Positions 1-64,000 of a stretch of DNA of 64,000 nt are shown one piece after another. The DNA lies in the NCBI RefSeq assembly GCF_024139115.2, contig NC_085141.1:400293591-400357590 (forward strand), in the 5' to 3' direction. Position 1 is the first letter of the stretch. Each line of letters starts with the position of its first letter. Source of the DNA: Armigeres subalbatus. Lineage: Eukaryota; Arthropoda; Insecta; Diptera; Culicidae. The notes under the pieces were generated by a model. It searched no databases and was not told the DNA's origin. It was given only the letters and a program-made list of their open reading frames with translations. The position numbers and the translations under genes are program-made.

Positions 1-810
1 GTCATGGCATATGACTATATGTTAAGTTGAGGGTGTTAGTAAACAACACGTACACATTAAAACAGAGTTTTATTATAACAGTTCTGATTCGCCATAAAAA
101 AAAAACAGAATAATCTGTAGTAGATACGATCAGTTCTATACAGTATCGAAAAAAGTGATTCACTGTACTGCATGTTGGTATTGTCAATCAGTTGAATTTG
201 AATACGCTTTAGAAAGGATTCCAATCTATGTGGTAGTAACGTCAGCTGAACAAAATATGCTGAATAGTATTAGCCGTTTCAAATTTCAAGTTCAAATACA
301 GTTGAAAAAAAATCCTAGAAATGCCCCACATTTGATTGAGTAAATAAGGGCTCAATAGTTAGAAACAAAGCAATTCAGATTATGTATTTAATTATTAGTT
401 TTATTTCCAGAAGTTTTGAATAAACAATATTCTAATAATTCTACACAGCATGTTGTTTCCAAAATCAATACCTATAATCAAATCCCATACATTAAAAAGT
501 TAAATGTTAATAAGTTACGTTTATATAAGTCCTACGCCTTCTCGCGGTTATGTTTAAAACATTACCCATTGCTCGTTTTTAAATATTTTTAGAGCACGAT
601 CCGGCCAGTTTTTGAAAATCCACTTTATTCCTGCTAGATTGGCAAAATACCCCTATATGCGTCGTCGCAGTCGCAGAGTATAGTGTTTTCTGAAATATTC
701 CATGCTAGCACATTTCAAAATTCCGTGGAAATAAGATTATCTTCCCAATATGCTTTTTTTCTGAAGAAATTTGAAAAATTTAGCTATCAAAACGAAATGC
801 ACTTGCTAAT
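1..810. other. Unrecognised AT-rich non-coding sequence
   Basis: No open frame above about 62 codons and no motif I recognise. AT-rich sequence with scattered short A/T runs. Confidence 0.5.
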
Positions 811-1210
811 CCACTAAAAAAGCTCAAAATAATTTTCTTAACAAAACGAATTGACAAATTCAGACTCCGCCAGCTTTTACCAGCTTTTGACGTTCCAAAG
901 GTTCCAATAGTTTAAAGCCGTTTGAAGTCAATTAGGAATGATTGCGGTTTTGTTTTTGAAATCACATGTCTAAGAGATTCCTCCAATCGTTAAGAAAAGA
1001 GATCAGAAAAGGAACATAATTATCTTCGTAACAAGCCCTTGGCATATATTTTTGATCAAGACAAGCTCCAGCAAAGCAGCAACATTGACTTCTAAGCCGT
1101 CCGGTAGCGTTCGAAATGCACGAGGCTTTAGAGTACAAAAGCCACTATCAACAAAACCCAAAAATCAACTTCTAACTATGTTAAGAAAATTATTTTGAGC
1201 TTTTTAGTGG
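811..1210. repeat. Inverted-repeat (foldback-type) element, about 400 bp
   Basis: The left arm (811-842) starts CCACTAAAAAAGCTC. The right arm (1180-1210) is its reverse complement with a single-base length difference over about 31 bp. No transposase frame lies between them. Sequence just right of the right arm (GTGGAATG then CTTCACTTGTCAT) resembles the outer flank of the foldback copy ending near 57132, so this may be part of a larger foldback family. A three-base AAT flanks both ends, too short to be a convincing target duplication. Confidence 0.6.
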
Positions 1211-1239
1211 AATGTCTTCACTTGTCATAGCAGCAAGCA

Positions 1240-2605
1240 GTCAATCGTTGGGAAAAGCAGCGCACTTCGACAACTATCACCGTTTTTGGATCAGTTCGGA
1301 GTGGTTCGTATGCAGGGTCGGACTGAAGCATCACCTACCGCCGCATATGACGCAAAGTATCCTGTAATCCTGCCAAAGAATCATCGTCTGACTGAACTTT
1401 TGATAGACTGGTACCACAGGCGGTTTGGGCACATTAACAGCGAAACAGTGGTCAACGAAATTCGTCAGCGTTTTCACATTTCTACTCTTCGAACGATGGT
1501 GCGCAAAGTTTCAAGGAAGTGTCAGTGGTGTATCGTTTATAAATCTTCTCCTAGAGTACCCAGGATGGCGCCTCTTCCAGAAGCTCGTGTGACTCCATTC
1601 GTTCGCCCGTTTTCTCTCGTTGGCATTGACTATTTCGGACCATACATGATAAAAATTGGCCGCAGCCAAGTAAAACGGTGGGTCGCTCTCTTTACTTGCT
1701 TGGTAGTGAGAGCTGTTCATTTGGAGGTTGCTGCGTCTCTTTCAACGGAGTCCTGCAAGCTAGCGCTGAGAAGGTTCATCGCGCGTCGTGGTGCACCTAC
1801 AAAGATTTACACTGACAACGGTACAAATTTTGTCGGTGCCAGCCGAGAGCTGTCCGCTCAACTAGCGGCATTGAATCAAGAACTAGCAGAGACATTCACG
1901 AACACCAATACAGAATGGTTCTTCATCCCACCATCCTCCCCACACATGGGCGGAGCATGGGAAAGGATGGTCAGGGCAGTGAAAACAGCTATGGAGTCGT
2001 TAAACCAATGCCGTGCCCCATCAGAAGAAGTGTTCCATACGGTTTTATGCGACGCAGAGTCAATGGTCAATTCCAGACCGTTGACATACGTGCCTCTGGA
2101 AACGTCAGATCAAGAAGCGTTAACGCCAAATCACTTCATTCTACTCAGTACAAACGGAGTCAAACAGCCAGAGAAGATACCGGTTAACGAAGGTCAAGCC
2201 CTACGAAATGGATGGAATCTGTGTCGCTATGTACTTGATCAATTTTGGAAACGGTAAATGCAAGAATATCTACCGGAATTGACACGGCGTTCTAAGTGGC
2301 ATGACGAGGTAAAGCCCATTCAAGTCGGAGATCTCGTGTTCATCACAGGTGAGGCCACTCGGAACCGATGGCCTAGGGGTAAGGTCGTGCATGCTATCCC
2401 AGGACGAGATGGTCGCATTCGACAGGTAGACGTTCAGACAACTGCGGGAATTGTACGCCGTCCAGTGGCAAAACTTGCCATACTTGATGTACTTCCAGCT
2501 AGTAATCCTGCTGGACTGTCGCAGCATTACGTGGAGGGGAATGTTGCGGGAGGCGTTACGAACGTCAGTGCTGCATCCGAAAACTTCCACGGGGATGCTG
2601 AGTAG
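1240..2605 (+). pseudogene. BEL/Pao retrotransposon Pol remnant: integrase plus C-terminal DUF5641-like domain
   Basis: Encodes the 3' part of a BEL/Pao polyprotein, which inserts element cDNA into the chromosome. The frame opens with the typical RNaseH-integrase linker (LSPFLDQFGVVRMQGR) and runs from about 1240. Counting from 1286, the integrase zinc finger uses H44, H49, C79 and C82. The catalytic triad is D115 (in GIDYFGP), D177 (in TDNGTNF) and E226 (in GGAWERMVR). An in-frame TAA at 2255-2257 sits where the family has the Trp of an R-W-x-x-EYL motif, and the same frame then continues to 2605 through EYLPEL and a DUF5641-like segment (VGDLVFITGE, RWPRGKV). RT, protease and gag are absent upstream, where the inverted-repeat element abuts. 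It is a 5'-truncated, stop-interrupted copy, not a host gene. Confidence 0.9.
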
Positions 2606-3231
2606 ATCTGACAGAGCGCTTGTCATCCGACAGCTCTGACGGTGTCAGCGAAATCAACAATTCCATCAACGAAACGAAACGATGTTGTTAGTTGAAGTGC
2701 GGTGATGATGATTATGCAGCCTGTTTTTCTTAGTAATACTAAATATAAACTAAATTGAAATATTCCTAATTGTTACCTAAACTACAAAGTTGAATTATAT
2801 TAGTGAGTCAACATGCAAAACCTATTCTAAACATAAATAATCAGTGTAAATCTACAACTATTATTTTAGGTTACTTACATGCAGAAATTTTTGTAACTAA
2901 TCTATATTGAGTGCACTTTAGTTGACTAAATTAGATTCTATCTTAAACGAATACGAAATCGTAAGTAAAGCTATGATCTAATGATTGAATTGAAGACTAA
3001 GATCTTAAAATTAATTTAAAATAGAAATACTGACTGAAGTGATTACTGGACGGTAGCTAGGACGTGGAAACTATAGACTAGAGTCACTAAATTGTGAGTA
3101 TTGTTGTACGAAAAACTATGAACTTTATAACATTCGTGAATTCATTTTAGCTTTAAAGCATCTTGCCAATAAATCGGGAAATTGCTACGAAGACATTGAC
3201 TTCTCTTTTTTCTGCGTCGTGTGCCGCGCCA
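2606..3231. other. AT-rich spacer, possibly the 3' LTR of the BEL/Pao remnant
   Basis: No coding frame. A sequence starting TGTTGTTAGTTG near 2682 follows the Pol stop, and an AATAAA lies at 3169-3174. That order would fit an LTR, but no second LTR copy exists in the window to prove it. Confidence 0.3.
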
Positions 3232-3452
3232 ATAAGACTAGTTTGTACAATCCCATTGAATTCCACCACTTAATTGTATCTTGACAGAAACGTATTTTGA
3301 CCCCAACAGTAAGGCCGTCTTCAGTGTCTCGTACTTGTTGTCGAGTCAAGCACGAGACACTGAAGACGGCATTACTGTTGAGGTCGAAATACGTATCTGT
3401 CAAGATACAATCAAGTGGTGGAATTCAATGGGATTGTACAAACTCGTCTTAT
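3232..3452. repeat. Foldback MITE, near-perfect palindrome (copy 1)
   Basis: Two arms of about 107 nt (3232-3339 and 3345-3452) are reverse complements with only a handful of mismatches, separated by a very short loop. The outer end reads ATAAGAC(G/T)AGTTTGTAC and the inner end GTGTCTCGTACTTG. A second copy starts at 56510. There is no coding capacity, so it is presumably moved by another element's transposase. Confidence 0.8.
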
Positions 3453-3495
3453 GACAAGTGAACTTCTAACTAGTTCCTAGAGAATCTATCTAAGG

Positions 3496-4096
3496 CAGAG
3501 GTTCCCAAACTGTGGGTCGCGACCACCAAGGGGGTCGTGGGCTGTTCAGTAGTGGGTCGCGGAAGACAAATCTTAATTCACAATTTTGTTACTATTTTGT
3601 CCCACAAATCTATTCCATATTTTGAATTAGGGTCTAAGTAATGATTTGATGATTAAAGAACAACAAACCTGACGAGGTCAACGGCCTTTTTTGTTATATG
3701 ATATTTGGGCAAGTAGGAAGAAGTCATATACAATCTAAATCTAAACCCCGAGCCCAATCCAAAACCAATTCTAATCCAATTCGAATCCAATCTATATAAA
3801 ATCCAAATCTTTTTAAAATCCAATCCAAATCTAATTCAAATCCAATCCAAATCTAATTCAAAACCAACCCAAATTCAATTCAAATCCCATCCAAATCCAA
3901 TCCACATCAAATCCAAAAAATTTACGAAATTTGTGACAATGATGGAATATAAAGCAATTTATTATGATTTGTCCAATCTAACGCGAACTCATTTTTATCT
4001 AATTTCACAAAATCAATGTATTTGGTACCTAGTGGGTCGCAAGCTATATGGGATTCTGCTAGGTGGGTCGCATATCTAAAAGTTTGGGAGCCTCTG
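3496..4096. mobile_element. Non-autonomous TIR element, hAT-like, with internal AATCCA-type repeats
   Basis: The termini are inverted: CAGAGGTTCCCAAACT at the left and AGTTTGGGAGCCTCTG at the right, followed inward by repeated GGGTCGC boxes at both ends. A 6-bp direct repeat CTAAGG directly abuts both ends (3490-3495 and 4097-4102). hAT elements normally make 8 bp, so the superfamily call is tentative. The interior (about 3735-3915) is a degenerate tandem array of AATCCAAATCC-like units. No transposase is encoded. Confidence 0.75.
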
Positions 4097-4102
4097 CTAA
4101 GG

Positions 4103-6800
4103 TATTTGACTTGTCAGCGCATACGACAACGTATTTAACTCGATTTTACTGACGTTAATATTCAATTTCTAAGTGAAAGTTTTGTCATTACAAATCTTTT
4201 GTATTGGGAACAAATAATGCATATATAATGTGATTAGAAAGTAGAATGTAATATAGAATGGAATGTGTTAAACAAGCAGTGAAGGACGAAGACACGAAGC
4301 TCATGAGAAACGATTACTGCAGTTCAAGATCTATCCATAATCTGAATGACCGCTGCGGATAATGCCATTATCCTAGTGAGTGGTTTTGTTGACAATGCTT
4401 TTCCCATGCTATGTCGAATGCTGAATAAAGGTGTGTGTTGGCTATATTTTTGTTCAACCATGAATCTTGCTAACTGAAATATAGATTTAAAATTATGTAT
4501 AGGTTTGACACAATTTACGGTGATTAAAACATTGTGAAAAATATTGACAAATTTCGAGTGAAGGCTACTACCATCTAGGTACTACACAGCATATGTCATG
4601 TAGGAATCACCCCTTCAATATTTTATGGCTAGCGTAAAAAGGAATTACATTTTGAACAACCTGAAACGGATTTTTTTCTCCGTATACCCTTACATGAAAT
4701 CCTTTCAAATAATTACTGGAATATAGACTTACTGAATATCAAGATGATTAATAGGAAAAAAAAATCAGCACAATGAAAATTTAAAATATATTTGTATCTG
4801 TATTTTCGGGTTCCTGACAGTCTCGATAGGTATGGTCAGTCATGAAATACCATGTTGCTAATATTATTCATGCCTAAACTCCGAGCTAAATATTTTAGCT
4901 GTTCATATCAATATTAAACCTACTGATGCCAATTGGTAAATGGATAATTGCTCTCGATGACAATCTCTAGATCTAATATCCAAAAGGTTTATAAATTATT
5001 CTTCCTCTTTTCAAAGATGATGAGTCAGTGACCCATTCGCAGCTCCATTTGACCCAATATCACCCCCGATGACGGTGTTTGTTTTGTTGCAGCGTTAAAA
5101 CTTTATCTCTGACCTCTTTACACATATCACATTCCACGGTCCTCAACGCTTGTTTTTTTTCCTCGAAATCTGGAAATAGCTTTACGCCGTTCACATCGAC
5201 CAGTTCCCCTGCAGCTATGAATACAGATGCTCAATTGTCATCGAATTTATTTTGAATTTATAGCCATCTGTGTGGTTGCAGGGTCGCACATATCATGTAG
5301 GTATACAAAGGCACATTGCAACGCTCCAGCCCGCTACAGGAGGGACATATTTTCATTCCGAGAAGACGTATCACATGGAAGCGACAAGCTACGAAAACGC
5401 TGGCTATACTATGGGAAAAGCACGGTAAAAAATCCTTCTAACTTACCCTTCAAGCCGGCAACAACGGATGTACGTTTTCCATCACTCCGTATTGGATGGT
5501 TTTGCGGGCATGATGAATGGAACAGTCTACCGAGAACAGGATGGGTGGTTTGGCGGATGTGGTGGTTGGTTTTTGGGGATGTGTTATCAATGACTGTGCC
5601 GGTGTCCTTGCGATCACTCTACTTGAACAAGAACACAACTGAATGTGGTTAACATTGGGAAGGAGTAGCATTGGTCATTCCGCCTGAAAGTGACACCATG
5701 TTTTGCCATTCCCGCTCGTTGGTGTACTGAAAAGCTGTAGGCTCACCCTAAAACAGGGAAATTAGAACACACAGAAAAGATGTACCTAAACTGTAATAAT
5801 AATAGGGTGAATATTACTTCAACTTTTTAGTCAATGCACTTGTCAAAGGAAAGGCAACTACTCCGGAAGATGTGACTGATCAGTTTAATCGCGATTATAG
5901 GCGAGGCGATAGCTTCCTACGCCATCGGTAAACGCAAATCACGATGAACACAAGGAAGGAGACACCATTTATTACGTCACATTCATTGAATTTGGTCCCA
6001 CATGAGCAAATTTTCGTATAGGTAACTGAATATCGTTTCAATAAATGTACATTTGCGAGTATCGTTTGCAATGGATGGCACATAACGCACATCAACGGGT
6101 GTCAGAAAATAGAAATGGTCGATTGTGGTTGCGCTATTTTTGTTTTTGTTCCCTTATTGATTCCGATGGCCAACGGTTCAATTCAAAGCGTTGCATTTTT
6201 CATAAATCAATCCACACTGGTTCCGGGATGTTCACACGTGCCGTGGGGTTCCGTGGTGTAGTGCCATCAGTGAATCGTATTATTCATCGGGGTTTGATAA
6301 ATGTAGGCGAAAACGTTTTCATAGTCGACCTTTACTTCGAACATATGTTTGCGTCAGTTTCGTCACCTTTTGGTGGTTTTACTATTTTGTCTTTTGCGTA
6401 GGTGTACCGAAAAGCTGTGTTTTCACACCAGGAACAAAATGTTGAAGATTATCTCGAACTTGATGGTCGTATCATTTGTAGCTACATTGCTATTTGTGGA
6501 TTGATCAAAACAAAAAATTGCATTGAGACCAATATGGTTGGGGCTGTTGGGACGAACCATCCAATTTTTTTTTTGGAACGGATATCCCCAATTGGCTTAT
6601 ATATAACCGACTCTCAGTTTAGGGTTATAAATACATTTATACAGTTATCAATACCAACCATGATGAGTTGGTATGTTAAGGGGCAAGTACTACGATACTC
6701 TATGCCCACTACCCAGTGAAAACGAGATAAGTTTCAATCCGAAAGATCCCCTCGACCTGACTGGAATTCGAACACGCCACCTCCAACTTGGTAATACCGT
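4103..6800. other. Non-coding spacer, no recognised gene
   Basis: Mostly AT-rich. Open frames at 5227-5652, 6045-6401 and 6402-6719 (105-141 codons) have no recognisable motif, no consistent composition and no neighbouring gene structure, so they are not called as genes. Confidence 0.5.
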
Positions 6801-6801
6801 G

Positions 6802-7870
6802 CATATGTATAACGACATAAACTGGAATCTTCTTACAAACGAGCGTGAGGTGATCCAAAGGTGGCGACAGCACTATGAAGAGCTACTGAATGGCGATGTG
6901 GCAGACAACCGTGGCGGTATGGTAATGAACCTAGAAGCACGCACGCAGGACATACGACTTCGGGCTCCGGATCTCCAGGAAATCCAGGAGGTGATCGGCC
7001 GGCTGAAAAACAACAAAGCCTCTGGGGTTGACCAACTTCCAGGAGAGCTGTTTAAACACGGTGGTGAGGCACTAGCCAGAGCGCTGCACTGATGGAAGGT
7101 GTCGTGTGTCCCATAGATGGGACAGATGGATGGATTTTGTAGATCTACAAAAAGGGTGATAAGCTGGATTGTAGCAACTACTGCGCAATCACATACAAGG
7201 TAACAATCAGTACAAGGTACTCTCCCAAATTTCATGCCGTCGACTAGCGCCAATTTCAAAAGAGTTCGTGGGGCAGTACCAGGCGAGTTTTATGGGGGAA
7301 CGCTCCACCACGGACGAGGTGTTCACCATTCGCCAAGTACTGCAGAAATGCCGCGAATACAACGTGCCCCTGCATCATATATTTATAGGCTTCAAAGCCG
7401 CATATGATAGATGCGATAGATATGATAGAAAGAGGCTCAAGAGAGGACAACGTAAGCCACCCTCCACGAGTTTGTATTAGTGGTGACGAAATCGAGGAGG
7501 TTCTTTTCTTTCTTTGTGTGTATTTCTTCGTGTACTTGGGCTCAGTGGTCACCTCTGATAACGATATCAGCAGAGAAATTCGGAGACGCATCATGGCAGG
7601 GAATCGTACGTACTTTGGGCTCATGGAGGACCAACGCACACTGGGAGTTTTCGAAAGGAAAGTGCTGCGTACCATCTATGGTGGGGTGCAGATGGCGAAT
7701 GGTACGTGGAGGAGGCGAATGAACCACGAGTTGCATCAGCTATTGGGAGAACCATCCATCGTTCAAACCGCGAAAACCGGAGAACTGCGGTGGACAAGGC
7801 ACGTAGCCAGAATGTCGGACAGTAATCCGGTAAAAATGGTTCTCGACAACGATCCGACGTGAACAAGAAG
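6802..7870 (+). pseudogene. Non-LTR retrotransposon ORF2 fragment, RTE-like, internally deleted (copy A)
   Basis: The first part matches the linker before the reverse transcriptase (NLLTNEREVIQRWRQHYEE, then LKNNKASGVDQLPGELFKHGG). It continues after rearranged sequence with GQYQASFMGERSTTDEVF and FKAAYD near 7388-7408. There the frame jumps straight to the region after the active site (NVSHPPRVCISGDEIEE, then YLGSVVTSDND). The FADD active-site block present in copy B is therefore missing. The 3' part (RTIYGGVQMANGTWRRRMNH, then GELRWTRHVARMSDSNPVKM) is typical of the RTE-like C-terminus. Several frameshifts are present. It is a dead, internally deleted copy; clade assignment is from recognition only. 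Confidence 0.8.
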
Positions 7871-7929
7871 GATGGATCGGTGGATCGGTGGAAGGTAGAT
7901 CGATCAGGTGGAAGACGATTTGCGGACTG

Positions 7930-8225
7930 CATGTAGACCACATCAAAATCTCCCAAATCACCTCGAATTTCCTGAAGGGGGCCACTAGGGTATCCAATAA
8001 TTGCTCTCTGGAGGCGTCATTTTCCGAACAGTGCCAAACTATGTGATCGATGTCATCGTAACCGTCTCCACACCTATATAAGTTGCAGTCGACAAAGTTT
8101 ATTCTGAAGAGTTGTGCTTTTAGTAACATTGGACATAAGTCCCGACATCACGCGAATGAAGCCTCGACTTAAATCCTCACCTCTGAACCACGCTCGCCCA
8201 GAAACTTTAGGAACTTTGGAAAATA
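7930..8225 (-). pseudogene. Non-LTR retrotransposon ORF2 C-terminal fragment (I/Jockey-type)
   Basis: On the minus strand the translation reads WFRGEDLSRGFIRVMSGLMS, then after a frameshift near 8113 FRINFVDCNLYRCGDGYDD and IDHIVWHCSENDASREQLLD. The C-x-x-x-C ... H-x(4)-C spacing and the IDHIVW block are typical of the zinc-binding tail after the RT in I/Jockey-group ORF2 proteins. It lies immediately 3' of copy A but on the opposite strand, so it comes from a different element. No RT domain is attached. Confidence 0.65.
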
Positions 8226-8287
8226 GCCACCGTCTAAGTTCGTTGTGTATTTTAGGAAATTTACAAATTCTTGTACCAAAACGATTG

Positions 8288-8640
8288 ATCGACTTCCTTC
8301 TTCCTTCTTCGTTCTCATCTTACTTCCTTCTTCTATCATCCTTCTTCTTTTATCATCTTTCCTACTTCTTTCTTCCTCTTTCCTTCCTGTTCCTTTTTTT
8401 TCTTCCTTTCCCCTGCTTCTTTCTTGCTTCTTCCTTTCCCTTCTTCCTTATTCCTGCTTCCTGTTTCCTTCACTCATCTTCCTTCGTTCTTTTTTCTTCT
8501 TCTTTTTTCCTTCTTCATTTTTTATTTCATTCTTCTTATTTCTCCTCTTTCTTGACTTTCTTTATTTTTCTCCTTTTTTCTCTCTCCACTCTTCTTCCTG
8601 CGTCCTTCTTTCTTTTTTCTTTCTCCACCCTTCTTCATTC
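8288..8640. repeat. Polypyrimidine low-complexity tract (TTCC/TTC-rich)
   Basis: About 350 bp almost entirely C and T on the plus strand (CTTCCTTCTTCC-type motifs), with only scattered purines. It leaves long spurious open frames rich in F, S and L, which I do not accept as genes. Confidence 0.9.
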
Positions 8641-9625
8641 TTTACTTCAAAATTCAGTATTTTTGCTTAAATTGTTCTTCAATCTATTCGGACTGGGGAA
8701 AGCTTGGCATTTTTTTTGGACACCGTTGTTATGGGCCAGATCAAACCTTACTCAACACAGTGCCATTTTAAGCATGGCATTATCCACTGGTTAAATTTGT
8801 TAGTGCGGCCACCTACATCAACGCAATTGTCATTATTTAGCTAGCAGCAGGGAGTCATTTATAATAGCAACAAATTCGATAAATGCATATTAGTGATAAA
8901 TTTTAATGCCATTAGGTGTCGTCCAAACAAATTCATTTTCATAGCTTTTCACATTTTATTGCTTTAATGTGGAGGGCCGGTAAAAGCTACCATCCCAGAC
9001 CGGAATGATGCAATCAAACTTGAAATAATGAGTTTTCGTCACACCGTCCAATCCGGCGCCAGCAGCCGCAGACGATTTAGCCCCCGACGACGACGGCAGA
9101 TGAAAGAGGTCAGCTTTTGGCATGATGGCTGCTGGGCTGCTGAACGGGATTAGATCCGTGCCGGCTAAATATGCGGATGCATGAATATGAGATTATTTAT
9201 GAGAAGTGCGTTTCACGGGGAGTATGCAATTTATGGCCTGGACATAAGCAGCGGTTGACTATTCGACAGATGGCGCGGCGGTGGCGTTGAATGAGCTGCG
9301 GCGTAATACGATTATCCATCAGGAGAGCGAATTCGGGTCAGTCGAAGCAATGTGGTAATATACGGAAACCAGACGTCACAGGCGATGCCGGTACACTTGG
9401 CATGTATTTTCTCCGTACTTAGTTGACCCTGAAAGTTGCCTTGTAGGAAATAATTGCTTTTGGGAGCAGACTTAAAATGATGAATTAATTCATTATCTGG
9501 AACAAGGATCGTTCTTCTGGAAAAAGCTATCCTTCGAGGAACGTAAGTGTTTGACAGCCAAACAGGTTGCAATAATCAATTGTGTTAAATTCTGGTCCAG
9601 AGCTATAATATTGTGTTGGCCTTTT
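8641..9625. other. Non-coding sequence with a possibly single-copy island
   Basis: No gene. The stretch 8970-9330 has balanced composition, no low-complexity tract and no resemblance to any repeat elsewhere in the window. It is one of few candidates here for single-copy DNA. Confidence 0.4.
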
Positions 9626-11330
9626 ACCCTTCTTACGTCCTAAGAAGGGTATAAAGATCGCTTGAAAAACCGACTTTTTATCCGAGGCTCGGAGACCGAA
9701 GTCGTATACACCAATCAACTCAGCTCGACGAACTGAGCATATGTATGTATGTGTGTGTGTGTGTGCGTATGTGTGTGCGTTACAAAAATCTCACATCAAG
9801 ATCTCAGCCGTCCGTGGACCAATTTGCACGATTTTAACACTAAACGAAAGCTATGACTTTGTCATTGTACGAGTTCAATTTTTTGCAATCGGACATTTGG
9901 TTCCAGAGATATGTGAGAAATACGAACATGAAGTGCATTTTCAGAAAACTAACAAAATACTGTCACATGAATATCTCAGCCGTCTGTAAACCAATTTGCA
10001 TGATTTTATCTTTAAACGAAAGCTATGACTTTGCCATTGAACCCATTGTATTTTGTTTTTGCAATTAGACATTGGGTTCCGGAGATATCTCTGAAATACG
10101 AACATAAAGCATTAGACGTATCAACTTCACACATTGGTAAAATATGTCCCATCAAGATCTCAGTCGTCCTTAGACCGATTTGTGCGATTTTATCTTTAAA
10201 CGAAAGCTATGTTTTTGTCATTGGACCCATTAATTGTTTTCTGCAATCGGAAATTCGGTTTCAGAGATATCTGTGAAATACGAATATGAGACATATTTTC
10301 AGACTACTAATGAAAAATTGTCACACCAATATCTCAGCCGTCTATGACCCGATTTGAACTCTTTTGGGCTTAAACAGAAGCTGTAATATTGCCATTTAAG
10401 GCGGCAAATCAAATCTGCAGTCTTTTTGTATTTTTTTTTTAATTTTAAATTTCCAGAAGTATCCCTTTTTACCCTTCTTACACCCTAAGAAGGGTATAAA
10501 GATCGCTTGAAAAACCGACTTTTTATCCGAGGCTCGGAGACCCAAGTCGTATATACCAATCAACTCAGCTCGACGAACTGAGCACATGTATGTATGTGTG
10601 TGTGTGTGTGTGTGCGTGTGTGCGTGTGTGCGTATGTGTGTGCGTTACAAAAATCTCACATCAAGATCTCAGCCGTCCGTGGACCGATTTACACGATTCT
10701 AACACTAAACGAAAGCTATGACTTTGTCATTGTACGAGTTCAATTTTTTTTGCAATCGGACATTTGGTTCCAGAGATATGTGAGAAATACGAACATGAAG
10801 TATATTTTCAGTAAACTAACGAAATAATGTCACATAAATATCTCAGCCGTCTGTAAACCAATTTGCATGATTTTATCTTTAAACGAAAGCTATGACTTTG
10901 CCATTGAACCCATTGTATTTTGTTTTTGCAATTAGACATTGGGTTCCGGAGATATCTCTGAAATACGAACATAAAGCATTAGACGTATCAACTTCACACA
11001 TTGGTAAAATATGTCCCATCAAGATCTCAGTCGTCCTTGGACCGATTTGTGCGATTTTATCTTTAAACGAAAGCTATGTTTTTGTCATTGGACCTATTAA
11101 ATTTTTTTCTGCAATCGGAAATTTGGTTTTAGAGGTATCTGTGAAATACGAATATGAGACATAATTTCAGACTATTAATGAAGAATTGTCACACCAATAT
11201 CTCAGCCGTCTATGACCCGATTTGAACTCTTTTGGGCTTAAACAGAAGCTGTAATATTGCCATTTAAGGCGGCAAATCAAATCTGCAGTCTTTTTGTATT
11301 TTTTTTTTAATTTTAAATTTCCAGAAGTAT
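9626..11330 (+). repeat. Helentron/HINE-like tandem-repeat element, duplicated head-to-tail, left part
   Basis: Each of two units (9626-10470 and 10471-11330) starts with a hairpin head: ACCCTTCTTAC, a short spacer, then TAAGAAGGGT. A conserved block follows (CAGCTCGACGAACTGAGCA), then a TG microsatellite, then about four 172-184-bp subunits each beginning ATCTCAG(C/T)CGTC (9801, 9973, 10157, 10331). The element continues at 18593 after the LTR retrotransposon and ends near 18765. Conserved ends, microsatellite and core tandem repeats recall non-autonomous Helentrons. No Rep/helicase is encoded, and small open frames inside are artefacts of the repeat. Confidence 0.7.
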
Positions 11331-11768
11331 TGTGCTATACACGCATCGACCCAAAACATCTTTCCCTCGTAAATCAGCACTAGCAATAAAATGCATATTA
11401 TGTTTTGTTACAACCGAATAGGTCAGGTCCGCATGAGCGCGAACGATGGCCTCGGTGCAACATGCGTAAGCAGTTTGCATCGAGGCACTCGAGTGCGCCA
11501 CATGTTTTGCTGATTGGCTAAGGATCAAGTTTCAACCCAAAAGCTATAACCGAAATATTGTCACCGCCGTCCCAGGCGTCTATCCCTTTCTAGCACAGTA
11601 TGTAAATTGTAACCGATTGATTGGAAAATTAAATAAAAGGAACCCAGGTTCCAAACCCAGAACATTCTGGTTCTGACCACAAGACTATGTGTTTCAATGC
11701 ATTTCGATGCATACCGAAACTACTTTAGCAATCTGAATTTCAGACACTGCTAACCATAGGCTATGTTA
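11331..11768 (+). repeat. 5' LTR
   Basis: Starts TGTGCTATACACGC and ends GGCTATGTTA directly before the primer-binding site. It contains an AATAAA in the A-rich stretch near 11630. Identical to the 3' LTR except for TC/CT in CAC(TC)GAGTG and one A in a run. Confidence 0.95.
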
Positions 11769-11783
11769 TGGCGACCGTGACTT
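11769..11783 (+). promoter_or_regulatory. Primer-binding site, tRNA-Arg type
   Basis: TGGCGACCGTGACTT lies immediately after the 5' LTR. The first 13 bases match, from memory, the tRNA-Arg primer site of Drosophila 412 and mdg1. Confidence 0.85.
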
Positions 11784-11831
11784 AGTAACCTGAATACAGT
11801 ACCACGATTATTTCGCGCGCGGTTCTAACAG

Positions 11832-11939
11832 TAAAAAAAAAAGTTCTGTAAGTGAAAAAGTTCTATAAGTGAAAAATTCTATAAGTGAAAAAGATCTATA
11901 AGTGAAAAAGATCTATAAGTGAAAAAAGGCACGCCGGTC

Positions 11940-12018
<79 letters not shown>
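11832..12018 (+). repeat. Leader tandem repeats and (TA)39 microsatellite
   Basis: About five 18-20-bp units of the type TTCTATAAGTGAAAAA (11840-11927) are followed by an uninterrupted TA run at 11941-12018. Both lie in the transcribed leader, upstream of the first small ORF. The TA run creates spurious Y/I open frames on both strands. Confidence 0.9.
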
Positions 12019-12023
<5 letters not shown>

Positions 12024-12047
12024 AAGTGTGTGTATCCAGTGCCGAAG

Positions 12048-12260
12048 ATGGGATGGTTCTCGAGTGACGAGATCGTCACCAATAACGCAACCTGTCCCCC
12101 GCAAGACAATTATCACTTGACACAGGCAATAGCGCTCTGCGTACTAGCAGGTATTGCTGTTGCATACATAGTGATAAAGGCTATAATAAAGGCGAACAAA
12201 CATCACACAGTAAGAGTGGTTGAAAGAGCGGCTCGCGTGGCCAGCATCAACACAGTGTAA
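12048..12260 (+). CDS. Small leader ORF: 70-aa single-pass membrane microprotein
   Basis: First ATG after the TA microsatellite, giving a 70-residue protein. It begins MGWFSSDE, with Gly2 and Ser6, which fits the MGxxxS pattern for N-myristoylation. An NAT glycosylation-type triplet is at residues 13-15. A hydrophobic segment lies at about residues 26-48 (QAIALCVLAGIAVAYIVIK) and a basic tail rich in K, H and R follows. It is the first ORF of the LTR element and is intact, unlike gag and pol. The stop overlaps a GTAAGT (12256-12261) that could serve as a splice donor. I do not know a function. Membrane targeting of assembly or of the RNA is a guess. Small pre-gag ORFs may already be described for mdg1/412 relatives. 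Confidence 0.65.
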   Translation: MGWFSSDEIVTNNATCPPQDNYHLTQAIALCVLAGIAVAYIVIKAIIKANKHHTVRVVERAARVASINTV

Positions 12261-12545
12261 GTGTGGACACCCAACAGCGCAAGTGACTACTATGATTATG
12301 CGCAAGTGATTTTTAGTGAACCAAAGAACTGCAGATGATAAAGCCCCGCAGCAAGAAAGAAGTGCATCGATAGAGAAGATAAGAAAATTGGTTTCGATAG
12401 AGGTTTGAAGTCGAAGAAGATTTTTAGTATTACTGATCATAACGGTCAATTGATGTTCTCGATGCAGTGGAAAGATTCGGCCAACGTGAATCCCGCGCTG
12501 GTCAAGAAGACAAAGTGAACGTGATATGTTAGAAAAGTGTTCGAT

Positions 12546-12899
12546 ATGGCAGAAATGTTGAAACTAATTAACGAGATATTTGCGAAACGAGACAATGGGA
12601 CAATATCCATAACGAACTCTCGATTGTCTAAGCAATTTCTTCAGCTACTAATCAAAGAAGAATTTGTCGAAGTGCAAAAAGTAGCGTACAATAAATACAA
12701 AATCAAGAAAGTGATGGTCAACAACATAGTGGTGGTCGATCGAAGACCAATGAAAGCGAAGTCCGTTCTAGAATTCGCAAGTGAGGTGCTGCCGAGCATC
12801 ACTGGAGCAGTGGTGATATCTACAAACAAGGGCCTGATGACGCACCGAGAAGCAGCCAGCATCAACGCAGGAGGACGCATACTGGCGGTAATTTATTAA
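12546..12899 (+). CDS. Ribosomal protein uS8 (S8/S15a)-family protein carried by the LTR element
   Basis: A 117-residue ORF between leader and gag. An N-terminal AEMLKLINEI block (residues 2-11) matches the ADML-R-I start of uS8. Residues 20-42 (ISITNSRLSKQFLQLLIKEE plus FVE) follow the pattern of the first domain, V-x-P-S-S-K-L ... L-K-x-E-G-Y-I. Residues 87-104 (GAVVISTNKGLMTHREAA) fit the PROSITE ribosomal S8 signature as I recall it. The C-terminus AGGRILAVIY matches the GG-x-(I/V)-L end of the family. Usual length is about 130 residues, so this is nearly full length. In a ribosome uS8 binds the central domain of small-subunit rRNA. Here binding element RNA, tRNA primer or ribosomes is only a guess. 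No stop or frameshift. The start at 12546 is the first ATG in frame; 12555 is an alternative. Confidence 0.8.
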   Translation: MAEMLKLINEIFAKRDNGTISITNSRLSKQFLQLLIKEEFVEVQKVAYNKYKIKKVMVNNIVVVDRRPMKAKSVLEFASEVLPSITGAVVISTNKGLMTHREAASINAGGRILAVIY

Positions 12900-12946
12900 G
12901 GTGGTGAGTCGAAAAATATTTTTTTTTTCTCTAATAAATTTGTGAC

Positions 12947-14260
12947 ATGTCCAAAGAAGAATTAATAATTATTGTAGAAAGTGTTAACAAAGAATTTCAA
13001 AATCTAAACAAGAATAAAAATCGTCCTAGGTCAACCGAAAATGTTCAAGAAAAAACTCAGAAGCTAGTTAATCTACTAAAAACTTATAAAATAATTCTAA
13101 CAAAACTAGAGAGTTCTCTTTCAATTAATGAGTGGAACAATGAGTGTTTGAAATACGCAGAATTAAAACTACATTCCAATCTTGTATAAAATTCTCAAAG
13201 AGTCCAAGTTAATCAAAAATCCAAATCGTTTTAAATTAGCTGTTAAATCCATTATCAATCAAAATCGTTTAAGTAAACTCATCAAAATGCCTACCGTTGA
13301 CATTAAGTTAGGGACAGCCCTGGTCCAAACTTATGATGGAAATCCTGATAATTTAAATGCGTTCCTAGACGCGGTAGATTTATTCAAATCTACAACAGAA
13401 ACGGAATTTGAAGCGGCAACACCCGCGCAAAAACAAGTAGCAGGGGAAACAATTTTCAAATTTGTTAAAACACGTCTCACTGGGGTTGCTCGCCAAGCAA
13501 TTGGAGGAGCAATAGATCTTGATCAAACTCTTATTAATCTGAAGGAACAGTGTGCGCCAAAAATCAACTCAGACAACATAAAGGCAAAATTGATTGCCTT
13601 GAAACAAAAAGGATCCCTAGATGATTTTTGTGAACAAGTTCAAACTTTAACGCAAAAACTTTCAAATTTGTATGTAGAGGAAAAAATACCAGCCGACAAA
13701 GCTAACCAGATGGCCACAAAGAGTGGTGTGGAAGCTTTGATTGGTGGAATATCTAACCATGACACAAAACTTATTCTCAAAGCAGGTACGTTTACAAAAA
13801 TAGTTGATGCCATACAAAACTACAGGAAAATGATAATGGAGAAAAAGTCGTTCACCAAACGGTATGCAAGCACAAGTTTACATTGCAAAAATAATCATTT
13901 TCAACGTGGACGTGGTCGTGGTAGATTTACCAACGACCGTGGAAATTTTCTTCAAGTTACAGACAATATTCCCATCCACCTAGACAAATCAACAATGGAT
14001 CGTCCCGATTTTCGAATTTCCGAGGTAATTACAGCCTAGGACAAAATTTTAATCAGAGAGGACAATGGAGTAGGGGACGAGGAAGGTATGAATCGTCTTC
14101 ATACCCTTCCACGTATTTCATGCAACCAATACAACAAACCGCACAACCAGTTATGCAACAATCCCAACAGGTACCACAACCCATCTACCAACAACAACAA
14201 CAGCAACCAATACAAAACACCAATTTTTTAGGAACACAGTTTGGTCGGCATTTACCATAA
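12947..14260 (+). CDS. gag: Gag polyprotein of the mdg1-type element, two frameshifts
   Basis: Structural protein forming the virus-like particle. The ATG at 12947 opens an acidic/lysine-rich N-terminal part to about 13185. The frame then shifts by one base into the capsid-like core, with LVQTYDGNPDNLNAFLDAVD and LKEQCAPKINSDNIKAKLIA. RGRGRGR near 13910 begins a nucleic-acid-binding region. A second shift near 13945, at a T run, returns to the first frame. That frame continues through an RG- and Q-rich tail (QWSRGRGRY, then poly-Q near 14185-14210) to TAA at 14258-14260. No CCHC zinc knuckle is present, so RG repeats probably bind RNA. Both breaks are single-base. Confidence 0.85.
14224..14230 (+). 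promoter_or_regulatory. Probable -1 programmed ribosomal frameshift site UUUUUUA
   Basis: The heptamer T TTT TTA is aligned with the gag frame (AAT TTT TTA), 27 nt before the gag stop. The pol frame is -1 relative to gag and is open across the overlap ([13 protein letters not shown]) into the protease. I could not assess a downstream pseudoknot. Confidence 0.75.
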
Positions 14261-16385
14261 ATGCCTCGACCTCTAATTATGTTATTTTGAATATAGATTT
14301 ATCAGAAACTCAGTGTAATTTTATTATTGACACAGGATCTGATATATCTGTCATCAAAAGTCAAAAAGTAAAACCTAGTCAAATTTATTATCCCGAAGAA
14401 AAGTGCATCATATCAGGTATAGGTGATGTAGGAATTCACTCTTTAGGTAGTACCTTCGCTAATATAATAATTGATGGTATACAGCTTCAACAAAAATTTC
14501 ATATAGTCCAAAATGATTTTCCAATTCCAACAGATGGAATCATTGGAAGAGATTTCTTATCAAATTATAAATGCAAAATCGACCATGGATTTTATCATTT
14601 ACCATAGACAACCTACCCATTTCAATACCTATTGAAGACAATTTTCAAAACAAATTTTTCTTACCTCCACGATATGAAGTTACCCGTTACATTCCAAATC
14701 AAAACTTGCAAGAGGATATGGTCGTACATTCACAAGAAATCCAACCTGGAGTTTTTTGTGGAAATACGATTATATCAGCTAAAGAACCAATACTTAAATT
14801 CATTAATACAACCAATAAAGCAGTTTATGTTGCATATTCAGATTTCAAACCACACATGGAACCACTTAGTAATTTTCAAATAATACCACACAAAAATTAC
14901 TCAATTGATAAAACCATTCGGCGAAACAAAATTTTGAAAAATTTGGATACTCAACATCTTACTCCACATGCTAAATGTGAACTTGAAAGATTAATTATTC
15001 AGTACGAAGATATTTTTAACATGGAAGACGAAAAGCTGTCAACCAATAACTTTTATACACAGAACATAAGTCTTACTGATAATGTTCCGGTATACATACC
15101 AAATTACAAAACCATTCATGCCCAAGGTGAAGAAATCGAAAAGCAAATCCAACAAATGTTAAATGACGAAATCATCGAACCCTCAGTTTCGTCATACAAT
15201 TCCCCAATATTACTTGTACCGAAAAAATCGAACAATTCTGAAAAAATGGCGATTAGTCGTAGATTTTAGACAATTAAACAAAAAAATTATGCCCGACAAA
15301 TTCCCACTACCAAGGATTGAAAGTATTTTGGATCAACTTGGTAGAGCAAAGTATTTTAGCACGTTGGATCTGATGTCAGGTTTTCATCAGATCCCCTTGG
15401 ACAATAATTCAAAAAGATTTACTGCATTTTCTTCCAACTCTGGACACTATCATTTCAAGCGATTACCATTTGGATTAAATATTAGTCCAAATAGTTTTCA
15501 AAGAATGATGGCTATTGCTATGGCAGGTTTAACACCTGAACGTGCATTCATCTATATTGATGATATTGTTGTTATTGGATGTTCTTTAAAGCATCATTTA
15601 TCTAATTTAGCATCAGTATTTGAACGCTTGAGAAGATACAACTTAAAATTAAATTTATCTAAATGTAAATTTTTGAGAACCGAAGTGACCTATCTGGGTC
15701 ATAAAATAACAGATAGAGGCATATTGCCAGATGACAGTAAATTCGAAGCCATTAAAAATTATCCCATACCGAAAAATGCCGATGAAGTGCGACGATTTGT
15801 TGCTTTTTGCAATTATTACCGCAGATTTGTCGAAAAATTTGCTGATATTGCTTATCCACTAAACCAACTATTGAAGAAAAATGCTACTTTTAAATGGACC
15901 GACAATTGTCAAAACGCATTTGATCTGTTAAGACAGCATTTGATGTCACCAAGATTATTGCAATACCCTGATTTTTCCCAAAAATTCATATTAACTACAG
16001 ACGCTTCCGATATTGGATGCGGAGCCGTGTTGTCTCAAGTTTCAGAAGCAGGTGATAGACCTATTGCTTTTGCAAGCAAAACGTTCACACCAGCCGAGAA
16101 AAATAAACCTACTATATTAAAGGAACTTATAGCCATACACTGGGCCATAAATTATTTTGAGGCTTATCTGTATGGAAGACGTTTCACAGTACGTACAGAT
16201 CACAGACCTCTTGTGTATCTGTTCGGAATCAAAAACCCACATCAAAATTGACTCGAATTCGTATCGATCTTGAAGGATTCGATTACGATGTTGTATATAT
16301 AAAAGGTAAGGAAAACGTGGCAGCTGACGCATTATCGCGGATAGCTACTACGTCTGATGAATTAAAAAATGTAATATATTATTAG
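14231..16385 (+). CDS. pol: Pol: aspartic protease, reverse transcriptase and RNase H, three frameshifts
   Basis: Expressed as Gag-Pol by -1 frameshifting. Protease: [13 protein letters not shown] with the catalytic DTG at 14329-14337, and the conserved IGRD near 14550. RT: the fingers motif [25 protein letters not shown], and YIDD active site at 15553-15564, then YLGH. RNase [16 protein letters not shown], the [10 protein letters not shown] block and VRTDHRPL, ending [11 protein letters not shown]. Single-base frame breaks occur at about 14600, 15240 (A run) and 16240. The frame then closes at 16383-16385, where another small indel precedes the integrase. All key catalytic residues are present, so the breaks look recent or artefactual. 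Confidence 0.9.
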
Positions 16386-17866
16386 TTAATACAAGGTCTA
16401 TGACCCGAAATGTACAAAAGTCTAGTAAAAATAATTTAGCTAAAATCAAGAATGACAAAACTACTATTGAAAATAAGGAGACTGATCACCTCTATGCATA
16501 TGAAACTGAATGCCCTACGGAGACTAGAAAAATGATGAAGCTGTGCACAGCCGTAGTGGACAATACTCTGAAATTTATAATATTGAAAAATAATTGCAAA
16601 ACGATTGTTGCACAAGTGCATCAAGACGTTAGAAATGGAAGTCACACATTCGAGTGTGCTCTCCCAGAAATCGAAAAAATTATGAAAAAATTAAACGCGA
16701 AAAAATTAGCGCTGTCGACAAACGATTATATTTTTAGCATGGTACCATTGAACTTATTCAAAATGATTGCAAATAAAATTTTGAAAACTCTAAAAATAGT
16801 AATTTACAAAGAACCTATCTTCGTAAATAACCCTAATGATATACAAACTATTTTAAATAATCACCATAACTTACCCGTCGGAGGTCATGTAGGTCAACAT
16901 CGTTTGTACCTCAGACTTCGCGAAAAATACAAATGGCACGATATGAAAAGGTCTATTGCTCAATTCGTTGAGGCCTGCGAATTGTGCAAAAGAAATAAGA
17001 TTATCAAGCATACAAAAGAATCAATGATTATAACAACAACTCCATCAAAGGCATTTGAAGTAATATCCATAGACACTGTTGGACCTTTGCCCAAGTCAAA
17101 TAAAAATAACCGTTATTGCATTACAATCCAATGCGATCTCACAAAGTACATAACCATAATCCCTATTCCAAACAAAGAAGCAAACACCATAGCTAGAGCG
17201 TTAGTCGAAAATTTTATTTTGACGTTCGGAAATTTCCTCGAATTGCGTTCTGATCAAGGTACTGAATACAACAATGAAGTACTCGAACAGATTAGCAAAT
17301 TACTCCAAATCAAGCAAACATTTTCAACACCATATCACCCACAGTCAATTGGTTCATTGGAGAGAAATCACAGATGTCTCAATGAGTATCTGCGATCATT
17401 CACCAATGCGCACCAATCAGATTGGGATGATTGGATAAAATTTTACGAATTCTCGTACAACACAACCCCCCACACGGACCATAGTTTCACCCCATTTGAG
17501 TTGATATTTGGCAGAAAAGCTAACCTTCCCCAAGACGTATTAGAAAACAGTAACGAACCAGTTTATAACTACGAGTCTTATAAAAACGAATTGAAATTTA
17601 AGTTGAGCCAATCTCACGAATTAGTAAAGCAAAAACTATTAGACCATAAATATCAAAGAAAACAGCAATATGATAACAACCTCAATCCCATTTCTGTTGT
17701 GATTAATGACATAGTTTATCTAAAAAATGAAAACAGGAGCAAATTAGATTCCTTTTATCTTGGACCATATAAAATAATAAAAATTGTAGAACCAAATTGT
17801 GAAATCCAACACATACTTTCAGGAAAAACTACAAATATACACAAAAATAGATTAATCAAAGCATAA
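16386..17866 (+). CDS. pol: Pol: integrase
   Basis: DNA integrase domain of the same polyprotein. Counting from the ATG at 16400, the zinc-binding H155/H156, H163, C193 and C196 are followed by catalytic D225 (ISIDTVGP), D285 (RSDQGTEYNN) and E321 (HPQSIGSLERNH). A GPY/F-like C-terminal block (FYLGPYKIIKI) follows, and the frame ends GKTTNIHKNRLIKA at 17866. The conserved pre-integrase words NTRSMTR lie just upstream in this frame, showing that it is the continuation of the RNase H frame after an AT-sized indel near 16375. Long (nearly 490 codons) and uninterrupted. No env-like ORF follows. Confidence 0.93.
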
Positions 17867-18142
17867 ATTAGTTTGTTTATATAACTTTAACTAGAGTCCC
17901 ACCGAGCCTAACCTCACACAAAAAATAATAAATTCAAAAAATAAGTAAAATGATGAGGTAGGTGAAAGTTCCCAGCTTTATGCTGAGGAGTGCAAAATTC
18001 GGTTAGTCTAGATATAAAGTGAAAAAGTAGTGTTAGAAAAAAAAAACCCAAATTCATGTAAAACTCAAAATATTGTAAAGGCATCTGGGACCGGCAACCA
18101 AATGAATGATTCCACTTCACTTTCTTTCCATTACATCATTTC
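17867..18142 (+). other. 3' untranslated region of the LTR element
   Basis: AT-rich sequence between the integrase stop and the polypurine tract. No ORF of note. Confidence 0.7.
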
Positions 18143-18153
18143 AAGGGTGGAAG
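18143..18153 (+). promoter_or_regulatory. Polypurine tract
   Basis: AAGGGTGGAAG, one T in an otherwise all-purine run, lies directly before the 3' LTR. It is the expected plus-strand primer. Confidence 0.8.
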
Positions 18154-18592
18154 TGTGCTATACACGCATCGACCCAAAACATCTTTCCCTCGTAAATCAG
18201 CACTAGCAATAAAATGCATATTATGTTTTGTTACAACCGAATAGGTCAGGTCCGCATGAGCGCGAACGATGGCCTCGGTGCAACATGCGTAAGCAGTTTG
18301 CATCGAGGCACCTGAGTGCGCCACATGTTTTGCTGATTGGCTAAGGATCAAGTTTCAACCCAAAAGCTATAACCGAAATATTGTCACCGCCGTCCCAGGC
18401 GTCTATCCCTTTCTAGCACAGTATGTAAATTGTAACCGATTGATTGGAAAATTAAATAAAAAGGAACCCAGGTTCCAAACCCAGAACATTCTGGTTCTGA
18501 CCACAAGACTATGTGTTTCAATGCATTTCGATGCATACCGAAACTACTTTAGCAATCTGAATTTCAGACACTGCTAACCATAGGCTATGTTA
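18154..18592 (+). repeat. 3' LTR
   Basis: Same sequence as 11331-11768 apart from two adjacent substitutions and one extra A. Followed directly by the target duplicate GTAT. Confidence 0.95.
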
Positions 18593-18765
18593 GTATCCCT
18601 TTTTTATTTTGAAATCGTTAAAAGCATGATAATATCAGTTATTTTACATTCAATTGAAGGTCATATGCATAGAAATTGTAATATGCACTGGGCACACACA
18701 ACCATTCAAAAGTGTAAGAAGGGTTGCGTTCACTGTAGGTGGATTAAGTCGGGTTTTTAAAATTA
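18593..18765 (+). repeat. Right end of the interrupted HINE-like element
   Basis: GTATCCCTTTTT continues the unit broken at 11330 and matches the uninterrupted sister unit at 10459-10470. The tail GTAAGAAGGGT (near 18714) is the exact inverted complement of the head ACCCTTCTTAC at 9626. AGGTGGATTAAGTCGGGTTTTT closes the element. Confidence 0.7.
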
Positions 18766-21107
18766 GATTGAATACTCAAATTTGTCAAACTAATAAAGTG
18801 GCATCGAGAAATACAGAAGGGGATAAGAGCATCCTATCCAAATACACTTCTACAAGCAAGCACCAAGCTTGAATTGAATTCTGAAAGAATCATTCAATTT
18901 CAAATGAGATGTTCACAATCTATTGAGGCGCTTTTTATTTTTCATTTCGAGTTTATTTTCCTGTACATATTTAAAACATGCTAATTAACATGAAATTCAC
19001 TCAAATTTACAGTTGTTTTAAATTTATCGAATGATACAATTTGTCTTATGCTTCAATCTTATGCTCATTTGTCATAGGTTCCTATCATTTTATACATAGT
19101 TATCAATAAATAACGTTAATTAAACAACTGCTTTGAATAATACAATTTTATTTATGTGTAAATTCAAGTAATGACGAACGAATACGTTGAATCATTCACT
19201 ATTATATTATTTCATTGGTTTCATGAGTTCAGAGAATTTCGATTCACGTTCGTTTTGAATTTTAATACACTGAAATTTTGCAACAGTGGAAGTATAGTAG
19301 TACTATAACTAGAGAGGCATGCGTCTCATTTCAAAACGCACTGACTATGAAATATTCAAACTATGTTTTATCTGAATCAATAATTAAAAATATGTAATAT
19401 TATGTACATAAAAACATATGCCCATTCATCCAATACAAATATTAGTTTTTATAAATACTAATATTTATATTGGACATATATTCGGCAAACTACAATTGGA
19501 TGGTTTTTGAATCAAAATACTTTTCGGCTCTTTGAAAAGAACCTTCAACCCCAGAACTAGTTGGCATGTCCAAAGTACATCAAGACAGTAATCAAAATGA
19601 TCAACTCCTAATTTAATCGGCTTAGCAAGGTATATTCAATTGATACCTCGTCACTGAATAATTCAATTTAATATTTATAAGCCCCTTGTGAAAGGGTAAT
19701 CCCCCGTCGTTGTGGCGAAAACGAGCGGTTATCCAATCCCCAAACCTATTCCCCGATTATAGATCCACCGGATGGATATTTATGTTATGCGTTAATAAAA
19801 TCACCACCTGTTTCGTTTGATGGCCATAATTTCTATAAATTGAATTGAAATGCTAATACAATATGGTCGAGAAGCCAGAAAGGTAATAACTTTTCGCGGG
19901 GCACCTGATTAGCGCCGTTTCAGAGCAGTCGGACAGGACAAAGCTGGGGAATTAATTGAGGTGCACGCGTGCAATGATATTTCAGACTCTCTTTATGCTG
20001 TGCTTCCCATTGAATAACCGTTCTGTTTAGAGCGAGCTAATATATATTTCCCAATGTTTGCGTTTGGAATTATCGGGGTCTCTAATGTTTCCGTAACAGA
20101 TGGTGATTGGGGAAGCTGAAAATTAAATTTGATCATCATGATTGATGAACTCGATCGTTTGCAGTTTTAATTATATTTCGTGTTGTGACCGTATATGGGA
20201 GATTTTGGTGGGTTGATACACAAATTTAATAGGTTTATTGTTTTGTTTTTGATGATGATGGTAGTTCGAATTCGTCAATTTGAATGCACCTCACCTTTAA
20301 TAAACATAGAACTTTATTAATAGACAATTGTAGTTCATTCATTTATTAGTGAATGCAGATTACCTTGCCATGTTACGTTGTTACTAAAGATTTGTAGGAG
20401 CCGTTACTGTGCGGAGCATGATCTTTATTCTTTTCACACACGTAAGCTGTAGGTATCCGTTTTTCTAATGTGGTACTTGCTTCAAAGATTAATGGCGTTG
20501 GCCCGACTTTGTCACTCCCTGATTTTGTCTACCCCCACGTTTTATCTTACCACGTTATTTTACTAAACAGGTTTTATCATGTATTTTACCCGACCTTGTC
20601 CAACCTATTTTTTTTTTGAAAATATTAGTCGTTCTTTTTATTTTCGAGAATATTACCGTAAACAACAATAATTTTGATGAAATTATTTTCTCCGCCTGTG
20701 ATTTATTAAGAATAATTTTGGAGCGACGATATTCTTTATCGCCTTTTGCATTTCCCTTGCGTAAACTGATTCATAGTTGTGATGAAACAAATAAAAAAAA
20801 TCCGATTTTGTCACATTCCCTATTTTATCACCACAAAATTCACCAGGAGGTGATAAAATCGTGATATTACTGTAATATGTAGTAGGTATCTTGAAGTTGA
20901 AATTAGTAGATACTAGTGTTAGTTCTTGGAAAACTATGAGACAAGTGTAGAGTTATAGTCTGCATTAAAATTCTCACTTATAAAAAGCCTATAGAAAGAC
21001 AACTCGCGATTTATAGTGGATAATGGACCAACCTTCATGGGCTGAAAAAGCATCCATCATCAGAGTTAAAATTAGGAAATTTTGCTTTACATAGTCCATT
21101 TTGGGGA
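18766..21107. other. AT-rich non-coding spacer with a possible single-copy block
   Basis: No gene found. A short palindrome around ATTAGTTTTTATAAATACTAAT lies at 19440-19465. The block 19670-20110 has more balanced composition and no repeat relatives in the window, so it may be single-copy or conserved non-coding DNA. Confidence 0.4.
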
Positions 21108-21353
21108 CTCCAGTATCCTTGCGAGCAAAGGCATAGAATTCCCAATCCGGAGATGGCGAGTTGGATTCTCGCCCTAGCAGTACACATATACCACATGGGT
21201 CACCGCAACTTTTATGTGACCAGATTCAGTCACATTTAAGTTGCTGTAACCATTTTTGTCTGACTTGTGCTGCTCGCGATCGCTCCAGTCTAGGATGTTT
21301 TTGGGTTGGGAACATTCTCGACTCCCTGGGCATAGTGTATCCATTGAACTTGT
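21108..21353 (+). repeat. tRNA-derived SINE-like element (copy 1)
   Basis: TCCTTGCGAGCA ... CCAATCCGGAGAT ... GAGTTGGATTCTC resembles the A-box/B-box half of a tRNA gene, with a T-arm-like stem GCGAG/CTCGC. The downstream body shares CTCCCTGGGCATAGTGTATC with the minus-strand copy near 30400. Aedes has abundant tRNA-related SINEs of the Feilai kind; this assignment is tentative. Confidence 0.5.
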
Positions 21354-21468
21354 GAGACGTCTCACTTCTCACTCCTCATATATCACTTCTCGCTGTAAAA
21401 AGTGAGAAGCGCGAAGTGAGTAGTGACTTTTTACAGTGAGAAATGAGGAATGAGAATTGAGACGTCTC
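21354..21468. repeat. Hairpin of GTGAGAAG-type repeats
   Basis: The left arm 21354-21403 (GAGACGTCTCACTTCTCACT...) pairs with 21426-21468 with few mismatches. Both arms end in the palindrome GAGACGTCTC. Confidence 0.7.
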
Positions 21469-21504
21469 TCTTCTTACGCCTTATTTCTCACTCTACAAAT
21501 TACC

Positions 21505-21850
21505 TATTCGGCCAAATGACCTTTTCGGTCTAATGACCATTTCGGCCAAACGACCCTTTCGGCCAAATTATCCTTTCGGCCAAACGACCCTTTCGGCCAA
21601 ATTACCCTTTCGGCCAAACAACCTTTTCAGCCTAATGACCCTTTCGGTCAAATTACCCTTTCGGCCAAACGACCCTTTCGGCCAAACTACCCTTTTAGCC
21701 AAACGACCCTTTCGGCCAAATTACCCTTTCCGCCAAATGACCCATTCGGTCAAATGACTTTCGGCCTAATGGTCTGTTCGGCCAAATGGTATATTCAACT
21801 AAACAACTTTCGGCCTAGTGGCATTCGGCCAAATGGCTTTCTGCCGAATG
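21505..21850. repeat. TTCGGCCAAACGACCC-type minisatellite
   Basis: About 18-bp degenerate units of the form CCTTTCGGCCAAATGA, nearly twenty in tandem. The same family recurs in degraded form at about 34380-34620, 35640-35900 and 46030-46298. Confidence 0.85.
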
Positions 21851-21884
21851 GGTTTCGCCAATCAAAGCAAGGATGTGCAAGTTG

Positions 21885-22080
21885 AGGCCGTTTCTTCAAC
21901 TATAGGCGCAGCGTCTCTTGAAGATGGCTGGAAAGATATTCGATCCGCCATTGGTAGCACCGCAACCGCTGTACTTGATACGGTGCCCCCGGATTAGACA
22001 AACTACTGGTATGACGGCTATGACTGATTACTGGAAGAGAAGAATGTGGCATGGGAGAGCCCGGGCAGAAACCATGAACA
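21885..22080 (+). pseudogene. Non-LTR retrotransposon ORF2 linker fragment
   Basis: Translation gives ASLEDGWKDIRSAIGSTATA, VLDTVPPD, a stop, TNYWYDGYD, a stop, and LLEEKNVAWE. This resembles the segment between endonuclease and RT of RTE-like ORF2 proteins (pattern W-x-x-I ... T-A ... W-Y/F-D ... K-N-x-A). Two stops, and no endonuclease or RT attached. Confidence 0.5.
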
Positions 22081-22287
22081 GAATATCATAACATGATATG
22101 GACTTGATTGATATCAACAATATCAAAATTTGGCACCGAAATTTCATTTAAATATCAAGATATGCTATGGATAAGAACAAACTAATGGAACATGATATTG
22201 ATCATTTCTCATAGATAGCATAACTCGATCTCCTTATGATATTTCAGCGCAAAATATTGATATTGTCGTCTGATCTTTTATCTCTTA

Positions 22288-24196
22288 TATCATTATTATT
22301 ATTTATTCAGACTAAGGCCGGAGTGGCCTGTGCTGCACATAAAAGTCTTCTCCATTCAGCTCGGTCCATGGCTGCACTTCGCCAACCACGCAGTCTGCGG
22401 AGGGTCCGCAAATCGTCCTCCACCTGATCGATCCACCTTGCCCGCTGTACACCTCGCCTTCTTGTTCCCGTCGGATCGTTGTCGAGAACCATTTTCACCG
22501 GATTACTGTCCGACATTCTGGCTACGTGCCCGGCCCACCGCAGTCTTCCGATTTTCGCGGTGTGAACGATGGATGGTTCTCCCAACAGCTGATGCAACTC
22601 GTGGTTCATTCGCCTCCTCCACGTACCGTCCGCCATCTGTACCCCACCATAGATGGTACGCAACACTTTCCTTCCAAAAACTCCGAGTGCGCGTTGGTCC
22701 TCCACGAGCATCGTCCAGGTCTCGTGTCCATAGAGAACTACCGGTCTTATAAGCGTTTTGTAGATAGTCAGTTTGGTACGGCGGCGAACTCTATTCGATC
22801 GGAGCGTCTTACGGAGTCCAAAGTATTTACGATTTCCAGCCACTATGCGCCTCCGAATTTCTCAGCTGGTATCGTTATCGGCGGTCACCAGTGAGCCCAA
22901 GTACACAAATTCTTCTACCACCTCGATTTCGTCACCACCGATAGAAACTCGTGGTGGGTGGCTTACATTGACCTCTCTTGAGCCTCTTCCTATCATGTAC
23001 TTCGTCTTCGACGTGTTGATGACTAGTCCAATCCGTTTAGCTTCGCTTTTCAGTCTGATGTAGGCTTCCTTCATCCTCTCAAAGTTACGTGCCATGATAT
23101 CAATGTCGTCGGCGAAACCAAATAACTGGATGGACTTCGTGAAAATCGTACCACTCGTGTCAATCTCTGCCCTTCGTATTACTCCCTCCAAAGCGATGTT
23201 GAATAGCAGACACGAAAGACCATGCCCTTGCCGTAACCCTCTACGCGTTTCGAAGGGACTCGAGAATGCCCCTGAAACTCGAACTACGCACATCACCCGA
23301 TCCATCGTCGCCTTGATCAACCGTATCAGTTTATCCGGAAATCCGTTTTCGTGCATTAGCTGCCATAGCTGGTCCCGATCGATTGTATCATATGCGGCTT
23401 TGAAGTCGATAAATAGATGATGTGTGGGCACGTTGTATTCGCGGCATTTCTGCAATACCTGACGTATGGCGAACACCTGGTCTGTGGTAGAGCGTTCACC
23501 CATAAATCCCGCCTGGTACTGCCCCATGAACTCTCTTGCAATTGGTGTAAGTCGGCGGCATAAAATTTAGGAGAATACCTTGTAGGCAGCGTTCAGCAAT
23601 TTGATTGCGCGATAGTTGTTTCAATCCGGCTTATCGCCCTTTTTGTAGATGGGACACGACAACTTCCATCCACTCCTGCGGCAGAACCTCATCCTCCCAA
23701 ACCTTGGTAATCACCCAGTGCAGCGTTTAGCTAGTGCCTCACCACCGTGTTTAAACAGCTCTCTCCTGGTAGTTGGTCAACTCCAGGGCTTTGTTGTTTT
23801 TCAGCCGGCCAATCTCCTCCTGGATTTCCTGGAGATTCGGAGCCGGAAGTCGCATGTCCTTCACTTGATCCTAGGTTCATTACCATACTGCCACCGATGT
23901 CATTGCCATTCAGGTGCTGTTCGTAGGTTTGCCGCCACCTTTGGATCACATCACGCTCGTTTGTAAGAAGATTCACGTTTATGTCCTTATACATATCGGG
24001 CTGTGACACGCGGCCCTTACGTGAACGGTTCAACTTCTCATAGAACTTTCGTGCGTTATTAGCGCGGTACAGTTCCTCCGTCTCTTCACGGTCTCGATCT
24101 TCCTGCTGGCGCTTTTTCCTCCGGAAAATCGAGTTTTGTCTGTTCCGCGCCCGTTTGTATCGTGCCTCGTTCGCCCTCGTGCGAAGAGCCAGACGA
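22288..24196 (-). pseudogene. RTE-like non-LTR retrotransposon, 5'-truncated (copy B)
   Basis: The longest RT copy in the window, read on the minus strand. It starts in the linker at about 24196. The N-terminal part is frameshifted (24033-23731, NLLTNERDVIQRWRQTYEQ). The RT core, GQYQAGFMGERSTTDQVF through FIDFKAAYDTIDRDQLW and RRGLRQGHGLSC, reaches the FADD active site at 23116-23105 and is intact. A TGA at 22864-22862 replaces the Arg of the DNDxSREIRRRI block, a CGA-to-TGA change. The same frame continues to GRLRWAGHVARMSDSN, RARWIDQVEDDLR and the stop near 22307. A short AATAAT-like tail (22291-22310) marks the 3' end. Confidence 0.85.
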
Positions 24197-25243
24197 AATG
24201 TACCGCGCTAATAACGCATGAAAGTTCTATGAGAAGTTAAACCATGCACGTAAGGGCCACATGCCACAGCCCGATATGTGTAAGGACATAAACGGGAACC
24301 TTCTTACGAACGAGCGTGAGGTGATCCAAAGTTGGCGGCAGCACTACGGAGAACACCTGAATGGCGATGTGGCGGATTAAGATGGCGGTATGGTGATGGA
24401 CCTGGGCATGACATAATTTTACCGGCACCGGATCTCCAGGAATTCCAGGAGGAGATTGGCCAGCTGAAGAACAACAAAGCCCCTGAGGTTGATCAACAGC
24501 CAGGAGAGCTATTTAAACATGGTGTTGAGGCACTGGGTCATTATCAATATTTAGGAGAAGGAAGATCTGCCACAGGAGTGGATGGAAGGTGTCGTGTGTC
24601 CCATCTACAAAAAGGGCGATAAGCTGGATTATAGCAACTACCTACACTACCTACACTACCTACCGCCTACAAAATCCGAATTATATGCCGTCGACTACCG
24701 CCAATTGCAAGAGAGTTTGTGGGGCCGTAACAGGCGGGTTTTATGGGTGAACGCTCCACCAGGAACCAGGTGTTCGCCGTTCGCCAAGTACGACAAAAAT
24801 GCCGCGAATACAACGTCCCCACGCATCATCTATTTATCGACTTCAAAGCTACATATGATACAATCGATCGGGATCAGCTATGGCAATTATTGCACGAACA
24901 CGGATTTCCGGATAAACTGACACGGTTGATCAAAGCGACGATGGATCGGGTGATGTGCGTAGTTCGAGTTTCAGGGGCATTCTGGCGTCCTTTTGAAATG
25001 CGCAGAGGGTTACGGCAAGATGATGGTCTTTCGTGTCTGCTATTCAACATCGCTTTGGAAGGGGTAATACGAAGGGCAGAGATTAACACGAGTGGTCCGT
25101 CCAGGTATTTGGTTTCGCCGATGACATAGATATTATGGCACGTTACTTTGAGAAGATAGAGGAAGCCTACATCAGACTGAAGAGGGAAGCTAAGCGGATC
25201 GGACTAGTCATCAACACGTCGAAGACGAAGTAAATGATAGGAA
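24197..25243 (+). pseudogene. RTE-like non-LTR retrotransposon fragment, plus strand (copy C)
   Basis: Begins with the same linker as copy B (sequence coding LYRANNARKFYEKL) but facing the other way, so B and C are joined head to head at about 24196. Contains NLLTNEREVIQ, GVVCPIYKKGDKLDYSNY, GERSTRNQVFAVRQV and HHLFIDFKATYDTIDRDQLW, and the frame is broken before the active site. VSPMT at about 25117 and the sequence after it show the FADD block in another frame (coding FADDIDIMARYFEK). The copy stops at about 25243, in the equivalent of TSKTK, where a different repeat begins. Multiple frameshifts; inactive. Confidence 0.8.
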
Positions 25244-25245
25244 AA

Positions 25246-25405
25246 GGTTCAAGGTTTGTATACAAAGTATACGTAAAGGTCATATGATCGCTCCAAAAAC
25301 AAACTTTTTATAGAAGACCCGGAGACCCATAGTATTATATACCGATCGATTCAGCTCGACGAATTGAGGCGATGTCTGTGTGTGTATGTGTGTGTTTTTT
25401 TTTCT
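25246..25405 (+). repeat. HINE-like element, head only
   Basis: GTATACAAAGTATACG hairpin, ATATGATCGCTCCAAAAAC, GGAGACCCATAGT and CAGCTCGACGAATTGAG, followed by a short TG run. This is the conserved head of the dispersed family also seen at 28.5, 29.3, 35.3, 37.9, 38.6-39.4 and 46.6-48.5 kb. The tandem core is absent. Confidence 0.75.
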
Positions 25406-25414
25406 TCCTAAGCA

Positions 25415-25880
25415 ATGGAGGGGGAATCTGCTCAACAGACATCCTGGGTTGCTCAGGAAGTGCGGGGTTAGGGACCACCTCCAACAGCAAACGAGAGAGA
25501 CAGGACTACATCCCCGACCCGCTAAGACCGTTTCCATTGCTGCCAAACCCATAGTCCTTTCGGTACAACCAGAAAGTAATGCTTCAAAGGGGGGCCAGTG
25601 CACAATGCACCCTCGAGTTTAGCTGCGTGTCCTTGCAGCACCGAACATCGTGACTCGCTTTTTTAGAAGAACACCATGGTATTGTGCCAGCGCATTGCCG
25701 GCTTTCCAGGTGGCCTTACCACCCCGTATGTCCCCGGAAGGTGAGAAGGGCCCACTTCGCGCCTGCTTCCCTCTGCACGACTGGAATGATGATGCCGCGT
25801 GCACCCCAAATTGACCTCTCTGCGATAGGGTCTATTCGCCCCAGCCTTAACGAGGACCCCTTTAAAGGACTCATAACATA
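25415..25880 (-). other. GC-rich segment, possibly the 3' region of a non-LTR retrotransposon
   Basis: Clearly richer in G and C than the flanks, with only short open frames. Read on the minus strand it looks like the untranslated 3' part of a Loa/R1-type element, but this is recognition without a diagnostic motif. Confidence 0.3.
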
Positions 25881-26325
25881 TGACTATTCTTGTCTAGTTG
25901 TGCTATCGGGTATGGTTTGGAAATGTTTGGCATCGGTGCTATTCAAAAGTTTTTAAAAATAGTTTTTTACTCAATAAATAACCAAATAAAACATTTGTGA
26001 AACGATTTATTTCATTAATTTTTGTTCGGCAAACATCTGCCAATATCTGTTCAACACTTTGAGACAATAATATCAACACTTATCTGTAAATATTACTATT
26101 TTTTACACAATACATGACAATTTCACATAAAATGCACTTTGATACGTATTTGACCCCAAAATCCCTTAAATTTCTAACTTTTACCAACAAAATATATTAA
26201 GTGCCCTTCTGTGGATCCACAGTGAAGAGATAAACTCAATTTTAGAACAATGTCTTAAAGATAAAATGACAAATAGTTTGGAAACTCGCGATATATGGGG
26301 CATTAGGGCAAAACGAGCTCAATAA
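25881..26325. other. AT-rich spacer
   Basis: No coding frame. Its right end may include the 3' untranslated part of the minus-strand non-LTR element that follows. Confidence 0.4.
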
Positions 26326-26679
26326 CTACATACAGAAGCGTCCCACGTCCATGAAACAGCGCTCACTGAATTCTTTGCAAAATTCCCTTTCGAATAAGCT
26401 CTTGATCTCTTCTGTAAGTTGTTCGTGAAGAAAGTTATCAATTTTTTCCACCTTTGAAATCGGATTTCCCCATTGTGCGGCGTTCCAGCCAACTTCATCT
26501 TTACACATCCTCCGAACTAGGTTGTCCGGGGTAGTGTCCAGACCACATGTGGCAAGCATGTGGTCACGCATTGCGCGAAAACGTGAGCACACGAACAACA
26601 CGTGTTCCGCCGTTTCCTCTAAACCTGCGCACGCCAAACACTCGGGCGAGGCCGAGCAAGCCAGCTGCGTTACCTGCAC
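26326..26679 (-). pseudogene. Non-LTR ORF2 C-terminal zinc domain (R1/Loa-type), fused next to ORF1
   Basis: Minus-strand frame encoding SPECLACAGLEETAEHVLFV then CSRFRAMRDHML. The C-x-x-C ... H-x(4)-C pattern is the RNase-H-distal zinc tail of R1/Loa ORF2 proteins. It begins within a few bases of the end of ORF1 on the same strand, so endonuclease, RT and RNase H have been deleted between them. Confidence 0.7.
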
Positions 26680-28272
26680 TTTGATTTTGCAGCACGCTTA
26701 AACGCCGGGCACATCGAACCCCCCAGCTTGCTGTTCACAGCTTTGCTGGAACAAATCAAACAATTGGGAGGGTTCGTGCAGCATTGTGCCTTATGTCCCT
26801 CCAATCCGCAGCGTCGGCAGAGATTGCTTCTGTCAGGGCCTTTGCAGTCCCATTGCTTGTGCCCCGGTTCCAGGCACTTGAAGCAAACTTCGGGTTGCTC
26901 GTATATGCGCACAGGGCATACCGACCATCCCACCTTGACGCTCCCTAACTTGACTACCTTGGAGGCGTCCGCTGCAGATAGCCGAACCAATGCTACCTGC
27001 GTCCCTGCCGGACCTTTCCGTAGCCGAACGGCTGCGGTGGTCGTCTCCACTTCACACTGTCGCCGCAGTGCCGTGACGAGCTCTTCGACTTCAGTGATCT
27101 CGTCCAGGTCTTTAACCCTTAGATTCACCTCCGTCGTGAGTGCCCTCACCTTGACCGTCTCGCCTAGGAACTCCTCCGCCAACTTCTTGTAGGCGGCGCC
27201 CTTTTGCGAGACGCCCCGCTTCAGCTCGAGTATCATCTCGCCCATCCGGGTACGTCTTATTCGACGTACGTCGGAGCCGAGTTCACCGAGCTTGACGTCA
27301 CTCCTCATCGCCTTCAAAACATCCGAGTACTTAGCCTCGTCCGCCGTGATGACTAGGGCATCGCCCGTGGAGCGATTGGCGCCTACCCTAGACTTCTTGC
27401 TACCTTCATTCGCCTGGGCCTTCTTTTCGGCCCTTGACGTCTTCGGTTTCCTCTTGTTCTTGACCAGGGTCCAGGAGGCGTCATCCCCCTCTATTTCCCT
27501 GGTCTGGTGCGGCTGAGAACTTTCAGCCTGCCGTAACCCCTTATCACCGTCTTTCCTGAGTGGACGGACCTTTCCAGGTCCTTCCTCCCCCGGTTTGGAG
27601 GTACCTGACCGGGGTTCAGCTTCCCAGCCCCACCCTTGTTCGGGTAGTAACCCTCCGCGTTTTGGAGCGGCCCCCAGAGAGCTCATCCCCTGGAGACTGT
27701 CTCCCCCGTTTTTGTGTCTGCTCCGTTGGAGCAGTCACCCCCGACGTACCCGCAAATACTTGAGCCTCAGTCTGGGTAGACTTTGGCACCACCGTCTTCG
27801 CTGGCACGCCTTCGGTCGATTCGACCTTGCCCGAGTCCGCGAATTCTTGGGCTTCATTCTGGGTAGACCTCGACTCCACCGATTTCACGGGTTTACACTT
27901 GGCCGCCCTCTCCAGCTTGGCGTCTAGCATCGACTTTCGAAGTTTCTGCAAGCTCCTCTTGAGGTCCTTGCTGATATTATGCTTCGATGACGCAAAGTCG
28001 ATGATGGCGTCCAGCTGTTCCGTCGCCACCTCGAAGGCCGAAAGCCCATCGCGTTTGCGGTTCATCGCCTCCACAAGCCATGGGCCGTCAATAACCCCTA
28101 CCGGCGTTTTTATAGCCGAGAGGAAGGTTGAGTGACCCACGCTGGCGCTGCGCACTGAGCTGCCGACTATTGCCTCTGGCCTCCTAGGCGGAGACCTGAA
28201 CAACCCACCTCTTGCGAAGGGGTTGTCGCCTACACTACTACCACTAATTGAAGAATTGACTTGGTTTTCCAT
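26670..28272 (-). pseudogene. Non-LTR retrotransposon ORF1 (Gag-like) with CCHC zinc knuckles, frameshifted
   Basis: RNA-binding ORF1 protein of an R1/Loa-type element. The ATG at 28272 starts MENQVNSSISG. A low-complexity S/T/K-rich region with a short helical block (LKRSLQKLRKSMLDAKLERA) follows. The frame breaks near 27620-27680 and resumes as EQGWGWEAEPRSGTSKPGEE. The RNA-recognition-like core is at about 27330-26930 (GEMILELKRGVSQKGAAYKK). Two knuckles follow: CFKCLEPGHKQWDC (26885-26844) and CRRCGLEGHKAQCC (about 26819-26778), then CLIC of a third. The protein ends AAKSKCR. ORF1 is nearly full length, but the element is dead because ORF2 is almost all deleted. Confidence 0.85.
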
Positions 28273-28520
28273 TTTGGTCCCACGAGTTGCTCGGAAAAGA
28301 GGTCCACCACGCCAGAGCCCAGCATGACGCGGTAAGGGACAATTACTGTGGGGTGCCCAGGTACCCAACAGGCTCCGTTAAAGGCCTAGCTTATAATTTC
28401 ACCCCCTGGCCAGGCATCCCCTCGGCGCGGGTCGCTTGGCGCCTTGGGAGTAGGGGTTAGGGACGATGGTCCCGGTCTAACTCGCAGTGGCCATGGGGAG
28501 GGGTCGTCAAGCCCTTGGAC
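28273..28520 (-). other. Probable 5' untranslated region of the non-LTR element
   Basis: GC-richer sequence upstream of the ORF1 start on the minus strand, ending at the TG microsatellite. The exact 5' end of the element is not visible. Confidence 0.4.
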
Positions 28521-28536
28521 AAAGTCCCTGGTGCCC

Positions 28537-28975
<439 letters not shown>

Positions 28976-29263
28976 CTCTCTTCAAATGTAAAACATAAAT
29001 ATTTTTTTCAAAAAAAAAAGTTAAATATCTTCCATGAAATAATTTCTACGAAGCAATTAAAAAATAAGAAAATTTCCATAAAAAATTGAAAAGAAATTTA
29101 GTTCTTTTCGATCTTTTACATAAAATTGATTAAATTTTTCATGAACAATAAACGCGTTTCAAGAAGTGATCATCTATGGTTAAAAAGCTCAGTTTTATCA
29201 CTTTTTTCTATTAGGTACTTTATGGAAATTTTCATATTTTATTTTCATTGATTTTTGCCTTTT
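28976..29263. other. AT-rich spacer
   Basis: Nothing recognised. Confidence 0.4.
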
Positions 29264-29685
29264 TCGTACAACGAAGTTTTACCGAAAGGCTATCATTTCA
29301 CTCCGAAAACGTACTTTTTATAGAAGCCTCTGAGACCCATAGTGTTATATACCAATCGACTCAGCTCGACGAACTGAACACATGTCTGTCTGTCCGTGCG
29401 TATGTATGTGTGTATGTGTGTGTATGTGTGCGTACAAAAGCTAAAAAAAGTCAACTTTTCGTATAGTAATCCTTAATCGATTTTCTCGCAACAAGTTTTA
29501 TTCGACAGGGGACAAAGCCTTGTGGATCTTTATTGAATTTGATAACGATCGATTATTGCATTTAAAAGTTATAAAAAAAATGGTACATTGAAGCATATAA
29601 GCCCCATATAAGGTTGGTGTCTTTACTAAATGCGAGAAAGGCACCACCAACGCTAAGTGGATTAATCTGGGTATAACACGCTCCA
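29264..29685 (+). repeat. HINE-like element, complete short copy
   Basis: Diverged head (CGAAAGGCTATCATTTCACT, TTATATACCAATCGACTCAG), a short TG/TATG run, one diverged core unit, and the tail GCGAGAAAGGCACCACCAAC with GTGGATTAATCTGGGT. Confidence 0.65.
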
Positions 29686-30329
29686 AAATCAATGAGATTT
29701 GAACAAATAATGATTTCAGCTTAATCTCTGTTGTTTTTATTGAGATCATGCGCGCTCTCTACTGAAAACATCACAATAATTAGAAACAAATCCATTTGAG
29801 CCTTATTTTTGCTTGTTCGGTTGTTTGTAATATCACGAAGGAAAAGCAGGCATGGGAGAGCATTGCAATGAAAAGTATTATGTTAGTGACAAATTATATA
29901 CTAATTTCTCCAACATTTCCCACGTGCGAGAAATATCGGAGAAATATCGATTTTTGATAAGGTCAGACAAATAATCAATTGATCCTGTCACGTGCCCAAT
30001 CGTGTCCTAGCTTAATTTTGCCAGCGTTTTCAATGATCACGTCAGCGTAAAATGTAATTAGAATTTTAAACAAAATAGTATAATCCAAAAATCTTAAATC
30101 GGATTGAATATTTACAAAAAAGTAAAGTTAAAAATTCATTATTTCACTAGTTCTTATGTGTTTAAGCAGCGATAGAGCATGATAGAGGATATACGTTTGA
30201 CAGATGGGTTTGCCGAAACTCATGTCAAATTCCATACCACCAATAACATCTTATTCTTCTGTTGCTCCTCATTCCAAATGGAACTTGGCCTGCTTTACAA
30301 CTTAGTATTCTTATTATCGTTTTCTCAGT
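29686..30329. other. Non-coding AT-rich spacer
   Basis: No gene or repeat recognised. Confidence 0.4.
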
Positions 30330-30480
30330 TATTGAATCTTGTGTGGCTAGTACAACGGATACACTTTACCCAGGAAGTCAAGAATTAGACACTCAAAAAC
30401 ATTCTTGATCTGGCCGAGATTCAAACTCTCTATCTCCGGATTGGCAATTCTACGCCCATGCTCGCAAGGCTAACTGGAGA
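30330..30480 (-). repeat. tRNA-derived SINE-like element (copy 2)
   Basis: Minus-strand relative of 21108-21353: TTGCGAGCATGGGCGTAGAA, CCAATCCGGAGAT, GAGTTTGAATCTC, then CTTCCTGGGTAAAGTGTATC. A GTTTGAATC B-box-like core is visible. Confidence 0.5.
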
Positions 30481-31897
30481 CTACCGGTAACTATATGATA
30501 CTTAATTGACGAGTTTCAGTAACTTGTGTAAACGTCATAAATATTTATTAACAAGATATTATTGTATAGATGAACTTCAACACATTTTTTTGTATGATAT
30601 GAAATATGTTTTATAGGCCGCTATTTTGTGCGCTATTTAGGCTTATGTGTGGGAAAAAGTAATGTAAAAAATATTAAATACATGCAACTATGTGATTAAT
30701 GTGCTTTTTAAACTTGTATAGAACGAGTTTTGTTACTTGCGGTATGCGGGAGGATAGTCCGATAGTCGTCAACTCCGGGCGGATCCCGTGCTCGATGTGT
30801 GCAATACAAGGTGCGTGCTGCCAATGTGCAGGAAGACAGGCGATTAGTGGCTTAAAACAAGCAACAAATGTGGGTGTTTTTATTTCTAATCTTATGAAAA
30901 CTCATTTGTCTCCAAACAAAAACTGTTCACACTCAAGCGTTCAAAAGCAGCGATTCAGGGTTTCTTAAGAACAATAAAATAAGAAATTAGAACGCACTAC
31001 CCTGAAAGAATCTACTGTAGTTTCAATGTGTTAGTTTTGATTATCGGATCAAAAACAGCATTGCATTTGTATCGATTGATGCGTATAATTTGTATTTCCA
31101 TCTGTGTGCTATACGCAGAAAAAACTATCATGAACTTTCAAAGTGCCTGTACGTACGTACACAGTACACAGCCTATGGTAGAAGCGTTTAATTTGAACGC
31201 TGTGAAACCGAGCAATCAAGATCAAATAACTGTCAGATTTCAATCGACATTCATCAGAAAACGCTACCGCTTTCGGGCCGCTATCGGTGACATATAGACA
31301 ATCCATTCCCCAAATACGGGTGAGCGATAGTTCAAGAGCTTAAAGCATTCAGGAATAAAATTACTATACGGTACCAATGAAGTGAAACGTTGGCAGTAGG
31401 TATACTCTTTGAAAATTTCGATCTCGATTCCCTAAAATACCATGCCATGTGACACCAATAAACGCAATTCGAACGGTCGCTCAGCTGACTGTGATATGTG
31501 GAAACGTGGAAAACGAATTGAGCGGATGTCGTTGGAAAAAATCCACTTGTGAGACACAGCCAGTGACATAATCGTGGTATGCGGTATTGAATTTTTGTGG
31601 ATTGGCATTTCCCTCTTAATTGGCACGTATTCCCAACCGGGCCGTTCCACTTCCGCAGCTAAGTTTTCATTAAGATGGTTATACAATGAAGCTCGTGGTG
31701 AATTTCAAATTCACCACATATTTTCTTCTCCTATTTCCAAACGTTAAATCCGCCGTTATAATTGTCGTACAGTGCTCAAATTTAATTCGATTTCTCAGCA
31801 TAAGTGAACAAATGATCGATTATCAATGTTTCTCCTCTATGCGCGCATCTGCCATATCGTGCTCTTAGAAAATCACTGGCAAAAGCACGTTTTTTCC
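30481..31897. other. Non-coding spacer
   Basis: Open frames of up to 89 codons (for example 30699-30968 and 31028-31297) show no recognisable domain, so no gene is called. Confidence 0.4.
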
Positions 31898-32162
31898 AAC
31901 ACTGAAAAAAAATTCCGTGGTAGAAACTACTATTTCGTAGACTACACTCTGTTTTCAAAACAACCATGGAATTTCAGTAAATTTTAACATGGTTTCAAAC
32001 AAATTCACCACTGTCTCAGTTCAAGTGACAACTTTTCGCAAGGGCCACAGTTGATTTTTACTGCGCGCATGGTAAAATCAAATCTGCCGAAAATCGTCGG
32101 TGTATATTCTTAAAATAACCCTCGGAATGGTAGTTTCCACTGCGATATTTTTTTGCGTGAAG
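31898..32162. mobile_element. MITE-like element with imperfect terminal inverted repeats
   Basis: The left end CACTGAAAAAAAATTCCGTG followed by GTAGAAACTAC pairs with the right end GGTAGTTTCCACTGCG followed by ATATTTTTTTGCGTG, roughly three quarters identical over about 30 bp. Length about 265 bp, no ORF. Target duplication not resolved. Confidence 0.45.
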
Positions 32163-33449
32163 ATGACCGATTTGTGGCTTTGTTGTATAATCACTTTGAT
32201 CTTTCCCACATTTACTATTATGTACTACGAGGTTTCTAAGTAATAAGTTTCTTAGTCATCTTTGACCCCTAATGCAGTACTACGGACGGTTCGCGTTCTT
32301 TCTGATGATACTCCGAGATAGAATTTTGTTGTCATCAGCAACCACCAAGAGCTCAATTTAAATATCATATACCTTTCCAAAACACCGGAAAAAAGTTCCA
32401 ACTGAATAGAATTATCTTGAGACCAGTGCTGTCCAACGGAGCGCAAAAAAAGAATGCCAAACATACTCACTCACTCGGATATTGGAGCCACCAGCCAAAA
32501 CAGCACCATCCGAGATCGGGTTGGAATTGAATTTTTCGACTATCACCAGCAGAGACCATCAACTGCCAAACCTGCACAACCTGCTGCTCTGTTGCAAAGC
32601 GCACCACCCGAAGCGTACCAGCGCCAGGCCATCAATTTTAATTTCATTCTGGCGGTATACAAACAAGAAATAAGCTCCCCCTCTTTGACGCGGCCTGGTG
32701 GCAACCAGATGGGTGTGGGAAAAGACGGACGGACCAACTGCGATGTGGCAGACAGTTTTCCTATGGAAATAGAAAATTTCCCTTTAAATTGACAGTAGCC
32801 TTGCGCTGCCAGTATTAGTTGGTTGGTCTGACCAGATGAAAACTGACCATCCTCTTTTGTAGAAGATGGACGGGAATCTTTTTATGATTGAACAAGTTAG
32901 TGGATCTATTACCAGTAATAAGAGCTACTGTGACGTGCATTATTATTGAATATTTTAGTTTTCAGATTTTATTGTTCTATCTATAAAAATGTCTCTGTGT
33001 TTTGTTGATTTTATTACTAACGTTGTTCATGCATCTATAGTTAGCTCACCTCTTTTGAATGTGAGGGCCGGCACAAGAAAAGTCGGGATTCCTGTATGTT
33101 GTGCTGGAAGCGATTACATCAGGCTTAGCCATATCATGAAGCGAATTAATGCCAGTTCAAATACTGAAGGACTTCTACCGCTAAGAAAAATGATCAGATT
33201 GCATCCGGTCTCATAGGTGACGTATTGAGCCTGTGTGAACCTCCTGTCTCGTTGTTGGGGGCTGTCGTGCCAGATCTGCATGGAGTCCAACCCCACATCA
33301 GAACTGGGCTAATACGCCATTTTTATGGTGGTTGGGGAATTTTAGCAGACTGTGAAGGTGTTCGGTCATATGGTGCATTTTTGTGTGCACACAAACACGT
33401 TTACATCCACATGAAGAAAAAGTTCCAGAGGAATAAATTGAATAATTTA
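32163..33449. other. Non-coding sequence, partly non-repetitive
   Basis: Several open frames of 60-112 codons (for example 32454-32792 and 32989-33216) lack recognisable domains. Composition at 32450-32780 is balanced and unlike the neighbouring repeats, so single-copy DNA is possible. Confidence 0.35.
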
Positions 33450-33886
33450 CCCAAGAGCAACCAACAACCAACTGGCGCCTGCTTCTTATCCATCTACTAT
33501 GTACTGCGAAGCGTCGCACACTACCTGATATTCCAACACTCCTCCTTAATGTGCACGCGTTGCTACTGTCCTGGCTCCTCCTCGCCGAACAATTCCTCCT
33601 GGCCCAATCCGTTGCCCGTTCAAATGGCGTCTATCCGACGTTCGCACAGGACCCTCTGTTGACCAGCTCCTGAATGTTTCGACGCTCCTCCTGGACTGCT
33701 GCTGACCAGCCAGCATCCAACCGAACGTTCCAACCTCCTGATGAATTCCGTCCGGCGCTACCCAAGACTTACGTGGCTGATCCATGATCCCACAGCGCCA
33801 CGCGACTTATGCGGCCGATCCATGATCCCACTGCGATAACGTCGACGGCCATAACATCTCACTAAGATGGAGAACGGGAATCGATC

Positions 33887-33900
33887 CTGGGCCCATAACC
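33887..33900 (-). promoter_or_regulatory. Primer-binding site, initiator tRNA-Met half-site type
   Basis: GGTTATGGGCCCAG directly abuts the LTR end at 33901. Confidence 0.8.
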
Positions 33901-34150
33901 TGTTGGGCAGAGTAAGAGAAACCCCTTCAAAAAGAACAAAAATACTAGAGTTCCCTCTCACTCTACCACAGGCTACTGACTGATACATCTGCCAGCAGTT
34001 GCAGTTCTCTTTATTCAACAACAAGTATATATAATACATCCATAACAATATTCCTAAATCTACCCAAGAGCAACTACAACCAACTGGCGCCTGCTTCTTA
34101 TCCATCTACTATGTACTGCGAAGCGTCGCACACTACCTGATATTCCAACA
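33901..34150 (-). repeat. 5' LTR of the miniature copia-type element
   Basis: The ends form the perfect short inverted repeat TGTTGG/CCAACA. An AATAAAG lies within it on the minus strand near 34016. Confidence 0.85.
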
Positions 34151-35294
34151 AACTATTTATAAGAGAAGCATCACTTTCATCCGTTACCACAGAATTTGAT
34201 TTGGGACTAATCACTATCTCTTAGATGGAAGCAATGCACTCTCCAGTAGTCGAGATCTGTCCTGGCCACGTCCTTGCGAATGCTGAGGAAGGGAAAGAAT
34301 GGTTAGTTTGACACTTAAAAAAGTTACAACTTCTAGTGGAATTTCTAATTTCTCGTTAGATTAAACCCATTAAACGAGGATGGACCGTTTGGTCGAAAGT
34401 CAATCGGCCGATGCCGGATGTGGCTGCAAGTGAACATATTGCCGAAAATGTCATTCGGCCGAGCAGGTCATTTAACCGGAAAAGACGTTTGGCTGAATAG
34501 GTCATTTGATTTTACCTCGTTTGGCATAAAGTCGTTCCAAGCCATGCCAGAATATCGTTTGGCATAATGGTCGTTTGCAATAATGTTCATATGGCATAAT
34601 TGTTATTAGAGCTTTGTGACGAAAGAGATTTGTAGAGCAGTTCAGTTATGTGGTTTTCACCGTACGTATGTAGAATACATGAAAATTAGACATTAATTGG
34701 CGCAGCGAAAGAAGAAGGTTCCTGTAGCATTAGAATAGCATTAGCATTGTTACGGTGTAATTCATAGATTGGACACTAGTGATACTCATGTTTTACTTTT
34801 CAAGATCCTTATCTAGAATGCTATCAGAAATCAAGAAGGGGAGTGGTCCTTGATTCCAGTCTTAAACAAAAATAACAAAAGCATGAGGATTACTACTCCT
34901 GGTCACGCCCATCTTCACCGTAACTAGGGAGAGGAAGGAAGTGTTGATGTGGTACTTACTTAACGAGAGGCCACCGACTTAGAGACACCCTCATAAGTAC
35001 CACGGTGTTGGATAATGAGGAAGGTATTTTTTGGGTTAGTATTTGCCTGTAGCTGGCAATGTAACTGTGGTAGATCTTACCCCGTAACACGCCACGTAAA
35101 GGTCTCTACCCAGCATTACGGGTCGCGAAAGAAGAAGGTTCCTGTAAAACGGGAACATTTCTAATATAAACACGCTAGCTAGAAAAATTAGCATGACATT
35201 GGTGACTTTTTTATTATCCATGTAAGTATTAGTAGGGAAACTAACCCAATGCACAATAAAAAAGATTCTTATTCCGTCATGTGTTTCGCAAAAC
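34151..35294. other. Non-coding spacer with degraded minisatellite and a short duplicated motif
   Basis: 34380-34620 holds degraded GGCCGAAAATGTC-type units (reverse orientation of the minisatellite at 21.5 kb). GCGAAAGAAGAAGGTTCCTG occurs at 34705 and again at 35125, suggesting a small dispersed repeat. No gene. Confidence 0.45.
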
Positions 35295-35405
35295 TCTTCT
35301 TAAAGGCTCATACATACAGACATTACTTCAATCTGTCGAGCTGAGTCTATTGGTATAATACTATGGCTCCCCGGGCCTTCTATCAAGAGCTCAGTTTTGG
35401 AATGA
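35295..35405 (-). repeat. HINE-like element head fragment
   Basis: TCGAGCTGAGTCTATTGGTA, ACTATGGCTCCCCGGGCC and TTCTATCAAGAGCTCAG match the conserved head in reverse orientation. Nothing else of the element is attached. Confidence 0.55.
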
Positions 35406-35639
35406 GCCTAAAGCCAGCGCTGACAAAAGTCATCATTGCAGTCCGCAGTGCCACAGTAGCGACAAGTTGTTGAATCATGACTGGTATGGCCTTTGCTTTC
35501 GCCGTGCAACCAAATCATCGTGTTTTTCGGTTTCTTCATATGATGGCTATTGACTATTGAATAACTATTTATCAGCTCTGTATATAGCTTTTGCGTTCAC
35601 TTAGAAGAAAAATAAACAAAAACAAATGATATTTTGAAA

Positions 35640-35900
35640 TTTTCAGCCAAATGGCCCTTTCTGCCAAACGACCATGTCGGTCAAATAGAATTTTAGACCA
35701 AATGACCGTTTCCGCAAAAAACCATTTCGGCCAAACGACCTCTTAGGGAAAATGGCTTTTACGACCAAATTATCAGTTCCGCATGTCACTCTCGGCCTAA
35801 AAACTTTTTCAGTAAAATCGTTTCCAACCAAATAACCGTTTCGGCATATTGTTCAATTTGTCCAAAGTGTTTCGCCGTATCACTTCCAGTCAATCGACCC
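35640..35900. repeat. Degraded TTCGGCCAAACGACC minisatellite
   Basis: Units such as CATTTCGGCCAAACGACC at about 18-bp spacing, diverged from the array at 21.5 kb. Confidence 0.65.
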
Positions 35901-36474
35901 TTTCCTTTGGACAATTTTCTGTAGCGGCGTAAGTCGCCTGTGCGTATTTGCTTGCTGTGGATTGTGGCAAATATACTCTATATACAAATATACTATATTT
36001 GATTGTGGGTTCGATTCCGCCCTAGTAAGGAGAAAACTGTGCGTAAAGCGGAAAATTATCCGCTCGTCTATTGTGTTACTTTGCTGTGTATTGTCTAATG
36101 CTAGGTGCAAAGTATTAAGTCTGTGCGACTTCTGGTCGAAGACGTAGATCCTGACATTTAAAAAAAATTGAAATTCAAAAGATTCTTCCGTAAATGTCTT
36201 GAAAATATTCGGAAATAATCCAGAAAAAAAAGTGAGAAACGAACGCAGTCAAAACAAAATCACCACGCCGATTAATTCCGCCACCGGCTAAAACGACTTT
36301 CGGCATGAAGCTGAAAACGACGCCGCCGACGATTTTCGAAGCGGCGCACACTTCTATTTAGACGATGCTGTGTCAGAGTAGTAAGAAGTATGTAGTGAAA
36401 AGTGAGCAGTAAGAAATAAAAAGTAAGTAGTGCTGGCTCATATGGCCGAAGGCCGAATGATCATTAGGCAGAAT
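35901..36474. other. Non-coding spacer
   Basis: No gene. GTGAGCAGTAAGAAATAAAA-type low-complexity repeats at 36380-36430 and a minisatellite scrap at 36440-36470. Confidence 0.4.
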
Positions 36475-37204
36475 AAGGGGTTCCATTTTTACCGCTTCCC
36501 GGGAAACGGGAAACAAAATATTAATTTCCCGGGATTCCGGGAAATAAAACAATTATGCGAAATTCAAATTAGAAGCTGTTTTTCCTGGAATATGACTTGA
36601 AGAAATAACTTAGGATAAAAATATACATTCGACCTCAAGGGATTGACGCTTGCAAACATTGTTCTCAAATGATCAATGAATTGTTGAACAATTCATTGTC
36701 TGAGAATGTGTTCGATTCAATTCGTAAAGTACAATCAAGATTAAATAATTCTTTTGATCAAACTTTTTTAAATCAATTTCCGAAGAGAACCAAAATCGCA
36801 TAAAGTAGGGGGAGTAAAAAAAAATAAAAAAGTTCGATGAGTTTTTGATGTTAGACGGTTTTAATGACCTTATATTTAGAGGTGATCCAGCCCAGGGCTG
36901 CAAACCTCTCTAATAAAGACATAAAAACAGACATTATATACCTAAAATCTTTAATTTTTTACTCTGACATGTCCAGATAGTTAATTTTAAATGGCTCATC
37001 ATAATTTTGAAAAAAAAATTATAATATTATAAATTAAAAAATATTTCAGACATATCTCAAAACAAAAACGCGTGTTCGGAACATAAGTTTGTTCCGAATT
37101 TGAATCAAATACAAAATATATTAGTATAATAGTATCTCGGGAAACTAGAGTTTACATCCTGGGAATCGAGAATCCCGGGAAATTGTTTCACGAAATGGAA
37201 GCCC
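36475..37204. mobile_element. Non-autonomous TIR element with GGGAAA/TTCCCGGG repeats at the ends
   Basis: Left end GGGGTTCCATTT and right end AAATGGAAGCCC are inverted. Subterminal TTCCCGGGAAA-type words occur at both ends. A 10-bp direct repeat TAGGCAGAAT lies at 36465-36474 and 37205-37214 and looks like a target duplication. No transposase. Confidence 0.6.
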
Positions 37205-37214
37205 TAGGCAGAAT

Positions 37215-38606
37215 GAGAAGTACGTAGTAAAAAAGTAAAATATTAGAAGTAATAGCTTAGCTTTAGCTTAGCTTAGCTTTTACTGACTACCCATATCTAT
37301 GGTTGCTACTCCGTGTATGGCCAGAATCCGTGAAATTGCACAAGGAATCAACTGAATGATTAACTGGGATTGTTCAAGCATTCTCAATATGCAAGTTTCA
37401 GTGACTCTAATGTCCAAATGATCAATACCGGCGCCGGCCGCGTCCTTGTAGTCAGTTAGGAAGAGGGAAGGAATATTAGTAGGTGGCTTTTGCTATTTGA
37501 AAACCGTGTTTACCTCTGCGTCTCCACAAAAACCACAGGAGGGATTATCTGTTAGTTATGTTGTGATTCCAACATTTTCTAATGTTATTTTAAAAATACG
37601 GTAAATTTGGTACTATAAAACCTTTTTAGTCAAATGCAAAATTGATAGATTTGAGAGTTTTCGATCAATTTAAAAGTCTTATTTTCACAGTGAAAACTGT
37701 CAGATTAAAAATTGTAAAATAATCAAACTTACTTTAACATTTCACATTTTTGGCAACTCTAGCAGGGCGGTGCGATGTGGAAACAAAAGTTTTTTCATCC
37801 GTCATTTTTTGGTGCTCACAAAAAAAGAAATTAAATTTATTTGGATAATGTTCTGCTGATACAGATGGCATTCCCAATCCATAAGCCCAAGCTCACGCTT
37901 ATGATCGGATAAGTCATACTTATGAAAAGTTTGTTTTTGGAGCGATCATATAGCCTTTACCGTATACTTAGTATACGAGAAAGGCAAAAAATATGCTAAC
38001 ATCCGAAATCTCTAATTTTCATCCGCAGAACTTCAAAATCAAACAAATCAAGGTTTTTTACCTTCGCGATGCCACTGAACGTTCGGATAAAAATATATTC
38101 GACGAGGAAAAAATTGCTGCACCTGCTGAAGAGGGAATTCCTTCTCTGAAGGTGTATATGTGATAAGGTAGGCGTTTGAAAGCGGGAAATGGAATAGAAT
38201 TAGAAGTTTCGTCAACGATACAGGGATGATGTATTCACTACTTCGGTAAGTCCGTTCCTTTTTCACCTAACGCGTCAACGCGACTTCAAAACATGAATGA
38301 GTGCTGATTGTAACATGTAAAGGGAAAAGGGAGCAATTTCACCACTCTAAGGAAATTACTTGCCACAGGTACAAGAACACATTTTTCATAGTTGATTCAT
38401 TAAAACCAATGGTTGGAGTATTACCATTCATATCAAATGTAGTACTTTTGAAAAATAATCAATTTTAGTTCATTTGAGATCATTTTAGAAATTCAACCTG
38501 CTTAAAAATAACTGATGGGGATAATATGAGTCGAGACAATTTGAGCAAGTGTGAATTTTCAATCAAAACTTTTTTTTTATTTTCTCCAGTAATGAAGTTA
38601 TTTCCT
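37215..38606. other. Non-coding spacer containing small repeat scraps
   Basis: TAGCTTAGCTT simple repeats at 37255-37290. TTTTTGGCAACTCTAGCAGG at 37746 recurs at about 41669. A minus-strand head end of the HINE-like family (GTATACTTAGTATACG hairpin) lies at 37920-37990. No gene. Confidence 0.45.
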
Positions 38607-39430
<824 letters not shown>

Positions 39431-41199
39431 ATAAGTATTCTGTTGCGCATAACATTCTGGGTTTATTCACCACTGCTGTTGAGAGAATAACGTGTTGCGA
39501 ATATATTGTTCCAGAAATTTCAAGTAGCGATTCAACTTTTGGCGTAAAACCATTGGTAGAACACCGTGTTCTATCGCAGCTCTGTTGACCCATGATCCAT
39601 GGCGATTTATGGTTTCAATTGCTGTTGTTAAACCACTGCTTCTGATGACCTACACAATTGTAACACCATACAATATTTTTTTAGTCATATTAAACTTAAT
39701 GTGAAACCCTTTAGAAACTTTAGATTTGAAATAATCTACCTCTCGCTTTCATCATGGCACAATTCTCAAAAATCAAGATGCAGCAACCACAAAACTATTT
39801 TTTTTAAATTTTGGAAATGTAAATAAATTTAAATTTGTTTATTTCAACATGCCGATATCGCCCCTCTCATCGATGCTCATGTTACCCCAACGAGTGATTA
39901 GTTGAAATTGACATTGTGTTACATCAAATGTATTATTTATATGGAAATCAAATACTTTCAAAATGCAAATAATGAATAGACAAAGTTATCTTAACTTCGA
40001 AAATAAGCAAAATAAGACAAAATAGACTTGATCCTTATTTAAGATAGTCCAATTCATATAATTTTCCTAATATTTATTTCGTTATTAAAAATTTAACATT
40101 TTGTGGGATGAAAACCTGAAACTAATTTTGAAAACAGCTTACATTGTTTCATCATACGAACAGGCACCTGGGTGGAGCTAATAGTTCAACAGGTTATTGC
40201 ATTTTCATCTTGAAATAGGCATTGGCCATTCCACCCCGTTGGCGAAATTACCCCCTCCTTCCCTATTTATAGGGATATGATCACCCAACACCAAAGTCAT
40301 GTTGAATATTTGTAGGTTTTTTGGACTACTGATTACGATTTGTTCTATCGTTTTCGTTAACTTTTTTAGTAAAACACCAGTAAAATTTAAAAATGCTTAG
40401 TATATAAATTGCATTCAATATATTGATATATTTATAAATTCTTGTATTGACATCTATTGAAAAAAAAAACAAAAACAATCCAGTTGGTGTTTCAGAATTC
40501 TGATATTGCGGTGCCTCCACTTAGTTAGTTCGTTGAAATTTCTATTCATCGCTATGTAAAATAAAACCAACAACTATTCAATAGTTTCTCTAACTTGTAA
40601 CAAGTAAACTGTACTTTTCTCGCTTATCATTTTTTACAGTACTCAAATTAATTTGTGAGGAGGGTGTTGATTGTCCTTTTGAAAAGTTAAGATTTTTTTT
40701 TGTGCTGTCCGCTTGGTTAATTTGTTTTCTTTTTATCATGTACTCGTAATCCACACTCTTGGTAATTCATAACAAATGTATCACTGCATGGAAAACATTC
40801 TCTTTTATTGTTCCCAATCACAACTCGTATTTAACATTCTTTATTAAGATTATTTAAACATTTTTTTCTATTAAACCTACACAGTATAAAAATGTTACAG
40901 CATATATGATGTAACAAAAAGGCTCCGTTCGATTCGACTCATTTTTCCATCACTTTTTAAAATTACAGGTCGTCGTTACTATGGAGCTTGTATTCAATAT
41001 TGTATACAAGAAAAAGTTGGATGTAAAATTAGAGGCTATTGAACACAAAAATAAGCGTTTAAATATTTCCATGGCGTGTAATTTACAGAATTTTTAACTG
41101 TGTATATATCAAATTGTTTTGTGAGAAACAGAGTAGAACATGATATGTCGAATATACGGTAAGCTAATCGTTCTGAACATAAAGTGTACTGCCGTCTTA
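39431..41199. other. AT-rich non-coding spacer
   Basis: No gene or clear repeat recognised. Confidence 0.4.
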
Positions 41200-41430
41200 A
41201 GAAATATTAGTTCGCGTTCGATCGTGTTTCCTTTAATGAGCAGAACGATCGCGCGATCACAGAGATATTAGGCTTTGCGTTGTGCGGGTAATTAAATTAA
41301 TTAACAAATAAAAAATTAGTGCGTGTTCTATCGTGTTTCTATTAGTACGCAAAGCGATCGCGCGATCATCGAAATATTTTGTTCTGCTAAGTGCGGTCGA
41401 TAAGTCAACTAATTAGTGCGCGTTCGATTG
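41200..41430 (+). repeat. 109-bp tandem repeat with CGATCGCGCGATC palindrome (locus 1)
   Basis: The palindrome CGATCGCGCGATC occurs at 41246-41258 and 41355-41367, 109 bp apart. Flanking words such as GTGCG(T/C)GTTC(T/G)ATCGTGTTT are also repeated, with a partial third unit. A related array lies at 63560-63830 with the same period. Confidence 0.75.
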
Positions 41431-41812
41431 TGTTTTTGTGGTAACTTCATCAAACTACACGCTACACACGGCAAACCGTTTACCAAAACGAACCCTGCTA
41501 CACTTCCTATCCCATATATATGGGTCACCAGTTTTTACACATTGAGGATGATGTTAGTCCCAAACATCATCTGTTGGTTCTCTGTGTAATTACAGCTGAC
41601 CTGGCAATAACGGAGTAGCAACCGTGGGCGGTCAATCATGCTCATGCTCATGCTCTGCATGCTCACATTTTTGGCAACTCTAGCAGGATAAAACAACGTA
41701 ACTGGCAGCCCATGACTGTCAGTGACAGTTGCATGATTGAAAAGATTGATTGAAACAGAAATAAACTCTCGTTCTGGATGCCGTTACCGCTCCCGAGAAA
41801 AAATACGTGTCC

Positions 41813-42040
41813 ATGCGAGTTTTTGCTGCAAACGAAGCTGTAAGTTATATGATTTTATTATAATTCATTCTCTTAAGTACCCATTTTCTCCAAATCCAGA
41901 ACGAGAAGAACCCTCCGTACGAGCCTCCGTATAAAGAAGAAATCCTCCTACAACTACTTCACTACGGCGCCAACTCAAGAGGAAACGAAATAATGATTCG
42001 GAGCAGTGGTGCGAATTCTCAGAAATTTAATAAAGATTAA
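41813..42040 (+). CDS. Candidate small two-exon ORF of unknown function
   Basis: ATG at 41813 opens MRVFAANEA. A 60-nt intron-like segment follows (41840-41899) with a perfect GTAAGT donor, a T-rich 3' part and a CCAG acceptor. The phase is kept and the second part runs NEKNPPYEPPYKEEILLQLL onward to TAA at 42038, with an AATAAA nearby. It would give about 55 residues, with no family I recognise. It lies 400 bp downstream of the 109-bp repeat, so it may belong to an unrecognised retroelement leader. Support is limited to splice signals and an open phase. Confidence 0.3.
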
Positions 42041-42346
42041 AAGTAGTATCATCTCCGGAGTCATTTCAAGAAAAAACTTAATTGTCATTAACAATCAAAT
42101 TAATTTATGTATAAAGTAGATAATTAAAATTCTAACCTCATGATATAAATTATTTGTAAATAAATTTCATTTTGAAATTTTGAAAATTATTTTGAAAGCT
42201 GCATCCCATACCTCGCTGTGAAATTATTTTCATGATTCTACTTTTTCTTTGGATGACAGAATTCATTCTTCTGCTAGCGTATTGCACACGCAGCCCGCAG
42301 TGACAGTCCATTCAGTTCACTCGCTGCTGCGTGAATGCGAGGGCCC

Positions 42347-42354
42347 TATATAAA
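42347..42354 (+). promoter_or_regulatory. Possible TATA box
   Basis: TATATAAA sits in a locally GC-richer stretch (CGAGGGCCC just upstream), with CTATCACTTG about 20-25 bp downstream. No gene is recognised after it. Confidence 0.25.
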
Positions 42355-43501
42355 TGCATGGGTGAATACTATCACTTGAAAGACAATGACAGGAAATTTG
42401 TGCCGAATGATCATCAGCTTCAGCCCGCTGTTGGCAAACCGAGTTTGCTAAGCTACTCCTGCTTTGCCTTGCTGACTGAAAGGCACCGTCATAGGCAAAG
42501 AGGAACAGAGAAAAATACAAAACAAAAGAATCACACTCAGCAGGCATTGTTGATAAATTGCACCACTGATTCGGAGTACGAGGCAGGTAACAGCACATTC
42601 AAGCGGGCATTCGTTCTTTGAGTACAATATGTCCGGGATTAGTATGGACCACAGCCCATTTATGACCGGACAGTACTAGATAACGCCGAGCCAAGAGGTG
42701 CGGCTGTGAAACTAAGCCACGAAAGAGGCCCCGAGGGACACTGAAAGCAGACACTTAAAAAAAAAAGGTCGCTCCATCCTCGGCTCCATCATGGACAACA
42801 GGAGCAGTATTACGAATAATTAATTATACGAAATGTGGTTTAGCAATAAATACATATCTAAAACAAATAAAATTCCAACAATAAATAATTAGGGAATGAA
42901 TCAAAATGGGTAAAATGGCTCTTGTCGAAGTTTATATCGGAGTGAAATTTTTGCATTGGTAGATTTAACAGTCTTATACTTTCTACTGAAAATCACATTT
43001 TCTTAAAATTACCAACGTTTCTTTTAATTTTACCAACGATTTTTTTTTGTGTAGTAATTGTGGAGATGCAGAGGTATTCTCGGTCTGATCAATATTTGGG
43101 AGCTGCTGAAACGTGCACCTCGAGAATAGATGGTAAATCCCAACCACTATTCACTTGGATCGAAGTGCAATTTGCACCAGCTCTGATCAATCACGGAGTA
43201 GCATCCATTGATATGTACAGTCAGTCTACGCTACACAGAATAAAATAATGAAAAGTAAACAGCGCGTAAAACTTGAGATGCGGAAATTTACACTTTTCTA
43301 CGCGGAAATGGACCTCTTCCTAACAAGTTTGCTTACAACTTGCAAGCAATATTGACGATTCACGTCAAATATTGTATACATTTAGGCTATATCACGCGTG
43401 GAATTAAGCTAATAATGGTGTTCCATTTATGTGCATCATCTTTAGCGTAAATTTCAGTGGATTTTTCTATCTGTGTAGGCTAAGCGAAAGGCAAAAATGA
43501 A
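42355..43501. other. Non-coding spacer
   Basis: Open frames of 60-96 codons (42331-42621 and 43060-43248) have no recognisable domain. No other feature seen. Confidence 0.35.
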
Positions 43502-44138
43502 TACCGTGCGGGACTGAAATCCGTACAGCACCGAAATCCGTCCACCTCATGAGATATCAATAAATTAAAGGTGGTTAAAGGTAATTAATGTAGGAATAAT
43601 TAATCTTATCCTGTTCAGATACTTGACAGTAAGCTTCTAGGGCATAGAATTGGAAAAAAAGCTTTGAATTTAAAACAACAAAAATCAAAAACAAATTTTG
43701 TTTTCGGGTAGAGCATAATTGCACCAAAAGTAACTGTGTTTCAATTGCTAATTGCAAATCATTACATAAGATAAGCGGAATACAAATGGAAGGGATCGCT
43801 TCTCAAGGTGCGTATCGAACTATTTACAGTGGTAGTTTAGTCAATCAGACTGTTTCAATTTAAATATTTAGTGAAGAAATAGCTGTACGGATTTTGATCC
43901 TTTGATTCGAAATCCGTCCACGGTGGACGGATTTCGTGTCAGGAGTAGTTGATTTAATTCATTATTTTATCATGTTTTTTCGGAGTTTTTAATGAGTAAA
44001 TGTGAAACAATCCAAAAGTTGAAGCCTTCATGCGCCTGTGTCAATGACAAACGTTTTATTTACATTCGATTCCTATTTTCTAATGACTTTTTCATACACT
44101 AAGGTGCTTAAGTGTACGGATTTCGATGCCCCACGGTA
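43502..44138. mobile_element. MITE with TA target site (Tc1/mariner-like)
   Basis: Left end TACCGTGCGGGACTGAAATC plus CGTACA and right end TGTACGGATTTCGATG plus CCCCACGGTA are inverted over about 26 bp with few mismatches. TA flanks both ends. The interior includes the palindrome CGAAATCCGTCCA, CGG, TGGACGGATTTCG at 43908-43936, itself an echo of the end sequence. No transposase. Confidence 0.75.
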
Positions 44139-46029
44139 CCAGAAAAATGTTAAATGATTCATTTATGAGCTTATTTGTTCCCAAACAATTTGAGAAAAAA
44201 GAACGTGGATTGCGTGGTATTGCATATAAGCCCTTCGGTAGCCCATAGAAAAGGCGAGAAGACTAAATGATTTCTAAAATAATAGGTTTCACATAGTAAT
44301 GAAAGCCCGTAAATATTCTCTGATGATTGTTATTTGTGATAATGATTTCACATGGAAGGAGAACGTAAGTATTCTCAGTTTTTGAAGCTCATATAGACCT
44401 AACGCAGCTAATCTACAGATGCGTAGCCAAATAGCAGATCATTCTTAGGAGTACTGGGTTCAATTCCCAGTCCAGTCTATGGCTTTCTCGTCTTTTTTAG
44501 GGATACCTACGTGTTAGTCACATGAATACAATTACTTAACAGTTAATAAACTTGGAAATAAATACTAAGTCCCATTCTTTTGATGTCGTTGATAGGTGTG
44601 ATATCAATATAAAAAGAATAGAAGAAGGATAATAGCAATAAACAAGTAGATTATCCAGAAATGAAAAAAGCATTTTTTTTTCAAATACGGCAACCCATAT
44701 TACAAACCCAGATTTCGTCGGCCAATCATCTGTTCCGGCGAGTATTCTGAATTATTCACCCTTAGTCACATTAGTCTAAATGTGCACTTCCGCCTTTTTG
44801 CATTTGCAGTTACTTTTGTTTGCCAATTTAATACATTTTAATAATAATAAAATTTTATGACATTAGGGATCCCGGTTCGCACGGTTCCACCAAACACCTA
44901 CCAGAAGCAACCAAGTGCCAAAGAGGTGGGTGAGAACTGAATGTTCCATACTCATATGTAGATACCATGTAACCCAAACAAGCGGGAATGCAAGTTAAGC
45001 CAAGCAAGCATAAGGATGGGTGTGAAATTGCATTCACTCCATCCGAAAGTGAACTTCCGCAAATCTACGCGTTAGGGTTCGGAACCGATCGTGATCTGCG
45101 ATTCCGTACCCGTGACAGCGATAAGCATCGGTTTCGGGGTCGGATTTTAAACGGAATGTTTACATGCATGCTCTATAGTTTTTCCTGTTTGCCATGTCCT
45201 GGATCATCGCCGCATTCCAATCCACCCCGCTGGCGGTGTGCTGGTGGTTCGAAAGGCCAAAGAGATGCGATATTCTCATTTTTTCGCCGAATGATGGTCT
45301 GCCTGCAGTTCGGGAACTTTTTTACCCGGTTGCTCCCTTTTCCGCTTTTCAGTTAATATTTTGCTATCCTCTTAGCAAATTGGATTTAGAGCTCCAGAGC
45401 TCTGCATAGTCGCTGTCATGTGCTTCGTCGCATCAGTTCATTCATTTGGTAGAGAAGAACGGTGCCGGGGGTGTCTGGAAAAGTGTGTATCATACAACAA
45501 TTAAGTATTATTTTTCATCGTTTACTCTTACTCGAGCTGTTTTTAAATGGGGAAATGGATGGAGGCGGAGGGAATGTTGCCTTTTTCGCTGACTGCTGTA
45601 TCCTGGTGAGGATAACCAGGAAAATAGCTTTCCCATAGGAGTTTAACCATTTCTACTTGGTATAGAGTTTTATTAGACCATTTGAGCCAACCCAATCGTG
45701 CTGTGAAGATCAGCTCTATTCATTAGGCATTCTATTGGGAGGGTGTTTGTTTTATGTTAGGTATGAAAAGAAATAATCGTTTAATTTTAAACACTTAAAC
45801 TATGAGCGTGAATTGCATATTGAAGGTAGCTGATCACGATATAATGTTTTATGAATTGAAGATATTCTCAGGCTTACGGCTTCATATGAATTTCATTTAA
45901 AACAGTGTGTGTCACATCTATGAAATGATGAAATATTATTACAAAAATGTATGAAAAGACAAACAATTTATCTTCAATTAGATATTCAGCTTGAAATACA
46001 AAAGTGTCTTTATGATCTTTATGTAGTGA
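44139..46029. other. Non-coding sequence, partly possibly single-copy
   Basis: No gene. 44870-45480 is of balanced composition with frames up to 122 codons (44988-45356) but no recognised domain. A T-arm-like GGGTTCAATTCCCAG at 44457-44471 has no complete tRNA cloverleaf around it. Confidence 0.35.
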
Positions 46030-46298
46030 CTCATTTTTCGGATGGGCCATATGGCAGGAAGTTAATCGGCATATATAGAAGCAAGTTATTTGACCGGAAA
46101 TGTCGTTTGGCCGAAAATGTCGTTCGGGCGAACAGGTCATTCAACAGAAAAAGATTGTTGGCTGATTAGGTCATTTGGCCGAAAATACCGTTTAACCGAA
46201 ATACACTTATAAGTGTATATAAGTGTATTTCGGTTGAACGGTATTTTCGGCCAAATGACCTAATCAGCCAACAATCTTTTTCTGTTGAATGAGCTGTT
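46030..46298. repeat. Minisatellite remnant folded into a long near-perfect hairpin
   Basis: Arms 46137-46210 and 46219-46292 are reverse complements at 73 of 74 positions around an 8-nt loop. The sequence is of the GGCCGAAAATACCG minisatellite type. Upstream units from about 46030 are more diverged. Confidence 0.85.
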
Positions 46299-46596
46299 GC
46301 AACCTCAGCAACATTTTCGCCGAGATCTAGGTAATTTTTTTCCGAAATTTCCTCATAACTTTACCGAAAATTGGCAAAGTTGACATTTTAACGAGATCTC
46401 GGTAACGATTCCCGATGACTCGATAAAGTTTGAAGGGGGATCAATCTGCACAGATTCAAAAATTGCATGCACTGTTGAATACAAAAAAAACTCGTTCAAG
46501 AAAACGCGAAAAAGGTTGAATATCTACTTATCTTGAAGAAAAAAAAAATATTCCATCAGATAGCATCTCATGTATCAAACCAAGTTTTGGAAAAAA
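46299..46596. other. Non-coding spacer
   Basis: Short repeated words around CGAGATCT(A/C)GGTAA at 46323 and 46390. No gene. Confidence 0.4.
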
Positions 46597-48238
46597 AAAA
46601 CCCAGATTAATCCACCTAGCGGTGATGGTGCCTTTCTCGTTCGTTCAAAAGGTTGTAAAAATCTCAAATAACACCAATATGTGGATTGGTCTTATTTTTC
46701 ATATTTGTTTATATGCATAAAAAAAATTCTCGCCAAACGCAATTTGTTGCAAACAAATCGGATGAGCATAAGAGCAAAAAATGGCATTTTATTTTGTTGT
46801 TTTAAAATTAGTATTTTCGCCATAACTTTTGATCCAATTGTACGATCCGGCCAAGTTTCTATAGGAAACAATGAGACAAGATTCTGCGTCGAATGCAATC
46901 TGTTGCGAGCGACCTGAGAAGCACACATATTGCACATCAATCACAGTAACTTATATATGACCGGAATCAGTCACAATATGGTTACTGCAACCAGATTTGT
47001 TGAACTTGTGTTGCTTGGGGAATAGATGAAGTCTAAGTGCTAAAAAAGTGAGCTAGACTTTTTTGAACTCTTTTTCACAATAAATAGTAATTTGACCATA
47101 ACATCTGAGCCCATAGTCCAATCAGGCCAATTTTCAATAAGAAAGAATGAGACATTCTGCGTCGAATGCAATTTCTTGCGAGCAAATCGGTTTAGGAAAA
47201 GTGCCCGAAAAATGAGTGACATTTTTTACGCGATTTTTTCGTATGAATTTGTATTTTGGCCATAACTCTCGATCCCATAGTCCGATCTGGCCAATTCCAA
47301 ATAGGAAACAATGGGACAGGATTTTGCGTCGAATGCAACTTGTTGTGAGCAAATCGGTTGAGGATAAGTGCCCGAAAAATGAGTGACATTTTTTACGTGA
47401 TTTTTTCGTACGAATTTGTATTTTTGCCATAACTCTCGATCCCATAGTCTGATCCGGCCAATTTTAAATAGGAAACAATGAGACAGGATTCTGGGTCGAA
47501 TACAACTTGTTGCGAGCAAATCGGTTGAGGATAAGTGCCCGAAAAATGAGTGACATTTTTTACGCAATTTTTTCGTATGAATTTGTATTTTGGCCATAAC
47601 TCTCGATCCCATAGTTCGATCTGGCCAATTTCAAATAGGAATCAATGGGACAGGATTCTGCGTCGAATGCAATTTGTTGCAAGCAAATCGGTTAAGGATA
47701 TGTGCCCGAAAAATGAGTGACATTTTTTACGCGATTTTTTCGTATGAATTTGTATTTTGGCCATAACTCTCGATCCCATAGTCCGATCTGACCAATTCCA
47801 AATATAAAACAATGGGACAAGATTCTGCGTCGAATGCAACTTGTTGCGAGCAAATCGGTTGAGGATAAGTGCCCGAAAAATGAGTGACATTTTTTACGCG
47901 ATTTTTTCGTATGAATTTGTATTTTGGTCATAACTCTCGATCCCATAGTTCGATCTGGCCAATTTCAGATAGGAAACAATGGGACAGGATTCTGCGTCGA
48001 ATGCAACTTGTTGCGAGCAAATCGGTTGAGGATAAGTGCCCGAAAAATGAGTGACATTTTTACGCGATTTTTTCGTATGAATTTATATTTTGGCCATAAT
48101 TCTCGATCCCATAGTCCGATCTGACCAATTCTAAATAGAAAACAATGGGACAGGATTCTGCGTCGAATGCAACTTGTTGCGAGCAAATCGGTTGAGGATA
48201 AGTGCCCGAAAAATGAGTGACATTTTTTGAGTAGTTTT

Positions 48239-48312
<74 letters not shown>

Positions 48313-48460
48313 ACACACACACACACACATCACCTCGATTCGTCGAACTGAGTCGATTGGTATATAACACTATGGGTCTCCGGGCCTTCTATAAAAAGTT
48401 TGTTTTTGGAGCGATCATATAGCCTTTACCGTATACTTAGTATACGAGAAAGGCAAAGAG
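46597..48460 (-). repeat. HINE-like element with at least seven 167-bp core repeats
   Basis: Tail at 46603-46640 (GATTAATCCACCTAGCGGTG). Core units end GAGTGAC at 47220, 47387, 47554, 47721, 47888, 48055 and 48221, a period of 167 bp, apart from one of 166. They share CAACTTGTTGCGAGCAAATC and CCATAGTCCGATCTGGCCAA. A CA microsatellite lies at 48242-48330, then the head with GTATACTTAGTATACG. A 46916-47035 insert resembles part of the SINE-like body at 21190-21290. The repeat yields several spurious open frames. Confidence 0.85.
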
Positions 48461-48699
48461 GAATCGCCTTTCTAGAAAAAAAATAGATTCGAATTTTGTC
48501 AATTGAAATTTATTATGTATCAATCATAACAACTATTTACAGGCTATCGCACATCAGTAATAATACGTTTTTAAGAAAGTCTGAGTAAAAATCGCGTTCA
48601 TTTATTTATTATTGGCTGTGATACATTGGAAATAAGAAAAGGGGATTAAGTCTCCCTAGTGATTGGTTAATACACGCCTCTTGAGTGGAGACTTCCGAA

Positions 48700-51600
48700 C
48701 CGCTTGAAAGGGGATTTCGAATCTCTTGGAAGGAGGCTTCCAAGCCTCTTGAAAGGAGGCTTCCGAGCCTCTTGAAAGGAGGCTTCCGAGCCTCTTGAAA
48801 GGAGGCTTCCGAGCCTCTTGAAAGGAGGCTTCCGAGCCTCTTGAAAGGAGGCTTCCGAGCCTCTTGAAAGGAGGCTTCCAGGCCTCTTGAAAGGAGGCTT
48901 CTGAGCCTCTTGAAAGGAGGCTTCGAGCCTCTTGAAAGGAGGCTTGAGCCTCTTGAAAGGAGGCCTGAGCCTCTTGAAAGGAGGCTTCCTGAGCCTCTTG
49001 AAAGGAGGCTCTGAGCCTCTTGAAAGGAGGCTTGAGCCTCTTGAAAGGAGGCTTGAGGCCTCTTGAAAGGAGGCTTCCAGGCCTCTTGAAAGGAGGCTGG
49101 AGCCTCTTGAAAGGAGGCTTCTGAGCCTCTTGAAAGGAGGCTTCCAGGCCTCTTGAAAGGAGGCTTGAGGCCTCTTGAAAGGAGGCTTCCAGGCCTCTTG
49201 AAAGGGAGGCTTGAGGCCTCTTGAAAGGAGGCTTCCTGAGCCTCTTGAAAGGAGGCTTCTGAGCCTCTTGAAAGGAGGCTTGAGCCTCTTGAAAGGAGGC
49301 TCTGAGCCTCTTGAAAGGAGGCTTCTGAGCCTCTTGAAAGGAGGCTTCTGAGCCTCTTGAAAGGAGGCTTGAGCCCTCTTGAAAGGAGGCTTCTGAGCCT
49401 CTTGAAAGGAGGCTTCTGAGCCTCTTGAAAGGAGGCTTCTGAGCCTCTTGAAAGGAGGCCTGAGCCTCTTGAAAGGAGGCTTCTGAGCTCTTGAAAGGAG
49501 GCTTCTGAGCCTCTTGAAAGGAGGCTCTGAGCCTCTTGAAAGGAGGCTTCCAGGCCTCTTGAAAGGAGGCCTGAGCCTCTTGAAAGGAGGCCTGAGCCTC
49601 TTGAAAGGAGGCTTCTGAGGCCTCTTGAAAGGAGGCTCTGAGCCTCTTGAAAGGAGGCTTCTGAGCCTCTTGAAAGGAGGCCTGAGCCTCTTGAAAGGAG
49701 GCTCTGAGCCTCTTGAAAGGAGGCTCTGAGCCTCTTGAAAGGAGGCTTCTGAGCCTCTTGAAAGGAGGCTTGAGCCTCTTGAAAGGAGGCCTCTGAGCCT
49801 CTTGAAAGGAGGCTTGGAGCCTCTTGAAAGGAGGCCTGAGCCTCTTGAAAGGAGGCTCTGAGCCTCTTGAAAGGAGGCTCTGAGCCTCTTGAAAGGAGGC
49901 TTCTGAGCCTCTTGAAAGGAGGCCTGAGCCTCTTGAAAGGAGGCTTCCAGGCCTCTTGAAAGGAGGCTCTGAGCCTCTTGAAAGGAGGCTCTGAGCCTCT
50001 TGAAAGGAGGCTTCCAGGCCTCTTGAAAGGAGGCTTGAGCCTCTTGAAAGGAGGCTCTGAGGCCTCTTGAAGGAGGCCTGAGCCTCTTGAAAGGAGGCTT
50101 CTGAGCCTCTTGAAAGGAGGCTTCTGAGCCTCTTGAAAGGAGGCTTCCAGGCCTCTTGAAAGGGAGGCTTCTGAGCCTCTTGAAAGGAGGCCTGAGCCTC
50201 TTGAAGGAGGCTCTGAGCCTCTTGAAAGGAGGCTTCCAGGCCTCTTGAAAGGAGGCTTCTGAGCCTCTTGAAAGGAGGCTTCTGAGCCTCTTGAAAGGAG
50301 GCCTGAGCCTCTTGAAAGGAGGCTCTGAGCCTCTTGAAAGGAGGCTTGAGCCTCTTGAAAGGAGGCTTCTGAGCCTCTTGAAAGGAGGCTTCTGAGCCTC
50401 TTGAAAGGAGGCCTGAGGCCTCTTGAAAGGAGGCTTCCTGAGCCTCTTGAAAGGAGGCTTCTGAGCCTCTTGAAAGGAGGCTCTGAGGCCTCTTGAAAGG
50501 AGGCCTGAGCCTCTTGAAAGGAGGCTTCTGAGCCTCTTGAAAGGAGGCTTGAGGCCTCTTGAAAGGAGGCCTGAGCCTCTTGAAAGGAGGCTTCTGAGCC
50601 TCTTGAAAGGAGGCTTCTGAGCCTCTTGAAAGGAGGCTTGGAGCCTCTTGAAAGGAGGCTTCCAGGCCTCTTGAAAGGAGGCTCTGAGCCTCTTGAAAGG
50701 AGGCTTCTGAGGCCTCTTGAAAGGAGGCTTGAGCCTCTTGAAAGGAGGCTCTGAGCCTCTTGAAGGAGGCTTCCAGGCCTCTTGAAAGGAGGCTCTGAGC
50801 CTCTTGAAAGGAGGCTCTGAGCCTCTTGAAAGGAGGCTCTGAGGCCTCTTGAAAGGAGGCTTCCTGAGCCTCTTGAAAGGAGGCTTCTGAGCCTCTTGAA
50901 AGGAGGCTTCTGAGCCTCTTGAAAGGAGGCTTCTGAGCTCTTGAAAGGAGGCTTCTGAGCCTCTTGAAAGGAGGCTTCTGAGGCCTCTTGAAAGGAGGCT
51001 TCCTGAGCCTCTTGAAAGGAGGCTCTGAGCCTCTTGAAAGGAGGCTTCTGAGCTCTTGAAAGGAGGCCTGAGCCTCTTGAAAGGAGGCCTGAGCCTCTTG
51101 AAAGGAGGCTTCCTGAGCCTCTTGAAAGGAGGCTTCTGAGCCTCTTGAAAGGAGGCCTGAGCCTCTTGAAAGGAGGCTTCCTGAGCCTCTTGAAAGGAGG
51201 CTTCCTGAGCCTCTTGAAAGGAGGCTGAGCCTCTTGAAAGGAGGCCTGAGCTCTTGAAAGGAGGCTCTGAGCCTTGAAAGGAGGCTTCTGAGCCTCTTGA
51301 AGGGAGGCTTCCAGGCCTCTTGAAAGGAGGCTTCTGAGCCTCTTGAAAGGAGGCTTCTGAGCCTCTTGAAAGGAGGCTTCTGAGCCTCTTGAAAGGAGGC
51401 TTCTGAGCCTCTTGAAAGGAGGCTTCTGAGCTCTTGAAAGGAGGCTCTGAGCCTCTTGAAAGGAGGCTTCCTGAGCCTCTTGAAAGGAGGCTTCCAGCCT
51501 CTTGAAAGGAGGCTTGAGGCCTCTTGAAAGGAGGCTTGGAGCCTCTTGAAAGGAGGCTCTGAGCCTCTTGAAAGGAGGCTCTGAGGCCTCTTGAAAGGAG

Positions 51601-53100
51601 GCTTCTGAGGCCTCTTGAAAGGAGGCTTCTGAGCCTCTTGAAAGGAGGCTTCTGAGCCTCTTGAAAGGAGGCCTGAGCCTCTTGAAAGGAGGCCTGAGCC
51701 TCTTGAAAGGAGGCTTCTGAGCCTCTTGAAAGGAGGCTTGAGCCTCTTGAAGGAGGAGGCTTCTGAGCCTCTTGAAAGGAGGCACTGAGCCTCTTGAAAG
51801 GAGGCTTCTGAGCCTCTTGAAAGGAGGCCTGAGCCTCTTGAAAGGAGGCTTTGAGCCTCTTGAAAGGAGGCTTCTGAGGCCTCTTGAAAGGAGGCTTCTG
51901 AGCCTCTTGAAAGGAGGCTTCTGAGGCCTCTTGAAAGGAGGCTTGAGCCTCTTGAAAGGAGGCTTCCGGGCCTCTTGAAAGGAGGCTTGAGCCTCTTGAA
52001 AGGAGGCTGAGCTCTTGAAAGGGAGGCTCTGAGCCTCTTGAAAGGAGGCTTCCTCTTGAAAGGAGGCTTCTGAGCTCTTGAAAGGAGGCCTGAGCCTCTT
52101 GAAAGGAGGCTTCTGAGCCTCTTGAAAGGAGGCTTCTGAGCCTCTTGAAAGGAGGCTTCCTGAGCCTCTTGAAAGGAGGCTTGAGCCTCTTGAAAGGAGG
52201 AGGCTTCTGAGCCTCTTGAAAGGAGGCTTGAGCCTCTTGAAAGGAGGCTTGAGCCTCTTGAAAGGAGGCCTGAGCCTCTGAAAGGAGGCTTCTGAGCCTC
52301 TTGAAAGGAGGCTTGAGCCTCTTGAAAGGAGGCTTGAGCCTCTTGAAAGGAGGCTCTGAGCCTCTTGAAAGGAGGCTTCTGAGGCCTCTTGAAAGGAGGG
52401 CTTCCAGGCCTCTTGAAAGGAGGCTTGAGCTCTTGAAAGGAGGCTCTGAGCCTCTTGAAAGGAGGCTTCTGAGCCTCTTGAAAGGAGGCTTCTGAGCCTC
52501 TTGAAAGGAGGCTTCTGAGCCTCTTGAAAGGAGGCTTGAGCCTCTTGAAAGGAGGCTTCTGAGCCTCTTGAAAGGAGACTCTGAGCCTCTTGAAAGGAGG
52601 CTTCTGAGCCTCTTGAAAGGAGGCTTGAGCCTCTTGAAAGGAGGCTCTGAGCCTCTTGAAAGGAGGCTTCTGAGCCTCTTGAAAGGAGGCTCTGAGGCCT
52701 CTTGAAAGGAGGCTTCCTGAGCCTCTTGAAAGGAGGCTCTGAGCCTCTTGAAAGGAGGCTTCCAGGCCTCTTGAAAGGAGGCTTCTGAGCCTCTTGAAAG
52801 GAGGCTTCCTGAGCCTCTTGAAAGGAGGCTTCCTGAGCCTCTTGAAAGGAGGCTTCTGAGCCTCTTGAAAGGAGGCTTGAGCCTCTTGAAAGGAGGCTTC
52901 CGAGCCTCTTGAAAGGAGGCTTCCGAGCCTCTTGAAAGGAGGCTTCCGAGCCTCTTGAAAGGAGGCTTCCGAGCCTCTTGAAAGGAGGCTTCCGAGCCTC
53001 TTGAAAGGAGGCTTCCGAGCCTCTTGAAAGGAGATTTCCAAGTCTTTTGAATTGAGGCTTCCAAGCCTTTGAAATGAGGCTTCCACACCTCTTGAAAGGA
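48700..53100. repeat. 23-bp satellite array 1 (about 190 units)
   Basis: The unit is GAGGCTTCCGAGCCTCTTGA plus AAG (23 bp). Units at both edges are uniform; interior units vary between 21 and 24 bp, mostly in the four bases between GAGGCT and AGCCTC (TCCG, TCTG, CTG, TG, TCCTG). GAGGCT/AGCCTC is a self-complementary pair, so the array can form serial hairpins. Because 23 is not a multiple of 3, the minus-strand frame cycles through PPFKRL, SLLSRG and ASFQEA and stays open for up to about 1500 codons. I regard this as a property of the repeat, not a protein gene. Confidence 0.95.
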
Positions 53101-53611
53101 AGCTTCCGGGTCTCGTGAAAGAAGGGCTCTGAGCTTCTTGAAAGAAGGTTTTAGAGTCTCTTGAATAAAGACCTCCTAGCCTTTTAAAAGTAGGCTGTCG
53201 AGTATCCTGCAACTACTTTTTAATTTGGATTCCGTGAGGATTGCCCTTAAGCCTCTTAAACGGGTGCTAACGAACCTTCATATTCTAAATTTTAGTTCAG
53301 AAACTTATTCTTAACAAATTAATATAATAAGGAGATCATTATAGGGGGAATGGAAGTGGCATTTCATTGGAAAAGAAGGAGGGGCGTAGGGGGAGCGGTA
53401 TTGGTTATTTATTGATCAACTTGGAAAAGGGGGAGGATGCGGGAGGCAGGAGTATTCATTAGAAAACCAAGAATTTAGTTTAACTATTGAACCCCTTGAC
53501 TGATTTCCACCAAACTCGGAACACATATTCTCTGTATTAGTGAGATGATTATAGTGGGAATGAGAGAGTAATTGGAAAGAGGGAGGGGGAATGGGGGCTA
53601 GAAGAATTCTC
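53101..53611. repeat. Array-flanking sequence, duplicated at 55330-55920
   Basis: From about 53040 the units decay (GAGGCTTCCACACC, GAAGCTTCCGGGTC). Unique sequence then follows (AGTATCCTGCAACTAC, GATCATTATAGGGGGAATGG, CAAACTCGGAACACATATTC) that recurs with few changes after the second array. Confidence 0.85.
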
Positions 53612-53754
53612 GCTTAACTTTTCAAAAGAACCTAAGTAACATTTTTTTCATGAATTAATTTAAATATTGCAATCAACAGACCAACATAAAAGCTTTTGAT
53701 TGCACTATTCAAATTAAATCACGAAAAAAATGTTAGGTCCTTTTGAAAAGTTAA
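53612..53754. mobile_element. Small MITE between the satellite flank and array 2
   Basis: Left end GCTTAACTTTTCAAAAGAAC and right end CCTTTTGAAAAGTTAAGC form terminal inverted repeats of about 35 bp, with ACATTTTTTTC/GAAAAAAATGT at the inner ends. 143 bp, no ORF. Its right end abuts the first unit of array 2. Confidence 0.75.
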
Positions 53755-55300
53755 GCTTCCGAGCCTCTTGAAAGGAGGCTTCCGAGCCTCTTGAAAGGAG
53801 GCTTCCGAGCCTCTTGAAAGGAGGCTTCCGAGCCTCTTGAAAGGAGGCTTCCGAGCCTCTTGAAAGGAGGCTTGAGCTCTTGAAAGGAGGCTTGAGCCTC
53901 TTGAAAGGAGGCTTCCAGGCCTCTTGAAAGGAGGCTTGAGCCTCTTGAAAGGAGGCTTGAGGCCTCTTGAAAGGAGGCTTCTGAGCTCTTGAAAGGAGGC
54001 TTCTGAGCTCTTGAAAGGAGGCTCTGAGCTCTTGAAAGGAGGCTTCTGAGCCTCTTGAAAGGAGGCTTGAGCCTCTTGAAAGGAGGCTTCTGAGGCCTCT
54101 TGAAAGGAGGCCTGAGCCTCTTGAAAGGAGGCTTCTGAGCCTCTTGAAAGGAGGCTTGAGGCCTCTTGAAAGGAGGCTTCTGAGCCTCTTGAAAGGAGGC
54201 TTGAGGCCTCTTGAAAGGAGGCTCTGAGCCTCTTGAAAGGAGGCTTCTGAGCCTCTTGAAAGGAGGCTTCTGAGCCTCTTGAAAGGGAGGCTCTGAGCCT
54301 CTTGAAAGGAGGCTTCTGAGCCTCTTGAAAGGAGGCCTGAGCCTCTTGAAAGGAGGCTTCCAGGCCTCTTGAAAGGAGGCTTGAGCCTCTTGAAAGGAGG
54401 CTTCCAGGCCTCTTGAAAGGAGGCTTCTGAGCCTCTTGAAAGGAGGCCTGAGCCTCTTGAAAGGAGGCCTGAGCCTCTTGAAAGGAGGCTTCCAGGCCTC
54501 TTGAAAGGAGGCCTGAGCCTCTTGGAAAGGAGGCTCTGAGCCTCTTGAAAGGAGGCCTGAGCCTCTTGAAAGGAGGCCTGAGCCTCTTGAAAGGAGGCTC
54601 TGAGCCTCTTGAAAGGAGGCTCTGAGCCTCTTGAAAGGAGGCTTCCAGGCCTCTTGAAAGGAGGCTTCTGAGCCTCTTGAAAGGAGGCTTGAGCCTCTTG
54701 AAAGGAGGCTTCCAGGCCTCTTGAAAGGAGGCTTCCAGGCCTCTTGAAAGGAGGCTTCTGAGCCTCTTGAAAGGAGGCTTGAGCCTCTTGAAAGGAGGCT
54801 CTGAGCCTCTTGAAAGGAGGCTTGAGAGCCTCTTGAAAGGAGGCTTCCAGGCCTCTTGAAAGGAGGCTCTGAGCCTCTTGAAAGGAGGCTCTGAGGCCTC
54901 TTGAAAGGAGGCTTCTGAGCCTCTTGAAAGGAGGCTTCCTGAGCCTCTTGAAAGGAGGCTTCTGAGCCTCTTGAAAGGAGGCCTGAGCTCTCTTGAAAGG
55001 AGGCTTCTGAGCCTCTTGAAAGGAGGCTTCTGAGCCTCTTGAAAGGAGGCTCTGAGCCTCTTGAAAGAAGGCTTCTGAGCCTCTTGAAAGGAGACTCTGA
55101 GCCTCTTGAAAGGAGGCTTCCTGAGCCTCTTGAAAGGAGGCTTCCGAGCCTCTTGAAAGGAGGCTTCCGAGCCTCTTGAAAGGAGGCTTCCGAGCCTCTT
55201 GAAAGGAGGCTTCCGAGCCTCTTGAAAGGAGGCTTCCGAGCCTCTTGAAAGGAGGCTTCCGAGCCTCTTGAAAGGAGGTTTCCGGGACTCTTGAAAGAAG
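53755..55300. repeat. 23-bp satellite array 2 (about 70 units)
   Basis: Same unit and same variants as array 1. Uniform TTCCGAG units at both edges (53755-53870 and 55140-55265) and mixed 21-24-bp units inside. The minus-strand open frame of 518 codons is again a by-product. Confidence 0.95.
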
Positions 55301-56056
55301 GGCTCAAGTCTTTTGAATTGAGGCTTCCAAGCCTCTTGAAAGGAAGCTTCCGGGTCTCTTGAAAGAAGGGCTCTGAGTTTCTTGAAAGAAGGTTTTCGAG
55401 TCTCTTGAAAAAAGACCTTCTAGCCTTTCAAAAGTAGGCTGTCGAGTATCCTGCAACTACTTTTTAATTTGGGTTCCATGAGGATTGCCCTTAAGCCTCT
55501 TAAATGGGTGCTTCCGAACCTTCATATTCTAAATTTTAGTTCAGAAACTTATTCTTAACAAATTAATATAATAAGGAGATAATTATAGGGGGAATGGAAG
55601 TGGCATTTCCTTGGAAAAGAGGGAGGGGCGTAGGGGGAGCGGTATTGGTTATTTATTGATCAACTTAGTGTAACTTTTTACCTGTATCAACCAAATTTGG
55701 AACACACATTTTTTATCTTAAAGAGGAGGGTGATGTTTGGAAAAGAAGGGGGGATGCGGGAGGCAGGAGTATTCATTAGAAAACCAACAATTTAGTTTAA
55801 CTATTGAACCCCTTGACTGATTTCCACCAAACTCGGAACACATATTCTCTGTATTAGTGAGATGATTATAGTGGGAATGAGAGAGTAATTGGAAAGAGGG
55901 AGGGGGAATGGGGGCTAGAAGAATTGATAGTTATCGATCAACTTATTATAACTTCTGAACCTGTTGTCCGATTTCAACCAAATTTGGATCACATATTCTA
56001 TGTCCAGTGGCGACGATTATAGTGAGGATGGGAGGGTCATTGGAAAAGGGAGAGGG
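55301..56056. repeat. Second copy of the array flank, extended
   Basis: Repeats 53040-53611 with small differences. One relative gain is a stretch around 55665-55740 (AGTGTAACTTTTTACCTG), and it continues as a related ATTTCAACCAAATTTGGA block. G-rich GGGAGGGGGAATGGGGG words recur. No gene. Confidence 0.75.
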
Positions 56057-56278
56057 TAGGGGAACTGTACCGGTTTTGGCCATGTACCTAATTTGGCCAA
56101 TTTTGCGAATAACTCCAAAAATAAAGCAATTCCCAAGGGTTTCATTAGTTCCATCAAAAGATATATCCCTCACGGTTTAAGGCTGCTTCCAACTGATCGA
56201 TTATTTTGGAAAAATATTTATTTTCCAGGGTTGACCAAATTAGGCACTAAGTTGGCCAAAACCGGTACACTTCCCCTA
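56057..56278. mobile_element. MITE with TA target site and about 40-bp terminal inverted repeats
   Basis: TA then GGGGAACTGTACCGGTTTTG at the left; CCAAAACCGGTACACTTCCC plus C then TA at the right. Subterminal CCTAATTTGGCCAA and TTGACCAAATTAGG extend the pairing. 218 bp between the TA pairs, no ORF. Tc1/mariner-type by target site. Confidence 0.8.
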
Positions 56279-56509
56279 TTGTTAAGTTGAACTTCTGATC
56301 CGCTTGACCGATTTTCACCAAAATCGGAACACATATGCTAAGCAGATGCTTATAGAGGAATTGGGACGATCAGTATAAATTAAAGGAAGGTGTGTGGGAG
56401 ACGTAGAGCGCAAGGTTATGCATAAGTATTCGAGAAAAAATTTAAAAACAATTCCACAAATTGGAAAGTTTCACAAAAGTAGCATCTAAATAACATTTCT
56501 CCAAATGTC
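56279..56509. other. Non-coding spacer
   Basis: Continues the CCGATTTTCACCAAAATCGG-type flank sequence; no gene. Confidence 0.4.
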
Positions 56510-57132
56510 ATAAGACGAGTTTGTACAATCCCATTTAATTCCACCACTTAATTGTACCTTGACAGATACGTATTTCGACCTCAACAGTAAGGCCGCCTTC
56601 AGTGTCTCGTACTTGACTCGACTTTCTTCGACTTCAGTCGAGTCAAGTACTAGACACTGAAGACGGCCTTACTTTTTGCGTGCAGTTGCCCTATGTGTAA
56701 TGTACGTATTGTTACTTGTGAGGAGGTGTAACAAAGCAGGAGCTTATTGTGTTCCGTGATAAGTTCACAGAATTTGTGCGTAATACGCTGTAGTATGTTT
56801 TTAATTATGTGTATTATTAAATAAATGTATATTACAGCTTTGTAGCTGACCAAAATGCCAATATTATTTGTCTGTCTGTTGTAAGAATCGGCGTCTAAAT
56901 GCACCTCCCGCAACACTATCACTAGAACTAGATAATGTTTATCCTATATGTGCACTTATTCTCATGTGTTGAAATATTAGTAACGCAATAACCATGTTGA
57001 CTATTCTGCTTCATAGTTTTACAATTATATCAGCAACTACCAAATCAATTTGGCAACTCCGTGCAAGGTCTGGTACATCAGTTGAAGCGGAAATCAAGTA
57101 GACAAATGGAATAGTACGAGCTCGTCTTATGA
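56510..57132. repeat. Foldback MITE copy 2, right arm interrupted
   Basis: Left arm 56510-56615 matches the left arm at 3232. The loop and first 30 bp of the right arm are intact to about 56672 (GACACTGAAGACGGCCTTAC). About 420 bp of unrelated AT-rich sequence follows before a diverged right end (GTACGAGCTCGTCTTATGAC) at about 57113-57132. The middle is an insertion or replacement. Confidence 0.7.
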
Positions 57133-60100
57133 CAAGTAAAAGCATTTCACTAAAAGCTCAAATTTTGTTTTTTATCAAAACATGAACTGTATTCCTTCTC
57201 AATAGTAATGAAGTAATTTGATATGCACTTATACACTAAGGATACGGGTGACGCTACAATAGATCTAATTACTGGTAGCTGTGGCACACCCGAACAGGAA
57301 AAAAGCCTTTATCGTCTAGTTATTTTGAGTAGGACATCAATATGCTATTCAGCTATTCTTGTAAATTTTGTTCAATCTTTATGCTAATTGAGCACCCCTG
57401 TAGTAGCGTTCTTCGCTTGGGCTTGTAACATATCCGCAAATGCAATAAACTTGAATTTTGCATCAAACGATTTGGAAGCCGAAAAACAATCGCAATTTTG
57501 AATTTTTATGATTTTTGATTCGCTTAAAATAAAATATTTTCATTTGGAAGAATTTAATTTTCATTTCCAGCATTATGCGTTTTATCACAGACGAAATGTG
57601 AATTCTTCACAACTCACCCAAACCACTAGAAGGAAAAGCGTAAAATCCACCAAAAACGATCGTTTGCATTTTATTCGCATAACATGCTCGTACCCCAAGC
57701 GACAACAAGGGACCACATTGCGTTCACAGAGCTCGCCCTCCAACCAGCAACCCTACGAATGTTTCAACGAGAAAACAACGGAAGGTAGCTATGCAGATAT
57801 TTTCGATGTTTTATTTGATTAATTTCAACGACCGAGCCGGGCTGTAATGTGAACGAGGTGCATGTCGTGGTCACAGTGTGAATGCTACCGAATCCCACTT
57901 GATCTGCGGTGCTTGAGCGAATTTTCGATGGTGGGTGCAGTTGCGCTGCACCGGTACGGTGGTGGAGGTTGGATCCATGTCGGAACGGGATCAGGTCAAT
58001 CAGGGAAAGTAAGCTGTGCGGTGTGTTCATCAATTGTTCCCATTTACATAAAGCTAACATGTTGTACCTCATGCGGAAGGTGAGGCTCGAATTATTGCGT
58101 GTATGCTCCCGGGTTTAATGATTAAGCGCAAGCGATGTGTATCGAGAGGAAGGTGTAAATGAGGCAATAGTAGGTTACATTGATCCCGTGAACATGTGTT
58201 TTAAAGAGGTTTAATATCGGGTGGATTGTTTTTGTTATAACCATAAAATATGCCTTTTTATGACGCTGCGGGGCACTCGTCACATGCCACAGTTATCAAT
58301 ACTAAGCCAAATAGCAGACTATTTATGTGTCTGTATTCAATGGCTGGCACTACATGTTCAAGAATGTAAATAGAAAAGTTTTTAAAACTGAACCAAAAAT
58401 TGTACCCAGTCGCATTTATCATCGTTTTTTTTTCTGTAGGCATGCCCTAGTTGCGGGAGCCTTTTCTTACAATTGTACATGAGAACCTAACCAAATTTTG
58501 GCATACATGGTAATAAAATCACTCCATCTCAGCGCAGCGGTAAGATGCGTGGTTACAAACTAAGACCATGCTGTTTGAGTTCAATACATCTGGATTCGAT
58601 TATGATATCATCTGGATTAGATCCTGATATCATTTCAAATCGTATCTTCCTTCTTTACATTCTTCATACGGTAATCATTTAACTAAATTGTTCGCCATAA
58701 TATTCATGAACAAGATTTATTGATTCTCCAATTAAATTTTAAAAACTAATTTTCATAGTAAACACATATTGATGAGCTATCAATCACCTATTTACTATTG
58801 TGCAGTGAAGCGTATAATTTTGTTTCCGAAATAATTAGGTGCGATTAGGGCCCTGTTGACTGAAAGTGTCTCTACATCGCGTTTACAACAGTTCAGCAAA
58901 TTAGAACCAACATTTGAAAAGGGCCAATTTTTTCCCCTTCTGAGTCTTCTTCCACATATATAACTATATATGTACGCGAATAATCAGAAAGAAATTTGTT
59001 TGGCTGTTACGCCCTTTTCAAATGATGGTCTAGAACTCACCATTAGCATGCGATTTCTCGCTCATAGTATCGTGGTGAATGATAGTGGTTTTGCAAATTT
59101 GTTACAGTCAACATACACCACCTGTAATTTATAGTCGGCCAGAAACCCCGAACATGTCTGATAGGGTAGAGTTAGCCGATTGGCTTTGTTTTAATTGATT
59201 TGGCCAATTGATGACGAGCTTTGATCAATGTTTTGGATATAGCCCACCAATATAAAATGAAGTGATGAGCAGTATCGATTGCGTGTATCGGAAAATACCG
59301 ATTCACCGTAAACGGGGTGCAGAAAGCGTGGCGGTACCTTTCCTGAAGGGTACGCCGCGTGTAATTTTGAGAAAATCAGGCAATAGTTAAGGAATATCAT
59401 CATAAGCAACTGGTATAGTAAGTGTGAACAAACGTTGAGAGTGACCATGCTAAAAATTTTATGTCATCCTTTCTCCTAGATCATTCCGAGGTGCATGGAA
59501 CAAGGTATTAGACTTGCCAATGCTAATAAGCCTAACTTTAAGAGCCAGTACTCGCACCACAGATAAACAGACGTAACAGCTTGAACAACTTTTTGAAAAT
59601 CCATAACTCAATAAGGGACCGACTGTTTACTTTGATGAAATTTACTTCCAGGGTGCAGCAGCCGTAAAAAGTGTAGACAACAACCTTCCGTGCACCATGT
59701 TTACGGTACTCGTCACTGAGTGGCGATACCGGCGTTTCTATCTGTTTTGTTCAACCCGCTACTCTATGTTTTGAGATTTTCACAATTTCCACCATGAGCT
59801 CATGGAAGAATGGTAGTTGCAAATCGATAAAATGTATGGAAAAATAAGGTATTTCGCAAATTTATGGAAAATGGAAGTGTTTTAGAAGAAAGTAGTGATA
59901 AGGAATGAAGTATGAGGTGAAAAGATTATCTCCTGCACCTATTTTGCACTGATTAGTAGTTTTATAGAGATGAAATTTAGAGATTGAAATTTGAAAAAAC
60001 GCCATCTCTTGCATTAATCGTTTTGACTGGTACCTTATTATTTTATCACCATCTTGCGTGCACGTTGCACGAAATGTTATTTAGTACAAAATCGGCGACA

Positions 60101-60564
60101 GAAGGCGCTAGTGTGAGATGTCAAATATAAAAGAAAACGATGAGCGCGCCTCTGGGTGTGAAACTCGCAAGCAGTTGACTTTAAAACGACCGTTGAGTTG
60201 ATGGACGATGGGAATTTCATTAGTGTTACGTGAAATCAATTTAGGGGCAATTTATTGCTTATACATAAAAGAGTGTCTAATATTTTATGCGACAAACGTC
60301 AATTCATTGTTTTTAACGAAGGAGAACAAAAGAAAACCTACGATGATTCAAATGGATGATTCAATTCATCCATGAGTTTTTAGGTGCTGAGTTGGGTGCG
60401 TTTCAACTCACGCTTGATTTGTATCATCCATGAGTTTTGAGATTTTGAGTTTTTACCAACACTGGTTATGGAAAATAAATCCGTTCTTTTCGAGACCATC
60501 ATTCTATACAAAAAAAACTGATCCGAGAATTTCTTCAAAGTACTAAAAATGAAGATGGCCATAA
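57133..60564. other. Non-coding spacer, no recognised gene
   Basis: Frames of 60-104 codons (for example 57508-57822 and 57862-58083) lack recognisable domains. 57800-58100 is of balanced composition and may be single-copy. A short inverted pair CATTTGAAAAGGGC / GCCCTTTTCAAATG lies at 58911 and about 59011. An imperfect tRNA-like string (GCAGCGGTAAGATGCGTGGT) at 58537 is not a full tRNA. Confidence 0.4.
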
Positions 60565-60905
60565 GTAGAACCTACTTTGCACGAAAGAATATCCGAAAGC
60601 ACACCTGGAGACACCCAAACGACCCAGGATGGGTTGGTTCGATATGGAGTGTCAAAGATTGATAGACAAGAAGAACGTTTACAAAAGCCGGATGTTGATG
60701 ACGTGTACCCTGGTGAATAGAGATCGGTACAAAGAAGCAATGAAAGCAGCCGAAAAACGAACCCACCGTTAGAAAAAAAAAAAAAACAATATGAAGAACA
60801 AGTGATAGCTGAGGTGCAGGAAACAATGGAGCAGAACGATATGCGATGGTTTTATGAGACTGTCAATGGCGATTGGAGGAAGACAGCACCAGACAGCACA
60901 CATTG
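60565..60905 (+). pseudogene. Non-LTR retrotransposon ORF2 linker fragment (RTE-like)
   Basis: Translation GWFDMECQRLIDKKNVYKSR, RDRYKEAMKAAEKRTHR, a stop at an A-run slip, then QYEEQVIAEVQETMEQNDMR and WFYETVNGDWRKTAP. This matches the endonuclease-RT linker of RTE-like elements. The A12 run near 60771 probably carries the frame break. Sequence after 60905 is unrelated; the linker resumes at 62236. Confidence 0.7.
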
Positions 60906-62235
60906 TTACCGACGTAATCGGCAACAATCTATGGCTTTTTTAGATCAAAAACATTTGTTCTTTGTTCAGTTAAAAAAATTGTTTATATTTTGTATTTATT
61001 GTATGGTAATTCATTAAAATAAAAAAAATGTTAATTAAATTCGAAATTAGTTTGAGAACCCATGCTTAGTATTATATAAAATTCGAACTTAAATATCCAT
61101 CCATGAAGACTTTGTTAGACCCCTCGCTAGAAAAGAGGAGCAAACTGGGGATGCTGCAACACCAGATCCGGGAGAATAATGGAATGGAGGATTCAAGGAG
61201 AGGGGGAGCAACGTGGAGAATGGGGAGAAGCGGGAAAATGAGGTTTTTTGGAAAGGAGGGTATGAGGGACTCTGACTCTGATGAGGAGTTCAGTTGATTT
61301 CGGGATAAGGAAGCAACACCATCGTTAAATTAAAAAAAGTTCCTTGCAGTTAAGTGGTCGAAGAGTGAATTAATTTTTCTAAGTGGTGCTAAATTAGTAA
61401 AAGTTGAGCTGGTAGATTTTGAGGAGAATTACTCCAAAAGTGCCGAGTGAAAATCTTTTGTGCTCGAAGTGCAAGGTCCGGTCGGCCCTCCGTCAATTGG
61501 GCGCAGAACCGTAATATCTTCCGTGAAGCTCAACGGGACGCACCGGTACACGCTCCGTCGCTTCCTAGCGTGCCCCCGGTTTTTTGATATCCCGACACCA
61601 CCGATTCCGGAGCCTACAGCCAACGGCTACTTGGAATTCTCTTCCGACCGAAATTGCACAAGGTGCATACAAACCTCGTGGCGGTACACATCTCTTCGGT
61701 GCCGACATACCCCGCCCGCAGCCAGCCGGCCCTCGCTGGCGAGATTTTCGAGTTGACCCATCACCATACAGTCGGCCTACCAGACGAACAGCGAAGTGGC
61801 GTCGATTCCCGAGTGACGCGACGCTCATACCACTCCAACGTACTAGCTAACACGTGCTTCAGGCATGATAAAGGTATGCTATTAGCCCTACCATCTCCCC
61901 CTGTCTCCTGAAACTGCAGAACGGGCCCCAACGATCATCGTCAGCATTCCGTCATTTCCCCAGTCCAAGTAAAAAGTTTAATAAATCGAACCCATACATA
62001 GAAATTTCTCAATCTTAGCTTGATCAAATAAAGAATCTAACCCCCATCTAGATAGTGGCCTATCCCTTGTTCGCTCGATTAGTTGGCAGGTAAGTATAGG
62101 GTTGTCCAGTTTTCCGTGGTCTAAAGCCGACCCTGAGATAACACCAAGGTGAGCTGGCCCAGGCGTGTGGACGCCAACACCCCAGAACGGGTGGACGTTC
62201 ACGGTGATTTCAACATCGCATGGCAACAACCATGA
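60906..62235. other. Unrecognised segment splitting the non-LTR fragment
   Basis: AT-rich to 61080, then purine-rich (61130-61290, frame ending DSDSDEEFS), then GC-rich 61440-61940 with frames of 85-98 codons but no known domain, then mixed sequence. It separates two parts of the same ORF2 linker, so at least part of it was probably inserted. Confidence 0.4.
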
Positions 62236-62387
62236 AGGGAACTTGCTAACAGATAAGACTGAAGTGGCTGCCAAGTGGAAGCAACATTTCGAGATTTTGT
62301 TGAACAGTGGAAGTGACGGTGCATTGGCGAATCATTAGCGACGATGGACAAGCTGTGCAGTCGCCTACACTAGATGAGGTTAGAAAA
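62236..62387 (+). pseudogene. Non-LTR retrotransposon ORF2 linker, continuation
   Basis: EGNLLTDKTEVAAKWKQHFE then ILLNSGSDG, followed by a stop. This is the block that normally follows the 60565-60905 segment in RTE-like ORF2. Cut off by the TIR element at 62388. Confidence 0.65.
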
Positions 62388-63539
62388 GGGTCTGTTCACA
62401 AATTACGTAACGCTTTTGAGGGGAGGGGGAGGTCCAACTTGCGTTATACTTAGTTACACCAAAAGGTGGGGGAGGCGGTGGGTACTACCAAATGTTACGC
62501 ATAACGCGAATAAAAATGTATTTTAAATGATCATTAATCCCTGATTAAAGTAATTGCTGACATGTCTTGATCAAGACGATGAACACGCATCAACCTATCC
62601 TCTTCACTACCATACTACCCATAATTGTCCCACACTGAGGAACATGGACGTATGATTTTCAATCAAACGCCTTATGAAAATTTGCCACAAGGAATCGGTA
62701 TGAATTTCAATAAGTTGCCTTATGAATGATGATTTTCATTTGAAAAAAAGGTAAGTGCGGCAGACTGGGTTCGAACCATGGACGTCGGGGTCGGGAGGCC
62801 GGTATGTAGACCACACGACAATCGACGCTTGATTACTCAGGAAGGTAACTGCGTATAAGAATCACTGTTGGTGGCATAATCAGTCGAAGATTCATAAGGC
62901 GCCAGTTATGAATTTCGATAGTCCAGTTCGCTGAGTGCATGTTAGTCTTTGTGGTTTTTTACTTTTTATCTCATAGCAGGCTTTTTTGTTTTTATTATTT
63001 AATTCTAAAAGACAGCGAGTTTTGTTCGAAAAATTGTGGCTAAATTTCGAGGCATTTGTGTATTACGATGAATATTCACAACTTCTGCAAATTATATTAT
63101 TTTATAGAACGACCTCGGAAACGACGCTTTTATTGGTATTGTATTTCATAATAAAATCTTCCAAACCAAGCCAAAGTTGATAGAGACAACCCAGAAAGTT
63201 TTCATTCTAAACATTTTAGCTCAACCACTTCAACAGCCTAAAAAGTTCACTTTAAAAATTATACGTCTATCGTTATCGCATTACTCGTTACCGAAATCAA
63301 GCACATAGCGGGAGTGATATGCTTAAAAACACCAAATATAATATTTCTCGACAGAACAACCCCGCATGTGACGTTCCTATTCTAACAGTATAAAAAAATA
63401 CTAAAACCCACATGCTTCAGAGAAGGAAAAAAACTGCCTTTCAAATTTTCACAGTTACACGTTATACGGAAGGGGGAGGGGTACCAAAAATGTAACTATT
63501 TGTTACGAGGGGGAGGGATTGTAATATGTGAACAGACCC
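62388..63539. mobile_element. Non-autonomous TIR element, 1.15 kb
   Basis: Left end GGGTCTGTTCACAAATTACG and right end TAATATGTGAACAGACCC are inverted. G-rich subterminal words (GAGGGGAGGGGGAGG; GAGGGGGAGGG) sit just inside each end, with GTAAC/GTTAC words near them. No transposase frame inside. Target duplication not clear (only AAA shared). Confidence 0.7.
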
Positions 63540-63559
63540 AAAGCCAATGAAAAGTTGAG

Positions 63560-63830
63560 TTCAGTGCGAGTTGGCTCTTGTTTCGGACGGTAGAACGATC
63601 GCGTGATTTGCCGAAATTTTGTGTTTTGCATTGCGCGGCCGGTAATAAAGTTAATCAGTTCAGTGCGTGTTGGCTCTTGTTTCGGACAGCAGAACGATCA
63701 CGTGATCTGCCGAAATATTGTGTTTTGCATTGCGCGGCCGTCAGTGCCTGTTTTGTCGTGTTTCTGCTCAGTAAGCAGATAGTTCGCGCGGCCGAGTGAG
63801 TAAACAATTGGTGCGTGATCGGACGTGGTT
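63560..63830 (+). repeat. 109-bp tandem repeat with CGATCxCGTGATC palindrome (locus 2)
   Basis: CGATCGCGTGAT at 63596 and CGATCACGTGATC at 63705 are 109 bp apart and share GTTGGCTCTTGTTTCGGAC and GTGTTTTGCATTGCGCGGCC. A third, partial unit follows. Related to 41200-41430. Confidence 0.75.
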
Positions 63831-64000
63831 CAGGTAGGATTTAGAACATTCGTAAAATCCGAGTTTTTGGTTCTGATTTTAATGTAAGGTGAATAAGTGT
63901 GCGGTTGAACGTGTTTTGTATATAATGCGAAACATTTGTAAAATCCAGGTTACTTTGTCCTCCTTTGGACGGTTCGTAAGTAAATTGATGACTATATTTT
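63831..64000. other. Unrecognised sequence at the window end
   Basis: AACATT(C/T)GTAAAATCC occurs twice (63846 and 63928), suggesting another short tandem repeat running out of the window. Confidence 0.4.

Follow-up and report, generated by a model that had tools for sequence, protein, structure and literature searches.

Why should an LTR retrotransposon of a mosquito carry, between its leader and its gag gene, an intact reading frame for a protein resembling ribosomal protein uS8? The question is raised by the window, i.e. the whole stretch of 64,000 nucleotides from Armigeres subalbatus analysed here, in which such an ORF of 117 codons plus stop begins with ATG at position 12546 and is bordered by the leader on the 5' side and the first gag frame (12947) on the 3' side.

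The element and its uS8-family protein

The ORF belongs to a 7.26-kb mdg1-like Ty3 element spanning 11331-18592, with the following features, all on the plus strand.

11331..11768, plus strand: 5' LTR (TGTGCT...ATGTTA), direct repeat with the 3' LTR; target site duplication (TSD) copy GTAT at 11327-11330
11769..11781, plus strand: primer-binding site TGGCGACCGTGAC, from its motif; putative tRNA-Arg type
12048..12260, plus strand: membrane ORF, 70 aa, starting MGWFSS, sORF2/FAST-like; one hydrophobic segment followed by basic residues
12546..12899, plus strand: uS8-like ORF, 117 aa, the finding under study (Pfam, PDB phmmer, predicted fold)
12933..12938, plus strand: AATAAA, 34 nt past the uS8 stop; a candidate poly(A) signal, without conservation across types
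12947..14039, plus strand: gag, split in the window copy into overlapping frames at 12947-13189 and 13182-14039; relatives by tblastn
14287..14607, plus strand: aspartyl protease (PF00077, E 3.1e-10)
15163..16251, plus strand: reverse transcriptase and RNase H (PF00078, PF17919, PF17917)
16400..17866, plus strand: integrase (PF17921, PF00665)
18154..18592, plus strand: 3' LTR, direct repeat, preceded directly by a purine-rich tract as judged by eye; GTAT copy of the TSD at 18593-18596

The two LTRs (438 and 439 bp) are identical at 436 of 439 aligned positions and are flanked by the 4-bp TSD GTAT, which was identified by eye. The primer-binding site is of a kind which, in line with published mdg1 elements, we take to be the tRNA-Arg type, and the primer-site motif TGGCGACCG was found in 4 of the 11 stretches scanned. 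Gag and pol are broken across several frames, and the gag gave no Pfam match. The element has the traits of the MDG1 group, namely LTRs of ~430-450 bp, a 4-bp TSD and the order gag-pro-RT-RH-INT; its LTR length and TSD agree with those given for Culex mdg1-lineage elements (LTR 431-444, primer-binding site Arg, 4-bp TSD) in PMC3286476. An AT microsatellite was also seen in the leader (11941-12019), between the primer-binding site and the membrane ORF.

The translated ORF was found to match PF00410 (Ribosomal_S8) with E 2.1e-10 and 41.1 bits (gathering threshold 24), residues 2-117 aligning on profile positions 4-126 of 126, which amounts to whole-length homology, and the top phmmer match in the PDB (E 1.5e-7) was a uS8 protein. 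The AlphaFold2 model, for which element-like relatives served as input, reached a pLDDT of 90 and matches uS8 structures. The preliminary description, whose observation is confirmed and whose interpretation is upheld in part, had assigned the ORF to the uS8 family and its carrier to the Ty3/mdg1-like elements, and had named structure prediction as a check; both the identification and the predicted fold bear it out, and the C-terminal words STNKGLMTHREA and GGRIL are present as it described. The window ORF is thus a uS8-family protein, with a free-standing uS8 fold in the model. It is like cellular uS8 (S8, RPS15A, Rps22; PF00410) in having the whole domain, the predicted fold and part of the RNA-contact residues, and unlike it in residing in a retrotransposon and in its length (117 versus ~130 aa). 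The protein is basic (pI 9.9).

A family of uS8 ORFs under purifying selection

The genome searched (1.336 Gb, with three large contigs of 319, 465 and 430 Mb) gave at least 18 matches to the window protein (P0001), at least 31 to the L014 ORF, at least 19 to the L054 ORF and at least 29 to P0006, these counts being lower bounds. When the P0001, L014 and L054 searches were merged by position, at least 37 distinct loci were obtained, host RPS15A not included; stops fell inside the match in 5 of the 37, and L010, L013, L017, L018, L045, L053 and L058 were cut or shifted at one end. By manual grouping the loci form about ten types, between which identity drops as low as 21-30%: the window type (10 loci and 2 decayed ones), L042 (10 loci), L054 (5 loci), L011, L013, L014, L017, L018, L051 and L059, with three weak loci standing outside them. 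PF00410 scores were 49.3 bits for L014, 30.5 for L011, 27.8 each for L042 and L051, and 23.7, just under the gathering threshold of 24, for L054, whose predicted model also has the uS8 fold; the frame-broken L018 was without a PF00410 match.

Within the window type, nine of the ten loci found by protein match over residues 1-117, all nine with a whole frame (seven identical, two with one change each), and at the tenth, L010, the match begins at residue 12. L012 and L015/L016 are older, decayed loci of this type with internal stops. In L005 and L006 the leader is short by ~670 and ~550 bp, a loss which includes the membrane ORF, and the uS8 ORF is whole.

In a set of 5.8 billion proteins, 22 proteins were listed in the first search, namely P0001, 11 element-like proteins (so called by similarity, not by genomic context) and 10 judged to be archaeal uS8; among the 46 proteins listed in a further search there was one more element-like protein, P0023. 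Viral relatives were dropped as a candidate, since none of 570 matches in BFVD reached E 0.001 and viral_contigs gave no confirmed locus with P0001 and L042 as queries.

Between types, dN/dS was 0.18-0.49 in the five pairs, out of six, that allowed an estimate of dS, the dS values (1.35-3.69) being near saturation, and the window/L011 pair had dN 0.35 with dS saturated. Differences were biased by codon position in all six between-type pairs (p 5e-6 to 0.01; the pairs are not independent). For the L042 type, six of the ten copies were compared and dN was below dS in 15 of 15 pairs. L054 and its 94% copy L060 gave dN 0.026 and dS 0.025, as is expected for copies decaying after insertion. Judged by these substitution patterns, the ORF is under purifying selection between types, and the conservation in sister elements, with dN/dS below 1, that had been put forward as a further check is borne out.

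The preliminary description had also stressed the intact uS8 frame beside a frameshifted gag. The contrast is real, with indel columns over ten window-type copies at 0 of 354 in the uS8 ORF and 18 of 849 in gag (Fisher p 0.003), and is partly due to base composition. Homopolymer runs of at least 4 number 2 in the uS8 ORF and 26 in 854 nt of gag, 15 of the 18 gag indel columns fall in such runs (read by eye), and the difference loses significance when it is counted per run (p 0.12). The homopolymer-rich gag therefore weakens the contrast, and assembly error is possible, so that a whole uS8 frame beside a broken gag was set aside as proof of selection. Variable substitution columns were 3 of 354 in uS8 and 21 of 849 in gag (p 0.07). 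The membrane ORF reaches at least 60 aa in 6 of the 10 window-type copies, and the gag frames vary between copies.

Origin of the uS8 sequence

In a tree of 33 rows (12 element ORFs and 14 archaeal, 3 eukaryotic and 4 bacterial uS8 proteins, most of the archaeal ones so labelled by judgement), the 12 element ORFs fell on one branch with support of 100/100. In a second tree of 31 rows, with the host gene replacing the human one, all 11 element ORFs were again together (99/100). The AU test rejected none of the placements of the element ORFs in a clade with eukaryotes, bacteria or archaea (p-AU 0.384, 0.447 and 0.322 respectively). Among the NCBIfam equivalog models, the archaeal one scored higher for the window protein (44.9 bits, cutoff 126) than the bacterial one (36.9 bits, cutoff 119), both being far below cutoff; these models matched 15 of 15 and 14 of 15 relatives respectively, and the best PDB matches of the profile were eukaryotic-type and archaeal uS8. 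The earlier impression that some words of the protein look closer to the bacterial type is not supported by these scores. Bacterial origin gains no support from the profiles, and the p-AU of 0.447 leaves the bacterial clade unrejected. Because the tree rejects none of the three origins, the claim is limited to the element uS8 appearing archaeal/eukaryotic-like by profile, with the tree compatible with eukaryotic, bacterial or archaeal descent.

The host RPS15A gene was located at C1:194308809-194315404, in two coding parts ~6 kb apart. As it is a separate gene of two coding parts which is only 23-34% identical to 11 element ORFs, a recent pseudogene of host RPS15A was rejected as the source. 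Two archaeal uS8 proteins are 24-38% identical to the element ORFs.

The membrane ORF and the probable relation to Drosophila sORF1

The ORF at 12048-12260, absent from the preliminary description, makes a comparison possible with the sORF1/sORF2 pair of the Drosophila MDG1 group (412, mdg1, Stalker2, Blood), in which an accessory ORF of ~110 aa upstream of gag has a short membrane ORF as partner. In the preprint PMC11952523, fly sORF1 is reported to be a translated, subnuclear protein with a low non-synonymous rate, behind whose ORF a short transcript ends, and is described by its authors as a possible helix-turn-helix protein; fly sORF2 is placed at the plasma membrane, Drosophila MDG1 elements are said to pass from follicle cells to the oocyte without Envelope, and A. 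aegypti is credited with the highest diversity of sORF2-like sequences. The term 'ribosomal' is absent from this paper.

The window membrane ORF shows, from its sequence, all three sORF2/FAST-like features, i.e. the MGxxx[ST] start, one transmembrane segment (Kyte-Doolittle 19-residue maximum 2.56) and a basic juxtamembrane region (4 K/R in the following 15 residues). It is this partner, not the uS8 ORF, that corresponds to the sORF2/FAST-like proteins of insect LTR elements, as these are outlined in PMC11952523. A membrane ORF of 64-85 aa adjoins the uS8 ORF in 8 of 10 types, and none was found near L013 (3.3 kb examined) or L059 (1.4 kb examined). MGxxx[ST] is present in seven of the eight (the exception being L018), the Kyte-Doolittle maximum exceeds 1.6 in seven (1.43 in L011), and 4-7 basic residues lie within the 15 after the hydrophobic segment in all eight. 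In L018, a second hydrophobic ORF of 107 aa was observed on the minus strand (168-491), downstream of the 64-aa membrane ORF.

The sORF1-sORF2-gag order of the fly elements is matched by uS8-TM-gag in the L018 (minus strand), L042, L051 and L054 types, and is reversed to TM-uS8 in the window, L011, L014 and L017 types; downstream of L014 no gag was recognised by tblastn. With element uS8 ORFs of 117-123 aa upstream of gag and a membrane ORF beside them in 8 of 10 types, the size and position traits of sORF1 are reproduced. Because of the membrane partner and the uS8-TM-gag order in four types, the uS8 ORF probably corresponds to Drosophila sORF1, a view we hold with somewhat better than even confidence. 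The two differ in that sORF1 is characterised as a possible helix-turn-helix protein and not as uS8.

A conserved poly(A) signal after the ORF, as for fly sORF1, was rejected, being different or absent between types. AATAAA lies past the uS8 stop at +34 in the window, +33 in L001 and +65 in L059, ATTAAA lies at -4 in L011 and +10 in L017, and no signal was found within 100 nt of the stop in L014, L018, L051, L054 and three L042-type copies.

RNA-contact residues and possible function

In S8-RNA complexes, as treated in PMC4176348, most contacts come from the C-terminal domain; S107 alone makes a contact that is specific to a base, an adenine is stacked against the backbone of S107-T108-S109, and R124 of M. 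jannaschii S8 replaces a tyrosine contact. By manual alignment, the window protein keeps S107, T108, K110 and G124 of Bacillus S8 (as S92, T93, K95 and G109) and has Arg at R111 as in M. jannaschii, and S109, T123 and E126 are replaced by N94, A108 and R111. Conservation is among the highest at the columns of the loop glycine, the near-invariant threonine and the GG pair. The element protein is probably RNA-binding. Five of the 11 sequences aligned have another residue in place of the base-contacting serine, namely Thr (L042, P0004), Ala (L014), Tyr (L051) or Phe (L054), and in these the RNA specificity must be either different or lost. No candidate for an RNA site in the leader emerged: Rfam gave six weak matches on the element, none at gathering and five of them on the AT repeat, and shuffled versions of a 340-nt leader piece fold as well as the piece itself (z -0.13).

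The reading preferred here, to which we assign about an even chance, makes the ORF an accessory gene which mdg1-type Ty3 elements carry for a free-standing, probably RNA-binding protein of uS8 fold. These observations suggest that a ribosomal RNA-binding protein, acquired by borrowing, serves in the life cycle of these virus-like elements. The subnuclear location of fly sORF1 favours a nuclear role in RNA control, in which the uS8 protein would be translated from the 5' region of the element RNA and would enter the nucleus, its C-terminal loop would bind structured RNA (the element transcript or a host RNA), and the bound protein would control the processing or fate of the element RNA. Such control may be compared with yeast Rps22 (uS8), which represses splicing of its own 5'UTR intron in RPS22B (PMC13232506), and with bacterial S8 on spc mRNA (PMC4176348); these are like the proposed role in that the same family acts on non-ribosomal RNA, and unlike it in being cellular, the element having no RNA site by Rfam or leader folding. 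This mechanism is put forward tentatively, as somewhat less likely than not.

Several other roles can be weighed against it. The protein might enter the 40S or pre-40S particle in place of host RPS15A, or compete for rRNA, and so tune translation of the multi-ORF RNA; the whole uS8 fold, the basic pI and the fact that the window type retains some of the RNA-loop residues are in keeping with this, and altered initiation could conceivably help as short ORFs precede gag. The distance of the 11 element ORFs from RPS15A, their being ~13 residues shorter and the altered contact serine speak against such ribosome entry, which is considered unlikely. We regard as similarly improbable a rival in which the fold is retained as a module for protein-protein contacts or for particle assembly, with partners such as Gag or the membrane ORF, and in which RNA binding is incidental or lost. 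The fast evolution of the protein, the replaced serine and the frequent membrane ORF neighbour would suit such a module, whereas the conservation of the loop glycine, threonine and GG pair would not; moreover fly sORF1 is subnuclear and sORF2 lies at the membrane, according to PMC11952523, which puts the two in separate places.

Accidental capture of a host ribosomal gene, with no role for the element, has a precedent in the capture of host genes by LTR elements, with PMC3726574 as the reference for plants, and is very unlikely here in view of the single well-supported branch with its many types, the between-type dN/dS values under 1 and bias by codon position, and the whole frame in every full window-type match.

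No report of a uS8/S8 ORF in an LTR element was found in the literature searched, most subscription journals lying outside it. What is likely to be new is the uS8 ORF as a conserved accessory gene of an element group and its probable identity with sORF1. As far as that search shows, no ribosomal protein would have been found before it in the role of a conserved accessory gene for a clade of retroelements, and the case would be one of a ribosomal RNA-binding fold that has evolved to serve a parasite. Fly sORF1 is expressed, conserved and subnuclear; if its mosquito counterpart is uS8, its function becomes directly testable via the RNA bound.

Possible mosaic elements and the 5' cassette

Reverse transcriptase identity (the 15163-16251 region; L061-L063) is 92% for window-L054, 89% for window-L051 and 86% for L054-L051, whereas uS8 identity for the same pairs is 22%, 25% and 43%, within a range of 21-43% over ten pairs compared. 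From these identities, the history of the 5' cassette seems to differ from that of pol, which suggests mosaic elements. The gap between RT (86-92%) and uS8 (22-43%), together with the reversed gene order, favours a putative exchange of the 5' cassette over plain fast evolution. Gene order was dropped as a marker that would cleanly follow the uS8 tree: in the 33-row tree the types with uS8 first form one group (97/94), in which P0006 stands for L018 and which includes L059, to which no order was assigned, and this group was not recovered in the 31-row tree.

At its widest, the argument would extend to Drosophila. The sORF1 of the whole MDG1 group, that of 412 included, may be an anciently captured uS8, and a two-gene cassette of nuclear RNA-binding uS8 and FAST-like fusogen, exchanged as a module among these infectious elements that lack Envelope, would then separate early RNA control from late cell-to-cell transfer. 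We place this slightly short of an even chance.

On the minus strand of L024 (C1:95321500-95331400), two mdg1-like elements were observed seemingly in tandem, a further uS8-TM-gag-pro-RT run having an integrase and a fragment of gag on its upstream side.
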